Positions 1 through 54,705 of a stretch of 54,705 nucleotides of DNA are shown piece after piece. The stretch's first letter is position 1, and each line of letters begins with the position of its first letter. Location of the stretch: assembly GCA_903828565.1 (NCBI GenBank), contig CAIKMQ010000043.1:1-54705 (forward strand). Reading direction: 5' to 3'. Below the pieces are notes generated by a model. The model worked only from the letters and a program-made list of their open reading frames with translations, ran no database searches and was not told the origin of the DNA. Origin of the DNA: an uncultured Leptolinea sp. (GTDB lineage: Bacteria > Chloroflexota > Anaerolineae > Anaerolineales > Anaerolineaceae). A program made the position numbers and the translations under genes.

Positions 1-260
1 AGCCAGAGAAGGCATCCACCCCGATCTGCGTCACCCCCTCGGGGATCACCACCGACTGCAGACTGCTGCAGTCATAAAAGGCTCTCTCCCAGATCTCTGT
101 CACCCCCTGTGGGATCTCCACCGACTGCAGACTGCTGCAGTCATAAAAGACTCTCTCCCCGATCTCCGTCACCCCCTCAGGGATCACCACCGACTGCAGA
201 CTGCTGCACCCTGAGAAGGCACTCTCCCCGATCTCCGTCACCCCTTCAGGGATCACCACA
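1..260 (-). repeat. 69-bp tandem repeats encoding LRR units
   Basis: The block GGGATCACC or GGGATCTCC recurs at 42, 111, 180 and 249, an exact 69-bp period. One period equals one 23-residue LRR unit. The units are nearly identical at DNA level, including synonymous positions, which points to recent unit duplication rather than old divergence. Confidence 0.9.
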
Positions 261-334
261 TGAGCGTCATTTCCATTGTACTCTGTTAATATACGCTTAC
301 CATCTCGTTCTTCAATCTTCAGGTTGTCTGTCAT
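1..334 (-). CDS. BspA-type leucine-rich repeat protein, 5' part (cut by window edge)
   Basis: The minus strand is open from an ATG at 334-332 to the window edge, giving about 111 residues. A strong Shine-Dalgarno (GGAGGAGG) sits just upstream of the ATG. The protein opens with MTDNLKIEERDGKRILTEYN and then runs into near-identical 23-residue repeats built on VVIPEGVTEIGESAFSGCSS. This is the LRR_5/BspA pattern, in which each turn reads IPxxVTxIGxxAFxxCxxL. No signal peptide is visible at the N-terminus, so the copy is either cytoplasmic or exported by another route. BspA-like proteins usually act in protein binding or adhesion; a function here is not assignable. The C-terminal part lies outside the window. 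Confidence 0.8.
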   Translation of the reverse strand, partial: MTDNLKIEERDGKRILTEYNGNDAHVVIPEGVTEIGESAFSGCSSLQSVVIPEGVTEIGERVFYDCSSLQSVEIPQGVTEIWERAFYDCSSLQSVVIPEGVTQIGVDAFSG

Positions 335-586
335 GGTATTCCCTCCTCCATTATTTTACCTCAACCTCATTCGTAGGGTGTATTCCCAACGCACCCCGCC
401 CAACTTGTCACCCTGAGCAGAGCGAGGGAGCCCTCGGCCAGAGCAAGAGAAACTTCGCTGCGTTCCCGAGGTGGCTAATTCCCTCGTTCTACTCCTCGTC
501 GACCCCGGCGCTGCGCTCCCGGGGTGGCTTACTACTCATTGAACTCCTCGTCGACCCCGGCGCTGCGCTCCCGGGGTGCCTCGGTA
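335..586. repeat. Repeat-rich spacer with two 35-bp direct repeats
   Basis: No gene is seen here. Two identical 35-bp copies lie at 492-526 and 544-578 (start CTCCTCGTCGACCCCGG), each with a CCCCGG/CCGGGG inverted pair. Their first 11 bases also match 629-639, the 3' end of the tRNA-Asn gene read on the plus strand. Around 375-480 there are other short imperfect motifs that look like dispersed bacterial intergenic repeats (CACCCTGAGCAGAGCGAGGG). Only the 35-bp repeats and the 11-base match are directly demonstrated by the sequence. Confidence 0.7.
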
Positions 587-628
587 CTGCAATAAAAATA
601 CGCCCTCGCGGGCGTATTTTTATTGCAG
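587..628 (-). terminator. Long hairpin terminator after tRNA-Asn
   Basis: A perfect 19-bp inverted repeat with a TCGC loop directly follows the 3' end of tRNA-Asn. The stem contains GGGCG flanked by A/T runs, so it offers a G+C-rich base and a U-rich tail in either direction. Confidence 0.85.
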
Positions 629-700
629 CTCCTCGTCGAGGACTCGAACCTCGAACCTAGCGGTTAACAGCCGCCCGCTCTGCCATTGAGCTAACGAGGA
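629..700 (-). tRNA. tRNA-Asn (anticodon GTT)
   Basis: Read on the minus strand, a 72-nt cloverleaf folds with acceptor stem TCCTCGT/ACGAGGA, D stem GCTC/GAGC, anticodon stem GGCGG/CCGCT with loop CTGTTAA, and T arm CGAGG-TTCGAGT-CCTCG, followed by discriminator G. The anticodon GTT specifies asparagine. The 3' CCA is not encoded. A consensus promoter lies just upstream and a hairpin terminator directly downstream, so this is a single-gene transcription unit. Confidence 0.95.
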
Positions 701-711
701 AAGCGATGCTT

Positions 712-740
712 ATTATAAGGAACACCTCCGCGAATGTCAA
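712..740 (-). promoter_or_regulatory. Sigma-70-type promoter of tRNA-Asn
   Basis: On the minus strand TTGACA (740-735) and TATAAT (717-712) are separated by exactly 17 bp, a full consensus match placed about 11 bp upstream of the tRNA 5' end. Confidence 0.9.
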
Positions 741-789
741 GGAATAACCCCCGCCGGGCCCTGCCGGCTCTGCTGCCGCATTTCTATTG

Positions 790-795
790 TATAAT
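790..795 (+). promoter_or_regulatory. Candidate -10 box for the MBL/mutY/pcm cluster
   Basis: TATAAT lies 23 bp upstream of the ATG at 819, with a GGAGG ribosome binding site at 810-814 between them. No convincing -35 element is seen. Confidence 0.45.
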
Positions 796-818
796 CCAAC
801 CAAATCATTGGAGGTTGC

Positions 819-1481
819 ATGGAAATTAACTGGTTCGGCCATTCCTGCTTTCGCCTGAGCGAGCGCGGCATGGCAAGTGTCGTCACAGATCCCTACGATT
901 CCCGCGCTATCGGTTACGAACCGCTCAAACTCAAAGCGGATATTGTCACCGTCAGCCACGATTCACCCGGCCACAACTTCATCTCTGCCGTCAAGGGAGA
1001 TCCGCGCATCATCACCGGCCCCGGTGAGTACGAGATGGGCGAAGTCTTCATCACAGGCATCCAAACGGACGGTGCCGGCAAAAAAAGCGCGGATGAAAAA
1101 AAGAACACGCTGTACGTCTTTGATTACTACGGCCTGACAGTCGCCCATATGGGCGACCTGACGCGCGTCCCCACCCAGGCAGAAGTGGAAGACCTCGGCC
1201 CGGTCAACATCCTGCTGGTACCGGTCGGCGCCGGCGGCAGCCTGAACGCTGCCAAAGCCTCAGAGCTGGTCAGCCTGCTGGAGCCTAACATCGTCATCCC
1301 AATGCACTTTGCCACCGACGCATCCACCGCGGAGCTGGAACCGCTCAGCAAGTTCATTAAAGAGATGGGTCTGGCAACATATGAAACCGTCCCCACCCTG
1401 AAAATTGCCAAAACCTCCCTGCCGCAGGAAACCCGCGTTTTCGTGCTGGAATTCGATCGGAACCGGAATGGAAGCAGCTGA
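819..1481 (+). CDS. MBL-fold metallo-hydrolase (UlaG-like superfamily)
   Basis: A 220-residue protein starting MEINWFGHSCFRL. The N-terminal FGHSCF motif, the SHDSPGHN segment, the MGDL segment near residue 110 and the late PMHF motif fit the small metal-dependent hydrolases of the beta-lactamase fold (Lactamase_B_3, relatives of UlaG). The first metal motif reads HDSPGH rather than the canonical HxHxDH, which is common in this subfamily. The substrate is unknown. The start is supported by GGAGG at 810-814. The next gene overlaps its 3' end by 14 bp, indicating translational coupling with the DNA-repair gene cluster that follows. Confidence 0.85.
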   Translation: MEINWFGHSCFRLSERGMASVVTDPYDSRAIGYEPLKLKADIVTVSHDSPGHNFISAVKGDPRIITGPGEYEMGEVFITGIQTDGAGKKSADEKKNTLYVFDYYGLTVAHMGDLTRVPTQAEVEDLGPVNILLVPVGAGGSLNAAKASELVSLLEPNIVIPMHFATDASTAELEPLSKFIKEMGLATYETVPTLKIAKTSLPQETRVFVLEFDRNRNGSS

Positions 1482-1782
1482 GCAGTATAAACTCATCATG
1501 ACCTGGGATATCGCTCCCACCCGCGAACGGGAATATTTTGAGTTCGTGGTGCGCGTCTTCCTGCCTGCCCTGCAGCGCATGGGGTTGGATGTCAATGAAG
1601 CCTGGGCCACCGCTTACGGCGACCAACCACAGATACAGGTTGGCGCGCAAATGCCAGACCTGAACCGTCTGCAGCAGACGCTGCGCAGCCAGGAATGGAC
1701 AGACTTGCACAATCAACTGCTGGATTTCATCATCCATTACCAGCAGAAGATCGTGCGCGCGCGCGACCATTACCAGTTCTAA
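1468..1782 (+). CDS. Conserved-looking small protein of unknown function
   Basis: A 104-residue protein beginning MEAAEQYKLIMTWDI. I chose the ATG at 1468 because it overlaps the preceding stop by 14 bp and gives a sensible N-terminus; a longer in-frame start at 1405 would lie deep in the upstream gene. The sequence has a regular alternation of strand-like (YKLIMTWDI) and helix-like (REREYFEFVVRVFLPALQR) segments, compatible with a small ferredoxin-like or dimeric alpha-beta barrel fold, but no family motif is recognised. Its stop overlaps the mutY ATG (TAATG), so it is tightly coupled to mutY. Confidence 0.75.
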   Translation: MEAAEQYKLIMTWDIAPTREREYFEFVVRVFLPALQRMGLDVNEAWATAYGDQPQIQVGAQMPDLNRLQQTLRSQEWTDLHNQLLDFIIHYQQKIVRARDHYQF

Positions 1783-2867
1783 TGTCAGAGCTTCACCCGC
1801 TCAGCCGCCGGCTGCTGGATTGGTACGCGCGGCATGCGCGCAGCCTTCCCTGGCGTGAGACGCGAGACCCGTATGCCACCTGGGTAGCTGAGATTATGCT
1901 GCAGCAGACCCGGGTGGATACGGTCATTCCCTACTATCACCGCTGGATGACCCGCTTCCCGACCTTGCACACCCTGGCCGAATCCAGCCTGCAGGATGTG
2001 CTGGCATGTTGGGAGGGGTTGGGGTATTACTCCCGCGCCCGCTCCATGCACCGGGCCGCCGGTCTAATCATTCGCGATCACGGCGGTACCTTCCCCTCAG
2101 ATCTTCATACGCTGCTCAGCTTGCCAGGCATCGGCTCCAGTTCGGCAGCAGATATCCTTTCCATCGCCTTCGGCCAGGATATGGCAGCCTTGGACGGCAA
2201 CATCAAGCGGGTGATCGCCCGTCTGTACGACCTGCCGGATGAGTTGGACACGCCGGCTTTCCTGCGCCGCTGCCGGTCCCTGCTGGATGAGCTGCTTCCA
2301 TCAGGCCGTGCGGGGGATTTCAACCAGTCGCTGATGGATCTCGGCGCCGGCATCTGCCTGCCAGGGGTGCCATTATGCGATACCTGCCCGCTCTCTGAAA
2401 ACTGCCTGGCCCGCGAGCGCCAGTCCCAAGCCACGCGCCCGGTCACACGGCCGCGTGCCGCCATTCCACATGTTCAGGTCACGGCAGGCGTGCTGTTGCA
2501 GAGTTATAACCACAGCCAGCAGGTGCTGATAGCCCGCCGTCCGCAATCCGGCCTGCTGGGTGGTATGTGGGAATTCCCCGGCGGTAAGCAGGAAGCGGGT
2601 GAGAGCCTGGATGCCAGCCTGATACGTGAACTGCATGAAGAATTGGGTGTGAGTGTGGAGGTCGGTCGGAAAGTGGGTGTTTTCAAGCACGCCTATACGC
2701 ATTTCCGCGTCACCCTGCATGCTTACCTCTGTCACATTCTTTCCGGCGAGCCGTCCGCGCTCGCTGCCGATGAGATCCGCTGGGTCACATTGCCTGACCT
2801 GTCCGGCTACCCGATGGGTAAACTGGACCGCATGATCTCAGAAGCGCTGGTGAAATTGCCTGACTAG
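1782..2867 (+). CDS. mutY: A/G-specific adenine glycosylase MutY
   Basis: 361 residues. It removes adenine mispaired with 8-oxoguanine. The catalytic Glu is in AEIMLQQT (Glu37), the helix-hairpin-helix in LPGIGSSSAADIL (114 onward), the catalytic Asp in LDGN (Asp138), and a 4Fe-4S cluster motif C-x6-C-x2-C-x5-C spans 192-208. The C-terminal domain (about 232-345) is NUDIX-like and carries the FKHAYTH element that resembles the 8-oxoG reader of MutY. Residues 268-290 match the complete Nudix box G-x5-E-x7-RE-x2-EE-x-G, which most MutY proteins have lost. The start at 1782 overlaps the preceding stop; the longer frame from 1695 lies inside the upstream gene and is rejected. Confidence 0.95.
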   Translation: MSELHPLSRRLLDWYARHARSLPWRETRDPYATWVAEIMLQQTRVDTVIPYYHRWMTRFPTLHTLAESSLQDVLACWEGLGYYSRARSMHRAAGLIIRDHGGTFPSDLHTLLSLPGIGSSSAADILSIAFGQDMAALDGNIKRVIARLYDLPDELDTPAFLRRCRSLLDELLPSGRAGDFNQSLMDLGAGICLPGVPLCDTCPLSENCLARERQSQATRPVTRPRAAIPHVQVTAGVLLQSYNHSQQVLIARRPQSGLLGGMWEFPGGKQEAGESLDASLIRELHEELGVSVEVGRKVGVFKHAYTHFRVTLHAYLCHILSGEPSALAADEIRWVTLPDLSGYPMGKLDRMISEALVKLPD

Positions 2868-2872
2868 ATCCG

Positions 2873-2878
2873 TATAAT
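2873..2878 (+). promoter_or_regulatory. -10 box placed for leaderless pcm transcription
   Basis: TATAAT ends six bases before the pcm ATG at 2885, so transcription would begin at or next to the start codon. No strong Shine-Dalgarno is present and no clear -35 box is visible. Confidence 0.4.
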
Positions 2879-2884
2879 GAGATC

Positions 2885-3556
2885 ATGAATACGGCTCATC
2901 CTGCCTGCGGAGAATACATCCCGGAGCGCATGGATATGGTGACATCCCAGGTGATGGCTCGCGGTGTGCGTCAGCCGGAAGTACTGCATGCCATGCACCT
3001 CATTCCCCGGCATTTCTTCGTCCCCGCGGCTGCCGTACAGCGGGCGTATGCTGATACTCCCCTGCCTATCGGCTGCGGGCAGACCATCTCACAACCCTAC
3101 ATCGTCGGGCTGATGTGCGAGCTGCTGGATCTGCGCGGGCAGGAAACGGTGCTTGAAGTCGGCGGAGGGTCCGGGTATCAGGCAGCCATCCTCTCGCTGC
3201 TGGCGGCTTCTGTCACCTCACTGGAACTGGAACCCTCCCTTGCCAGCCTGGCTGCCGTCCGCCTGCTAGCGCTAGGGTTGGAAAACTGCCGGTTGCTTTG
3301 CGCAGACGGGTCCGCGGGGTATCCACCGTGTGCGCCTTACGACCGGATCATCCTGGCAGCTGCTGCCCCCCGACTGCCGCAAGAGCTGCTGGATCAGCTG
3401 GCTCCTTTGGGTATTCTGGTTTCGCCCGTGGGTGACCGTATCAGCCAGCGCCTGCAGATATGGAAAAAGGATGCCCGTGGGCATCCTTCCATGCAAGAGC
3501 ATATAGCTGTGATCTTCGTCCCCCTGCGCGGGCAGAACGGAGTAACAGCCGATTAA
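2885..3556 (+). CDS. pcm: Protein-L-isoaspartate O-methyltransferase
   Basis: A 223-residue SAM-dependent methyltransferase that repairs isoaspartyl residues in aged proteins. Diagnostic segments are PLPIGCGQTISQPYIV, which holds the family's catalytic region, and the SAM motif VLEVGGGSGYQAA (usually VLEIGTGSGYQ). The C-terminus has the expected PYDRIILAAAAPRLP and LVSPVG motifs. It lies 17 bp after mutY and its stop overlaps the RNase J stop by 4 bp in convergent orientation. A TATAAT just before the ATG suggests its own near-leaderless transcript in addition to read-through from mutY. Confidence 0.93.
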   Translation: MNTAHPACGEYIPERMDMVTSQVMARGVRQPEVLHAMHLIPRHFFVPAAAVQRAYADTPLPIGCGQTISQPYIVGLMCELLDLRGQETVLEVGGGSGYQAAILSLLAASVTSLELEPSLASLAAVRLLALGLENCRLLCADGSAGYPPCAPYDRIILAAAAPRLPQELLDQLAPLGILVSPVGDRISQRLQIWKKDARGHPSMQEHIAVIFVPLRGQNGVTAD

Positions 3557-5193
3557 GATCCGCTGATATTTACCAGCACGAACGGCCGGCGGCGGGTTTC
3601 ATTGGTCAGGTAGGCACGAGCCATCTGTTCCACTTCGCTTTTATTCTTGCTGCCATTCCGTTTGATCGTATCCAGCACGCGCTTTTTCAAGCCGGCATAC
3701 AACTCATTGTTCTCACGTGAAGACATAAAACCGCGGCTCACCACTTCGGGCTCACCCAGTACATCCCCGGTGAACCTGTCCACCGTCACATTGATGAGCA
3801 CCAGCCCATCGCGTGCCAGCACTTCACGCTCGCGCATGATATCCTCGCTCACATCCCCCACGCCGGCGCCATCCACAAAGACATAACCGTTGGGCACTTT
3901 CTCGCCCAGCTTCATACCTTTTTCTGTGATCTCGATCACCTGTCCATTCTCGGTCACCAGGATGTTCTCTTCGGGGATGCCGATCTGCTTTGCCAGCAGC
4001 GCATGCTGGCGCAGCTGCCGCAGCTCACCGTGGATCGGGATGAAGTATTTCGGCTGAACCAGATGCATCAGCAGTTTCATTTCTTCCTGGCTGGCATGCC
4101 CCGAAACATGAACGTTCGCGATGGCTTCATAGATCACATTGGCCCCGCGCTGAAACAGGCGGTTAATCATGCGGTAAATGGTTTCTTCATTCCCGGGGAT
4201 GGGGTGCGAAGACAAAACGATGGTATCCCCCTCGCGGATGTCAAACTGCCGGTTGGTTCCCATCGAGAGCCGTCCCAGAATGGATGAGGGCTCACCCTGC
4301 GAGCCGGTGCACATGATGACCACCTCAGAATCGGGTAATGCCAGAGCTTGTTCGATTGGTATAACCACACCGTCCGGTATGTTCAGATAGCCAAGTTTCA
4401 ATGCCATCTTGAAGTTATCCACCATGCTCGAGCCGGCAAAAGCCAGCTTGCGATTGAACTCCGCTGCCACATTCACCGCCTGCTGCATGCGGCTGATCAG
4501 CGAAGCAAATGAAACAATGATGATCCGGCTGTCTGCCTCACGGAACACCTTCTGAAAAGCGCTGTCGATCACCCGCTCAGAGGGAGTCCAACCCGGCCGT
4601 TCAGCGTTGGTGGAATCTGCCAGCAAAGCCAGCACGCCGCGCGAAGAGAAATCTGCCAGGCGGGCGTAATCGCTCGGCCAGCCGTCCACCGGAGTATGGT
4701 CAAATTTGTAATCACCTGAATGCACTACCAGCCCCAGCGGGGTACCAATACCCAGGCCGACACCATCCGGTATCGAGTGGCAGACGTGGAAGAACTCCAC
4801 CGAGAACGGGCCGATCTGCACGGTATCACCTGCACGAACTTCTTTTAACACCGCCCGCGAGGAAAGACCGTTGCGGCCCAGTTTCACTTCCACCAGGCCT
4901 TTGGTCAGCGGTGTTGCGTAGATCGGCGCGGAAATCTCCTGCAGTACATGGTGGATCGCGCCGGTATGATCTTCATGCCCATGGGTAATGACGATGCCGT
5001 CGACGCAGTCCTTTTTATCCAGCAGATAACTGAAGTCGGGGATGATGTAATCGATCCCCAGCATGTCATTTTCCGGGAACATCATCCCGGTATCCACGAT
5101 CAGTATCCGGCCATTGTATTCGTAGGCCATCATATTCTTGCCTACTTCACCTAATCCCCCCAGAGGGATAATTCTTAACTTGTTTTCTTTCAT
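3553..5193 (-). CDS. rnj: Ribonuclease J
   Basis: 546 residues, typical of RNase J, an MBL/beta-CASP enzyme with endonuclease and 5'-3' exonuclease activity in RNA maturation. The N-terminus reads LRIIPLGGLGEVGKNM, the metal motif HGHEDH is at 71-76, and the beta-CASP domain with CTGSQGEP and the PIHGE motif follow. The C-terminal domain ends ETRRRPFVLVNISGS. The start has an AAAGGAAAT ribosome binding site. An intrinsic terminator separates it from the upstream sortase gene, although no promoter was pinpointed in the short gap. Confidence 0.96.
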   Translation of the reverse strand: MKENKLRIIPLGGLGEVGKNMMAYEYNGRILIVDTGMMFPENDMLGIDYIIPDFSYLLDKKDCVDGIVITHGHEDHTGAIHHVLQEISAPIYATPLTKGLVEVKLGRNGLSSRAVLKEVRAGDTVQIGPFSVEFFHVCHSIPDGVGLGIGTPLGLVVHSGDYKFDHTPVDGWPSDYARLADFSSRGVLALLADSTNAERPGWTPSERVIDSAFQKVFREADSRIIIVSFASLISRMQQAVNVAAEFNRKLAFAGSSMVDNFKMALKLGYLNIPDGVVIPIEQALALPDSEVVIMCTGSQGEPSSILGRLSMGTNRQFDIREGDTIVLSSHPIPGNEETIYRMINRLFQRGANVIYEAIANVHVSGHASQEEMKLLMHLVQPKYFIPIHGELRQLRQHALLAKQIGIPEENILVTENGQVIEITEKGMKLGEKVPNGYVFVDGAGVGDVSEDIMREREVLARDGLVLINVTVDRFTGDVLGEPEVVSRGFMSSRENNELYAGLKKRVLDTIKRNGSKNKSEVEQMARAYLTNETRRRPFVLVNISGS

Positions 5194-5205
5194 ATTTCCT
5201 TTTCC

Positions 5206-5235
5206 AAAAAAGCACCCTGGTAAATACCGGGGTGC
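5206..5235 (-). terminator. Intrinsic terminator between sortase gene and rnj
   Basis: On the minus strand GCACCCCGG and CCAGGGTGC pair (one wobble) around TATTTA and are followed by six T residues. It ends the sortase transcript just before rnj. Confidence 0.85.
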
Positions 5236-5312
5236 GTGATTTCACTTCCTGTGTATTTTTACAACCAAATAATCATATCATGCTGGTTGCTTCCTGTCAA
5301 AGCAACGAAACC

Positions 5313-6026
5313 TCAGTTACCGATGGGCAAAGCTACGATCACCAGCCGGTGGGTGTTATCCCTCCTCGGCCAGCAGGTCACCAGGGTGACGCGTTCGTCT
5401 GTGGTTGCCGAGATCCAGCGGGCATTTTCCTTCCGGATCTCCAGGGAGACATTCACTTCCTGCAATAGCTGCCTTTCTGCCACCAGGTAGGTAAACACCT
5501 TTGCGCCGGAATGGATGTAAATGACATCCCCGACTTCCAGATCGACCAACCTGCCAAAAACTTTGCCGTAAGCGTTGTGATGACCGCCCAGTACGGTGTT
5601 GCCGGCTTCACCCAGCGGAGCTGAGCTGACCTGCCAGCCGGCGGCGCGTTCATCCGGTACGATCCATTGTTCAAACCACTGGTCCCTGATCTCCATTGTC
5701 ACCGAAGTAGCCGGGATGACCGGAGCATCCAGAGCGATAGCGGGGATCACGATGCGGTCGGGCACATAACCCGCGCGGATGGTCGGCGTTGGCAGCACGA
5801 TACCGCCATTTTCCGGCTGTGGTGATGGCGAGGTATTTGCTGCCGGTGTCTGGCTGGCTGCCTGCGGTGGTGTGGGGGCTACATCCCCTGCCAATTGCCG
5901 CGCGAAAATCGAATCTGAGATTAGCCCGGGCAGATCCAACGCCAGAGATACAAGGGTGGCGCAAATCAACAGGCTACCTGCAACAATGAAGGCGGTTCCC
6001 CGGTTCTTATCAGACATAGATACCAT
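5313..6026 (-). CDS. Sortase family transpeptidase
   Basis: 237 residues. An N-terminal membrane anchor (about 11-33) is followed by a Pro/Ala/Thr-rich linker (50-85) and a sortase domain. Catalytic His is in LGGHHNAYGKVF (149-150), Cys in LVTCWP (Cys218) and Arg in THRLVIVA (Arg227), so all three active-site residues are present. Sortases cleave an LPxTG-like signal and join the protein to another surface molecule. The neighbouring upstream gene encodes a protein with an IPVTG signal plus C-terminal membrane helix, the likely substrate. Two start codons (MVSM) are possible and neither has a strong Shine-Dalgarno. The 59-bp gap to the substrate gene suggests co-transcription. Confidence 0.92.
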   Translation of the reverse strand: MVSMSDKNRGTAFIVAGSLLICATLVSLALDLPGLISDSIFARQLAGDVAPTPPQAASQTPAANTSPSPQPENGGIVLPTPTIRAGYVPDRIVIPAIALDAPVIPATSVTMEIRDQWFEQWIVPDERAAGWQVSSAPLGEAGNTVLGGHHNAYGKVFGRLVDLEVGDVIYIHSGAKVFTYLVAERQLLQEVNVSLEIRKENARWISATTDERVTLVTCWPRRDNTHRLVIVALPIGN

Positions 6027-6085
6027 TTTAAATGAAAATCCGGGAAAGCGGTACCAGCTGCTTTCCCGGAGGTTATTTGATTATT

Positions 6086-7405
6086 CTATTCAGCCTTTTG
6101 ATACCGCATTGTAAGACCTTGTGAGACAAATGCCATGCCGAACAGTACAGCGCCAAATTTCAGGAACAGGCTGCCAAGCGGAGAGCCGCCAAACGGGCTA
6201 TTATCGCCCGCGCCAGTTACCGGGATGAGCAGGATCTGATTCGGATCCGCGGTAGCGGAAAGGGTAGCCACAAAGGTGGGGCGTGGAGTTGCCTGGCGTG
6301 CACCAGTCACCGGGATGATTAGCTGGGTGACGGGTCCACCGCCGCCTGTACCACCAGTTTCAGTGGGAAGTGCGCTCGTCGGTTCGCTGGTAGGAGTTTC
6401 CACCGGGCAGGGGCTGGTCTCGCTGGTAGTGCTGCTCAGGCTGTTGGTAGCGCCTTCATGATCCAGCCAGGAAAGCGTCATGGTGTGGTAACCGGTTACA
6501 GTGTAGAAAGTCAGGCTGCTGTTCGCCGGTACCGTGCCGGAACCGGAAGAACCATCGCTCAAACTCCAGGTAAAGGGAACTTCCACCGGGTTGGTATTGG
6601 ATACGGTCCACGCTTGTTCGGTCACCGCGCAGATCCAGTCCAGGCTCAAGCGGGCAAAGGGCACCAGGGTGGGTGTGGCTGTATCGGTCGGTGTCGGGGT
6701 GGGCGTATCTGTAGCCGTAGCGGTTGGTGTCGGTGTGTCGGTTGGTACTTCCGTAGGGACTGCGGTTGCGGTCTGGGTTGCTCCACCGCAGGTAGGATCA
6801 TCCGGACCAGAGATCTCAAAATCACCAGGGTGAAGATCGTGGCCGTTCCAGCCAGAAGCGTCTACTTCCAAAGACACGCCGTTATCCGGGTTGCCTTCCG
6901 GCAGGTGGCAGATCCAGATCTTGCCAGGTTGGGTGGTCGGGGTTGCAGACTCACCGGTTACAGGGATGATTGGTGTTTCGGCTGTAGCAGAAGGATCGAC
7001 CGTTGCTGTTGGTTCGGCCGGGGGATTACAGGCTGTATCTGTGCGCCCGCTGATGATGAAATCACCGGCGTGCCCGCTGTGACCGGTCCAGCTGGCTGCA
7101 TCCACATAAACGGCTGTCCATCCGGCAGGGGTCGCAGGAGGGGCGTGGCAGATCCATATTTTCTCAACATCTCCACCAACTCCTGGTCCACCGGTGGAGG
7201 TTGGAGTACCGGGAGCGCCAGGCACGGTCGTACCACTGGCAGGCTCACTGGTGGCTGTTGCCGGTTTTCCGGGCTCTCCTCCTGCGGCTGCGTATACTGG
7301 CTGCGTGACAAAAGATAGCAACAGCCCAATGATCAGGCTGACCACACCAGCCGCATAGGCAGTGGAGGTCAATTTTCTTAAGGTTTTGTTGTTGAAAGAT
7401 TTCAT
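6086..7405 (-). CDS. Secreted IPVTG-anchored surface protein with repeated Cys/His domains
   Basis: 439 residues. A signal peptide (about 1-40, ending VYAA) is followed by a Pro/Thr/Gly-rich region, two related 45-residue domains starting at KIWICH (82 and 162) and sharing ICHxP, a central GW/GH segment, HxGDF or HPGDF, and a final Cys. A Thr/Pro linker (210-248) and a third Cys-bounded beta domain (about 252-333) come next. The C-terminus has LLIPVTG (392-398), a hydrophobic helix (about 409-430) and RYQK, the architecture of a sortase sorting signal. Two further IPVTG motifs lie internally at 147-151 and 364-368. AGGAG supports the start. The adjoining sortase is the probable processing enzyme. 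The ligand or role is unknown. Confidence 0.85.
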   Translation of the reverse strand: MKSFNNKTLRKLTSTAYAAGVVSLIIGLLLSFVTQPVYAAAGGEPGKPATATSEPASGTTVPGAPGTPTSTGGPGVGGDVEKIWICHAPPATPAGWTAVYVDAASWTGHSGHAGDFIISGRTDTACNPPAEPTATVDPSATAETPIIPVTGESATPTTQPGKIWICHLPEGNPDNGVSLEVDASGWNGHDLHPGDFEISGPDDPTCGGATQTATAVPTEVPTDTPTPTATATDTPTPTPTDTATPTLVPFARLSLDWICAVTEQAWTVSNTNPVEVPFTWSLSDGSSGSGTVPANSSLTFYTVTGYHTMTLSWLDHEGATNSLSSTTSETSPCPVETPTSEPTSALPTETGGTGGGGPVTQLIIPVTGARQATPRPTFVATLSATADPNQILLIPVTGAGDNSPFGGSPLGSLFLKFGAVLFGMAFVSQGLTMRYQKAE

Positions 7406-7430
7406 TTTTCGCTCCTGGAGCAGTATTATT

Positions 7431-7461
7431 AGATTATTTAGATAATCTTTATCTGATTATA
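7431..7461 (-). promoter_or_regulatory. -10 box and AGATTAT/ATAATCT inverted repeat before surface-protein gene
   Basis: On the minus strand TATAAT (7461-7456) is followed by a 7-bp inverted repeat (7431-7437 and 7442-7448, spacer TTAG) between the promoter and the AGGAG of the surface-protein gene. The repeat could be an operator or an mRNA hairpin. No strong -35 is seen. Confidence 0.5.
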
Positions 7462-7535
7462 TGAATCCAGGAATGAAAAGAAACCCGCAATAGCAGGTCG
7501 TATAACTAAAAACTACTCATGTAAGGAATCTGTAA

Positions 7536-8306
7536 CTATTTACCGGGTAAAATGGCTGGAAAATCCCTGCCGGGAAGAGGAAGCACGCTCATTTCCAACT
7601 GGTATGCGTGTGCCAATACTGGTTCTGTAAGTACGTGCTTTGGGTTGCCTTGTTGTTCCAACCTGCCTGCCACCAGAAGCCACACCTCGTCGGCATAGCG
7701 GGTTACCAGGTTCAAATCATGGATGGCTGCCAGCACGGTAAGCCCCTCATTTACGGCCAGCGATTGCAACAGATCGAGGATTTCCACCTGGTAATGAAAA
7801 TCCAGGTGTGTAGTCGGCTCATCCAGCAGCATGATGCCGGCTTGTTGCGCCAGGGCACGGGCAACCAGCACCCGCTGGGCTTCTCCTCCCGATAGTTCTC
7901 CCACCCGCCTATCCGCAAGCCTGGAAACATCCGATCGCTCCATAGCCTGCCGAATGATCTCTTCATCCGTTTTTGAAAACGCACCGAGCCACCCGGTATA
8001 GGCCGTCCGCCCCATGCTAACCACTTCGCGAACCGAAAAAGCACCTGGCAAGCTGCGCGCCTGCGGGATCACGCTGATGCGCTTCGCCCGGGTTTCAACA
8101 GAGTATTGGTGCAGGTCCGTACCATCCAATGTCACCCGCCCGGAGCGCGGCGCCAGTATCCCGGATGCCACCCGGATTAGGCTGGATTTACCGGCACCAT
8201 TCGGGCCGATCAGAGCGGTTACCACCCCTGTTTGCAGGCAGGCGGATATTTCCTGCAGAACCAGGTCTGAGCTATAGCCTGTGCTGACATTCTTAAATTC
8301 CAACAT
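7536..8306 (-). CDS. btuD: Vitamin B12 ABC transporter ATP-binding protein
   Basis: 256 residues of an iron-siderophore/B12-type ABC ATPase that energises import at the inner face of the membrane. Walker A is LIGPNGAGKSS, the signature LSGGEAQRV, Walker B IMLLDEPTTHLD, and the switch His lies in AAIHDLN. I chose the ATG at 8306; the open frame continues to 8846 but that extension is the out-of-frame shadow of the permease gene. It starts 11 bp after the permease stop. Assignment to cobalamin rather than siderophore comes from the riboswitch that heads the operon. Confidence 0.9.
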   Translation of the reverse strand: MLEFKNVSTGYSSDLVLQEISACLQTGVVTALIGPNGAGKSSLIRVASGILAPRSGRVTLDGTDLHQYSVETRAKRISVIPQARSLPGAFSVREVVSMGRTAYTGWLGAFSKTDEEIIRQAMERSDVSRLADRRVGELSGGEAQRVLVARALAQQAGIMLLDEPTTHLDFHYQVEILDLLQSLAVNEGLTVLAAIHDLNLVTRYADEVWLLVAGRLEQQGNPKHVLTEPVLAHAYQLEMSVLPLPGRDFPAILPGK

Positions 8307-8317
8307 CCTGCCTGCCT

Positions 8318-9352
8318 TTACCAGAAAGCCTGGTTCTTCGATCTGCGCAGCACCCAGAGGAAGAAAGGTGCCCCCGCCAGGGCTGTGATGATCCCCAGCG
8401 GTACCTCCTGCGGCGGTATCAACACCCGTGCCAGTACATCCGTAAACAACAACGCGGATATACCAGCCAGGGCTGACAGCGGGATCAAGCGGCGGTGGTC
8501 GGGTCCTGCCGCCATCCGCAGAACGTGCGGAACGATCAGGCCAATGAAGCCGATGATGCCAGAAAAAGCTACCGCTGATGCCGCCGCGAGAGTAGCCCCA
8601 ATGATCACAAGTGTCTTCGCCAGCCGGATGTTCAATCCCACCTGTTGGGCTTGTTCCTCCCCGAACTGAAGTACATTCAGGGCTTTTCCGGATGTGAATA
8701 ACAAAGCCAGGCCCAGGATAGTATAAGGCAGCATGGCCAGCACCGGTCCCCAGCTTGTGGTTGAGACGCCGCCCATCAGCCAGATAATTGCTCGTCGTAA
8801 TTCTCCTTGAGAGCGGATCATTAGAAAAGAGGTGAATGCTGTGCAAAAACTGCCGATTGTTATACCTGCCAGCAGTAAATTGGTGGTCGGCACGGTTTTT
8901 CCGACCCGTGCCAGCAGGTAGACCAGGGCAACCGTCAAAGAGCCTCCCAAGAATGCTGCCAAAGGCACTGAAAAGAAGCCGGCAGTAGTGGTCGGCCAGT
9001 GGTAGCTCATCGCCAGGACAGCCCCCAGCCCTGCCCCGGATGCCACCCCGATCAGGTAGGGGTCTGCCAGTGGATTCCGGAACAATCCCTGATAGGCAGC
9101 ACCGCTGCCAGCCAGGGATGCCCCGGTCAGACCGATCAGAATGGTGCGCGGAAACCGCAGGTCAAACAGGATCGTTTCGAATGAGGAAGGCCAATCCACC
9201 GGCACAGCCAGAAATGGCAGCCGGTGGAAGAGGGCCTTAACCACTGTTCCCAGGGGAATATTGACAGAACCTACAGCCAGGCTGATGCAGGCCGCCAGTA
9301 TCGCCAGGGCAGCCAGCAACCAAACAACGGGCAGGTTCCGTTTTACGCGCAT
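8318..9352 (-). CDS. btuC: Vitamin B12 ABC transporter permease
   Basis: 344 residues of a FecCD/BtuC-type permease with about ten membrane helices. Family hallmarks are GASLAGSGAAYQGLFRNPLA, LLLAGITIGSFCTA and the late IGFIGLIVPHVLRM segment. The ATG at 9352 (MRVKRNLP) is preferred over one at 9394, which would overlap the upstream gene; the preferred start lies 4 bp after the btuF stop. It forms the translocation channel with BtuD and receives substrate from BtuF. Confidence 0.9.
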   Translation of the reverse strand: MRVKRNLPVVWLLAALAILAACISLAVGSVNIPLGTVVKALFHRLPFLAVPVDWPSSFETILFDLRFPRTILIGLTGASLAGSGAAYQGLFRNPLADPYLIGVASGAGLGAVLAMSYHWPTTTAGFFSVPLAAFLGGSLTVALVYLLARVGKTVPTTNLLLAGITIGSFCTAFTSFLMIRSQGELRRAIIWLMGGVSTTSWGPVLAMLPYTILGLALLFTSGKALNVLQFGEEQAQQVGLNIRLAKTLVIIGATLAAASAVAFSGIIGFIGLIVPHVLRMAAGPDHRRLIPLSALAGISALLFTDVLARVLIPPQEVPLGIITALAGAPFFLWVLRRSKNQAFW

Positions 9353-9356
9353 CAGA

Positions 9357-10268
9357 TCACTGCCCCAACAGGATGACGATCTGTTCCAGTCCATCTACCA
9401 GGCGCGGGCCGGGTCGGCTGACGAGGTTGTCATCAAATGTGTAAACCCGGCCATTCACGACCGCGGAAAGGCTTTCCCACCCTGGGCGGGTTGCCAGGCT
9501 CACCACAGTAACACCATAGGCTGCATCGCCCAGCAAAATGATATCCGGATCTGCCAGCACGAGTGCTTCCTGGCTTAGCTGCAGGTAGCCAGCCCCGGCG
9601 GAAGAAGCCACATTCACACCACCTGCCTGGGTAATCAGTTCATCAATGAAAGTACTGCTGCCGACCGTCCATGGTTTTGCCGGATCCGAAGCCCCATCCA
9701 GTTCATAGAAGATCTTCACTGGCTGCGTACGATCCACAGTTGCGACAGCAGCTTCGATGCGCTTCTGCAGGCCTGTCACGAGCACATCCGCTTCAGAAGT
9801 ATGCCCGGTCAACATCCCCACGGTGCGGATATTCTCCAAAACCCCAGACACATCAACGGGGTTTGGCAGGTAGTAAACGGTCAACCCCATATCCGCCATA
9901 GATTGAATCAATTCAGGTGAATTTAGCTCGGAAGCGAGTACCAGGTCCGGTTGCAGGGCAGCGATCTGTTCCAGGCTGAACTTGCCCATGGATCCGCCAA
10001 CAGAAGGCAATACCAATGCATCTACCGGGTAATCTGAAAATTCATCCCGGCCAATCACCTGTGCCCCGGCACCTACCGCAAAGAGCAATTCGGTGTTGGA
10101 TGGAGCCAGAGATACGATCCGTGCAGGAATATCAGGCAGCGTGATTTCCCTGCCCAGCCCATCTACAAAAGACTGGTCTGAAGGCGGCTGCGGGGTGCTT
10201 GCCGGAGCGCATGCCGCCAACAGGCTGATGAGCAACAATATGGCCAGAAGTTTGATGATTTGTTTCAT
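9357..10268 (-). CDS. btuF: Cobalamin-binding lipoprotein
   Basis: 303 residues. A lipoprotein signal (LLISLLAACAP, lipobox LAAC) is followed by a class III periplasmic-binding fold: IPARIVSLAPSNTELLFAVG, the VGRDEFSDYP-like segment (here IGRDEFSDYP), LQPDLVLAS and the WESLSAV..GRVYTFDDNLVSRPGPR C-terminal part. These match BtuF-like corrinoid-binding proteins. It is the first gene after a cobalamin riboswitch and its intrinsic terminator, so expression should fall when B12 is plentiful. Confidence 0.9.
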   Translation of the reverse strand: MKQIIKLLAILLLISLLAACAPASTPQPPSDQSFVDGLGREITLPDIPARIVSLAPSNTELLFAVGAGAQVIGRDEFSDYPVDALVLPSVGGSMGKFSLEQIAALQPDLVLASELNSPELIQSMADMGLTVYYLPNPVDVSGVLENIRTVGMLTGHTSEADVLVTGLQKRIEAAVATVDRTQPVKIFYELDGASDPAKPWTVGSSTFIDELITQAGGVNVASSAGAGYLQLSQEALVLADPDIILLGDAAYGVTVVSLATRPGWESLSAVVNGRVYTFDDNLVSRPGPRLVDGLEQIVILLGQ

Positions 10269-10300
10269 TTGTTCTCTCCCAGGTTAAAAGTGATGATTAA

Positions 10301-10327
10301 AGAAAAAACCTGTTTCGCAACAGGTTT
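10301..10327 (-). terminator. Riboswitch expression-platform terminator
   Basis: AACCTGTT/AACAGGTT (loop GCGA on the minus strand) is followed by a run of T residues. It sits between the riboswitch aptamer and btuF, the usual place for ligand-controlled termination. Confidence 0.88.
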
Positions 10328-10329
10328 GG

Positions 10330-10512
10330 TTTTGGATGACGTGCTTCCACCTCCTTTTCGCGAGATCGTGGGAACGCAGACCTGGCGGGCGACCTGACTC
10401 GGAGAAACTCCTTACAGTTGCGCGACAGTGTTGGACTAGGCAAGAAACCGCACCAACTTCGCCTTTCAGCCTTCCCTTCCGTGGGTTAAGGCACCGGGCC
10501 TGCTCTATTCAA
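10330..10512 (-). ncRNA. Cobalamin riboswitch
   Basis: The minus strand shows the ordered conserved blocks of the cobalamin aptamer: GGTGCCTTAACCCACGGAAG followed by GGGAAGGC, GTTGGTGCGG, CGCGCAACTGTAAGG and the B12-box-like GAGTCAGGTCGCCCGCC, then GTTCCCACG. A promoter precedes it and a terminator hairpin follows it, ahead of a BtuF-like gene. Boundaries are approximate because I cannot run a covariance model. Confidence 0.92.
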
Positions 10513-10522
10513 TTGTTTCTTT

Positions 10523-10551
10523 ATTGTACTTGGATGACCTGCTGGAGTCAA
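10523..10551 (-). promoter_or_regulatory. Promoter of the B12 uptake operon
   Basis: TTGACT (10551-10546) and TACAAT (10528-10523) lie 17 bp apart on the minus strand, placing the start site just upstream of the riboswitch. Confidence 0.85.
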
Positions 10552-10597
10552 TCAAAAGCCAGAATCACCGGATGGTTGAACGTGAAATATTGAAAGG

Positions 10598-11077
10598 TTA
10601 ATCCTCGTGCCATGCCACCTGTGTCAACGCCTGGATGGTCTTCCGCAGCCGAGCCATGCGCGTCTCATGTTTCTTGGCCTCTTCTAGAGCTTTCACATAC
10701 TCCTTTTGGTGGGAATAGGAAAGCTTCTTCCAATTCTTAAAAGCCTGCGGATTCTCTTTCAGAGCTGCGGCAAGATCCTCTGGTAAGGTGATCACCCGCG
10801 GAGAGTCATCAACCTGCATCACCACATCCACAATGTCTCCGGCTTTAATCCCGATGGCATCGCGCGTGTCCCGGTTCACACCCAAATAATGCACTCCCCC
10901 ATAAGGAAAGATTGAACTGTGGAATTCATGCCCATTCAGTGTCCCTGTGACCATGACACGCCCGCGGGCTCCAAAGACCGTATATATATCCATTGGGACC
11001 GCAATGAATGTCGCCGAGCTGTCCGGTTGGCGTGTGAGTGTGGCAGTAAATCTCAATTCTGCGGTTTTTTCTTCCAT
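10598..11077 (-). CDS. DUF1905 / YdeI-OmpD-associated domain protein
   Basis: 159 residues in two parts. Residues about 5-95 (FTATLTRQPDSSATFIAVP, VMVTGTLNGHEF, HYLGVNRDTRDAIGIKAGD) form a DUF1905 beta-barrel. The C-terminal helical part (LPEDLAAALKENPQAFKNW, LSYSHQKEYVKALEEAKK) is the OmdA/YdeI type that often accompanies it. No enzymatic role is established for the family. It is a lone cytoplasmic gene ending 47 bp from the B12 operon promoter. A TATAAT at 11111-11106 (minus) may be its -10 box. Confidence 0.85.
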   Translation of the reverse strand: MEEKTAELRFTATLTRQPDSSATFIAVPMDIYTVFGARGRVMVTGTLNGHEFHSSIFPYGGVHYLGVNRDTRDAIGIKAGDIVDVVMQVDDSPRVITLPEDLAAALKENPQAFKNWKKLSYSHQKEYVKALEEAKKHETRMARLRKTIQALTQVAWHED

Positions 11078-11209
11078 AGTGATCGCTAAACAATTTCTCT
11101 TATTTATTATACATCTCCAAACACCAGCCCTTTCCGAGAGGTACGCGATGCGTAGTTTGGCATGATTCTAGCAACAAATCCGAATGTAAGTTCAACAGGA
11201 GCCTTGTTT

Positions 11210-12619
11210 ATGAAAACACCCGCCTTTCGTGTGATTGCCCTCTTTCTGCTCTCTCTAACTGTATGGATGCTGCCAGCGGGATCAGTTCTTGCTGCTTCAC
11301 CCGCGTACACCACCAGCATTACCTACCAGAACATTGGCAGTGATGTTGCCCATGTGACGATCACCTACATCCCGGATGGAAGTTCAGACCCTGTTGCTCT
11401 GACTCAGCCCGACCTTCCTATCGGTGCCAGCCAGACGGTGATCCTTTCCAACCTGGATCCCTCCACAGCCAGCACTCGCGGATCCGTCAGGATAAAATCG
11501 GATGTCGAGATCGCTATTCTCGCCAGCCAGGTACCAGTCAATACCACTGTCATTGGCCGTGGCATGAGTGCTGCCTCTCAAGCCGGATCCTCTCAATCCT
11601 GGCTGCCCAATCTGTCAAAAGCTGCCGGTGTCACCACGGTACTTGCTTTACAAAATCAGGATGCCGTCCCCGCGGATCTCAAAGTTACTTTTTATGGCGG
11701 AACTAGCCCGGTGGTTGTGGATAAGCTGGCAATCCCCGCTGGCGCTTCCACTTATCTAGATTTAGCAGATATTTCCGCATTGGGAACAAGTTTCAATGGT
11801 ACTGCGCTGATTCAATCTACACAGACCGGCACGTCCAGCCCTGGCCGGGTGAGTGGAGTCTCTCTCATCTCTACAGGCATTTCCACTGAAGTGTACGCAA
11901 CCGAAAGTATCGCATCCGGCGGTAATACACTATACATGCCATTGGCTTTATGCTATGGAATGGGAGGGATGTCCACCACCTATTATGTCTTCAATACAGA
12001 TGCTTCCAAGCCTGCAACTGTTTCAGTGGCATATAGCAATGGAAAGACCGACACAGCAAGCATCGCTGCGCTCAGCGGACGGTCCTTCAATGCCTGCTCG
12101 CCATCCGGTGTGCTTTCAGGGTATTCAGGCTCTGCGGTCATCTCTTCCAACGGTCCGGGCATCCTGGCAGTAGGCAGGATCAAGCTGCTTGGTATGGCAG
12201 CCACCTTTGTAGGACAATCGAGTGGCACTTCCAGGCTCGCCCTGCCGTCAGCTCTCTACTCCACAGCCGGTTACTCCAGCGGACAGAAATACCGCACCCA
12301 GGTGATCGTGATGAATTTGGGTTCTAATCTTGCCGCCGGTGCTGTGAAGGCAAAGTTTTATGGGAAAGACGGCGCCTTGATTGGCACCTACACATTCCCC
12401 GCCTTTGCCGCAAATAGCCGGCAGGATGTTAATGCCACCAAACTGGGCTCATCTGGTGCCGAATTTGGCTACTATAGCGACGGCAGTTCCGGCGGAAGTA
12501 TGGTGATTGAAGGCCCGGCAGGCAGCTCACTGATGGCGCTCGCCTGGCAGACACGCGTTGCCGGCAGCGGGACGTATGCAGGCGATGCCTACAACGCGAT
12601 CCCCGTCATCAGTCAATAA
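11210..12619 (+). CDS. Secreted protein of unknown function with Ser/Gly-rich beta repeats
   Basis: 469 residues. I chose the ATG at 11210 because AGGAG lies just upstream and it begins a classic signal peptide (MKTPAFRVIALFLLSLTVWM, cleavage near VLAAS). The mature part shows repeated immunoglobulin-like strand patterns: IGSDVAHVTITYIPDGSS, NQDAVPADLKVTFYGG, NTDASKPATVSVAYSNG and LGSNLAAGAVKAKFYGKDG. Each looks like a copy of one domain of about 100-110 residues, suggesting four related domains. There is no membrane anchor or sorting signal at the C-terminus, so it is probably released or wall-associated. An intrinsic terminator follows. No known family is recognised. Confidence 0.8.
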   Translation: MKTPAFRVIALFLLSLTVWMLPAGSVLAASPAYTTSITYQNIGSDVAHVTITYIPDGSSDPVALTQPDLPIGASQTVILSNLDPSTASTRGSVRIKSDVEIAILASQVPVNTTVIGRGMSAASQAGSSQSWLPNLSKAAGVTTVLALQNQDAVPADLKVTFYGGTSPVVVDKLAIPAGASTYLDLADISALGTSFNGTALIQSTQTGTSSPGRVSGVSLISTGISTEVYATESIASGGNTLYMPLALCYGMGGMSTTYYVFNTDASKPATVSVAYSNGKTDTASIAALSGRSFNACSPSGVLSGYSGSAVISSNGPGILAVGRIKLLGMAATFVGQSSGTSRLALPSALYSTAGYSSGQKYRTQVIVMNLGSNLAAGAVKAKFYGKDGALIGTYTFPAFAANSRQDVNATKLGSSGAEFGYYSDGSSGGSMVIEGPAGSSLMALAWQTRVAGSGTYAGDAYNAIPVISQ

Positions 12620-12634
12620 AGATCTACTTAACTC

Positions 12635-12663
12635 AAAAAAACCGCCCAGTCGGGCGGTTTTTC
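12635..12663. terminator. Bidirectional terminator
   Basis: CCGCCC-AGTC-GGGCGG is flanked by A7 on the left and T5 on the right, serving both the secreted-protein gene (plus) and mntP (minus). Confidence 0.92.
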
Positions 12664-12666
12664 TTA

Positions 12667-13227
12667 TTATGCCCCCAGGTGTTCCACAAGGATGCGGATA
12701 CCTATCCCTACCAGTACCAGCCCTCCAACGACCTCCATCCGGCTGCCCAATTTTTCACCCAGCTTCCGCCCAAAAACCAGCCCAAACAAGGATAAGCCAA
12801 AAGTGATGATCGTGATCAATGTGACAGCCCGCCAGATGGGAGTCTCGATAAAAGCCAGGCTCAGGCCAACAGCTGCAGCATCAATACTGGTGGCAACGCT
12901 CAGCATCACCATCATTCCTCCCCGTGTCGGGTCGGCTGGATGTTTTTCAGATGAACCTCCGAATCCAGATCGGATCATATTGATCCCAACAAAAAACAAA
13001 AGCCCGAATGCAATCCAGTGATCAACGCTGGCGATCCATTGAGAGATGGTACTCCCTGCAAGCCAACCCAGCAAGGTCATTAATCCCTGAAAGAGGCCAA
13101 AGTGGAAAGCCAGGCGATACATCGAACGGCGATCCGGCCGTGTGCTGCCCGTGCCAACTCCCAGAGAGACGGCAAACGCATCCATAGCCAGACCGAAAGC
13201 AATGAAGACAGTTGTGAGGATATCCAT
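12667..13227 (-). CDS. mntP: Manganese efflux pump MntP
   Basis: 186 residues, the normal family length, with six membrane helices in two homologous halves. Signature segments are GLAMDAFAVSLGVG and TSIDAAAVGLSLAF, each with the conserved acidic residue in the membrane. It exports Mn(II). I chose the ATG at 13227 (MDILTTVF); the longer frame from 13323 adds an unrelated tail. An extended -10 box lies so close that the mRNA would be almost leaderless. No yybP-ykoY manganese riboswitch is visible in the 116 bp upstream. Confidence 0.93.
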   Translation of the reverse strand: MDILTTVFIAFGLAMDAFAVSLGVGTGSTRPDRRSMYRLAFHFGLFQGLMTLLGWLAGSTISQWIASVDHWIAFGLLFFVGINMIRSGFGGSSEKHPADPTRGGMMVMLSVATSIDAAAVGLSLAFIETPIWRAVTLITIITFGLSLFGLVFGRKLGEKLGSRMEVVGGLVLVGIGIRILVEHLGA

Positions 13228-13236
13228 TATCGTAAG

Positions 13237-13245
13237 ATTATACCA
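13237..13245 (-). promoter_or_regulatory. Extended -10 promoter of mntP
   Basis: TGGTATAAT on the minus strand ends 9 bp before the mntP ATG, predicting a leader of only about 3 nt. Confidence 0.6.
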
Positions 13246-13343
13246 AGCCTGCGATGCAGTATACTTTGGGAGGATAATGCAGAAATGGCAGGCTCCGGGA
13301 TATTGCGATAAAATCTCTACCAATACGTTTTCAAGGGAACCTC

Positions 13344-14669
13344 ATGGCATCAGATACCCCCTCCACATTACGAAACCTGATCATCTATTCGATATACGTG
13401 CGGGCACACTCACCGGAAGGCACTTTTGCGGGTGTCACCCGCGACCTGGAGCGGATTAAAAGCATGGGGGTGGATTTCATTTGGCTAATGCCGATCCACC
13501 CGATCGGGAAGGTGAATAAGAAAGGTTCTCTCGGCTGCCCATACTCCATCAGCGATTACCGCTCCGTCAACCCTGAATACGGGAATTTGGATGACTTCAA
13601 AGAGCTGATCCAAAAAGCACATTCCATCGGCCTCAAGGTCATGATCGATGTGGTGTATAACCATACCGCTCACGATTCTGTGCTGGTGCATGAACACCCG
13701 GATTTCTTCCACCAGGATCTTGATGGTAACCCGGTCACTACCGTTCCGGATTGGAGCGATGTGATCGATCTCAAGCACCCCAACCCGGGGTTGACCCGTT
13801 ATCTGATTGACTCGCTGAAATACTGGGTATCACAGGGGATAGATGGCTTCCGTTGCGATGTGGCATCCCTGATCCCGGCTGAATTCTGGCAGCAGGCACG
13901 AGAAGAGATCGCTGCTCTCAAACCGGGAGTGGTCTGGTTGGCAGAGAGTGTCCATGCGGGTTTTATTGAATACAGACGAAAACATGATCTCATAGCGATA
14001 TCAGACAGTGAACTCTATTCTGCATTTGACCTGACATACGATTATGATATCTGGCCGACCCTGCACGCCACGATGCGGGGTGCTTCGCCGATCAAGAACA
14101 TGCTGGAATTGTACAGGTTCCAACATGCCATTTACCCGCAAAACTTTATTAAGCTGCATTTCGTGGAGAATCATGACCAGCAGCGTGTGTTGGATGTGGT
14201 CAGGGACTCAGAACAGGCGAAAGCCTGGGTGGTTTTTCAATCCTTGAATGATGGCGCCTGGTTGATCTACGCAGGCCAGGAAGCTGGCGAAGATCACCGG
14301 CCGTCCTTGTTCGAAAGAGAACCCATCCAATGGAATGGATATCCATACCAAAGTCTCCTGACACAGCTCAACCAGTTGAAAAAACATTCCGCTGTGACGG
14401 AAGGTCAGCTCTTTTTCCTCGAAGCATCGCCAGTTGTTCAGATGGCCTGGATCGGGCAGGATACTCAATTATTCTTGATCATCAACCTGGAACACAACAC
14501 CGGTAGGGTTGCAATTGATTTACCGGATGGTACATATCAAGACCTGATCAGCGGATCCTCCGTCATAGTCCAGGGAGGGAAAACTGAAATCCCATCCGCG
14601 GCAGTCATTCTGGAAGTACAACATTATGCTAATACGGCTCAATTCCATTCACAGCTGCTGGATGGATAA
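13344..14669 (+). CDS. GH13 alpha-amylase family enzyme
   Basis: 441 residues forming a (beta/alpha)8 barrel of glycoside hydrolase family 13. The conserved regions are present: DVVYNH (102-107), GFRCDVAS with nucleophile Asp172, VWLAES with acid/base Glu201, and FVENHD with Asp278. The last 90 residues form a short beta C-domain. No signal peptide is present, so it acts in the cytoplasm, perhaps on maltodextrin, trehalose or sucrose-type substrates; specificity cannot be read. GGGAACCTC precedes the ATG. The following SRPBCC gene starts 6 bp after its stop. Confidence 0.92.
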   Translation: MASDTPSTLRNLIIYSIYVRAHSPEGTFAGVTRDLERIKSMGVDFIWLMPIHPIGKVNKKGSLGCPYSISDYRSVNPEYGNLDDFKELIQKAHSIGLKVMIDVVYNHTAHDSVLVHEHPDFFHQDLDGNPVTTVPDWSDVIDLKHPNPGLTRYLIDSLKYWVSQGIDGFRCDVASLIPAEFWQQAREEIAALKPGVVWLAESVHAGFIEYRRKHDLIAISDSELYSAFDLTYDYDIWPTLHATMRGASPIKNMLELYRFQHAIYPQNFIKLHFVENHDQQRVLDVVRDSEQAKAWVVFQSLNDGAWLIYAGQEAGEDHRPSLFEREPIQWNGYPYQSLLTQLNQLKKHSAVTEGQLFFLEASPVVQMAWIGQDTQLFLIINLEHNTGRVAIDLPDGTYQDLISGSSVIVQGGKTEIPSAAVILEVQHYANTAQFHSQLLDG

Positions 14670-14675
14670 CCCGCG

Positions 14676-15134
14676 ATGAACAATGAAATGACGGGCAGTA
14701 AGCCAGCCGAAGAATTGCACCTCACCATTACTCTGCCGATTGCAGCAAATATCGTCTACAATGCCTGGGTGAGTAATACCGGTCATCGCGATTTTACAGG
14801 AGCCAACGCTGTGATCCAGGCTCGCAACGGGGGCAACTTTTCGGTTTGTGATGGTTACATTACCGGGATCATTTTAAAACTGGAGCCCGGCAGGCGTATC
14901 ATTCAGTCCTGGCGGACGGCAGATTTTCACCCGTTGGACCCATCTTCCACTGTTGAGGTGATCTTTGAAGATGTCCCGGCAGGCACCCGCCTGATATTAC
15001 ACCATACCGACATCCCTGCAGGACTTTCGCGTCAGATCAATGAAGGTTGGGTGGTCTCGTATTTTGAACCTATGCTGGGTTATTTTTCACATCTCTTAGC
15101 ACAACAGAGGAAAAACCTAGATCGTGGAGCCTGA
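14676..15134 (+). CDS. SRPBCC (AHSA1-like) domain protein, copy 1
   Basis: 152 residues. Segments LTITLPIAANIVYNAWVS, GGNFSVCDGYITGI, KLEPGRRIIQSWRTADF and the C-terminal GWVVSYFEPMLGYF fit the START-like AHSA1/SRPBCC hydrophobic-pocket fold. No ligand is known. It is clearly paralogous to the next gene (shared KLEP-R-I-QSWRT-DF and EGW/AGW-YFxPM-GYF). It sits in a run with the GH13 gene. Confidence 0.85.
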   Translation: MNNEMTGSKPAEELHLTITLPIAANIVYNAWVSNTGHRDFTGANAVIQARNGGNFSVCDGYITGIILKLEPGRRIIQSWRTADFHPLDPSSTVEVIFEDVPAGTRLILHHTDIPAGLSRQINEGWVVSYFEPMLGYFSHLLAQQRKNLDRGA

Positions 15135-15135
15135 T

Positions 15136-15543
15136 ATGCCAGAAGGATTAACTGTATTTTCCATATTTCCCATCTCCCCTCGCAGGTTCTATGAAGCCTG
15201 GATGAATGAGAAGGAACATGCTGCTTTTACGAATTTCGAAGCCAGGATTGACCCGCAGGAAGGCGGATCATTCTCCGCAGGTTCTGGTTATATCAGTGGT
15301 ACAACCCTGAAGCTGGAACCTTTTACCCGCATTGTGCAATCCTGGCGGACTACCGACTTTACCGCAGAAGATCCCGACTCCGAGCTGGAAATCCTGATCC
15401 AGCCGTTGGATTTAGGCTGCCAGGTCATTCTCAATCATTCCAACTTACCGGATGGTAGCGGAGACATGTACGAAGCAGGCTGGGAAGATTACTACTTCGC
15501 CCCGATGCAAGGTTATTTTTCGTTACCTGAAAATCGGGGTTAG
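15136..15543 (+). CDS. SRPBCC (AHSA1-like) domain protein, copy 2
   Basis: 135 residues, a tandem paralogue of the preceding gene (TLKLEPFTRIVQSWRTTDF; AGWEDYYFAPMQGYF). I chose the ATG at 15136, which has GGAG 6 bp upstream; an in-frame GTG at 15124 would add four residues and overlap the previous gene. It ends 4 bp into the convergent stop of the CruF-like gene. Confidence 0.82.
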   Translation: MPEGLTVFSIFPISPRRFYEAWMNEKEHAAFTNFEARIDPQEGGSFSAGSGYISGTTLKLEPFTRIVQSWRTTDFTAEDPDSELEILIQPLDLGCQVILNHSNLPDGSGDMYEAGWEDYYFAPMQGYFSLPENRG

Positions 15544-16346
15544 AACCAGGTAGTTTTCAACCGCTTTCCGGATTGAACGTCTCTGGTGGGGAGCAGGCCG
15601 GCAACTGCCCAGGGCAGCATTGCCAGTAAGCCGATTAAAGCCGGATAAATCAGCCCCATCAGGAATGCCGAGAGAACGGATGACCCGCCTGTCAGAGCGT
15701 ACATCACAGCTGCCTGGCGATCAGGATTGGGATTGATTACCTTGTGCCAATTTCGGGTTATGAACAAGTAAGTGATAAAAACTAGGAAAGTGGTCAACCA
15801 CCATCCCCAAAAGTTTTGCAGAGGAATACCAAAATACACCCGGCTCGCCTGTGGGCCATCCCAGACCCAATGCCCGCCGAGTACCATGGCCGGGTCCATT
15901 ACCAGGTCCCAACTAGTCATCACCACACCCCCCACCGCTGCAACCAACAGCATCTTCCCAATACCAGAAGGCGAACCGATCAATTTACTCGCGATCACCA
16001 GGGAAGGATACATCATTAAAAACCAGGCAACAGGTATCAGGTAAGGGACCAACCCGAGGAATAAAGGCCCAAGCCTATCCGTGTAATGGTACGGTCCATA
16101 CACCAGGCCGGTGGCAACCCCGATGCTTTCCATAGCCAGACTGATGCCAGTACTGAGTGCCAGCAGTAAAATGGATCTACGCCAACCAAGAGAACCTCCG
16201 GCATGCAGCAGCACAAACATGAAACCAACCAGGGTACTTACGGGTGTTAGATACACCGGGTACTTCCACTTTAAGTAGATAGCCAGTAAAGCCCATGCGC
16301 TCAATAGCGCGTAAGCCAGTAAAAGTATCGCTTTTAGTTTTCGCAT
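15540..16346 (-). CDS. Carotenoid biosynthesis membrane protein (CruF/DUF422 family)
   Basis: 268 residues with about seven membrane helices. The motifs GPYHYTDRLGP, TSWDLVMDPAMV, GHWVWDGPQ and YFGIPLQNFWGWW are hallmarks of the family that includes bisanhydrobacterioruberin hydratase and 1',2'-hydratase CruF, which add water to the end of acyclic carotenoids. No other carotenoid gene lies in the window, so its partners must be elsewhere or its substrate differs. The ATG at 16346 with GAGGTG upstream is preferred over a GTG at 16355. Confidence 0.85.
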   Translation of the reverse strand: MRKLKAILLLAYALLSAWALLAIYLKWKYPVYLTPVSTLVGFMFVLLHAGGSLGWRRSILLLALSTGISLAMESIGVATGLVYGPYHYTDRLGPLFLGLVPYLIPVAWFLMMYPSLVIASKLIGSPSGIGKMLLVAAVGGVVMTSWDLVMDPAMVLGGHWVWDGPQASRVYFGIPLQNFWGWWLTTFLVFITYLFITRNWHKVINPNPDRQAAVMYALTGGSSVLSAFLMGLIYPALIGLLAMLPWAVAGLLPTRDVQSGKRLKTTWF

Positions 16347-16426
16347 CCTTTTCACCTCGGATTAATGGTAGCACACAATATCATCCAATCGGATCGTTGT
16401 AAATCCCGCTCTTGCCAATAATCGGC

Positions 16427-16432
16427 TAAAAT
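16427..16432 (+). promoter_or_regulatory. -10 box for leaderless transcription of the CPBP gene
   Basis: TAAAAT ends six bases before the ATG at 16439, and no Shine-Dalgarno is present, which fits a leaderless mRNA. No good -35 element was found. Confidence 0.35.
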
Positions 16433-16438
16433 TGCCCC

Positions 16439-17341
16439 ATGATATCTGACCACGCTACGAACGATCCCTATTCTGGCTCCACAGCTTACCTGAACAATGC
16501 CACTTCCGGCCGCCAGGGGATAGGCTGGTTTCTGGCATCCATGATCACATCTCTCAGCGCCTGGCAGATCATCGGTGCTATTCCATACGCCTTACTCATC
16601 CTGATCGGTGATCCAAAAGATCAACTTGCAGCATTTATTGCACTAAATGTCAGCTTTATTTTCCTGATTGTTGGTCTGGTATTTAGTTTGCGTATCTACC
16701 ACCGCTTACCATTCACCAGCTTGATCTCCCCCGAACATAAAATCCGTTTCAGTTTGTTCTGGCAGGCTTTTTTTACCTGGCTGGTGCTATCTGCCCTGAC
16801 CAGCCTGATTGACGGGTTGCTGCGGCCTGGGGTGTATGTGCTTACTCTTTCTTGGGAAGCTTGGCTCCCCTTCCTCGCTGCCAGTGTGTTTTTAACCCCC
16901 ATCCAGACAGCGGCTGAAGAACTGCTTTTTCGCGGATATCTGCTGCAGCAGATCAGCCGTCTCACCACAAAGCGCTGGCTGTTGGCACTGATCTCCGGTA
17001 TGCTGTTCATGCTTCCCCATTTCTTTAACCCCGAAATGCAGAGCGACTTTCTGCTGACGGCGCTCTTTTACTTCAGTTTTGGGGTTTTTGTTGCCCTGAT
17101 TACGCTCCGTGCGGGAAGGCTGGAATATGCGATTGGAATTCATGCAGCCAATAACCTTACTACGATCTTATTGGCTAATTATCGTGGATCCGCGCTCCCT
17201 AGCCCGGCGATCTTTACAGCCACCAGCTTAGATTCTCTGTACAACCTCATTTCATTTCTGGCTGGCGGGTTGATCTGCTGGATGATATTATTCTCCATTT
17301 TTCCATCGCCAACCCAAAGGAAAGGTGACCCCATTTCATGA
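16439..17341 (+). CDS. CPBP family intramembrane metalloprotease
   Basis: 300 residues, about eight membrane helices. The three CPBP (CAAX protease/bacteriocin-processing) motifs are visible: AAEELLFRGYLLQ, LPHFFN and the late IHAANN. These supply the glutamate and histidine residues thought to bind metal. The target is unknown. Its last bases overlap the EamA gene (ATGA), so the two are co-translated. Confidence 0.87.
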   Translation: MISDHATNDPYSGSTAYLNNATSGRQGIGWFLASMITSLSAWQIIGAIPYALLILIGDPKDQLAAFIALNVSFIFLIVGLVFSLRIYHRLPFTSLISPEHKIRFSLFWQAFFTWLVLSALTSLIDGLLRPGVYVLTLSWEAWLPFLAASVFLTPIQTAAEELLFRGYLLQQISRLTTKRWLLALISGMLFMLPHFFNPEMQSDFLLTALFYFSFGVFVALITLRAGRLEYAIGIHAANNLTTILLANYRGSALPSPAIFTATSLDSLYNLISFLAGGLICWMILFSIFPSPTQRKGDPIS

Positions 17342-18177
17342 ATCATATTACAGGCATCCTTCTGGCACTTATTTCAGCTGGAACCTGGGGGACTGGCGAC
17401 TTCTTTGGCGGGTTGACCACCCGGAAGTACCATCCATACGCCGTTTTGGTCGTTTCAGCATTCGCCGGGATCACCTGCCTTATCATTTGTCACTATTTCT
17501 TTCCTGAACCATTCCCTGCATTTCCCGAGTTTCTCTGGGCTATACTGGCCGGGGTGTGCGGCGTGGTGGGATTAGGCGCTTTATACCAGGCCTTATCGCT
17601 CGGCCACGCAGCATTAGCTGCCCCCACATCTGCTGTGATCGGCGCATCCTTGCCTGTCCTCTTTAATATCCTGCGAGAAGGCATGCCCGGAATTACCAAA
17701 CTGGCAGGGTTCTTCCTCGCTTTCGCAGGTATTTGGTTGGTGTCCCGCGTACCACAAGAAGACTCCCGTGTATCCTCGCGCAGCTTAACCTTATCCATCT
17801 TGGCTGGACTGGGTTTTGGCGGATTTTTTATCTTCATCACGCTCGCCGGTCCGGGGTTGGCTCTGACCCCCCTGATCATCTCCCGTTCCACCTTTTTCCT
17901 TATCACCAGCATCCTTTTACTGATCGATCATGCCCCGGTCCGCGCTGCACGCAAAGATCCATTCATCTGGCTCACCGGTGCATTTGATGCTGGCGGAAAT
18001 GCGCTGTATATGCTTGCCAAGGAATTTACGCGGGTGGATGTAGCAGTTGTCCTATCCTCACTCTACCCCGGTATTACGGTGATACTATCCCGTATTTTCT
18101 TCAAAGAACACATCAGCCGTCCGCAATGGATTGGCGTGTTGATCAGTGTTTCAGCGGTCATCCTAATAACACTGTAA
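17338..18177 (+). CDS. EamA (drug/metabolite transporter superfamily) permease
   Basis: 279 residues with ten predicted helices in two EamA repeats (GTWGTGDFFGG near residue 15 in the first, GFGGFFIFITLAG near 160 in the second; ALYQALSLGHAALAAPTSAV is the typical helix 4 region). It probably exports a small metabolite. It overlaps the CPBP gene by 4 bp and is followed by an intrinsic terminator. Confidence 0.9.
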   Translation: MNHITGILLALISAGTWGTGDFFGGLTTRKYHPYAVLVVSAFAGITCLIICHYFFPEPFPAFPEFLWAILAGVCGVVGLGALYQALSLGHAALAAPTSAVIGASLPVLFNILREGMPGITKLAGFFLAFAGIWLVSRVPQEDSRVSSRSLTLSILAGLGFGGFFIFITLAGPGLALTPLIISRSTFFLITSILLLIDHAPVRAARKDPFIWLTGAFDAGGNALYMLAKEFTRVDVAVVLSSLYPGITVILSRIFFKEHISRPQWIGVLISVSAVILITL

Positions 18178-18184
18178 TGGAATC

Positions 18185-18213
18185 AAAAAGAGAGCGGGGG
18201 CCGCTCTCTTTTA
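18185..18213. terminator. Bidirectional terminator
   Basis: AAAGAGAGCGG and CCGCTCTCTTT pair around a short loop with T-rich tails on both sides. It separates the EamA gene from livF. Confidence 0.88.
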
Positions 18214-18228
18214 TCTATTGCTTATCTA

Positions 18229-18936
18229 CTAGATACCCAGGTAGGCTTCTTTCACCTGCGGGTTATTGGCAATTTCCTTGGCAGATCCAGCCAACGTGAT
18301 GCGTCCGGTCTCTAACACGTAAGCACGGTGAGAGATGGAAAGAGCCATCTGCGCGTTCTGTTCCACCAGGAGGATGCTGGTTCCTTCTGCATTGATCTCT
18401 TTGATGATGCGGAAGATCTCTTCCACCATGATGGGGCTTAGCCCCATCGAAGGTTCATCCAACAGGATGAGTGTCGGTTTATTCATCAGCCCGCGTCCAG
18501 TGGCAAGCATCTGCTGCTCTCCACCAGAAAGCGTTCCGCCCAGCTGGTTAATTCGTTCTTTCAGGCGCGGGAAGCTGCGGAAAACCCGTTCGGTCATCCG
18601 ATTGATCTCTGAACGATCGTTGATGATGTAAGCGCCCATCTCAAGATTCTCACGCACTGTGAGCGGAGCGAAGATCTTGCGACCTTCAGGTACATGGCTC
18701 ATGCCCATTTTGACGATCTTCTCAGCTGGAGCCAGTGTGATATTCTCACCCTTGAAACTGATGGAACCGCTGCGGGGGCGGATAAGGCCTGAGAGGGCAC
18801 GCAGGGTGGTTGATTTCCCTGCACCATTAGCGCCAATCAAAGATACGATCTCTCCTTCTTTAACATCGAAGGAAATCCCCTGTAAGGCATGGATCGCGCC
18901 GTAATATACGTTGAGATCTTTAACTTCAAGCAACAT
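18229..18936 (-). CDS. livF: Branched-chain amino acid ABC transporter ATPase LivF
   Basis: 235 residues. Walker A is IGANGAGKST, signature LSGGEQQML, Walker B LILLDEPSMGLSP, with the LivF-type ending KEAYLGI. It is one of two ATPases of the LIV-type importer and the last gene of the operon; its start overlaps livG by 11 bp. Confidence 0.95.
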   Translation of the reverse strand: MLLEVKDLNVYYGAIHALQGISFDVKEGEIVSLIGANGAGKSTTLRALSGLIRPRSGSISFKGENITLAPAEKIVKMGMSHVPEGRKIFAPLTVRENLEMGAYIINDRSEINRMTERVFRSFPRLKERINQLGGTLSGGEQQMLATGRGLMNKPTLILLDEPSMGLSPIMVEEIFRIIKEINAEGTSILLVEQNAQMALSISHRAYVLETGRITLAGSAKEIANNPQVKEAYLGI

Positions 18937-19735
18937 TGGCTGCTCCCTTCCCGAGATACGCTTCCACTACTTTAGGGTTACCCTGGATCTCTTTGGGATT
19001 GCCTCGGGCAATGACTTCACCAAAATCCATCACAGTGATCCGTTCGCAAATGCCCATGACGACGCGCATCTGGTGCTCGATGAGAAGAATGGTGAGGTTG
19101 AAATTATCACGGATGAAGTGGATCATATCCATCAACTGTAAGATCTCGCGCGGGTTCATACCGGCAGCGGGTTCATCCAGAAGCAATAATTGCGGCTGGC
19201 AGGCCATGGCGCGCGCGATCTCCACGCGACGCTGCTCACCGTAGGGAAGATTCTTAACGATCTCATTCTGGAAACGTGAAAGTTTCATCACTTCCAGCAG
19301 ATCTTGAGATTTCTCAACGATCTCATTCTCCTTTTGGCTGAATTTATTATTGGAGACGATGGTATCGAAAAGATTGTAGCCGGAGGTTGCATGGAAAGCA
19401 ATGCGGACGTTATCCAGTACGGAAAGGTTATTAAAGAGCCTGATGTTCTGGAATGTACGGCCAATTCCGGCGCGCGTAATTTCGTGGGGTTCGAAACCCA
19501 CCAGATTCACACCATTGAACTTGACAGAACCTTTGGTTGGCAGGTAAATCCCCGTGATCTGGTTGAAAACGGTGGTTTTTCCCGCGCCATTCGGTCCGAT
19601 CAGGCCAACGAGTTCACCTGGGTAAATGGTCATATTGAAGTCATTTACCGCACGTAAACCACCAAAGTACTTGGTCAGGCCTTCGACTTCCAGCAGGGGA
19701 TTGCTCTGAGGAGTAGTAGGGGTGGAAGTTTTCAT
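18926..19735 (-). CDS. livG: Branched-chain amino acid ABC transporter ATPase LivG
   Basis: 269 residues. Walker A IGPNGAGKTT, GIGRTFQNIRLF, the signature region LPYGEQRRVEIARAMA and Walker B LLLDEPAAGMNP are typical of LivG, including the ending VVEAYLGKG. The start overlaps the livM stop (ATGA). Confidence 0.95.
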   Translation of the reverse strand: MKTSTPTTPQSNPLLEVEGLTKYFGGLRAVNDFNMTIYPGELVGLIGPNGAGKTTVFNQITGIYLPTKGSVKFNGVNLVGFEPHEITRAGIGRTFQNIRLFNNLSVLDNVRIAFHATSGYNLFDTIVSNNKFSQKENEIVEKSQDLLEVMKLSRFQNEIVKNLPYGEQRRVEIARAMACQPQLLLLDEPAAGMNPREILQLMDMIHFIRDNFNLTILLIEHQMRVVMGICERITVMDFGEVIARGNPKEIQGNPKVVEAYLGKGAANVA

Positions 19736-21123
19736 GCTGATTTTACCTCGTCCGTATTCTTAGACTTTCGAAGCGGAATGACCTTGGACTTCAGGTAACC
19801 CCATTCCACACTACCCAATAACCCTTGCGGACGAACCAGCATTAAGAGCAACAGGGTCAAAGGATACAAAACGTAACGCCAGGATGGTGCTTCGGTGCTG
19901 ATCTTTCCCAGTATCTCACGTAGTGTACCCTCGAGGAAGAAGATCCAACCGAAGGAGGCTGTGATCGTACCGGTCATGCTGCCAAGCCCGCCGAATACAA
20001 TGATGATCAGGGGGTTGAAGCCAACCAGGAAGTCAAACGCTCCGGGGCTTAAGAAACCGATGTAGTGTGCATAAACACCGCCACCGATACCAGCAAAAAG
20101 GCTACCGATGACAAAGGACATCAACTTGGTTTCAGCGACATCAATACCCATCGAACGGGCAGCGATCTCGTCCTCGCGCACAGACATAATGGAACGCCCT
20201 GTAGAAGACCGGATGATGTTGCGCATCGTGATGATCACCAGCATCATGAACAGGAAAGCCCAGAACCAGGTAGTCAGCTTGGGGATGCCGATCATACCGC
20301 GTCCGCCCTTCATTTCAGGGAATGGCAGAATGGTGTCTGAGTTGACCATCAACGTGTAGACCACGATGGTGAAACCCAGGGTGGCAATACCGAAGTAATC
20401 TGAACCCAGGGAAAGCACCGGTAAACCGAAGAGGAAACTGACCTCTGCTGCGAAGATGCCCGCAAAGATGACTGCCAGGAAGAACACAAAGTACATCGGT
20501 ACTTGCTGGTTCAACAATCCGGGTTGCAGCGCGCTACCAAGAAACGGGTTGATGGCCGGTGCGATCAATTTACCCGCAAAGACAGCCACCACGCCCGCAA
20601 GCACCGAACCGATCAAGTACAGAGTGAATGAAGACAATACAGGCATACGGCGCAGGTTGGTTAGGAACTTGCGGATGAGCATAATAACGACAGCGCCAAG
20701 GATCGTGCCAATCCCAACTACGATCAGGCCGCGAGAATCCCCGTTGACCCAGCGGTAAGTGATATCTGCGGCTGTGTACGCGCCGATACCGTAGAAACCG
20801 TACTGTCCGAGGCTGAACTGTCCATTGAAACCATAGATCAAGTTCAGACCCAGAGCTACCATCACCATGCTGCAGGCCTGGAAAAGAAGGCCGCGGTCAA
20901 AGTTCGTCAAGATGGAAAAGCTGCCAAAAGGTGTCAGGGCCAGCTGGATAAGTAGAAAACCGATGAAGACGCCAAAGATATTCACCAGGATACTAATATC
21001 AAATTCTTTCTTACCCAGTTGGATCTTCTTACCTTTAATGCCCATCACCCAGAACAGGCCATAGAAGTAGGCAACAACGGCAACGATCTTTACAAAAGAA
21101 ATCAATAGTGTCGTAATGTCCAT
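19732..21123 (-). CDS. livM: Branched-chain amino acid ABC transporter permease LivM
   Basis: 463 residues, longer than many LivM proteins because of extra N-terminal helices. The core ALGLNLIYGFNGQFSLGQYG, SDYFGIATLGFTIVV, VREDEIAARSMGID and VFGGLGSMTGT segments identify the inner-membrane permease. It pairs with LivH. It starts 9 bp after the livH stop. Confidence 0.94.
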   Translation of the reverse strand: MDITTLLISFVKIVAVVAYFYGLFWVMGIKGKKIQLGKKEFDISILVNIFGVFIGFLLIQLALTPFGSFSILTNFDRGLLFQACSMVMVALGLNLIYGFNGQFSLGQYGFYGIGAYTAADITYRWVNGDSRGLIVVGIGTILGAVVIMLIRKFLTNLRRMPVLSSFTLYLIGSVLAGVVAVFAGKLIAPAINPFLGSALQPGLLNQQVPMYFVFFLAVIFAGIFAAEVSFLFGLPVLSLGSDYFGIATLGFTIVVYTLMVNSDTILPFPEMKGGRGMIGIPKLTTWFWAFLFMMLVIITMRNIIRSSTGRSIMSVREDEIAARSMGIDVAETKLMSFVIGSLFAGIGGGVYAHYIGFLSPGAFDFLVGFNPLIIIVFGGLGSMTGTITASFGWIFFLEGTLREILGKISTEAPSWRYVLYPLTLLLLMLVRPQGLLGSVEWGYLKSKVIPLRKSKNTDEVKSA

Positions 21124-21132
21124 GTCTACCTC

Positions 21133-22257
21133 TTAGGCTTTTTCTTTCTCAGGCTCACCAAAAATACCGGTCGGGCGAATGAGAAGAACAATGATCAGGA
21201 TACTGAAGGCGATAGCATCACGCATCGGGGTGGAAACATAGGCGGAAGTGAGGATCTCTGCCTGTCCCATGATCAGGGCACCAACAAAAGCCCCGGGGAT
21301 GCTGCCAATTCCACCCAGCACTGCAGCCACGAAGGCTTTAAGGCCCGGATAGACACCCATCAGTGTTTTGATGGACGGATATGCAATGGCAAAGAGGACG
21401 CCGCCCAATGCAGCAAAAGCAGCGCCAATTCCGAAGGTGAAAGAGATCACCTGGTCCACATTGATACCCATCAATCGGGCTGTAGGCTTATCAAAGGAGG
21501 TCGCCCGCATCGCAATACCGATCTTTGTGCGGCGTACCAGATACTGAAGGAAAAGCTGAGCCAGTACCGTGGCAATGACGATCACAACAAAGATATTCGA
21601 AAATGTGATCGACCCGGGGGGAGTGGTCACACCGGCTTCCACCTGGTGGATGCCATCTTTGATATACCAGGTCATTTCTTCGAACGGCCTTTTGTACGGG
21701 ATGAACCGGGCGGAAAATACAAATTCCAGCAGGCCGAAATATTCGAGGAAGAAGGATACGCCAATCGCAGTGATAAGGGCTGCAATACGCGGCGCATCTC
21801 GCAGGGGCTTGTATGCAACCCGTTCAATGGTGATCGCCAGTAATACGCAAATGACCATTGATAGCAAAATGATCGTTATGGTTCCCAGGACATTTGCAAG
21901 CAGCGGATTGATATCAGGAAAAACTGCTATCGGCCATACGTGAAGCCCAAGGAATTCAACCGCAAAGAAACTGACAAAAGCGCCGACCATGAAGACATCG
22001 CCATGTGCAAAGTTGATCAGCTTGACGATGCCATAGACCATGGTATAGCCGAGGGCGATCAAGGCGTACACGAAACCGAGCTTCAATCCGTCCAGAACAT
22101 TCTGGGCGAAGAGGGTCGGCTTGGCGATCAGGTTTTTAGCAAGGACAAATAATGCGAATAATGCGATCAGGATTAAAAGGAATTTTCCGATCCACGCCAG
22201 GAAGGAATTTGGAGTGACGATGTGGATGGATTTCTGTTTTTGGGAGATTGTTTGCAT
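21133..22257 (-). CDS. livH: Branched-chain amino acid ABC transporter permease LivH
   Basis: 374 residues. LIALGYTMVYGIVKLINFAH, IAMRATSFDKPTARLMGINV and AVLGGIGSIPGAFVGALIMG are LivH hallmarks. The first 35 residues add a helix before the standard start. It follows livK after a strong intercistronic terminator, so it should be made at lower level than the binding protein. Confidence 0.94.
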   Translation of the reverse strand: MQTISQKQKSIHIVTPNSFLAWIGKFLLILIALFALFVLAKNLIAKPTLFAQNVLDGLKLGFVYALIALGYTMVYGIVKLINFAHGDVFMVGAFVSFFAVEFLGLHVWPIAVFPDINPLLANVLGTITIILLSMVICVLLAITIERVAYKPLRDAPRIAALITAIGVSFFLEYFGLLEFVFSARFIPYKRPFEEMTWYIKDGIHQVEAGVTTPPGSITFSNIFVVIVIATVLAQLFLQYLVRRTKIGIAMRATSFDKPTARLMGINVDQVISFTFGIGAAFAALGGVLFAIAYPSIKTLMGVYPGLKAFVAAVLGGIGSIPGAFVGALIMGQAEILTSAYVSTPMRDAIAFSILIIVLLIRPTGIFGEPEKEKA

Positions 22258-22286
22258 CTGGCAAGCTCTCCTTCATTGAGCAGATG

Positions 22287-22325
22287 AAAAAAAGGAGGAT
22301 GGGGACAGTTTCCTGTCCCCATCCT
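22287..22325 (-). terminator. Intercistronic terminator between livK and livH
   Basis: AAGGATGGGGACAG pairs with CTGTCCCCATCCTT-like bases around GAAA and is followed by seven T residues on the minus strand. Partial termination would give an excess of binding protein over membrane components. Confidence 0.88.
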
Positions 22326-22338
22326 TCAACTGGGTAAA

Positions 22339-23472
22339 TTACGGATTTACAACCGCTTCGAATTTCACGCCATCAGCAGTAACTTTGAGGATGGTGGCGG
22401 ATTTGATCGGGTTGTGGGAAGCATCGAACTTGATGGTACCAGAAACACCATTGAAGGTGATCGCTTCGAGGGCAGCCTTGACCTTGGCGGTGTCATCGGC
22501 ACCGGCTTCGGTGATGGCCTGGAACATCAGGTTGGTGGCATCATAGGCCAGGGTGGCCAGAGCGTCAGGAGTGCTACCGTATTTTGCGGTGTAAGCAGCA
22601 ACGAAGTTCTGAACTTCGGGGCGGGGATCTTCAGCGGAGTAGTGGTTGGTGAAGTAACCACCAGCAGCAGCAACTACGTCCAGGTCGGTGGAATCCCAAC
22701 CATCGCCACCCATGAAGGGAGCGGTGATGCCCTTTTCCTTGGCCTGTTTGGCGGCCAAGTTGACGATGTTGTAGTAATCGGGCAAGTAGATCACGTCCGG
22801 ATTGGCATCGGCAACTTTCGCCAGAATGGCGGAGAAGTCGGTGTCATTGGCGGTGTAGGATTCTTCGCCAACGATTGTGCCACCCAGGGCGGTGAAGGAA
22901 GTCTTGAAGGCTTCGGCGAGACCCTTGACATAGTCATTGGCCTGGTCAACCATCAGGAAGGCCGTCTTGGCACCGAGGTTTTCGGCTGCGAATTTAGCAC
23001 CAACAAGACCCTGGAAAGGATCGATGAAGCAAGCGCGGAAGATGTAACCCTTGGTTACGCCATTGGCATCCACGGTCACGGAAGGATTGGTGGAGGTCGG
23101 GCTGATCTGGATCACGCCGGCGGCGTTTGCGATCTCAGACACGGGGATGGAAGCCTTGGAGCAAACTTCACCAATGATGTAATGCACGCCGTCCTGGTTG
23201 ATGACCTTGTTGGCAGCATTCACGGCCGGGTCAGGGGTGCACTGGGAGTCTTCGACGACTGGGACAACGGTCATACCGAGGACGCCACCTTTGGCATTCC
23301 ACTCTTCAACTGCGAGCAGGAAGCCATCGCGGGTGGAGTTACCGAAGGTCGGGACTGGGCCAGAAAGAGGAGCCAGAACGGCAACTTTCAGTTCAGCAGG
23401 AGCCTTGGCACCGCAACCAGCGGCGAGGAAGGCAACGATCAATAATATGCTTAAGATTTTTAACGACTTCAT
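22339..23472 (-). CDS. livK: Branched-chain amino acid-binding lipoprotein
   Basis: 377 residues. The ATG at 23472 has AAGGAGAG upstream and starts a lipoprotein signal (MKSLKILSILLIVAFLAAGC). The mature part is a type I binding fold: VAVLAPLSGPVPTFGNSTRDG, VVPVVEDSQCTPDPAVNAANK, SPTSTNPSVT and LAYDATNLMFQAI. It captures leucine, isoleucine, valine or related amides outside the membrane for LivHMGF. The upstream frame to 23559 also has an ATG but no signal-peptide logic. Confidence 0.94.
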   Translation of the reverse strand: MKSLKILSILLIVAFLAAGCGAKAPAELKVAVLAPLSGPVPTFGNSTRDGFLLAVEEWNAKGGVLGMTVVPVVEDSQCTPDPAVNAANKVINQDGVHYIIGEVCSKASIPVSEIANAAGVIQISPTSTNPSVTVDANGVTKGYIFRACFIDPFQGLVGAKFAAENLGAKTAFLMVDQANDYVKGLAEAFKTSFTALGGTIVGEESYTANDTDFSAILAKVADANPDVIYLPDYYNIVNLAAKQAKEKGITAPFMGGDGWDSTDLDVVAAAGGYFTNHYSAEDPRPEVQNFVAAYTAKYGSTPDALATLAYDATNLMFQAITEAGADDTAKVKAALEAITFNGVSGTIKFDASHNPIKSATILKVTADGVKFEAVVNP

Positions 23473-23659
23473 TTCGCTTCTCTCCTTGTTTTGGTTAGTT
23501 GCTTTTATAGTGCAATAACGTTTGGTTCTACTTCCGAAAAATGAATTGTTCTCTGCCATATCGATTCTGTGGATTACCTACCACCTCCTTCCAGGAGTGA
23601 TTCTTACAGACACTCAATACGATATAAACGTGTATTATATACCAAATTGAAGTATATAG

Positions 23660-23688
23660 TTTATAATTACGAATTATTGCATTGTCAA
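23660..23688 (-). promoter_or_regulatory. Promoter of the liv operon
   Basis: TTGACA (23688-23683) and TATAAA (23665-23660) are 17 bp apart on the minus strand. The predicted leader to livK is about 180 nt; it contains AAGGAGGTGG but no structure I can assign to a known riboswitch. Confidence 0.85.
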
Positions 23689-23732
23689 GTATGTACTTTG
23701 TTTACTTTACTCGATCTTTGTCGGAGGTATCA

Positions 23733-24122
23733 ATGGCTCATAATCAACAGATGAATCCAACCCTTGTTCGTGTCGTGCTTTTCCTCCAATTAATCCCATT
23801 ACTCCTTTTCCCCCCTTCCAGCTTTGCTCTTACTTCTCAAACCTGGTGGCTGCCAGCCATCCTCGTTGTGTTGGATATAGTGGCGATGGCCCAATTATTT
23901 CGAAAGACGACCGCCATGTGGCCGCTCTATTTACTTAGTTTCGCACAGGGTTTCAATATCATTAGCCGCTTACTAATGCTCATGCCGCAGTCGGTACCGA
24001 TGGCCGAAGGTGCTTCCTTCGATTTTCTATATTTCACACTCTCCATCATCGCCATGATCGCCTCGTCCTATGTATTATGGTTCATTGAAAGACCTTCAGT
24101 TAAACAAATTCTCGGTCGGTAA
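23733..24122 (+). CDS. Small membrane protein of unknown function
   Basis: 129 residues with about four membrane helices (LVRVVLFLQLIPLLLFP, WWLPAILVVLDIVAMAQL, MWPLYLLSFAQGFNIISR, LYFTLSIIAMIASSYVLW). The ATG at 23733 is preceded by GGAGG; the longer frame from 23682 lacks such support. It is divergent from the liv operon and has its own terminator. No family recognised. Confidence 0.75.
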   Translation: MAHNQQMNPTLVRVVLFLQLIPLLLFPPSSFALTSQTWWLPAILVVLDIVAMAQLFRKTTAMWPLYLLSFAQGFNIISRLLMLMPQSVPMAEGASFDFLYFTLSIIAMIASSYVLWFIERPSVKQILGR

Positions 24123-24137
24123 TTTCCCCTTAAGAAT

Positions 24138-24169
24138 AAACAGAGGTTGGCATGCCAACCTCTGTTTTT
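24138..24169. terminator. Bidirectional terminator
   Basis: AAACAGAGGTTGG-CATG-CCAACCTCTGTTT is a perfect hairpin with A/T tails, shared by the small membrane protein (plus) and the YgbA-like gene (minus). Confidence 0.9.
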
Positions 24170-24170
24170 A

Positions 24171-24512
24171 TTATTCTGCCACCTGTTTCTTGATCTGCTT
24201 CACCGGTTCTTGACGCCGGCCATCCAGGAGATGCAGCAAAGCCTTCATGGGATGCCGCAGCAACATCCGCGGCCCGGAATAGCGCATCACCCTGCGGACA
24301 TACTCTCGCATTTCAGGCTTATAACAGTGCACCGGGCACTTGGCGCAGGTCGTCTTGCCTTCCTGGAAAGGACACCGATTCAGGCGCATCACCGCATATT
24401 CTTCCAGCTCTTGGCATTCAGCGCAAAGTTCTGCTGCATAATGCTGGTCACGACAGTACATGCGAACCATTACCTGGATCGTTTCTCTTTCACGTTTTAC
24501 CCGGTCACCCAT
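24171..24512 (-). CDS. Nitrous oxide-stimulated promoter (YgbA-like) family protein
   Basis: 113 residues, Cys-rich: MYCRDQHYAAELCAECQEL, RLNRCPFQEGKTTCAKCPVH and CY follow the YgbA_NO pattern. The cysteines could bind a metal or Fe-S cluster; the molecular role is not established. The ATG at 24512 has AGGAG 6 bp upstream; the frame extends to 24692 but into the neighbouring gene. It lies 55 bp after the RIO kinase gene and probably shares its transcript and attenuator. Confidence 0.85.
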   Translation of the reverse strand: MGDRVKRERETIQVMVRMYCRDQHYAAELCAECQELEEYAVMRLNRCPFQEGKTTCAKCPVHCYKPEMREYVRRVMRYSGPRMLLRHPMKALLHLLDGRRQEPVKQIKKQVAE

Positions 24513-24567
24513 GATCAACTCCTGTTTCCAGCAGTATAAAAGATGACTATTAAAATGGGATGATAGC

Positions 24568-25533
24568 TTAGTACTCTTCCAGGCTCCTCTCAAGGGCGAG
24601 CGTGTCCTCCAATCGCTGCACATCCAAGCCGGCTTTCTTCCACAGACTTTCGGCCAGTTGTTTAGCACTGGTATGGACTCCCTGCTTCTCAAAATATTGG
24701 CATATCCGCGTCATATCCCGATGAAAGATAGCCCAGGCATTCCGATTCCGCCGCGGATCAAAAGCCTGTGGAAAATCGATCATCCAGATATCATCCTGCC
24801 AGAAGAGCAGGTTATATGCAGAGAAATCGCCGTGAACCAGGTTGCACGAAAGCATCAATTCAATATTAACCAATGTCTTTTCAAACAACCTGCGCGCCAG
24901 GGAGCTACCTAGTTCTACAGAAACAAGTGGAGGTGCCGGTTGATCCTCATCCCCGATGTATTCCATTAAGATGGCATTATTTGCGCACACATAGGGTTTC
25001 GGTAAAGCACCGCCCTTTTCGTGCAAGATACGCATGGCCCCAAATTCGTGTTGGATCCAATCCACATGCGACAGATTCAACCCATAGTTGGTCCTTTTAG
25101 CCATCGCCCGATCAGCTCGTTCGTCATGCAACTCCAACCCGGATTCATCCAGCTGTTGCCTGCCTTCACGATAGATATGGTCATCTTTCAGGTTGCGGTA
25201 CATCCGCGGGCGGTAGACTTTGGCAGCCAGCCAATCCTTCCCTGTTGTCTGGTTACCGCGGCACAGATAAACCGATGCTTCCTTGCCGCCTTTTACCATG
25301 CGAGTGACATCATCAAACCAGTGCTCATCATAAAACGAGCCCAGTGATTTAACCAACCAGCGCCCTTCGAATTTGGAAGGTTTATAGCTGTACGGGAATG
25401 CAATTGAAGTTCCACCAGCAGCCTGCTTCGCTTGAGAGGCCTTGTTATTTCGCGCCAGTTTTACTGGCTTTGTGATTTTTATGGTTACAGGCCGGTCAAA
25501 ACCATCCTGCTCACTATTCTTTGAATTATTCAT
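24568..25533 (-). CDS. RIO1-type serine protein kinase
   Basis: 321 residues. An N-terminal basic tail leads into the RIO domain: GGKEASVYLCRG (ATP loop), AAKVYRPRMYRNL (lysine and RIO flexible region), NLVHGDFSAYNLLF (catalytic loop with HGDxxxxN) and WMIDFPQAFD (metal-binding Asp). The segment HEFGAMRILHEKGGALPKPY matches bacterial RIO1-like proteins. The physiological substrate in bacteria is unknown. The ATG at 25533 is chosen because upstream codons belong to the leader. A promoter, an 18-codon ORF and a strong terminator lie in the leader. Confidence 0.9.
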   Translation of the reverse strand: MNNSKNSEQDGFDRPVTIKITKPVKLARNNKASQAKQAAGGTSIAFPYSYKPSKFEGRWLVKSLGSFYDEHWFDDVTRMVKGGKEASVYLCRGNQTTGKDWLAAKVYRPRMYRNLKDDHIYREGRQQLDESGLELHDERADRAMAKRTNYGLNLSHVDWIQHEFGAMRILHEKGGALPKPYVCANNAILMEYIGDEDQPAPPLVSVELGSSLARRLFEKTLVNIELMLSCNLVHGDFSAYNLLFWQDDIWMIDFPQAFDPRRNRNAWAIFHRDMTRICQYFEKQGVHTSAKQLAESLWKKAGLDVQRLEDTLALERSLEEY

Positions 25534-25561
25534 TCCTATCTCTCTACTTTGTTTGCATCTT

Positions 25562-25593
25562 AAAAAAAACAGCCGCAGGCAAGCCTGCGGCTG
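25562..25593 (-). terminator. Leader terminator (candidate attenuator) before the RIO kinase gene
   Basis: CAGCCGCAGGC and GCCTGCGGCTG form a stem of about 10 bp and are followed on the minus strand by eight T residues, 28 bp before the RIO ATG. It lies downstream of the promoter and leader ORF of the same transcript. Confidence 0.88.
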
Positions 25594-25615
25594 GATAAGA
25601 GGGAGTTCCCTTAAC

Positions 25616-25672
25616 TCACACTTTTCGGCAGGAGGCAAGCCAAATATATCTGACACAAAATACCGTTCTCAT
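25616..25672 (-). CDS. Putative 18-residue leader peptide upstream of RIO kinase
   Basis: A short minus-strand ORF begins ATG at 25672, 5-6 nt after a strong AAAGGAGAC ribosome binding site, and encodes MRTVFCVRYIWLASCRKV before TGA. It lies about 25 nt inside the transcript predicted from the promoter at 25705-25733 and 22 nt before the terminator hairpin. This arrangement (promoter, good SD, tiny ORF, terminator, main gene) is that of translation-coupled attenuation. The peptide has two Cys, three Arg and one Trp, with no single-amino-acid run. The regulated signal cannot be deduced. Confidence 0.5.
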   Translation of the reverse strand: MRTVFCVRYIWLASCRKV

Positions 25673-25704
25673 CACTTGTCTCCTTTCTTTCATAAGATAT
25701 TGTT

Positions 25705-25733
25705 ACTATACCAAAATTGCTAACAGCCGTCAA
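25705..25733 (-). promoter_or_regulatory. Promoter of the leader-RIO-ygbA unit
   Basis: TTGACG (25733-25728) and TATAGT (25710-25705), spacer 17 bp, with TG one base before the -10 box. Confidence 0.85.
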
Positions 25734-25804
25734 GAATCAGAGTTGCCATGCCCTTTACCGCAACAACCAGGCTATAAATATCGTCTGCGATTCCGCATTT
25801 ATAT

Positions 25805-26590
25805 CTATAAGAATGCGACCCACAAATGCGCAAGATGGTAGATTGCCGGAGCCAGTAAGCTGTTACTATCTTTCATCAGCCAACCCAGAAGGACGGCCAT
25901 CAAGGCGCGATAGATGATCGCACCGACCAATGCCAACCCTGTAAGCGGTAACACACCGATGGCGACAACTCCCCACCATGCCAAGCTGAGGCCGGCAGTT
26001 GCCATTACGCCGCGCCAATCACCCAGCCATGAACTCATCCGCGGCTGTATATACCCGCGAAACAATAGCTCCTCACCGACCACAGTCAAAGCAGCCATGA
26101 TCAGCGCGCTTGTGCCAATGCCTGTGATGCCTTGAATGATGGTAGATATCTTGCCATGGATAAAGATGGTTAGCAAAGCCAGAGCCAACCCAAGCTGCAA
26201 ACCTGCCTGCGTATTCCTTCCCAGTCCGATGCTCAACAGGGGTTGTTTACGCAGATAAATACTGGCAGCTACAATAAGTAATAACGCGGCAGAGAAGAAT
26301 ATTTGCGCGGCAATTGCAGAGGGTGTGATCGCCGGAAGGTCAGGGGCACCCAGCAGCGATGGGTACCAGGCAAATTGCCCCGCCTGTGAAATATCCGCCC
26401 CGGCAACGCGCACAATGGCTGCGGTGGCCACAATGATCAATACACCAATGGATAATGCAGCGCCACCTTCCCTGGCGGGATACTTGAAGATCAAACGACG
26501 GCGATTTTTTAATGCCGGGGTGATGGATAATATGCGAATCACCGCCACAACACCGATTAATTCACTGAATAACAAAACTGGGAAGTTCAT
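25805..26590 (-). CDS. CPBP family intramembrane metalloprotease
   Basis: 261 residues, about eight membrane helices. The motif VVGEELLFRGYIQPR and the late IYHLAHLW give the glutamate and histidine positions of the CPBP fold. It starts 6 bp after the bactofilin stop, so the two form a unit. It differs from the CPBP gene at 16439 and is not a recent duplicate. Confidence 0.85.
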   Translation of the reverse strand: MNFPVLLFSELIGVVAVIRILSITPALKNRRRLIFKYPAREGGAALSIGVLIIVATAAIVRVAGADISQAGQFAWYPSLLGAPDLPAITPSAIAAQIFFSAALLLIVAASIYLRKQPLLSIGLGRNTQAGLQLGLALALLTIFIHGKISTIIQGITGIGTSALIMAALTVVGEELLFRGYIQPRMSSWLGDWRGVMATAGLSLAWWGVVAIGVLPLTGLALVGAIIYRALMAVLLGWLMKDSNSLLAPAIYHLAHLWVAFL

Positions 26591-26596
26591 GCCGTT

Positions 26597-27061
26597 CTAC
26601 CTGTCCTGAGGAGTATTGCTTTCATTATTATCCGCCGGCGGTTCACCTGGCGGTTGGATTGCCGTTGCGGGAGCAAGACCATATGCTGTCAGGTCTATGT
26701 TGTCTTCCATCTGGATCTGGCCGCGCAAGAAGGAACCCTCTTCTGTCGCAAGGGCGACAACTTTAACATCCCCCCATACGCGCCCGGTGGAACGGATCTC
26801 CAGCTTTTCGGCAACGATATTCCCGCGGACCGCGCCAGCAACGATCACAGTGGTGGCTACCACATTCTCGCAGGTGATACGCCCGGTCTCACCCACTACC
26901 AGCAATCCACGCAGAGATACTTTGCCTTCAAAGGTGCCTTCGACACGGACACCGCCACTGCCAGTCAAGTCTCCGACCCAATTGATCCCCGGGCCAAGTA
27001 TGGATGTGACCCGCTCCTGAGAAGCAGGTAAGCCACCGGTTACAGGTCCGCGCTTAAACAT
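26597..27061 (-). CDS. Bactofilin
   Basis: 154 residues. The core (about 20-125) has the regular six-residue spacing of a right-handed beta-helix: GSGGVRVEGTFEGKVS, LLVVGETGRITCENVV, TTVIVAGAVRGNIVAEKLEI and RVWGDVKV. Short disordered tails lie at each end. Bactofilins polymerise into filaments that localise cell-shape or envelope enzymes. AGGTGG supports the start. Co-transcription with a membrane protease suggests a shared envelope role. Confidence 0.92.
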   Translation of the reverse strand: MFKRGPVTGGLPASQERVTSILGPGINWVGDLTGSGGVRVEGTFEGKVSLRGLLVVGETGRITCENVVATTVIVAGAVRGNIVAEKLEIRSTGRVWGDVKVVALATEEGSFLRGQIQMEDNIDLTAYGLAPATAIQPPGEPPADNNESNTPQDR

Positions 27062-27128
27062 GCATCCACCTACATATATTATTATTGCTTTCTTCTTTGC
27101 TGAATTTCATATGATCCTTCATAAGCAT

Positions 27129-27137
27129 TTTATACCA
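27129..27137 (-). promoter_or_regulatory. Extended -10 promoter of the bactofilin operon
   Basis: TGGTATAAA on the minus strand lies about 68 bp upstream of the bactofilin ATG. No clear -35 box. Confidence 0.45.
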
Positions 27138-27195
27138 TATAACCTGGGTAGACTCCATTGGACAAATGAAATGAACAGAATTGAAACTCATTCCT

Positions 27196-27204
27196 TGGTA
27201 TGAT
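27196..27204 (+). promoter_or_regulatory. Extended -10 promoter of the peroxiredoxin gene
   Basis: TGGTATGAT at 27196-27204 precedes GGAGG (27226-27230) and the ATG at 27238. Confidence 0.45.
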
Positions 27205-27237
27205 AGACTCTATCTATCTGATCTTGGAGGAGTTCCC

Positions 27238-27981
27238 ATGAAACATTTGAAAGTAGGAGACCGGGCACCAGATTTCACTCTGCCCAGCCATCTGGACACA
27301 AGTGTGAAACTGAGCAATTTACGCGGAAAAGCTGTAGTCATCGCCTTCTTCCCACTAGCCTGGACGCCTGTCTGAACTGCACAGATCCCGTCGTATGAGG
27401 CTGAACTCAGCCGTTTCGCGGGATTAAATGCCCAGGTTCTGGGCATCAGCGTGGATCACGTTCCCTGCCTGAAGGCATGGACTGAAACATTTGGCGGTAT
27501 TCATTATCCCATTTTGAGTGATTTCTGGCCGCATGGCGATGTCGCCAAAAAATACGGAGTACTGCGTTCTGAAGGGTACACCGAAAGAGCCATTTTCATC
27601 ATCGATGACGCAGGAATCATCCGCTACATTGATATCCATGATATCAGTGAACAACCGGATAACAGGATCCTGTTCGCGGAATTGAAGAAGCTACGCCCGA
27701 ATTATCAAGAACCCGAAGAAGTTGCCGATACTTCTCAATTACCGCACGGCGGGATCGTGATGTACTGCACAAAATGGTGCCCCGAATGCCGGCAGGCCCG
27801 CGCCTGGTTTACTGAAATGATGATGCCTTACACCGAAGTGGATGTGATGTCCATTCCCGGGGCTGATACCCAGGTGCGGGAATGGAACAATGGCAACCTG
27901 ACCACCCCCACTTTTGATATCAATGGCCAGATACTCACAGGGTTCAATCGTGAGCGCATCACTCAACTTTTGAAAAGTTAA
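27238..27981 (+). CDS. Peroxiredoxin-glutaredoxin fusion, probable selenoprotein (Sec at in-frame TGA)
   Basis: Reading through the TGA at 27373-27375 gives 247 residues in one frame. Residues 1-150 are AhpC/TSA-type peroxiredoxin: [13 protein letters not shown], then [22 protein letters not shown], then VLGISVDH and [19 protein letters not shown]. The TGA (residue 46) sits exactly where the peroxidatic Cys of the PLAFTPVCTxQ motif belongs, so it is read as selenocysteine. Residues about 165-247 are glutaredoxin-like: [13 protein letters not shown] (CPEC), TTPTF with cis-Pro, and a final helix. The natural fusion would let the Grx domain reduce the peroxidase. GGAGG lies 7 bp before the ATG. 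The alternative, a nonsense mutation or sequencing error, is less likely because the rest of the frame is intact. No Sec-insertion gene lies in the window. Confidence 0.82.
27373..27424 (+). promoter_or_regulatory. Sec UGA codon and candidate bacterial SECIS hairpin
   Basis: Starting 10 nt after the UGA, ATCCCG (27385-27390) pairs with CGGGAT (27419-27424). Inside, either GGCTG/CAGCC or TGAG/CTCA forms the apical stem; the latter gives a GCTGAA loop beginning with G, 24 nt after the UGA. This spacing and loop fit the loose bacterial SECIS consensus. A folding and SECIS search is needed to confirm. Confidence 0.55.
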
Positions 27982-27995
27982 TTACGAACCGCCCA

Positions 27996-28022
27996 CCCTC
28001 TGCATTCCGCAGAGGGTTTTTT
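27996..28022 (+). terminator. Terminator of the peroxiredoxin gene
   Basis: CCCTCTGC-ATTCC-GCAGAGGG followed by six T residues. Confidence 0.92.
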
Positions 28023-28635
28023 ATTGACCCAGTGTGAAGCGCCAGGGCATACTGCGCCACGGTTCGGGGACGCTGTTCAATCCAATCCGTGGTGTTTTCC
28101 CAATAGGCATATCTAATCCAGGCCGGCCAACCTGTGCGATCCACAAACCGGATGTGTGTAGACCCAGATCACAGCCGTTGAGCCGGCTGTCTATTTCCAA
28201 TGCCTGGCATAGTTTTGCCGGTCCATCCAGCCAGCCTTTCGCCCTTTTCGGCCTGCGCACCTGCATCCACTCTTCGCCAAAAGCTGGCTGTATCGCGCGG
28301 ATCAATACAGCCGCCGGAAATCCGGATGGCATACAGACAGCGTTCAACAGCCAGTGCATCCCATAGGTGAAATAGATATATGCCTTGCCAGGGTTTCCAT
28401 ACATGATACGGGTGCGTTCGGTCATACCTGCCCGGGCGTGGCATCCCAGGTCGTTTTCCCCATAATAAGCTTCTGTTTCCACGATCCATCCGGCGGCAAC
28501 CTCATCGCCCACCTGTCGAACCAGCAATCTCCCCAATAGATCCGGGGCTACTTCAGTAGCCGGGCGTTCAAACCAGGATGAGGCTAACGGTTGTTGCCAG
28601 CCTTCCGGTTTCAACTGCCCGACATCAGGTTTCAT
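28021..28635 (-). CDS. 3-methyladenine DNA glycosylase (AAG/MPG family)
   Basis: 204 residues, the usual bacterial length. Motifs: LLGRLLVRQV, IVETEAYYGENDLGCHA with the catalytic Glu, YGNPGKAYIYFTYGMHWLLN and GPAKLCQAL. It excises alkylated and deaminated purines. The start overlaps the upstream epimerase gene by 11 bp. Confidence 0.94.
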   Translation of the reverse strand: MKPDVGQLKPEGWQQPLASSWFERPATEVAPDLLGRLLVRQVGDEVAAGWIVETEAYYGENDLGCHARAGMTERTRIMYGNPGKAYIYFTYGMHWLLNAVCMPSGFPAAVLIRAIQPAFGEEWMQVRRPKRAKGWLDGPAKLCQALEIDSRLNGCDLGLHTSGLWIAQVGRPGLDMPIGKTPRIGLNSVPEPWRSMPWRFTLGQ

Positions 28636-29569
28636 TTTGCCGGGGATTGTTTAGGATCTGATCACGCTCCAATGTAGTGCGCAATCCTGCTTCCAGATCC
28701 ATGGAAGGCTTGTAACTCAGCTTATTTGCTGCCAGGTTGATGTCTGCCCGCATGTGCCGTACCCCGCCATCCGCTTTATTGTTGTACACTACCTGCGGAC
28801 GCCCGCCTGTCACATCCAATACTGCTTTCAATAGGTTCTTGATGCTCGTTTCCTGCCCACTACCGATATTGAAGATCATATTGTCGATCTTCGGTGTTGT
28901 GGCTGCCGATATCATGGCATGCACCACATCATCCACATATACGTAATCACGCGTTTGCCCGCCATCTCCGTTGATGACGATCGTTCCGTTCCGCAATGCC
29001 TGGCGCAGGAAAGATGGGATCACCGGGGCATGCGCCGCGGGAATGTGCTGCCCCGGCCCAAAGGCATTGAATATCCGCAGGCAGACCGTATCCACATTTG
29101 CCAGCGCTCCGATCGAGCGAATATAATACTCCGCGGACAGCTTGGAGACCGCATAAGGAGACCTGGGTTTGGGTTCGGCGTCTTCTTTCAGGCTGGCGAT
29201 CTTCTGGTTACCATACACCGCCCCGGAGGAGGCGAAGACTACCCGCTTTACGCCAACATCCCGCGCTGCTTCCATTAGGGTAACAGTTCCCCCAACATTG
29301 ACGTGGTTGTAATCGCGCGGGTAGAGAATGGATTCAGGCACAGACACCCGGGCTGCCAGATGGAAGATGCAATCAATATCCTGCAGCATGGACCACAATT
29401 TGGGGCGATCGTTCACATCTCCCCGGGTAAAAAAGACATCCGGAGACAGCTTTGTCGGGTCTCCCGTGGAGAGATCATCCAATCCCCGCACATGATGGCC
29501 TTCCACCACCAGCCGGTTGGCTAACGCGGACCCCAGAAAACCTGCTGCACCAGTGATAAAGTAATTCAT
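28625..29569 (-). CDS. NAD-dependent sugar nucleotide epimerase/dehydratase
   Basis: 314 residues of the extended SDR family. FITGAAGFLGSALANRL binds NAD; ASSGAVYG and YAVSK (Tyr/Lys) form the active site; RIFNAFGPGQ and GDGGQTRDYVYVDDVV are typical of UDP-glucose 4-epimerase-like proteins. The precise substrate is not clear. It likely supplies a sugar for envelope polymers. Confidence 0.9.
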   Translation of the reverse strand: MNYFITGAAGFLGSALANRLVVEGHHVRGLDDLSTGDPTKLSPDVFFTRGDVNDRPKLWSMLQDIDCIFHLAARVSVPESILYPRDYNHVNVGGTVTLMEAARDVGVKRVVFASSGAVYGNQKIASLKEDAEPKPRSPYAVSKLSAEYYIRSIGALANVDTVCLRIFNAFGPGQHIPAAHAPVIPSFLRQALRNGTIVINGDGGQTRDYVYVDDVVHAMISAATTPKIDNMIFNIGSGQETSIKNLLKAVLDVTGGRPQVVYNNKADGGVRHMRADINLAANKLSYKPSMDLEAGLRTTLERDQILNNPRQNET

Positions 29570-29655
29570 ATGTGACTTTTATCCGTTTTTTGGATTATAG
29601 CATGGAACCATCTGACACTTTCGCAGTGTCGGCCTTATCGTGTACAATTGGTTTG

Positions 29656-29683
29656 TTGCCTCGCCCCGAACGAGTGATATAAT
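29656..29683 (+). promoter_or_regulatory. Promoter of moaA
   Basis: TTGCCT (29656-29661) and TATAAT (29678-29683), spacer 16 bp, 25 bp before the moaA ATG. No molybdenum-cofactor riboswitch fits in the short leader. Confidence 0.75.
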
Positions 29684-29708
29684 TTAGACAATATTTATCT
29701 TATTTACT

Positions 29709-30689
29709 ATGCCTCTGGATACGTACGGCCGCAATATTAATTATCTGCGCATCAGCCTGACAGATGCCTGTAATTTACGCTGTGTGTACTGCATGCCTGA
29801 AAACCAGGTATTTCGCCCGCGCGATGAACTATTGTCCACCCCGGAGTTTCTGCGCCTGACCGCGATTTTCGCCCGCATGGGCGTGGTAAAGATCCGCCTG
29901 ACCGGCGGAGAACCAACCATCCATCCGGATGTACTTTCGATTGTCAGCGGTATGCGCGCCATTCCCGGAATTAACTCGGTATCGATGACTACCAACGGTG
30001 TTCTGTTGGAGAAGATGGCTCAACCCCTGGCCACAGCCGGCCTGGAACGTGTCAACGTTAGCCTTGACACCACCGACCCGACCGAATTTCTGCGGATTAC
30101 CCGCCGCAATTCCTTCGAGAAAGTCTGGCAAGGTGTCCTCGCGGCTGAAGCTGCCGGTTTGCTGCCCATCAAACTGAATGCCGTCATTGTCCGCGGATTC
30201 AATGACCACAACATCGCCAAACTGGCCGGGCTCACGGTGGAGCATCCCTGGCATATCCGGTTCATTGAGATGATGCCCTTTGGCGGCTCCACCGATCTGC
30301 AGCGCTCACAGGTGGTGACAACCACTGAAGCGATTAATAACATTGAAAATACCTACGGTCCGCTTGAATTGCTGGATAACGGCAGGATGGATGGCGAAGC
30401 AGTGATGTACCGCATCGCCGGTGCCCCCGGCCGGCTTGGCTTTATCTCCTCCGTGACCAAACCCTTCTGCGCTTATTGCTCCCGTGCCCGTCTAACAGCT
30501 GACGGGCGCCTGAGATTATGCCTGCTGCGGGAAAATGAAGTGGACTTGCTTACCCCCATGCGCTCGGGTGCCAGTGATGATGAACTACGCGAATTGATCG
30601 CTGCCGGTATCTGGCAGAAACCCTGGGGGCACGGGCTAGCCAATGGAGAGATTCCTCTGAACCGAACGATGAGCGAGATCGGCGGATGA
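29709..30689 (+). CDS. moaA: GTP 3',8-cyclase MoaA
   Basis: 326 residues. The radical-SAM cluster is CNLRCVYC (Cys21, 25, 28); LTGGEPTIHPD is the SAM-binding GGEP; the second Fe-S site is CAYC with a third Cys in LRLCLL; the C-terminus ends in the essential GG. It makes the first intermediate of molybdenum cofactor. No other moa gene is nearby. It converges on the DUF92 gene with 4 bp between stops. Confidence 0.96.
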   Translation: MPLDTYGRNINYLRISLTDACNLRCVYCMPENQVFRPRDELLSTPEFLRLTAIFARMGVVKIRLTGGEPTIHPDVLSIVSGMRAIPGINSVSMTTNGVLLEKMAQPLATAGLERVNVSLDTTDPTEFLRITRRNSFEKVWQGVLAAEAAGLLPIKLNAVIVRGFNDHNIAKLAGLTVEHPWHIRFIEMMPFGGSTDLQRSQVVTTTEAINNIENTYGPLELLDNGRMDGEAVMYRIAGAPGRLGFISSVTKPFCAYCSRARLTADGRLRLCLLRENEVDLLTPMRSGASDDELRELIAAGIWQKPWGHGLANGEIPLNRTMSEIGG

Positions 30690-30693
30690 TCCG

Positions 30694-31500
30694 CTAACCG
30701 GCTAGCAGCCTCAGCAATACCAGGATCAACGGTGCGCTAAGCGTACACCCCAGGTTCACCCAATCGTTATTTAACCAATGTAAACCTCGCAGCCAGCGGG
30801 TGTTATTCCCGCAGCCATGCAAGGGTGTTTTTTCAGTTTCCTTCGCGCAAACCTCACACCAGTAAACTACCTGAACAGTTGCTCCTAACAAAGAATCGAA
30901 GAGAGAACCCAACAAACCGGCCAGGGCTACCAGAATGCCAGCAAGCAGATCGGGCTGAAAGATGTAAGCAAAGAACGCAATCAGCAGCGATCCGGCGAAG
31001 GCACTGGCAGTGCCGGCAGGGCTGATACCGCCCGAGGTGCCTTTCGCGACCTGCTTGAAGGTTGTGATCAAGCGCGGGTCGCTTTTTGAAAATACACCCA
31101 GCTCGGTCGCCCAGGTATCGGCATTCGCTGCCGCCATGGACGCGCAGAAGAGCCACCACCAGGCATCTCCTCCCAGCAACCCGCCAACCAGAGAGAATAC
31201 ACCGGCTAGGGCTCCATTGGCCAGTACCTGCCAGGCATCCCGCCGGCTTCCCTTGGCCACCTTTTCTTCCAGGTCACCCTTTCTGGTTTTGAACATCCGC
31301 GACAACAAGCTGGATGAAATAAAGAAGACCAGTAAGATAACTGTGTACCTGAAGCCGCCAAATCCAAAGATGATGGTACCCAAACCCACCGCCGCCCATG
31401 CCCCGGATCGTGACAAAGCTCCCGCCCGCTTAGCCAGTAAGGCGATAACGACACTCAATATGAGTGCGGAGAAGATCGAAAGGAAAGAAGGAAAGGTCAT
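30694..31500 (-). CDS. DUF92 family membrane protein
   Basis: 268 residues, about six helices. GAWAAVGLGTIIFGFGGFRY, AAANADTWATELG and GTSGGISPAGTASAFAGSLL are family hallmarks; plant relatives (VTE6) act as phytyl-phosphate kinases. The bacterial role is open. It overlaps the preceding PH-domain gene by 4 bp. Confidence 0.88.
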   Translation of the reverse strand: MTFPSFLSIFSALILSVVIALLAKRAGALSRSGAWAAVGLGTIIFGFGGFRYTVILLVFFISSSLLSRMFKTRKGDLEEKVAKGSRRDAWQVLANGALAGVFSLVGGLLGGDAWWWLFCASMAAANADTWATELGVFSKSDPRLITTFKQVAKGTSGGISPAGTASAFAGSLLIAFFAYIFQPDLLAGILVALAGLLGSLFDSLLGATVQVVYWCEVCAKETEKTPLHGCGNNTRWLRGLHWLNNDWVNLGCTLSAPLILVLLRLLAG

Positions 31501-32432
31501 GGATGGATGGTCACGAAAAACAGGGATAGCAGTATCAGGGTGGCGGTCAAGATCGCTCCGCCGTATACGAGGTATGCCAGCGACTTCTGGGATTCCAGCC
31601 TGAAGAAAAACGCACCGGTGATAATATCCACCAGCCAGATCACAACACTCACTACGGGCAACAGCAGCAAACGGATGGACGAGACCGGATCAGCAGCTGC
31701 AGTGACTGAGGCACCCAGTGAAACCTGCTGCCGGCTGGTGATGAGCAGTACAGTCCACACTAGAACAGCCGCATTCACCAGGAAACCAGAAAGAAAGAGG
31801 TTTCGCAGCACCTGGCTGTCCCACAACTTTCCGAGGACAAAAGACGGCTGAACAGACACCGCCGCAACAGCGTCCAGGCTGCCCAGTTCGACATTCCTCC
31901 TGAAATGAGCCAGGAACCCAGCCGCACCTTGCGGTGAGATCACATAAACTGCGTCAGGTCCTGCTACCAGCAAAGCCTGCCTCAGATGATGCGCCATGAA
32001 CTCCACCTTGCCCAGTCCATCCAGATGCACCCAACCAAGATACGCACCTGGAAGAGCCAGGCGCGGTTTTCGCAGCGGTTCGATCAGGTCATCGATTGGA
32101 CGAACCCACTCTATTGCTCGCAATGGAAGTACTTCGGTGCGCAATCCCCAGTGAAGCGTCAAAGTGCTGCGGTCCATGCGGTAATATGCCCGCTGCAAAG
32201 CAATCAAACGATAAGCCAGCATGGGGATGGGTATCAGGGCTGCTAGCCCTCCGCCCAGCAATGCCACAAATACCTGGTTCCCGGCCACCTGCGTCGTCAG
32301 AATAAAGCAGGTCAATGCCGCGGCTGAAGAAAGAAACAGCAAGCTGCCCAGGACCAGCGTGCCGTCTTTCTTATTGGGAATATACGAATATGCCGAAGTA
32401 TCTACCATGCGGAACCAAAGGCGTAACAGCAT
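31497..32432 (-). CDS. Membrane protein with bacterial PH-like domain
   Basis: 311 residues. Two N-terminal helices (about 28-75) are followed by a PH-like segment (YYRMDRSTLTLHWGLRTEVL, then IEWVRPIDDL) and, after residue 210, about three further helices. Such architecture is common in bacterial PH (bPH) membrane proteins of unknown role. An alternative start at 32408 (MVDTSAYSY) is possible. It is coupled to the DUF92 gene. Confidence 0.72.
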   Translation of the reverse strand: MLLRLWFRMVDTSAYSYIPNKKDGTLVLGSLLFLSSAAALTCFILTTQVAGNQVFVALLGGGLAALIPIPMLAYRLIALQRAYYRMDRSTLTLHWGLRTEVLPLRAIEWVRPIDDLIEPLRKPRLALPGAYLGWVHLDGLGKVEFMAHHLRQALLVAGPDAVYVISPQGAAGFLAHFRRNVELGSLDAVAAVSVQPSFVLGKLWDSQVLRNLFLSGFLVNAAVLVWTVLLITSRQQVSLGASVTAAADPVSSIRLLLLPVVSVVIWLVDIITGAFFFRLESQKSLAYLVYGGAILTATLILLSLFFVTIHP

Positions 32433-32545
32433 CCCGGTGATGAGATGAGGTGATAGTCAATAGAGAACCGGTGCTCAGCATAGAACATGGCTCGATTCTA
32501 CTATATCCTTGGATCAATTATTATATAAGGGGGTGCTTCCTACAG

Positions 32546-33580
32546 CTATTCGATCGTTGTTACCTTCCCGCTGTGGATGAACTTGCCCACTTCTACACCC
32601 GTCCGCTCTGCCAGTACAAAGCTCAGCACCTGAGCCGCCACGATCTCAGCGATCGGCAGGGTGGATTCAGCCCCAGCTGGTAAGGGCATCGTGGGGATTT
32701 TCCCCTCCGCCTCCCGTGAAAGCATCACTGCCCGCCCGTCGTAGCGCTGGATGTCTGCTGCCAGGTTGCGATTCAACTGGCTGGTCTTTGATGCGCCGGA
32801 GTAGATCAGGGCAGTGAAACCCGGCCGGACTAGCTCCAGCGGCCCGTGGCGGAAATCCGCGCAATTCATTCCCTCCAGCGGGTATTTGGCCGCCTCCTTA
32901 TTGACAAGCGCACCGTTCCATACTGCCGACATGGATGGCCCGCGTCCCAGCAGTGTGAGGATTTTAAACTCCCCCAGTAGCTGCCGCATCCGCGCCACCT
33001 GGGTATCCCAATCCAGCAAGTAACTCTCCATCTGGTCGGCTGCTTCCATCAGATCCCCGGATAGATCCTGGATCGGGCTGCCAGCCAGCCGGTTGGCGAT
33101 CAGCAGGTTGATGGCCAATGTATTGATGTAGGTCTTTGTGCTGACAGTGCTTTCAGAGCCGGCCTGTATATGAAAAAAGGAGTCCGCAGCGGCGGCTGTG
33201 GGGCTATCGCCGTCATTCACGCAGGACAGGGTGCCGGCATGCTTGTGACCTGAAAGTCCTTTGAAGAGGGTCAGCAGTTCCGCACTGCGCCCAGATTGCG
33301 AATTCACCCACAACAATGTACGTTCAGTGACGATGCCTGGGAGAAAATGGACCAGCTCGGCAGCATTGACCAGATGGACAGGGACCGGCAGGCAGGAGAG
33401 CAGCAGCATAGCCGGGTAGGCCGCATTATACGAAGCACCCATACCGGTCATAATGATCCGGTCGATCTTGCCATTTTGGAGGCCATCTTGGATCTTTTGC
33501 AGCAGTGAAGGCTGCCAGGTATGCACTGCTTTTCGCAGGAACCGCGGCTGTGAGAGAATATCTGCTAAATATGAGTTCAT
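32546..33580 (-). CDS. SIS-domain sugar-phosphate isomerase/deaminase-like protein
   Basis: 344 residues with two SIS domains (GMGASYNAAYPAMLLL at 46 and LLGRGPSMSAVWNGALVNKE near 210), related to the isomerase half of GlmS and to AgaS or FrlB-type proteins. NCADFRHGPLELV is the typical loop holding the catalytic His/Glu. It is the last gene of the long sugar operon and starts 4 bp after the ROK gene stop. It probably isomerises or deaminates an (amino)sugar phosphate. No terminator is evident in the 113 bp downstream. Confidence 0.85.
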   Translation of the reverse strand: MNSYLADILSQPRFLRKAVHTWQPSLLQKIQDGLQNGKIDRIIMTGMGASYNAAYPAMLLLSCLPVPVHLVNAAELVHFLPGIVTERTLLWVNSQSGRSAELLTLFKGLSGHKHAGTLSCVNDGDSPTAAAADSFFHIQAGSESTVSTKTYINTLAINLLIANRLAGSPIQDLSGDLMEAADQMESYLLDWDTQVARMRQLLGEFKILTLLGRGPSMSAVWNGALVNKEAAKYPLEGMNCADFRHGPLELVRPGFTALIYSGASKTSQLNRNLAADIQRYDGRAVMLSREAEGKIPTMPLPAGAESTLPIAEIVAAQVLSFVLAERTGVEVGKFIHSGKVTTIE

Positions 33581-33584
33581 AACA

Positions 33585-34544
33585 TCATTCCAGTAGTTGT
33601 TGAGCGGCGCGCGCCGCGCCGTAAATGCCTGCCCGCTGGCCTAAACCAGCCAGGCGCACATCCACCCGGGATGCCGGGATAATCACATTGTATTTTGCCA
33701 GTGAACTGCGAAAGGTAGGCTCAAACAGGTCAAAAGACCTGGTGACACCACCAGTCAGCAAAACCCTATCCGGCAGAAGCAGCATAAAAATGCTCGCCAA
33801 TCCGCGAGCTAAAGTCGCTGCCACCTCATGAACCAGAGACAGGCAGTCTGCATCGCCCTGGCGCGCGCCAGCAAAGACCGTGGCTGCATCTATCCCCTGC
33901 GGATCGTTCAATTTTCCACCCAGATAACCCCGGGAGTGTTCACTCGCCAAACGCACCGCCCGCTCAGCGATGGCCGGACCAGAGATCAATGACTCAAGGC
34001 AGCCATTTCCTCCGCAGTAGCAGGCAGGCCCCAGTGGGTCGACCGGGATATGCCCGCCTTCAGGGTGTTCGCCATACAAACCCCTGTAGATCGCTCCATC
34101 CACAATGTAAGCGGCACCCACCCCGGTGCCGATGGTCAGCATGAAAACCCGCGAGACTCCGCGGCCGGCCCCCATCCAAACCTCACCCAGAGCCGCAGCA
34201 TCCGCATCATTTTCAAAGGCTACCTGCACGCCGTACCGCGCCCGCAGCGGGCTGAGGATATCCACATGGTCCCAGCCTGGCAAGGTGTAGGGGTTGTTGA
34301 TTAGGCCGCGCACCCGGTCGATTGGTCCGGTAGACCCGATACCGATGGCGGCTGCTTCCTGTCCGCTCGCCAGGATCACCTGGTTGATCAACTTCTCAAT
34401 GGTTTTTAGGCCTGCTGCCGGCCCCAGGGCTGCATCTATCGGTGTTTCGTTGGCAGTGATCAATTCACCACCAGGTGTAAAAGCTCCCGCGCGTACATTC
34501 GTACCGCCCAGGTCGACACCGATCAACAGTTCCTTTTTCAGCAA
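33585..34544 (-). CDS. ROK family sugar kinase, copy 1
   Basis: 319 residues from a TTG at 34544, which follows AAAGGAG at the end of the upstream gene; an in-frame ATG at 34598 would overlap that gene by 53 bp and add a non-homologous tail. The ATP motif is IGVDLGGTNVRAG, the catalytic Asp is in FENDADAAALGE, and the zinc site is CYCGGNGCLESLISG. It probably phosphorylates a hexose or an amino sugar delivered by the ABC transporter. Confidence 0.88.
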   Translation of the reverse strand: MLKKELLIGVDLGGTNVRAGAFTPGGELITANETPIDAALGPAAGLKTIEKLINQVILASGQEAAAIGIGSTGPIDRVRGLINNPYTLPGWDHVDILSPLRARYGVQVAFENDADAAALGEVWMGAGRGVSRVFMLTIGTGVGAAYIVDGAIYRGLYGEHPEGGHIPVDPLGPACYCGGNGCLESLISGPAIAERAVRLASEHSRGYLGGKLNDPQGIDAATVFAGARQGDADCLSLVHEVAATLARGLASIFMLLLPDRVLLTGGVTRSFDLFEPTFRSSLAKYNVIIPASRVDVRLAGLGQRAGIYGAARAAQQLLE

Positions 34545-34545
34545 A

Positions 34546-35517
34546 TCACTCCTTTGGGTGGGCAGCTGCCCAGCAGGCAACGCCTGCCACACCGGCATTG
34601 TCTCCCAACGTAGACAGGACCACTTCCACCTGTTCCACAGGCATGGTGGTGACCCGCTCCAGCATGGTGCGCTTCATCGGCTCAAGTAGCAGAGAGCCTA
34701 CACGTGAGACCCCGCCTGTGATGATGATGCGGCTCGGGCTGAGCGCAGTGCACACATTTCCAGCAGTAATACCCAGGGCAAAACCAGCCTGTTCGTATAT
34801 ACTGGTGGCGATCGCATCCCCATCCCTGGCGGCGTTCGCGATCAATTCAGGGGTGATGCGATTCAGGTCATAATCACACATCTTGCCGATACTGGTCGTC
34901 AATCCCTGCACGACAGCTTTGATACCCTGAGAAGTGATGGCAGGGCCGGAAGCATAAGCTTCCAGGCAGCCAAAATTCCCACAGCCGCACCGCGGCCCGT
35001 TGTGATCAATGACCGTATGTCCCAATTCACCAGCAGTGCCACCGATACCCAGGTGTAACTGGCCGTTGATGATCAACCCGCCTCCCACACCGGTACCAAT
35101 CGTAAAGACAGCGACGGTATCCGCGCCGGCGCCTGCGCCGTAGCGCCACTCGCCATAAGTGATGGCGCGCGCGTCATTTAATAAGGAAGTCTGAATGCCG
35201 GTCAGCTCAGTAATCCGCTGGCGCATGGGAACATGCTCCCATCGGCCCGGCAGGTTAGGCAGGAAGACTACCTCTCCCTTCTCCAGATCCAGTACACCCG
35301 GCACCCCGATGCCAATACCACCAATATCCTGCGGCTCAAGGCCAGACTGTGCGATTAACTCCAGCGCCAGGGTAGCGATGCGCTGCATCACAGCTTCATG
35401 CCCCTCGCGCGCCAGGGTTGGAATGCTCTTATTTCTCATTACCTGGCCTGTTTCAACATCCACCAGCGCAGCGCGCAGGTTCGTGCCTCCCAGGTCAAAA
35501 CCAATATACTTTTTCAT
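34546..35517 (-). CDS. ROK family sugar kinase, copy 2
   Basis: 323 residues. IGFDLGGTNLRAA (ATP), LNDARAITYGEW (catalytic Asp, with Arg where ROK kinases usually have Asn), GTGVGGGLIINGQL, and zinc site CGCGNFGCLEAYASG. It is a glucokinase-like protein, moderately related to copy 1. Two kinases side by side suggest two substrates or a specialised one alongside glucose. Confidence 0.9.
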   Translation of the reverse strand: MKKYIGFDLGGTNLRAALVDVETGQVMRNKSIPTLAREGHEAVMQRIATLALELIAQSGLEPQDIGGIGIGVPGVLDLEKGEVVFLPNLPGRWEHVPMRQRITELTGIQTSLLNDARAITYGEWRYGAGAGADTVAVFTIGTGVGGGLIINGQLHLGIGGTAGELGHTVIDHNGPRCGCGNFGCLEAYASGPAITSQGIKAVVQGLTTSIGKMCDYDLNRITPELIANAARDGDAIATSIYEQAGFALGITAGNVCTALSPSRIIITGGVSRVGSLLLEPMKRTMLERVTTMPVEQVEVVLSTLGDNAGVAGVACWAAAHPKE

Positions 35518-35535
35518 GGAACTCCCTGAAGATAG

Positions 35536-35570
35536 GCATCCTTCCCTTGATGAGACTGGGGGAAGGATGC
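35536..35570. repeat. Intercistronic stem-loop
   Basis: GCATCCTTCCC pairs perfectly with GGGAAGGATGC across a 13-nt loop in the gap between the TIM-barrel gene and ROK copy 2. No T-run follows on the minus strand, so an mRNA-processing or stabilising hairpin fits better than a terminator. Confidence 0.65.
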
Positions 35571-35580
35571 GCAGGCAGGT

Positions 35581-36495
35581 CTAATGGATGAATGGCTTCA
35601 GGATATCTCTGGCGAGGTAAAAACCGCGTTTCACCAGCTCCTCGCTGCCTTCGAATGCCCGGTCTTCATGCTCAATACTGACCACATAATCATACCCGCC
35701 GGCTGTGAGCGCGGCGAAGAATTTTGGCCAGTCCATGTCTCCCAAACCTGGCAGGCGCGGGATCTGCCAGCCCATACCCTGCGAAAGCACACCGTGGTTG
35801 TAAAGACCTTCCCAATCTATGTGAAGGTCTTTCGCATGCACATGGAAGATCTTGCTGGAGAACTCGCGTATCACGCGCGGCATATCGATCATCTGCAGGA
35901 TCAGGTGGCTGGGGTCCAGGTTCAACCCGAAGTTATCATCCGGGATGATCTCCCACATCTTCCGCCAGATCGCCGGGGTGCTTGCCAGGTTATTGCCACC
36001 CGGCCATTCATCATAAGAGAAGATCATCGGGCAGTTTTCAATCCCGATCTTAACCCCGCGCTCGCCAGCATACTTTACGATCCCTGGCCAGATACGCGCA
36101 TAGTCTTCCAGATTTTGCGGAACGGTCTTGTTCTTGTCTTTTCCAATGAAAGTACCTACTACAGGTACTTCCAGCAGAGAGGCAGAGTGGATGACCTTCT
36201 TCAGGTGGTTGATCACAGTCTCACGGTGATCCGCGTCCGGGTGCAGGGGGTTGGGATAATACCCCAGCGCGGATATGGTCAGCCCGTAACCCGCCGTCAC
36301 TTTTTGAATCTCAACGGCTTTCTGCTTATCCAGATTCTCAACATCAATATGCGTCACCCCGGCATAGCGCCGGGCAGCTTTCTCATACGGCCAGCAGGCA
36401 ATCTCGATCGCTTCAAAACCACTTTCAGCACCCCACTTGGATGCCTGTTCCAATGTGTTTCCCGGTAATGCGGCAGAAAAGAATCCCAGTTTCAT
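35581..36495 (-). CDS. Sugar phosphate isomerase/epimerase (TIM barrel)
   Basis: 304 residues of the AP endonuclease 2-type barrel (IolE/IolI/xylose isomerase-like). Metal ligands are plausible at Glu153 (GIENCP), Asp194 (NLDPSHL), His218/220 (FHVHAKD) and Glu275 (SIEHEDRAFEG). In several pathways such enzymes isomerise, epimerise or carry out beta-elimination on 3-keto sugars formed by Gfo/Idh/MocA dehydrogenases, which flank it here. A long open frame on the opposite strand is a shadow. Confidence 0.87.
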   Translation of the reverse strand: MKLGFFSAALPGNTLEQASKWGAESGFEAIEIACWPYEKAARRYAGVTHIDVENLDKQKAVEIQKVTAGYGLTISALGYYPNPLHPDADHRETVINHLKKVIHSASLLEVPVVGTFIGKDKNKTVPQNLEDYARIWPGIVKYAGERGVKIGIENCPMIFSYDEWPGGNNLASTPAIWRKMWEIIPDDNFGLNLDPSHLILQMIDMPRVIREFSSKIFHVHAKDLHIDWEGLYNHGVLSQGMGWQIPRLPGLGDMDWPKFFAALTAGGYDYVVSIEHEDRAFEGSEELVKRGFYLARDILKPFIH

Positions 36496-36518
36496 AATGG
36501 TCTCCTAGAATAATGGTC

Positions 36519-37682
36519 TCATATCTTCATCCAGCGGCGTTCTTTTGCGCTCTTCTCGATGGCTTCACACAGCTGCATCTCATAATGCCCATCCGCAAAC
36601 GTGGGAAAATCCGGCTTACGGGTCAAGTCTCCTGCCAATATGTACGCGTAAACTTTGGCATAGAGTTGTTTAAAGGTATCCGGGAAGCCCTCATTGTGTC
36701 CGCCCGGGTACGACGTGACACTGCGCGCCTCGGGTGAAAGCAGGGCAGGGTCTTTCATCAATATCTGGTTGGGTTCAGTGCGGTGTCCTACCCACATCTC
36801 ATTGTTTCGCTCGGAATCCCACCCTATGGACGATCTTGACCCGTTGACCTCAAAGAAGAGGCGGTTCTTGCGGCCGGAAGAGACTTGCGAAACTGTCAGG
36901 TTGCCCATCACGCCATTCTCGTAGTGTAGCAGGATGGTAGCATAATCTTCCGTGTGGATGGGTTGGTCCACATAATCATCTGGAGTCAATAGTTTTCCCG
37001 TGAATGTTTCCAGCGACTTGGTCGGTTTCTTGCGGATCGGGTGGAATGTTTTGAAATCCGCGTAGACCTCTTCGATCTTCAAGCCTGTGATGAACGTCAT
37101 CAGGTCAAGCCAGTGTGAGCCAATATCTGCCACAGCCCGCAATGTCCCTCCCAATCCAGGTTCCAGTCTCCAGTTCCAATCGGTCGGGAAGAGCAGCCAG
37201 TCCTGCAGGTATGATCCCTGGACAATGAATAGGTCTCCCAGTTGACCGCTTTGGACCATCATTCGCGCCTGTTGCACCAGGGGGTACATACGGATGTTGA
37301 AGTTAACTACATTTACCAGCCCCTTTTCTGCAGCTAGCCTGACCAATTCCCCGGACTCCTGCGAGTTCATTGCCAGTGGTTTTTCACAGATGACATGCTT
37401 GCCGGCAATCAAAGTTGCTCTGGCATGCGGCGCGTGTAAATAGTTGGGGGTGGCTAAATGGACAACATCAATCTCTGGGTCCTTGAGCATCTCCTCGAGG
37501 GAGCCAAAAGACCGGGGAATACCCAGTTGAGTGGCTTTTTCTTTCGCCAGTTCCGGTGTACTTTCTGCCAATCCCAGCACGCGGATCCCGTTTCTACGTA
37601 AAGCCTCAATGTGTGCCGGGCCGATGAAGCCCGTGCCTGCAATACCTACACCGATGGTCTGTTTGGTTAATTCTTTGGACAT
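36519..37682 (-). CDS. Gfo/Idh/MocA family oxidoreductase, copy A
   Basis: 387 residues. N-terminal Rossmann fold [16 protein letters not shown], catalytic EKPLAMN (Lys of EKP), and the C-terminal Gfo domain with [10 protein letters not shown]. The conserved His in the DIGSHWLD helix is intact. It probably oxidises or reduces a sugar at C3 or C1 with NAD(P). It lies between DeoC and the TIM-barrel gene. Confidence 0.9.
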
Positions 37683-37694
37683 AACTATAAGCTC

Positions 37695-38438
37695 CTAATA
37701 TTCTCCAGGTTTACCAGTCGAACCAGGCGATGTTTGCATACCTTCCGCCAGGGCTTTGAAATCATCCAGTATTTTCGCGGTTGCTGTAGCACCGCTGCGG
37801 GTTACACCCGCATCGATCACTTCCAGTAGCGCCTGCAGGGTGCGCACACCACCGGCTGCTTTGACCTGCACCTTCTCAGAAACGTTTGCCCGCATTAACC
37901 GCAGGTCTTCGAGGGTGGCACCGCCGCCGGCAAAACCGGTGGATGTCTTCACCCAGTCCGCTCCGGCTGCTTCGCTTGCCTTGCAGGCTGCGACCTTTTC
38001 TTCGACATTCAGGTAAAAGTTTTCAAAGATCACTTTGACCTTCACCCCTCGGGCATGGGCTGCTTCACAAACTGCCTGAATATCTTTTTGTACAAAATCC
38101 AGGTGGCCAGAACGTAATTCGCCAATGTTCAAAACCATGTCAAGTTCTCTGGCACCTTCATCCATGGCTCGTTCTGCTTCGAAAACCTTCACTGCCGTCA
38201 GAGAACAACCATGCGGGAAACCGATGACTGTGGATACCAGCACATCTGAATCTTTCAGCAGGCGGCTGGCAAGTTTTACATCGGTTGGCTTGACGCACAC
38301 AGTGGCAGTATGATACCTGGCTGCCAGCTCGCAGCCGGCAATGATCTCAGCTTCAGTCAATTCCGGCCGCAAAAGGGAATGGTCAATGACTTTCGCCAGT
38401 TGTTCGTAAGTAATGGTTTTACTATCTAATTTGTACAT
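37695..38438 (-). CDS. deoC: Deoxyribose-phosphate aldolase-like protein
   Basis: 247 residues. The Schiff-base Lys is Lys164 in WVKTSTGFA, the activating Lys is Lys193 in VKAAGGVRT, and Asp100 is in ELDMVLNIG, so the catalytic set is complete. FENFYL replaces the usual LETCYL. DeoC cleaves 2-deoxyribose 5-phosphate into acetaldehyde and glyceraldehyde 3-phosphate; no deoxynucleoside gene lies here, so the operon may use it for another aldol. It sits between two Gfo genes in the sugar operon. Confidence 0.92.
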   Translation of the reverse strand: MYKLDSKTITYEQLAKVIDHSLLRPELTEAEIIAGCELAARYHTATVCVKPTDVKLASRLLKDSDVLVSTVIGFPHGCSLTAVKVFEAERAMDEGARELDMVLNIGELRSGHLDFVQKDIQAVCEAAHARGVKVKVIFENFYLNVEEKVAACKASEAAGADWVKTSTGFAGGGATLEDLRLMRANVSEKVQVKAAGGVRTLQALLEVIDAGVTRSGATATAKILDDFKALAEGMQTSPGSTGKPGEY

Positions 38439-38445
38439 CCGGTAC

Positions 38446-39528
38446 CTAACATTTCTTCCAAAGGTCTATGGGTTTTTTTACGACCGGAGGATCGTAGGGG
38501 AAGGTGATCTTGCGGCCTTCTCCGGCTGACTGGTAAGCAGCGTACATGATCTTGAGCACTTCCCGTCCATCTTCACCGGTCACAATGCACTCTTCCTTGC
38601 CCAAAACACAGTTCACAAAATGCTGCATCTCCTGCGGGAAGCCGTAATTCCAGTTCTCTTCGAACATGGTAAATGTGTAACCTTTGGTTGCGCCGGCTTT
38701 TTCCACCGCGTAACCGTATCCTTCTTCGGAATAGGTCAGCAGAGAGCTGCCGCGCAGAAGGTCCGCGCGGGTGTGGCCCTTCTTGCCATAGACCTCACAG
38801 CGGTCATCTACGCCGCCGCCTTTGGCCCAGCTATTCTCGATCATGGCTACCTTGCCGCCTTCATATTCAATGATGGCGTATGAATGGTCCTCACCGAGCG
38901 TGCGCCCCTGGTGGATGTATGTGCCCATGAACGCAGTTACACTTTTTACTTTTGGACGTCCCAGGATCCAGCGCGTGTATTCAATGGAATGGCAGCCCAT
39001 GTCCAGCATCACGCCCCCGCCGGAGCGGTTCACATCCCAGAACCAGGGCATGTGCGGCCCGGGGTGTTCTTCGGACTGCTTCGCGAGGAAGGGTTCTCCG
39101 ACCGCGCCTTCCTCGATCAGTTTTTTCACGCGCACATACTTCGGCGCAAAGAGCAATTCTTCAGCATACATCAACAGGACACCAGCCTTGCGGCAGGCAT
39201 CAATCATCTCGTCCGCCTGTTCCAGTGTAAGGCACAGCGGTTTTTCGATAATGACGTGCTTGCCTGCCCTGGCTGCAGCCAACACAGCTGCGTGGTGCAG
39301 ATCATTTGGGATGCCAATATCCACCACGTCGATCGATTTATCCTTCAGCATCTCGTTGTAGTCAGTATAAGCCGCAGGGATTTTTCTCGCGCGCGCGAAT
39401 TCTTCCGCCTTGTGCGGGCTGGAAACAGCGACTACTTCCGCGTTGGGCACCCAGCCGTGGATGGAGGCATGGTGTATATCACCCACAAAGCCCGTTCCGA
39501 TCATCCCTATCCTTACTTTTCGATCCAT
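38446..39528 (-). CDS. Gfo/Idh/MocA family oxidoreductase, copy B
   Basis: 360 residues from the ATG at 39528, which has GAGAGGAGAAC directly upstream; a longer in-frame start at 39555 lacks support. IGMIGTGFVGDIHHAS, IIEKPLCLT (catalytic Lys), MLDMGCHSIEYTRWIL with the conserved His. It belongs to the same subgroup as copy C, sharing WFWDVNRSGGG-like and DMGCH motifs. Role as for the other Gfo proteins in this cluster. Confidence 0.9.
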   Translation of the reverse strand: MDRKVRIGMIGTGFVGDIHHASIHGWVPNAEVVAVSSPHKAEEFARARKIPAAYTDYNEMLKDKSIDVVDIGIPNDLHHAAVLAAARAGKHVIIEKPLCLTLEQADEMIDACRKAGVLLMYAEELLFAPKYVRVKKLIEEGAVGEPFLAKQSEEHPGPHMPWFWDVNRSGGGVMLDMGCHSIEYTRWILGRPKVKSVTAFMGTYIHQGRTLGEDHSYAIIEYEGGKVAMIENSWAKGGGVDDRCEVYGKKGHTRADLLRGSSLLTYSEEGYGYAVEKAGATKGYTFTMFEENWNYGFPQEMQHFVNCVLGKEECIVTGEDGREVLKIMYAAYQSAGEGRKITFPYDPPVVKKPIDLWKKC

Positions 39529-39579
39529 CCCGTTCTCCTCTCTTCTATTACTCAACTATCCATCATGGTTTCGAAAATG

Positions 39580-40542
39580 CTATTGACGTAAAGCCCGTTG
39601 GCGGCCGTAGATGGAAATCAACATCAGCAGGGTTCCCCCCAGGACCATGCGGCGGACTGATTCCGGCATCTGCATGGTCGTCAGCAGGCTGGTGATCAGT
39701 GTCAACACGATCGCGCCGGACATGGTCCCCCAGTAACTACCCTTTCCGCCGGATAGCAGTGTACCACCGACAGCAACTGCTGCGATAGAAGGGAAGAGGT
39801 AAGGATCTCCCAGCGAGATAAAGACTACGCCGGTATTCCCGACCAGCAAAAAGCCGCCGATACCTGCCAGTGCGCCAGCGAGTGAATAGGTTGCCAAATT
39901 CATCCGCGGTACATGGATACCAGACAGGGTGGACGTGATGCGGTTCACGCCAATGGCAAATAGATTTCGCCCGAACGGAGTCCTTTCCAGCAGGAACCAC
40001 ATGAACAGCCCAAACACTACCCAGATGAGGATAGCGCCGGGGATCCCAAAGACAACCGGCCGGGCAATGATGCTCGTCATGATCGGTGCGACCTTGCCGC
40101 TTACATTGCCGTGGTTGAGGATGATGATCAACCCCTTCACCACACCAGCCATTCCCAGGGTCATCACAAAAGGCGAGATCTTTAAGTATGTGATCCCAAT
40201 GCCATTGACCAGTCCAATCAAGGCACCCACCAGGATGACAACCCCGATAGCTGGAAGCACCATGCTGTCGTTGCCTTTGATCATCACATATGCCAGAATG
40301 GCGGTCAATGTGACGACAGAACCGGCAGAAAGATCGATCCCTTCAGAACCGCTGATGATCACCAGTGTTTGGCCGGCTGCGATCACACCCAGAAAGACTG
40401 CCAGTCGCACAATGTTGGTAGCTTGCGCCCGGGCAATGCTCATATCACTACCGAAGCCGTTCGGTAATAGCCCGCTCAAAAGGAATAAGGTAACGGCAAG
40501 GATCAACGCTGCCGCAGGAGGTGAAATGCGTAGTTTCTTCAT
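39580..40542 (-). CDS. Sugar ABC transporter permease (RbsC/XylH type), second copy
   Basis: 320 residues from the ATG at 40542, which overlaps the stop of the previous permease (ATGA). About nine helices; GVIAAGQTLVIISGSEGIDLSAGS, ERTPFGRNLFAIGVN and AVAVGGTLLSGGKGSYWGT are hallmarks of BPD_transp_2 permeases. With the neighbouring permease it would form a heterodimeric channel. Confidence 0.9.
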   Translation of the reverse strand: MKKLRISPPAAALILAVTLFLLSGLLPNGFGSDMSIARAQATNIVRLAVFLGVIAAGQTLVIISGSEGIDLSAGSVVTLTAILAYVMIKGNDSMVLPAIGVVILVGALIGLVNGIGITYLKISPFVMTLGMAGVVKGLIIILNHGNVSGKVAPIMTSIIARPVVFGIPGAILIWVVFGLFMWFLLERTPFGRNLFAIGVNRITSTLSGIHVPRMNLATYSLAGALAGIGGFLLVGNTGVVFISLGDPYLFPSIAAVAVGGTLLSGGKGSYWGTMSGAIVLTLITSLLTTMQMPESVRRMVLGGTLLMLISIYGRQRALRQ

Positions 40543-41507
40543 TTTTTCCTCCCCTGGATGAGGTTCAACAGCCCGGGCAGAGCCAGAGCGATCACAATGA
40601 TCAAGGCATTGACGAATGTCTGCCACCAGGTATCGATATTGGCAAAGGAGATGATATTCATGATCATTTGCAATGTCATTGCGCCAATGATCGGCCCAGC
40701 AATGCCCCCGACACCTCCACTGAAAGCAGTCCCTCCAATAACTACCGCGGTCACCGAATTCAGGGTCATGGCAGAGCCGATATCAGCATTGCCCGACCCG
40801 GTGAGCATGCTCATAGCAATACCCGCAATGGCCGCCATCAGCCCGGAAATCACATAAGTGCTGAACTGAATGCCCACTACCGGAACGCCGGTTTCATAAG
40901 CGGCTTCGGCTTTTCCACCCACCGCATACAGATATCTCCCGTAGCGTGAATGGCGCAGGTAGTACCATCCCAGCAGGATGAGAACGATCACATAAATCGC
41001 CAGCGGTATGCCCAGCGGAGTGGTATTGCGGTACAGGCCGGATATAGCCTGAGGTATGCCGCCGCCAGGGTTGGGAAGGATATACAGAGCGATCCCAAAG
41101 AACAAGAAGCTGGTGGCATACGTGGTGATGATCGGCTGCAGCCGGAGGACAGAGACAAAAAAGCCGTTCAGCGAACCGGCTGCAAGGCCAGCCAAAAGGG
41201 ACAGCCCTACATATATCCACATCTTCTCCGGTGATCCGTTCAACCCTACCTGTGTAGCAAGAATGGTATTGACAATGGATAGGATTCCACCGACAGAGAT
41301 GTCGATCCCGCCGCCCAGTATAACCACTGCCTGGCCGACCGCCAGGATCATCAGAGGAAGGAATACCCTCATATTATTATTGAGGGATTCACGGGTAAAA
41401 AAAGTAGGCTGCAAAATGGCGTTGACAAGTATGGCAACAGAAAGCAAGATCAACGCGAACAGGAATGGATACCTGAGAAGCAGTTGGTTCCAGCGCCTCC
41501 TATTCAT
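40539..41507 (-). CDS. Sugar ABC transporter permease (RbsC/XylH type), first copy
   Basis: 322 residues from the ATG at 41507, preceded by AGAGGAGG; it overlaps the ATPase gene by 8 bp. LAVGQAVVILGGGIDISVGG, LRHSRYGRYLYAVGGKAEAA and AVVIGGTAFSGGVGG identify the family. It is paired with the second permease. Confidence 0.9.
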   Translation of the reverse strand: MNRRRWNQLLLRYPFLFALILLSVAILVNAILQPTFFTRESLNNNMRVFLPLMILAVGQAVVILGGGIDISVGGILSIVNTILATQVGLNGSPEKMWIYVGLSLLAGLAAGSLNGFFVSVLRLQPIITTYATSFLFFGIALYILPNPGGGIPQAISGLYRNTTPLGIPLAIYVIVLILLGWYYLRHSRYGRYLYAVGGKAEAAYETGVPVVGIQFSTYVISGLMAAIAGIAMSMLTGSGNADIGSAMTLNSVTAVVIGGTAFSGGVGGIAGPIIGAMTLQMIMNIISFANIDTWWQTFVNALIIVIALALPGLLNLIQGRKK

Positions 41508-43023
41508 GCTGTTCCTCCTCTGAGGCACCCAGGCTGGCAGCAACCAGGTTACGTTTCGTGATCATCCTGTCCACCAGTTCGGTCCGAATATTACCGTCAT
41601 GCATCACCAGAATACGATCGCACAGGCCAACCAGCTCTTCGTCATCACTGCTATAGAAAATAATCGTCTTCCCTTCATCACACAGGTTCGCCAGCAGTTT
41701 ATAGAATTCCGCTTTGGTGCCGACATCCACCCCTTTGGTGGGATCATCCAACAGCAGCAGCTGCGGTTTTCGTTTCAACCATTTACCTATGACCACCTTC
41801 TGGGCGTTTCCACCCGAAAGGCTGCTGACAGGCTCATCCAATCCAGCCATTTTCAAATTTAGGCTTTCACCGACACCAACAGCCACTTCATGCGCTTTTT
41901 TCATGCGTGTTGGCACGCCAAATTCCTTCCAGGATGGCAGCAGGATATTTTCAAGAATGGATCGGATATAGAGTAAACCCTCTTTACCCCGATCTCCAGG
42001 CACAAAAGCCGTGCGGTCTTTGATGGCATCCGCCGGGTGACGGTAATGGACATCCTTGCCCAGGATGTTGATCGTGCCATGATAATGGATATAGCCAAAG
42101 ATGGATCGCAGTAATTCCCGCTGCCCCTGCCCCATCAACCCGCCCAAGCCTAATAACTCGCCGCGGCGGACTTGCAGATTAACCCCACGGAGGACATCCG
42201 TGGCGAGCGCATTCACAGTCAAATAGACCGGTTTCTGTGCCAACTCTTTCGCGCCTGCCCGGTTCTGCCGGGCATGGGTGAACACAGAAGCCTTTTCGAT
42301 CATTAAATTCACTAATTCTTTTTCGGTCACTTCTTTGATCTTGCCGCTGCCTACCGTTTTGCCGTTGCGGAGGACCGAGTAAGTATCCGCAATGCGGAAG
42401 ATCTCTTCCATCCGGTGCGAGACAAAAATGATGGCTTTCCCGGATAGTTTCCAGGTGGCAACCAGTTCAAAAAGCCGGGATACCTGACGGCTATCCAGAC
42501 TGGCGGTAGCTTCATCCAGGATTAGGATCCGCGGATCCACACTGATAGCTTTCAGGATCTCAATAATCTGCTTCTCGTCCGGTTGAAGTGAACTAACTGA
42601 GACATCAGGTGTAAGCTCTGTTTTGAATGTACCTTCAAAAAGCTTCAACAGACGTTTTGTCCGTTCAGTTACCTCTTTTTGGTCCACAGTGCCGGTGGGA
42701 TGAAGGGGTTCCCTCGTTAGCCATATATTTTCAGCAATGGACATCTGCGGTATCAGGCTCAATTCTTGGAAAACAGTCGCAATTCCCATTTTTCGGGCAG
42801 CCTGCGGCGAGGGGAATTGCACGGGTACTCCATCAAGGAGTAGTTGCCCTCCATCGAGGACAACTACTCCATTGATGATCTTACTGAGCGTGCTTTTGCC
42901 ACTACCGTTCGCCCCTACCAGCGCTACGACTTCCCCTGAACTGACTTCCAGGTTTCCATCCGAGAGCGCAATAACACCGCCATAGCGCTTAACGATATTT
43001 TGGGCAGAAAGCAGCACGGTCAT
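41500..43023 (-). CDS. Sugar ABC transporter ATPase with two nucleotide-binding domains
   Basis: 507 residues, RbsA/MglA/XylG type. The first domain has VALVGANGSGKST and an ILDEATASLDSRQ Walker B; the second has the degenerate P-loop GLGGLMGQGQREL with LSGGNAQKVVIGKW and LLLDDPTKGVDVG, the usual asymmetry of this family. It powers uptake through the two permeases. Confidence 0.94.
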   Translation of the reverse strand: MTVLLSAQNIVKRYGGVIALSDGNLEVSSGEVVALVGANGSGKSTLSKIINGVVVLDGGQLLLDGVPVQFPSPQAARKMGIATVFQELSLIPQMSIAENIWLTREPLHPTGTVDQKEVTERTKRLLKLFEGTFKTELTPDVSVSSLQPDEKQIIEILKAISVDPRILILDEATASLDSRQVSRLFELVATWKLSGKAIIFVSHRMEEIFRIADTYSVLRNGKTVGSGKIKEVTEKELVNLMIEKASVFTHARQNRAGAKELAQKPVYLTVNALATDVLRGVNLQVRRGELLGLGGLMGQGQRELLRSIFGYIHYHGTINILGKDVHYRHPADAIKDRTAFVPGDRGKEGLLYIRSILENILLPSWKEFGVPTRMKKAHEVAVGVGESLNLKMAGLDEPVSSLSGGNAQKVVIGKWLKRKPQLLLLDDPTKGVDVGTKAEFYKLLANLCDEGKTIIFYSSDDEELVGLCDRILVMHDGNIRTELVDRMITKRNLVAASLGASEEEQHE

Positions 43024-43027
43024 AGGC

Positions 43028-44146
43028 TTACTTTACGAAGTATGCATCCAGGACTTCCTGATCGGTCATGATGTTGTCGATCAGGTAGGTCTCGGGTTTA
43101 TCCTGGCACAGGGTGACTGCATCCTGCAGGTTGTCTTTGGTGACTGCGGTAACCAGCGGAATCACGAAGGACAATCCATTCGTTCCACCCAGCTTGCTCT
43201 CGTCCAGCTTCTTGCCCATCAGCAGATTGACGGCAATGCGCAGGCCGGTCGGGGATACACCAGGGTGATTCGCGACTGCGATCGTCTCGAAATCGGGGTG
43301 TGTCGCCAGTACTTCGGTCCACAGGTTGATAAACTGGCAGCGGGCTTCGCCTACACCCACCGGGAACTTGGCAGGGTTTGCAGCCAGTACGGCCTGCAAT
43401 GCACCAATCGCCATACCATCCTGGGTCCAGTAACCATCCAGGGTCGGGTAGGCAGCCAGGAAGTTCGACATGACCTGCTGGCCAGTCGCTTCGTCCCACT
43501 TGCCGGTATCCTTCGCCAGTACCTGCATCTCAGGATAGTTCGCCAAAACTTCGTCCACGCCTTCCATGCGGACTACGTTCGCCGGATGGCCAGGGAAGCC
43601 TTCGATCTCTACGATGCTGCCCTTGCCGCCCATCTTCTCTGCCAACCACTGCGCTGAGGTCTTCGCCCATTCCTTCTGGTCGATGCCTACGTTGTACACG
43701 CCATTGGCTGCCAGTTCCTGATCCACAGAAATCACCAGGATGCCCTTCGCCACGGCTTCTTCCAGCGTGGCGTTCAAGCCGGTGACATCACCCGGATTTA
43801 CCAGGATGGCATCTACGCCCTTGCTCATCAGGTTCTGCAACTGCTGGATCTGGCCGGCGGTATCGGTGTCGGCAGATTCGATCACCAGTTCTGTGGTGAT
43901 GCCCTGATCCATGTATTCTTTGTTTACTTCCTGCAGCTCAGAAATCATCTGCGTCCGGTATTCGGAGCTGATGAAAGAGTTGGAGATGCCGATGGTGAAT
44001 ACTTTGGCTTCTGCGGCTGGCTGAGCGGGGGCTTCAGCGGGGGCAGCGGGTGCTTCCGGAGCCGCGGCGGGGGCTGGAGTGCAGGCTCCCAATACCATGG
44101 CGAACAATAGGATGGCGCTCAATACGCCAAATAGCTTCTTAGACAT
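43028..44146 (-). CDS. Sugar-binding lipoprotein (periplasmic-binding protein 4 type)
   Basis: 372 residues. Lipobox in VLGACTP, then a Pro/Ala-rich linker (about 24-47) and the binding fold: ISNSFISSEYRTQMISEL, AILVNPGDVTGLNATLEEA, VISVDQELA, GYWTQDGMAIGALQAV. It is related to ribose/xylose/inositol-binding proteins. First gene of the eleven-gene sugar operon. Its leader (44147-44250) contains AGAGGAGA before the ATG and AAAGGAGG further up but no definite promoter. Confidence 0.92.
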   Translation of the reverse strand: MSKKLFGVLSAILLFAMVLGACTPAPAAAPEAPAAPAEAPAQPAAEAKVFTIGISNSFISSEYRTQMISELQEVNKEYMDQGITTELVIESADTDTAGQIQQLQNLMSKGVDAILVNPGDVTGLNATLEEAVAKGILVISVDQELAANGVYNVGIDQKEWAKTSAQWLAEKMGGKGSIVEIEGFPGHPANVVRMEGVDEVLANYPEMQVLAKDTGKWDEATGQQVMSNFLAAYPTLDGYWTQDGMAIGALQAVLAANPAKFPVGVGEARCQFINLWTEVLATHPDFETIAVANHPGVSPTGLRIAVNLLMGKKLDESKLGGTNGLSFVIPLVTAVTKDNLQDAVTLCQDKPETYLIDNIMTDQEVLDAYFVK

Positions 44147-44250
44147 GTAATCTCCTCTCAGTGATAAATAACTAGGGTATTATGTACTGCTGAATCACTT
44201 TTCTCTTACACCCACCTCCTTTCGTTTTGAGGTTTTAATATCTTTCACGA

Positions 44251-45510
44251 TCAATTCCCGCATGGGTCGTCCACCATAAACAAGTGATCCAAAGCCAGGG
44301 ATATTGCCCCAATAACACCGATCGTCGGTCCGGTTTGGGAAAAAGAAATATCCAGGTGCGCAGTTGCGAGTGGTAACGAGCGGCGTAAAACAGCACGCTT
44401 GATCGCGATCAGTAGGTAATTTCCAAAGTTTGCTATACCTCCCGTAATGAAAACATGGCTGGGATTAAAGAAATTGATCAACCCGGCCAGCACATCACCG
44501 ATCATCTTTCCACTGGCGCGGATGATCTCTAATGAAGCTTCGTCCCCTTCACGGCAGGCATAGTTCACATCTTCAGGTGTCAGAACACCGCCGTTCTTAT
44601 CCATCAAAGAGTTCAGAAGCGCGCTCTTACCTTCTCTTGCAGCCTGCATGGCTTTTTCAGCGATCGCAGGCCCGGCAGCCATTGCCTCCAGGCAGCCGCG
44701 ATTGCCGCATCGGCAGATCGGGCCGTTTTGATCTGCGCAAATATGTCCGATATCACCCGCGGAGCCATCACTACCGCGGTGTATCCTGCGGTTCGCCATG
44801 ATTCCACAGCCGATACCGGTACCCACTTTGATCAACAGGAAGTGATCCACGTTTTCCGCGCCGCCGGAGCGCTGCTCGCCGACGGCCATGATGTTCACAT
44901 CATTGTCTACAACGACGAAAGCGGAGAAAAATGATTTTTGAAAGAACGCCCGAATCGGGAAAGCTTCCCACCCGGGCATGAGGGGAGGTGCCACCACCAC
45001 GCCGCGGCTGAAATCCACCGGCCCGGGAACGCCAACCCCAATACCCAGGATCTGCCCGGGGTGGATGTTGTGTGCGGTAGCGAGGCGCAGCAGGATCCGG
45101 GTGCAATCATTCAGAAAATCCTCCGGCCCTTTGCGGACATCCGAAGGTTCTGCAACGATTCCGATGATCGTGCCATTCAGGTCGGAGATTGCGATCTCAA
45201 CACTGGTTGCGCCGATGTCAATTCCGGCTATGTAACCCAGTAAGCCATTAATACGCAAAAGGCGCGGCTTACGCCCGCCTCGCGACATGCCATCCCCGTG
45301 TTCCTGAAGATACCCCTTTTCGACCAGGTTGTTGACCACCTGCGATGTTTTTGCCCTGGACCAGCCGGTGATCTCTGAGACCTCGACCCGGGACACCTGT
45401 TTCTGGTTCCTTAATAAACGCATGACCACAGCTTCAGTCGGGCTGATGAGGACCGGTGCGGACAGTGTGCCTTGCTTTGATATCACGGTTCTTTTCACTC
45501 GCTTGATCAA
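44251..45510 (-). CDS. ROK family transcriptional regulator (NagC/XylR type)
   Basis: 419 residues. An N-terminal winged helix-turn-helix (VSRVEVSEITGWSRAKTSQV, then VNNLVEKGYLQE) is followed by a ROK domain with IAGIDIGATSVEIAI, VDNDVNIMAVGE and zinc site CRCGNRGCLEAMAAG. Such proteins repress sugar operons and are released by the sugar. The start codon is TTG at 45510 with no strong SD; GTG at 45498 is an alternative. Its own promoter contains a matching operator, so it is probably autoregulated and may control the sugar operon that begins 104 bp downstream. Confidence 0.92.
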   Translation of the reverse strand: MIKRVKRTVISKQGTLSAPVLISPTEAVVMRLLRNQKQVSRVEVSEITGWSRAKTSQVVNNLVEKGYLQEHGDGMSRGGRKPRLLRINGLLGYIAGIDIGATSVEIAISDLNGTIIGIVAEPSDVRKGPEDFLNDCTRILLRLATAHNIHPGQILGIGVGVPGPVDFSRGVVVAPPLMPGWEAFPIRAFFQKSFFSAFVVVDNDVNIMAVGEQRSGGAENVDHFLLIKVGTGIGCGIMANRRIHRGSDGSAGDIGHICADQNGPICRCGNRGCLEAMAAGPAIAEKAMQAAREGKSALLNSLMDKNGGVLTPEDVNYACREGDEASLEIIRASGKMIGDVLAGLINFFNPSHVFITGGIANFGNYLLIAIKRAVLRRSLPLATAHLDISFSQTGPTIGVIGAISLALDHLFMVDDPCGN

Positions 45511-45550
45511 AGGGATGGAGCCAGAAGGCAGGGTGCCTGTGGTATTTATA

Positions 45551-45636
45551 ACTATATCAAGTGTACTTGGTTAGAGCAATGATTCAGTTATGCCATTTCG
45601 TTAATAACTTGGTTTATCTAGTGTACTAAGTCAGAG
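45551..45636 (-). promoter_or_regulatory. Promoter and two operator boxes of the ROK regulator
   Basis: On the minus strand TTGCTC (45579-45574) and TATAGT (45556-45551) are 17 bp apart. A box CTCTAACCAAGTACACTTGA fills the spacer; a second, CTCTGACTTAGTACACTAGA, lies 60 bp upstream (centre near 45627). The two agree at 16 of 20 positions with a common AGTACACT core. Placement between -35 and -10 is that of a repressor site. Confidence 0.75.
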
Positions 45637-45656
45637 GTTTGGACCTTCAATTATCC

Positions 45657-46856
45657 CTAACTCTGCTGGATCTTCTGGGATATCTCGCCGGTGACCTTGT
45701 GTTTCAGAATGAACTTCAGGTTGCCGTTGGGCATGCGCTCTTCCTTGATCAGGTAATTCTCCGTGTCATAGTCTTTCAGCGCTGCTTTCTCTTCATCCAT
45801 TACACCGCTGCTGCGCCAGTCCACAATATCCACCGGCTCCCACTTCTTCGTTTCGGCAGCTTTATAGCAGGCATCGATTATGGCATTGACAATATAGCCG
45901 TCATAGAAGGTTTCCATCGGCGCCCGGCCGCTATCCATGGCATTGAACATATCCAGGAACATCTCTACATACCCCAGAGAACCGATCTCGTCCCCGACAG
46001 GGTACATCCAGCCGGTATCCCCTTCAGCCTTCTCCGCCACATAACCACCCTGGCCGACATTACTGAACATTTCAAAACCGGTACGTAGCCAGTGATTCAG
46101 CCAGATGGTTCCCTCTGTGCCGGAGATCTCATCTCGCAGGTCCATGCCACCGCGGAACGTCCAACTGACCTCGAATTGCCCGATAGCGCCGCTTTCATAG
46201 CGGACCAGGCCGACCGCGTGGTCTTCTGTGTCGATTGGGTGAACCTGGGTATCAGCCCAGCAGGTCACTTCCAGCGGACGATGCGCTTTACCGATGAAGC
46301 TGCGACCGATCTCAATGCAGTGGCAGCCCATATCTACGATGGCGCCGCCACCAGATAGTTTCTTGTTCCAGAACCAGTCACTGTGCGGGCCGGCATGAGT
46401 TTCACGTGAACGCGCCCAGAGCACCTTGCCCAGCGCCCCCTTGTGGGCGGATTGCAGCGCTTTGAGAGTCTTGGGGGTGTACACCAAGTCTTCCAGGTAT
46501 CCGTGAAAAACGCCGGCTTTCTCCACTGCGCGCAGCATTTCCAGCGCTTCGGCCGCATTCGTGCCCAACGGTTTGGTGCAAAGGACAGCCTTGCCAGCTT
46601 TCGCAGCGACCAGCACGGCTTTTTTGTGCAGGTAATTCGGCAGGCCGATTATGACTGTATCTACTTCAGGATCATTGACTGCCTTCTCAATATCGGAGGT
46701 CCAGCGGGGAATACCGAATTCCTGAGCGAACTTGCGTGCTTCTTCATCTTCCGCAGCGCATACCACCCTAATCTCATCCTTGCCACGATACTTCAGCAAA
46801 CTCATGGTATAGAAGCGGCCGATCAACCCGGTTCCCAACATGGCAATCTTGTGCAT
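45657..46856 (-). CDS. Gfo/Idh/MocA family oxidoreductase, copy C
   Basis: 399 residues. [26 protein letters not shown] (TKP replaces the usual EKP but keeps the Lys), [20 protein letters not shown] with the conserved His, and a 45-residue C-terminal extension rich in charged residues. It is transcribed divergently from the URO-D gene with a strong promoter flanked by operator boxes. It ends upstream of the ROK regulator promoter. Confidence 0.9.
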
Positions 46857-46891
46857 CGTGTTCCTCCATTAAAAATAAATGAGATGCACCG

Positions 46892-46968
46892 ATTATACGG
46901 GATGGATAAATATGAGTCAATTGTACGCACATTAAAACATTATGTTAAAATTGTCCTAATGTGCGTAC
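46892..46968. promoter_or_regulatory. Divergent promoters with a perfect inverted operator pair
   Basis: GTACGCACATTA (46923-46934) and TAATGTGCGTAC (46957-46968) are perfect 12-bp inverted copies 22 bp apart. Minus promoter: TTGACT (46920-46915), 17 bp, TATAAT (46897-46892) for Gfo copy C. Plus promoter candidate: TTGTAC (46921-46926), 18 bp, TTAAAA (46945-46950) for the URO-D gene. Each box is itself quasi-palindromic (TGT-4-ACA), as expected for a GntR/HutC dimer, and a HutC-type gene lies in the plus operon. Confidence 0.8.
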
Positions 46969-46989
46969 ATTTCAGATGAAGGATTTGAC

Positions 46990-48144
46990 ATGCCAACCAT
47001 GACTCCCCGCCAGCGGGTTCACGCTGCGATCTCACACCAGGAACCGGACACCCTTCCTACCGCGCTCTGCGGAGGACCTTACGGCGTGGTGGACGAGCTT
47101 TACTTCAAACTCTTGCAGCATTACGGGTTGGGTCAGCCGGTCACACCCTTCCGCAGCGGACACAGCATCTCATACATGGATGACCGCCTGTTGGACGCGC
47201 TCGGCACCGACCTGCGCTACTGCTGGCCGGGGCTGCTGCCCAATAGCCCGATTCACCCCGCCGCGGATGGGCAGACATTGCTGGATTCGTACGGCCAGGT
47301 TTGGAACCGGGCAGAACCATATTACTACGCAGGAACCGGCATTCTGGAGGAAAGCACCTCCATCGCGGATTTTGACAACCTGGTGAACTGGCCGGACCCA
47401 ACGGAGCCGCACTGGATGACCGGTGTAGCCGAGCGCGCGAAAACCCTGCATGAAAGCACGGATTTCTTCGTGGTGATGCGGATGGTCTCATCCCACGGCC
47501 CTTTCCAGACTGCCTGCGATCTGCGCGGCACGGAAAACTTCCTCATGGATATGTCGCTGGATCCCGACAACGCGCTCGCGCTGCTGGAGAGGGTCACCAC
47601 GGTGTTGGAAGGGCTGCTGCTGCAAGCGATGCATGCCGGCGGGAAATACTTCGATATGATCGAACTGCCCGGGGATGATTACGCCGGCACGACCGGCACG
47701 ATCATGTCACCCGTTATGTTCCGCCGCTTCATTACCCCCTGCATCTCCCGCCTGGTACATGCCATCCGATCGGTCAACCCGCAGGTGAAGATCATGCTCC
47801 ACAGCGACGGCGCGCTGACTCGCTTCATCCCCGAGATCATCGCGCTGGGGATCGATGTGCTTCACCCGCTCGAACCGCTGCAGGCGACAGACCTGGCCGC
47901 GGTCAAGCAGCAGTACGGCAGCCAGGTGGCTTTTTTAGGCGGGGTGGATATCACCACCGCCATGCGCGGCAGCCGGGAGGATGTGCAGCGCGAGGTGCAG
48001 ACCCGCGTGGATCAGCTGGCTCGCGGCGGCGGGTATATTCTAGCGCCTTCCAACCACCTGCAGGCGGATGTTCCCGCAGAAAACGTGGCCACGCTTTTTG
48101 AAGCTGCCCGTATAATTGGGAAATATCCCATCACACAAGCCTGA
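46990..48144 (+). CDS. Uroporphyrinogen decarboxylase superfamily protein
   Basis: 384 residues. PRQRVHAAISHQEPDTLPT at the N-terminus, IELPGDDYAGTTGTIMSP, KIMLHSDGALTRFIPEIIAL, GIDVLHPLEP and VAFLGGVDITTAM fit the URO-D/MtaA barrel family. Members include haem enzymes and corrinoid or coenzyme M methyltransferases, but similar proteins are common in carbohydrate clusters with no known activity. The zinc-ligand pattern of methyltransferases (HxCxn-C) is not obvious. A haem role is unlikely in this setting. It is followed 4 bp later by a GntR gene. Confidence 0.82.
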   Translation: MPTMTPRQRVHAAISHQEPDTLPTALCGGPYGVVDELYFKLLQHYGLGQPVTPFRSGHSISYMDDRLLDALGTDLRYCWPGLLPNSPIHPAADGQTLLDSYGQVWNRAEPYYYAGTGILEESTSIADFDNLVNWPDPTEPHWMTGVAERAKTLHESTDFFVVMRMVSSHGPFQTACDLRGTENFLMDMSLDPDNALALLERVTTVLEGLLLQAMHAGGKYFDMIELPGDDYAGTTGTIMSPVMFRRFITPCISRLVHAIRSVNPQVKIMLHSDGALTRFIPEIIALGIDVLHPLEPLQATDLAAVKQQYGSQVAFLGGVDITTAMRGSREDVQREVQTRVDQLARGGGYILAPSNHLQADVPAENVATLFEAARIIGKYPITQA

Positions 48145-48147
48145 GGT

Positions 48148-48912
48148 ATGAACCTGAACGATCAACCCGGTTTCATTTACTCTCAACCAGACCCCACCAG
48201 CCCGGTACCTCTTTATCATCAGGTCTACTTGGACCTGCGCAATGCCATCCAAAACGGAGATCTGCAGCCCGGAGCCATGCTCCCGCCCGAGGTGGAGATC
48301 TGCCAGTCTTACAATGTGGGACGGCAGACCATCCGCAAGGCGATTGCCCGGCTGGTGGATGAAGACCTGGTAGAACGGTTCCCCGGCCGCGGTTCTTACG
48401 TGCGTGAACGACCGCGGCACATCCAGTTTCTACTGGACCGCAGTTTCAGCCAGCAAATGCTGGAGCTGGGGATCGTACCGCAGTCCCGCCTGATCAGCCA
48501 TGAAGTCGGACGGGTGACCTCTCAGGCTGGCGTATTGCGCCCGTATCACGGCCAGCCCTGCCTGCTGCTGGAGCGCCTGCGCCTCGGTAATTCAGAGCCG
48601 GTCTGCCACCAGCTCAGCACCATCCTGATCAGCCGCTGCCCGAACCTGCCGGATGAAGACATAGCCGGGCAATCACTTTATGACACCCTGGCCAACCGTT
48701 ACAAGCTTGCCATCCAGCGTATCGATCATATCGTCCGTGCCGTCGCTGCGGATGAATACCACGCCGACCTGCTGGACGTGCTGGAAAACACCCCGCTGTT
48801 ATTTGTCGCCACCTCCGCTTACCTGGCGGACGGCGAGTTGATCGAGTTCTCTACCAGCTATTACCGCGCCGACCGCTACGAATACTCCACCACCCAGACG
48901 ATTGCGAGGTAG
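48148..48912 (+). CDS. GntR/HutC family transcriptional regulator
   Basis: 254 residues. Winged helix at about 20-85 (QPGAMLPPEVEICQSYNVGR, then QTIRKAIARLVDEDLVERFP) and a UTRA ligand-binding domain from about 95 to 245 (LLLERLRLG, then VCHQLSTILI, then FSTSYYRADRYEY). It is translated directly after the URO-D gene (GAGGTATG). It probably binds the inverted boxes at 46923-46968 and responds to a sugar or sugar phosphate. Confidence 0.92.
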   Translation: MNLNDQPGFIYSQPDPTSPVPLYHQVYLDLRNAIQNGDLQPGAMLPPEVEICQSYNVGRQTIRKAIARLVDEDLVERFPGRGSYVRERPRHIQFLLDRSFSQQMLELGIVPQSRLISHEVGRVTSQAGVLRPYHGQPCLLLERLRLGNSEPVCHQLSTILISRCPNLPDEDIAGQSLYDTLANRYKLAIQRIDHIVRAVAADEYHADLLDVLENTPLLFVATSAYLADGELIEFSTSYYRADRYEYSTTQTIAR

Positions 48913-48990
48913 GGGGGGATTGTAAATAGCTGCAATAACCTGGCCAATGAAACCAGGTACTGCCTGGGAGTTGAAATACCTGGCAACACC

Positions 48991-51900
48991 CTATGCTACA
49001 GCTGTCCAGTAATCTGCTAATTTGGACGCCTGATCGAGTACTTTATTGACGGAATCGGTATATTCACCCGTTGTTGGATCGTCTGGTGGGTATTTATATT
49101 TTCGCAAAATACGCTTTACCAGTACCCTCATTTTTGATTGCACACTATGTTTTTGTTGCCAGTCGATCGAGGTATTCCGTCTTACTTTTTCGGTAAGTTC
49201 GCGGGCAATCTGCCTGAGTAGCTGATCTCCGAGTAAATTTTCTGCATTGTGGTTATCTGCGAGCGCGTCATAAAAGGCTAACTCGTCCTGACGTAGATTT
49301 AACTTCTCGCCACGCGCATCAGCAGCACGGATATCCTTAGCCATTTGGATCAATTCCTCTAGAATTTTGGCAGAATCTATCAGCCCATTCTGGTAGCGCT
49401 TGACAGCCTCCGCCAACATCTCGGAGAATTTTCGCCCCTGTACCATATTCATTTGACCGCGAGTTTTAATCTCATGGTTGAGCAAGCGTTTGAGCAATTC
49501 AAGCGCCAGGTTTCTGCGTTCCATGCCCTGGATTTCAGCTAAAAATTCATCAGAAAGGATGGAGATATCCGGTTTACGAATGCCCGCTGCATCGAAAACG
49601 TCGATCACTTCGCTGGAAATAATCGCGTCATTGATAATCTGTCGAATAGCTGTTTCTATTTCTTCATTGGTGCGTGTCTTCGTGGTCTCATCAAACTTGG
49701 CAAAACGGGCTTTGATGGCCTGAAAAAAGGCCAGATCATTGCGGATTTCAAGCGCTTTCGGGTGAGGAACCGCCAACCCAAAAGCTCTTTGAAACCGAAT
49801 GACATTTTCTTTAAAGCGTTCTTTTCCATTGCGGATTATGCTGCCATCATTGACTTCAGATAGATCAGCAATGTAATTTGCAGCATCAAGTATGAAATTG
49901 AGTTTTAATTTTGGCTCAAGTGAGAAATAGCGGTGATAGTCGAATCGTCCGAACATATCCACCACGATTTCGTAAAACTCGAGCATCTTAGCGACAGCTT
50001 CTTCCTGATCAAAGGCGATCTGTCCTTTGCCCTGGCTGGCAGCGTACACCAACAGCGCATTTTTCAAATCCTGGGCAATTCCGATGTAATCTACAATCAG
50101 ACCGCCTTCCTTGTCACCAAAGACGCGGTTCACGCGAGCGATAGCCTGCATGAGGGTGTGCCCGTTCATCGGTTTATCGATATACATGGTGTTCAGACAG
50201 GGTGCATCAAACCCGGTGAGGAACATATCCCGGACGATGATCAGCTTGAGCGAATCATTGGGGTCTTTCAGGCGGTTGCCAATGGCCTTGCGCCGATCCT
50301 TATTGCGGATATGCTCCTGCCAATCCAGCGGATCGCTGGCCGAGCCCGTCATTACGATCTTGATCGCTCCTTTGTCATCCTCGGCGTTATACCACTGCGG
50401 ACGCAGCTTGATAATTTCTTTTTGAAGCGCCACGCAAATGCGCCGGCTCATGCAAACGATCATACCCTTGCCGTCTGCAGCGGAAATGCGCTGCTCAAAG
50501 TGATGGACGATATCCGCAGCCACTTGTTTGAGCCTGTCAGTACTGCCAACCACTGCTTCTTTGCCTGTCCATCTGGCAAAACGCCTTTGCTTATCGGTCA
50601 GTTCGTCGTCTTCGGTGACTTCTTCGACGCGTTCATCCATTTTCTTCTGGTCAGCCGCAGAGAGTTCGATCTTGGCCAACCGGCTTTCGTAGAAGATGCG
50701 CACAGTCGCGCCGTCTTCCACAGCTTGCTGAATGTCGTAGATATCGACATAATTGCCAAACACCGCCTGGGTGTTTTTGTCCTCTTTTTCAATGGGAGTG
50801 CCGGTGAACCCGATAAACGAGGCATTCGGCAAGGCATCGCGCATGTGCCGGGCGAAGCCGTCAATAAAATCGTACTGGCTGCGGTGAGCTTCATCCGCGA
50901 TGACGACCACGTTGCGACGCTCGGTCAGTGTGGGATAGACGCTACCATTTTCTTCGGGAAAGAATTTTTGGATGGTGGTAAAGACGATTCCACCGGAAGC
51001 CACCGAAAGCAATTTTTTCAGGTCTTCGCGGTTGGCAGCCTGCACCGGGGTCTGGCGTAATAATTGCTGACAGTTGCTGAATGTCTCGTAGAGTTGCTGG
51101 TCGAGGTCATTTCGGTCGGTCAGCACCACCAGGGTGGGGTTGTTCATTTGCTCAGCCAGTACCATTTTACCGGCATAGAAAACCATGGAGAGGCTCTTGC
51201 CGCTGCCCTGGGTGTGCCACACCACCCCTGCCCGTTTGTCGCCTTTGGGTTGGGCTTCGACAGTTGGCAGCCCATAAACAGCCGGGTGTTCAGCCGCAAA
51301 GTGTCCATTCTCATTTGCCGAAGCTCGCAAGGTGGAAACGATGGCTTTGTTAACCGCGAAATACTGGTGGTAGGCAGCCACCTTTTTGATAGTTTTTTCT
51401 TTAGTCTTTTCAAAAACGATAAAGTGACGGATGATATCCAGCAAAGTCGTCTTGTTTAACAAACCCCTGATCAAGGGTTCCAATTCGGGTTGGTGTTTTG
51501 AATCAACCACCTGTAAACCATCCACGCTTTTCCACTCCATGAAGCGCGAATAATCACTGGAGATGGTGCCGGCTTTAGCAAACCAGCCGTCGCTGATGAC
51601 CTCAAAAGCATTGCAGGTAAAAAGGGAGGGAATTACCTGTTGGTAGGTTTGTAATTGGTGAAAAGCAGCCTGCACATCCGCTTTTTCATCCGCGGCATTC
51701 TTAAGCTCGATGACCACCACCGGCAGACCATTAATAAACAAGACGATATCCGGACGCTTGTTGGAATTGTTTTCCACCACCGCGAACTGGTTAACGGCCA
51801 GAAATTCGTTCTTATCACTTTCCGGATGTTCAAAATCCACCAGCCAGACCTTATCCGTGCGGCTTTTGCCATCGCCAACATTGAATTTCACGTCCACGCC

Positions 51901-52185
51901 TTCGGTCAGCATGCAGTGGAAGGTCTCGTTGTTGTCGATCACGGTTAATGCCTGGGTGCGCAGAGCTTTTTTGAAGGCCTCTTCGCGTGCTTCTTCCGGG
52001 ATGCGCGGGTTGATGCGGTCAATGGCAGTGCGCAGGCGGGTTTTCAGGATCACTTCGGTGAAAGTGCGTTCGGGGTGTGAGCCTTCTAATAGATCGGGAC
52101 CGTATGCAATGGAATAGCCGTTCTTATCACGCAGCAGCTCGAGGGAGATTTGTTCGATTTCGGATTCAAAAAGTATATTACTCAT
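48991..52185 (-). CDS. hsdR: Type I restriction enzyme R subunit
   Basis: 1064 residues. The PD-(D/E)xK nuclease lies at about 145-162 ([19 protein letters not shown]; Asp146, Glu160, Lys162). The translocase follows: [10 protein letters not shown] (Walker A, about 324-333), [20 protein letters not shown] and the late [13 protein letters not shown]-type motif VI (here [12 protein letters not shown]). The C-terminal helical domain should bind the HsdM/HsdS core. It cleaves unmodified DNA after translocation. It starts 7 bp after the stop of the HEPN gene. Confidence 0.96.
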
Positions 52186-52192
52186 AGGTCCC

Positions 52193-53194
52193 TCAAATCA
52201 CCAAATTACGTAATTGATTTTCCATAATTTCAAACGTGTTTTTTTCGAATTCTTGGTCCTGAGATTTACTAACCACTTCAAAATGAAATTTTCCACCTTT
52301 ATCTTGTTTATAGAAACAAATTATGGCGTTTGTTTCATATGCTTCCTGCGTAAAATGAATAAAGGGAGACAAACAAAAAACTTCCCCTTTTACTTGCGCG
52401 TAAATAGATCCTGAATTGAAATAGTCAACTATCTCAATATAATTATCTTTTTGAATGTGGATGAGTTCTTTTTTGCCATTCAAATCATTTCCATTTAATA
52501 TTTCACAGCGAGGATACAGTGGGGTTTCAGCTTCATGATATCGGAATACCACAACATCTTCCAGTTTTATCAATTGCCGCAAAACTAACTCTAATTGCGG
52601 ATAGAGTTCAGCGTATAGTGCTTTCTGTTGTGATGTAGTTTTCGCAGAGGCGTGTTCAAATCCATTCCGTTCTTGATTTAATTTTTTTATCAACCCTAAT
52701 GTTGAGATTGGAATAATGTCAGAGCAACAAAAGGCAATCCCACTTTTTGTTGTGTAATCCAGTATATTTTCAATGATAGTAAGTTTGTCAAAAAGTTTAT
52801 CACTCCAAAGTTTATCCCACTTGATCCCCAGGGATTTTAGTTCTAATTTTCGATGCCGGGCTTCTCCTACAACCAAGCCATACAAAAAAAACACGATTGC
52901 TTCCCAACAGGATTTAAGTAAATCAAGCCTGTGATGGTCATTTTGATAATTATTTGTTGCCTGGTAGAAGTAGTATGCAATTGGATTTGGAAACTTTTCT
53001 TCAATCCTGCTTAAACTTACTTTTGGGTCGGCTGCATACCTTGCCAATGCATCGGCATATTTTTCCCGACTCATTTTATAAAGGACTTCGCTCGATGGAA
53101 ATTCATACTCGTCAATTTCGACCAAGTAGTTTTCTACAAGCCACGTATTAAAGTCTGGGTTATCCGAAAAATCAAGAATTATTTCGTCACTCAT
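52193..53194 (-). CDS. HEPN-motif protein inside the type I R-M operon (unknown function)
   Basis: 333 residues, not recognised as any named family. The middle (about 75-215) is helical and contains [13 protein letters not shown]: Arg176-Asn-x3-His181 is the HEPN RNase signature R-x4-6-H with a polar residue after Arg. The C-terminal third (about 225-333) looks beta-rich ([26 protein letters not shown]). No Walker A or ABC signature is seen, unlike PrrC or RloC. Its ATG overlaps the hsdS stop (ATGA) and hsdR follows after 7 bp, so it is an integral member of the operon. A+T-rich like hsdS. Likely a toxin or effector guarded by the R-M complex, by inference from position. Confidence 0.7.
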
Positions 53195-54423
53195 ATAACG
53201 ATTTCCCCATTCATGAGTTTAGGCAATAGAGAATCACGGATTTTAGCAAGTATTATTGATTCTTCTAATCCATTAATAATGCAGTGGAAATAATTTCCTG
53301 CAATTTTGTCATACAGAGCAAGAAGACTGTCTGTGGGGACCACAATATTAATATCTAAAATATCTTGTGGATTAATCCGTTGATGACTACCGCTTGTCCC
53401 TGAAGATCTTGACTTCATTGTGTCTATCACAGATGGTTGGGAGAAGAAATTAGCAGCAAATGAATAGTAATGTGTTTTTTGAGGTAATAGGACTTGGAAT
53501 TCAGTTGAACATACACTGGTCTCTTGATTCACTTCTTTCAAGGTCCAAATTCTGGGTATCCTTGGATTTAATTTCGACACCAAGATTGAGTTGCTCTTTA
53601 CCTTATATTTATTGCTTAATATTGTAGAGCCCAGTTCTTGTGATGGAACATGCCCACTGTCGAATGCAGGAATGCTGTAGTGGCTAAATAATTTATCAGG
53701 AGTTACTCCCGGTGACATTGTTTCATTTGCGAGAACCAATATGTCTGCAACAGTGCCTACCCGCCACCCCTTTGGAATCATGCCCAGCTCACTCTCGATC
53801 ATCTCGCCGGTTGCGCCGGGGAAGTTGAAATTGACGAACCATTCCTTGAATATGGCCTGGGCAATGGCTTCGAGCGTGGCATTGGTCTGGCGGTTGAGCT
53901 CGATCTTTTCATCCAGCGCGGATAGAATGTCGGCGATGCGGCGTTGGGTTTCCATGCTTTCTGGGATACTAATTTCAAAAGACCTCAAATCCCCTAAAAG
54001 AAGGTTTTGTTGAGTTGTACCACTAGCCGTGTTTACAATATCAGATTTTCTGGCAGTCAAACAATAATATAAAAAAATAGGAAGTACTTTTTCCCTTATT
54101 GGCTTAAGTAATGCTACACTTTTTTGAAAGGTTGTTCTAGCCGTCAATTTATGATCTGTGGCTAAGGCCATTCTGCCAATCGTGCCGCTATTGGTAAGAA
54201 GAGTATCAAAAGGTTCTAGCCGAGTTCGTTTATTTGTAGCTTGGAAATCTTCTTTGGTGATTTGTCTTGCATTTTCATAGGATAATTTCCCATTAGAAAC
54301 ATCTTTTGCGCTTAAAAAATAATAACCTGAATTATCCTGATTTCTACAATCACCGTGTTTTCCATCAGTAATGAGTGAACATAGGTTTTGTAGGCGTTCG
54401 GTTTTCCATCCTTTAGCACTCAT
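53191..54423 (-). CDS. hsdS: Type I restriction enzyme specificity subunit
   Basis: 410 residues from the ATG at 54423 (MSAKGWKTERL), with AAGGGG upstream; a TTG at 54429 is an alternative. Two target-recognition domains (about 5-165 and 215-385) are each followed by a conserved helix: ESMETQRRIADILSALDEKI in the middle and IRDSLLPKLMNGEI at the end. The DNA for the central helix (about 53760-53955) is clearly richer in G+C than both recognition domains. HsdS directs HsdM and HsdR to a bipartite site; the site cannot be predicted. Confidence 0.93.
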   Translation of the reverse strand: MSAKGWKTERLQNLCSLITDGKHGDCRNQDNSGYYFLSAKDVSNGKLSYENARQITKEDFQATNKRTRLEPFDTLLTNSGTIGRMALATDHKLTARTTFQKSVALLKPIREKVLPIFLYYCLTARKSDIVNTASGTTQQNLLLGDLRSFEISIPESMETQRRIADILSALDEKIELNRQTNATLEAIAQAIFKEWFVNFNFPGATGEMIESELGMIPKGWRVGTVADILVLANETMSPGVTPDKLFSHYSIPAFDSGHVPSQELGSTILSNKYKVKSNSILVSKLNPRIPRIWTLKEVNQETSVCSTEFQVLLPQKTHYYSFAANFFSQPSVIDTMKSRSSGTSGSHQRINPQDILDINIVVPTDSLLALYDKIAGNYFHCIINGLEESIILAKIRDSLLPKLMNGEIVI

Positions 54424-54550
54424 ATCCAATCCCCTTCAAGTTTTCGTGACTCCCCTGTTGTAGTTCATTCCCGCGGGAGAATTGTTCAGCAAGCTGAGTA
54501 GTTAGTGACTTTATTATCATGCCAACGCTTTTCCCATTTTGTTGAAACCC

Positions 54551-54670
54551 TCATGTATTAATTTATGCCAATTCATTACATTATCTCTTTGTCATGTATT
54601 AATTTTGCTGTTTTTAATACGTGATAAGCGCATCATGTACTAAATTTGCTGTTTTTAATACATGATAAGC
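54551..54670. repeat. Three 41-bp tandem repeats upstream of hsdS
   Basis: TCATGTATTAATTT or close variants start at 54551, 54592 and 54633, exactly 41 bp apart. The last two copies agree over 38 bp with four differences; the first is conserved only over its first 14 bp. The last two copies have inverted ends (TCATGTA/TACATGA-type). Not a CRISPR, because there are no unique spacers of constant size between repeats. Confidence 0.8.
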
Positions 54671-54705
54671 CCATGCTTCTGACGTTTTCGCCTTCAATAC
54701 CTTCA
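54614..54705 (-). other. Possible 3' end of an upstream gene running off the window
   Basis: Two minus-strand frames are open from the right edge: one ends at 54614 (… AWAYHVLKTANLVHDALITY) and one at 54633. The first overlaps the 41-bp repeats, and a related reading (LKTAKLIHD) appears in the next repeat but shifted by one base. It may be the end of an accessory gene or of hsdM, but neither frame shows a family motif. The 54430-54550 spacer holds no supported gene. Confidence 0.25.

Follow-up and report, generated by a model that had tools for sequence, protein, structure and literature searches.

The locus and its features

The window, that is, the whole stretch of 54,705 nucleotides analysed here, comes from an uncultured bacterium whose nearest relatives place it in Chloroflexota, and carries on its plus strand a gene for an AhpE-like peroxiredoxin joined to a glutaredoxin/mycoredoxin-like domain (Table 1). 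Its frame is interrupted by one internal stop only, the TGA that forms codon 46, and closes with a TAA at 27979-27981; translation thus bears out the earlier note, which had read this TGA (27373-27375) as the sole in-frame stop of 27238-27981, with both sides sharing a frame. Three Pfam families match the translation above their curated cut-offs, namely AhpC-TSA (3.2e-40, residues 6-131), Redoxin (4.3e-27) and Glutaredoxin (8.5e-10, residues 173-231; PF00462, 39.1 bits against a gathering cut-off of 22.9). Read with selenocysteine (Sec, U) at the TGA, the active site has the form P39-x3-T43-x2-U46 and agrees with the PxxxT/SxxC(U) pattern; together with the AhpC-TSA match, this upholds the proposal that a TGA replaces the peroxidatic Cys of an otherwise intact peroxiredoxin motif. 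The downstream CPEC of the glutaredoxin-like domain, also noted before, is the CxxC of that domain and lies within YCTKWCPEC. Over 100 codons past the TGA, compared with six chosen relatives, dN was 0.17-0.26 and dS was saturated or 1.7-2.3, and this low dN indicates constraint at the protein level on the part past the TGA. Ordinary gene finding would split such a gene, whose full-length product has a calculated mass of 28.0 kDa, at the TGA.

Table 1. Features of the peroxiredoxin-glutaredoxin gene and its flanks, in window coordinates
Feature	Position	Strand	Basis
Predicted selenoprotein gene of 247 residues, AhpE-like peroxiredoxin plus glutaredoxin/mycoredoxin-like domain	27238..27981	+	frame with a single TGA, Pfam, homologues
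Possible sigma-70-type promoter, TTGAAA-17-TAGACT, TG before the second hexamer	27181..27209	+	consensus match only
Shine-Dalgarno-like GGAGGAG ahead of ATG 27238	27226..27232	+	sequence
Peroxiredoxin domain, AhpE-like, about residues 4-152	27247..27693	+	Pfam, PDB and fold matches; end estimated
TGA as predicted selenocysteine 46, peroxidatic residue of PxxxTxxU	27373..27375	+	frame, homologue alignments
SECIS-like hairpin, loop about 25-29 nt past the TGA	27384..27425	+	folds, covariation, recoding; RNAalifold against
Cys77 (Sec+31), candidate auxiliary resolving Cys	27466..27468	+	non-Cys in 9 of 47 TGA fusions
Glutaredoxin-like domain, about residues 173-247	27754..27978	+	Pfam, NCBIfam, PDB matches
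Redox motif C177-x3-C181-PE-C184 of the glutaredoxin domain	27766..27789	+	translation, alignment
Intrinsic terminator-like hairpin with T run, directly 3' of the gene	27995..28022	+	scan

The flanking signals are of different weight. The promoter-like site is a possible one, a consensus match without evidence of function, and the scan found five such sites on both strands of the stretch where 1.6 were expected. The terminator-like hairpin was the only one found, with 1.1 expected in shuffles, so that the scan alone does not go beyond chance. Elsewhere in the window, 1599-2867 (plus strand) encodes a MutY adenine glycosylase that continues in the same frame into a MutT/Nudix-like C-terminal part, and 48991-52197 (minus strand) the HsdR subunit of a type I restriction system.

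Recurrence of the TGA codon among relatives

A contig scan across genomes gave 275 confirmed loci, of which the best 80 were kept. From these best 80, 27 whole-length peroxiredoxin-glutaredoxin (Prx-Grx) fusions were aligned with that of the window, and this 28-row alignment has TGA in 25 rows, a Cys codon in three (L015, L023 and L037) and the motif YCxxxCxxC in all 28. A second survey, whose loci overlap in part with these rows, covered 151 genomes, a sample of a larger group, all belonging to the same order. Family matches were obtained in 33 of them, 31 over nearly the whole profile and two partial. The nearly whole-profile matches contain one internal TGA in 30 of 31 cases, the window included, and none in G032 (locus L101); of the partial ones, that of G084 is without the active-site part and has a TAA, and that of G123 has one TGA. 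When the peroxidatic codon was read in 30 loci fetched of the 31 (G082 was left out), it was TGA in 29 and TGC in one. Some rows of this survey have Phe in place of the Tyr of YCxxxCxxC. The fusion is carried by two of the 17 listed genomes of the window's own taxonomic family, and it also occurs in rows from metagenome-assembled genomes (MAGs) titled Actinomycetota (L028, L030 and L035). A cultured relative, Anaerolinea thermolimosa, has a copy with TGA as well (L027).

We then counted distinct rows, rows that were too short, or alike in the part compared, having been dropped beforehand (for example L068, a TGA row cut at a contig end). The 102 that were left comprise 47 TGA fusions and 4 Cys fusions, together with stand-alone peroxiredoxins bearing TGA (7), Cys (42) or Ser (2). 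In the alignment of homologues, exactly the TGA codon is occupied by TGA or Cys, with Ser in two distant stand-alone peroxiredoxins, and among fusions TGA alternates with Cys only. The recurrence of TGA at one codon across other genomes excludes chance, and the fusion is no one-off but a family whose members come mostly from genomes titled Chloroflexota. The two Ser proteins (L058:4139 and L065:4148) are AhpE-like proteins of Terriglobia with AGC at the peroxidatic position, within YPLNWEPVS, and are perhaps no longer peroxidases.

In a quick tree of the peroxiredoxin domain of the 102 rows, the Sec/Cys/Ser state changes six times and the fusion state twice, and Cys fusions stand beside TGA fusions at three places (supports 91-93); deep support is low in this tree, with 36 of 99 inner branches open, so that the origin of the fusion and transfers cannot be placed on it. 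Four stand-alone AhpE-like TGA genes, from deltaproteobacterial and Syntrophia-like MAGs (L033:2459, L034:4130, L036:2798 and L038:1563), lie inside the fusion group, adjoining the window (support 82), and a transfer accompanied by loss of the Grx domain is a possible explanation of this placement.

Gene neighbourhoods were compared at 42 loci, and no conserved partner gene was found among them. The large second cluster of this comparison (32 loci) is most likely an antisense frame of the gene itself, and the clusters after it hold at most eight loci.

A SECIS-like hairpin next to the TGA

Bacterial SECIS elements are hairpins just 3' of the TGA, with an apical loop about 16-37 nt away and a G at its start. 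In most TGA rows of the family, folding gives a long hairpin beginning about 8-11 nt past the TGA; the loop begins 25-29 nt past it in 57 of 57 rows, and in 49 of the 57 a G occupies one of the first two loop positions or the 5' closing position. Because some loop falls within the 16-37 nt range in 27 of 29 Cys rows too, the spacing alone is not diagnostic.

RNAalifold returned no consensus structure for the 57-row alignment, which in our reading is due to slippage of the upper stem between rows. We therefore read a structure off the folds of the individual rows and used it for pair counting, so that the counts below come from the same 57 TGA rows (53 distinct) from which the structure was derived; the upper stem of the window itself is offset by one base from this structure. 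The structure pairs 78.4% of cells, compared with 70.6 +- 0.8 in shuffles and 24-47% in slid versions of itself; 72 cells carry changes on both sides, where shuffles give 30.3 +- 4.3, and the covariation score is 0.275 against 0.164, and none of 500 shuffles reached the observed value of any of these three measures. The other two of the five measures were not above shuffles, these being pairs with changes on both sides (7 versus 6.6) and further pair types (23 versus 20.9).

In the 29 Cys rows, which are less GC-rich than the TGA rows (0.45 versus 0.53) and mostly more distant, the same structure pairs 39.3% of cells, no better than its slid versions (21-42%). Under synonymous recoding, the TGA rows gave a mean z of -2.36, with p <= 0.05 in 46 of 57, and the Cys rows a mean z of -0.21, with p <= 0.05 in 4 of 29. 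The hairpin of the window (-21.7 kcal/mol) has a recoding p of 0.01 and a dinucleotide-shuffle z of -3.37. Two of the Cys fusions, L023 and L037, have no such hairpin (recoding p 0.82 and 0.64), and that of L015 is weak (p 0.10).

The Rfam search gave no SECIS match. A covariance model of the family hairpin (R1), run against the window's own genome, scored the window site at 60.7 bits and the next site at 15.9 bits (E 0.845), without singling out selD; since the window was among the sequences used to build the model, the match there confirms nothing.

Selenocysteine machinery in the genome

The source assembly (2.22 Mb in 48 contigs, 99.25% complete) contains all four genes for Sec insertion that the earlier note had named for a search. 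selA lies on contig C40 (5.1e-127), selB on C10 (331 bits, cut-off 242), selD on C9 (354 bits, cut-off 125) and the tRNA-Sec gene on C40 (70.8 bits, cut-off 47), the last being called tRNA-SeC with anticodon TCA by ARAGORN as well; all are on contigs other than that of the fusion gene, in an assembly with 2.44% estimated contamination. The selD gene (G000:C9:15133-16065, minus strand; L096) has itself one in-frame TGA, located in the active site (SNCAG-U-ASK), and is likely a second selenoprotein gene of this genome. The window contains 39 long stop-to-stop frames that for the most part do not overlap, and not all of which need be genes; TGA closes 16 of them and is therefore an ordinary stop elsewhere in this DNA.

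The link between the family and the machinery was also followed across genomes. All 33 family-bearing genomes of the order have a SelA match, compared with 119 of 151 overall (118 above the cut-off), which corresponds to a hypergeometric p of 1.2e-4 with relatedness ignored; the reverse link fails, as 86 of the 119 SelA genomes of the order are without the fusion. Among 15 genomes reached by locus, SelA was found in 14: every one of the 10 that have a TGA gene (8 fusions and 2 stand-alone peroxiredoxins), two of the three that have a Cys fusion, and both of those whose Cys peroxiredoxin stands alone. The only genome without SelA is that of the Cys fusion L015, whose completeness is not given; the Cys fusions L023 and L037 are in genomes that do have SelA.

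The two domains and their known counterparts

The seven top PDB rows for the peroxiredoxin domain by sequence are all AhpE of Mycobacterium tuberculosis (best 6.5e-27). In a fold search with an AF2 model (pLDDT 87.8, pTM 0.71, Cys substituted for Sec), AhpE took ranks 1-12, with TM scores by target of 0.84-0.93 and an rmsd of 1.3-1.4 in 11 of the 12. Thus, both by sequence and by predicted fold, AhpE (Rv2238c; PDB 1xvw, 4x0x and 5id2) is the protein nearest to this domain. The earlier note had pointed to PrxU of Eubacterium acidaminophilum (PF00578, TxxU), and this likeness holds for the kind of protein, a Sec peroxiredoxin with its peroxidatic Sec in PxxxTxxU, but not for the subfamily, because the PrxU equivalog NF040737 scores 67.9 bits, below its cut-off of 270, and AhpE is nearer. 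That Sec-containing peroxiredoxins are known, as the earlier note says, agrees with a 2026 inventory (PMC13188914), which lists the TxxU family among the prokaryotic selenoprotein families verified by experiment.

Cysteines other than the peroxidatic position differ among members. At Sec+31, a column read at a fixed offset from Sec, 38 of the 47 TGA fusions have a Cys (Cys77 in the window) and nine do not; AhpE has a Thr aligned with it. Six of these nine have no Cys in the peroxiredoxin domain besides the Sec, and through the end of the Grx motif their only cysteines are the three of the motif.

The first PDB match of the Grx domain is the glutaredoxin 7c10 (3.6e-6) and the second is mycoredoxin-1 (2lqo, 1.3e-5). 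Among NCBIfam models, the domain is nearest to YruB-type glutaredoxins and mycoredoxins and under the cut-offs of both, with 54.4 bits for the YruB-family model TIGR02196 (cut-off 88.55) and, for the domain alone, a lower 41.4 bits for the mycoredoxin model TIGR02200 (cut-off 89.5). Mycoredoxin-1 (Mrx1, Rv3198.1) is the known reductant of AhpE in M. tuberculosis: according to Hugo 2014, as cited in PMC4360819, AhpE-SOH is reduced by Mrx1, and reviews also cite a mycoredoxin-independent reduction of AhpE by mycothiol. With a peroxiredoxin domain nearest to AhpE, which Mrx1 recharges, the gene joins a peroxidase to the kind of glutaredoxin known to recharge it; the M. tuberculosis pair consists of two separate Cys proteins, whereas here both are in a single chain with a predicted peroxidatic Sec.

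Two other groups of proteins resemble the fusion in part. HUGP/GUXX-star fusion selenoproteins (NF045501) and Uxx-star (seleno)proteins share a Grx-like domain and, going by their names, bear Sec in that Grx-like part; their matches to the Grx domain here, which has Cys only, are weak and below cut-offs. The Prx5-Grx hybrid of Haemophilus influenzae has its peroxiredoxin first and a peroxidatic Cys. This hybrid (1nm3), which also holds both domains in one chain, appears at Foldseek ranks 22 (246 alignment columns) and 24 (260 columns), and belongs to the Prx5 class (PMC2757866), with 20% identity and an rmsd of about 11 over both domains. Low identity, high rmsd and a different peroxiredoxin class together suggest that the fusion described here probably arose independently of 1nm3.

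The genome has one thioredoxin reductase match above the curated cut-off, only one other glutaredoxin-domain match and, for the bacillithiol enzyme BshC, no match.

Discussion

Our data make it very probable that the gene encodes a selenoprotein peroxidase, namely an AhpE-type Sec peroxiredoxin with a fused glutaredoxin as its probable reductant. The Sec peroxiredoxin-glutaredoxin reading of the earlier note is thus strongly supported, as far as sequence can carry it. Taken part by part, insertion of Sec at codon 46 is predicted with near certainty, a peroxidase function is highly likely, and the Grx domain, by analogy with the AhpE-Mrx1 pair, is probably the protein's own reductant. We propose that SelB, directed by the hairpin that follows the UGA, would place Sec at codon 46, a step for which the component parts were found, and that Sec46, in an AhpE-type active site, would reduce a hydroperoxide and be converted to selenenic acid, as expected from the family. 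The C-terminal Grx-like domain would then reduce the selenenic acid in place of a separate mycoredoxin-1, through dithiol exchange at Cys181/Cys184; in many members, including that of the window, Cys77 could first trap Sec as a selenenyl sulfide. Electrons would most likely come from thioredoxin reductase and thioredoxin, a preference based on the thioredoxin reductase match above the cut-off and the lack of a BshC match in the genome.

The alternative that survives best accepts the Sec peroxiredoxin, assigns other substrates to the Grx domain and makes thioredoxin or a low-molecular-weight thiol the reductant of Sec46. The existence of close stand-alone Sec peroxiredoxins (L033, L034, L036 and L038) indicates that the Grx domain is not strictly needed, and Cys77 could be an internal resolving Cys reducible by thioredoxin. 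We nevertheless regard this alternative as unlikely, since AhpE is reduced by a mycoredoxin (PMC4360819; a route through mycothiol is cited as well), the YCxxxCxxC motif is invariant in the 28-row alignment drawn from the best 80 of 275 loci, and six TGA fusions offer no thiol in the peroxiredoxin domain besides the Sec, which makes the fused Grx their likely reductant.

The remaining alternatives concern the TGA itself, and we rejected each of them: a pseudogene, a sequencing error, a true stop and a general change of the code. A general reassignment of TGA (to Trp or Gly, for example), or near-cognate readthrough without Sec, would equally predict a TGA inside a conserved frame; it is very improbable, given that TGA serves as a stop for 16 of the 39 long frames of the window and that the fusions exchange TGA with Cys only, which is the pattern of Sec. 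Just as improbable is a true stop leaving a short fragment alone, or a downstream protein of 176 residues started at GTG 27451: the frame 27451-27981 does exist, but its product would start too late to include the peroxidatic residue or the first strands of the fold, the family conserves residues before as well as after the TGA, and the genome has a Sec system. Least credible of all is a Cys codon misread or mutated to TGA in one genome, since, although a one-base change turns TGC or TGT into TGA and Cys is present in four distinct relatives with the fusion, the 51 distinct fusion rows, which come from many assemblies, have TGA in 47 cases, with purifying selection downstream and a hairpin adjacent; the correction of TGA to TGT or TGC that the earlier note had named as a test is opposed by this recurrence.

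Beyond an AhpE-type Sec peroxidase with a fused Grx domain, a more specific version, with roughly even chances of being right, describes a self-contained 1-Sec peroxidase in which the dithiol Grx would be the direct, intrachain reductant of the selenenic acid. Its further content, that a low-molecular-weight thiol takes no part and that some members operate with no resolving Cys in the peroxiredoxin domain, might hold or fail with equal ease. If true, this version would describe a natural AhpE-Mrx1 fusion, in lineages where Sec is the usual peroxidatic residue.

Sec peroxiredoxins and Prx-Grx hybrids are each known, and their union here is a new combination of known parts. The earlier note called a Sec peroxiredoxin with its own reductant domain unusual; this stands insofar as the table of 119 selenoprotein families and subfamilies in the 2026 inventory (PMC13188914) lists no Prx-Grx fusion, but the gene is no isolated case, a whole family having been found. 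In that table and among the papers listed from a mostly open-access literature, we found no Sec Prx-Grx fusion in print. The family provides a clean set of selenoproteins, mostly from Chloroflexota-titled genomes, with genes that standard annotation would split at the TGA. By joining an AhpE-like peroxidase to a mycoredoxin-like reductant, the fusion lends independent support to the pairing of AhpE with mycoredoxin, and it offers a one-protein system for the question of why peroxidases use Sec.

Natural Cys versions in close relatives, one of them with an intact hairpin, constitute ready Sec/Cys comparisons. The latter is the TGC fusion of L101 (1639-1695, minus strand), in which the hairpin has -19.2 kcal/mol and a recoding p of 0.02; its tree sister is a TGA gene (support 92), its genome (G032) has SelA, and, from these features of sequence and tree, it looks like a recent change from Sec to Cys.
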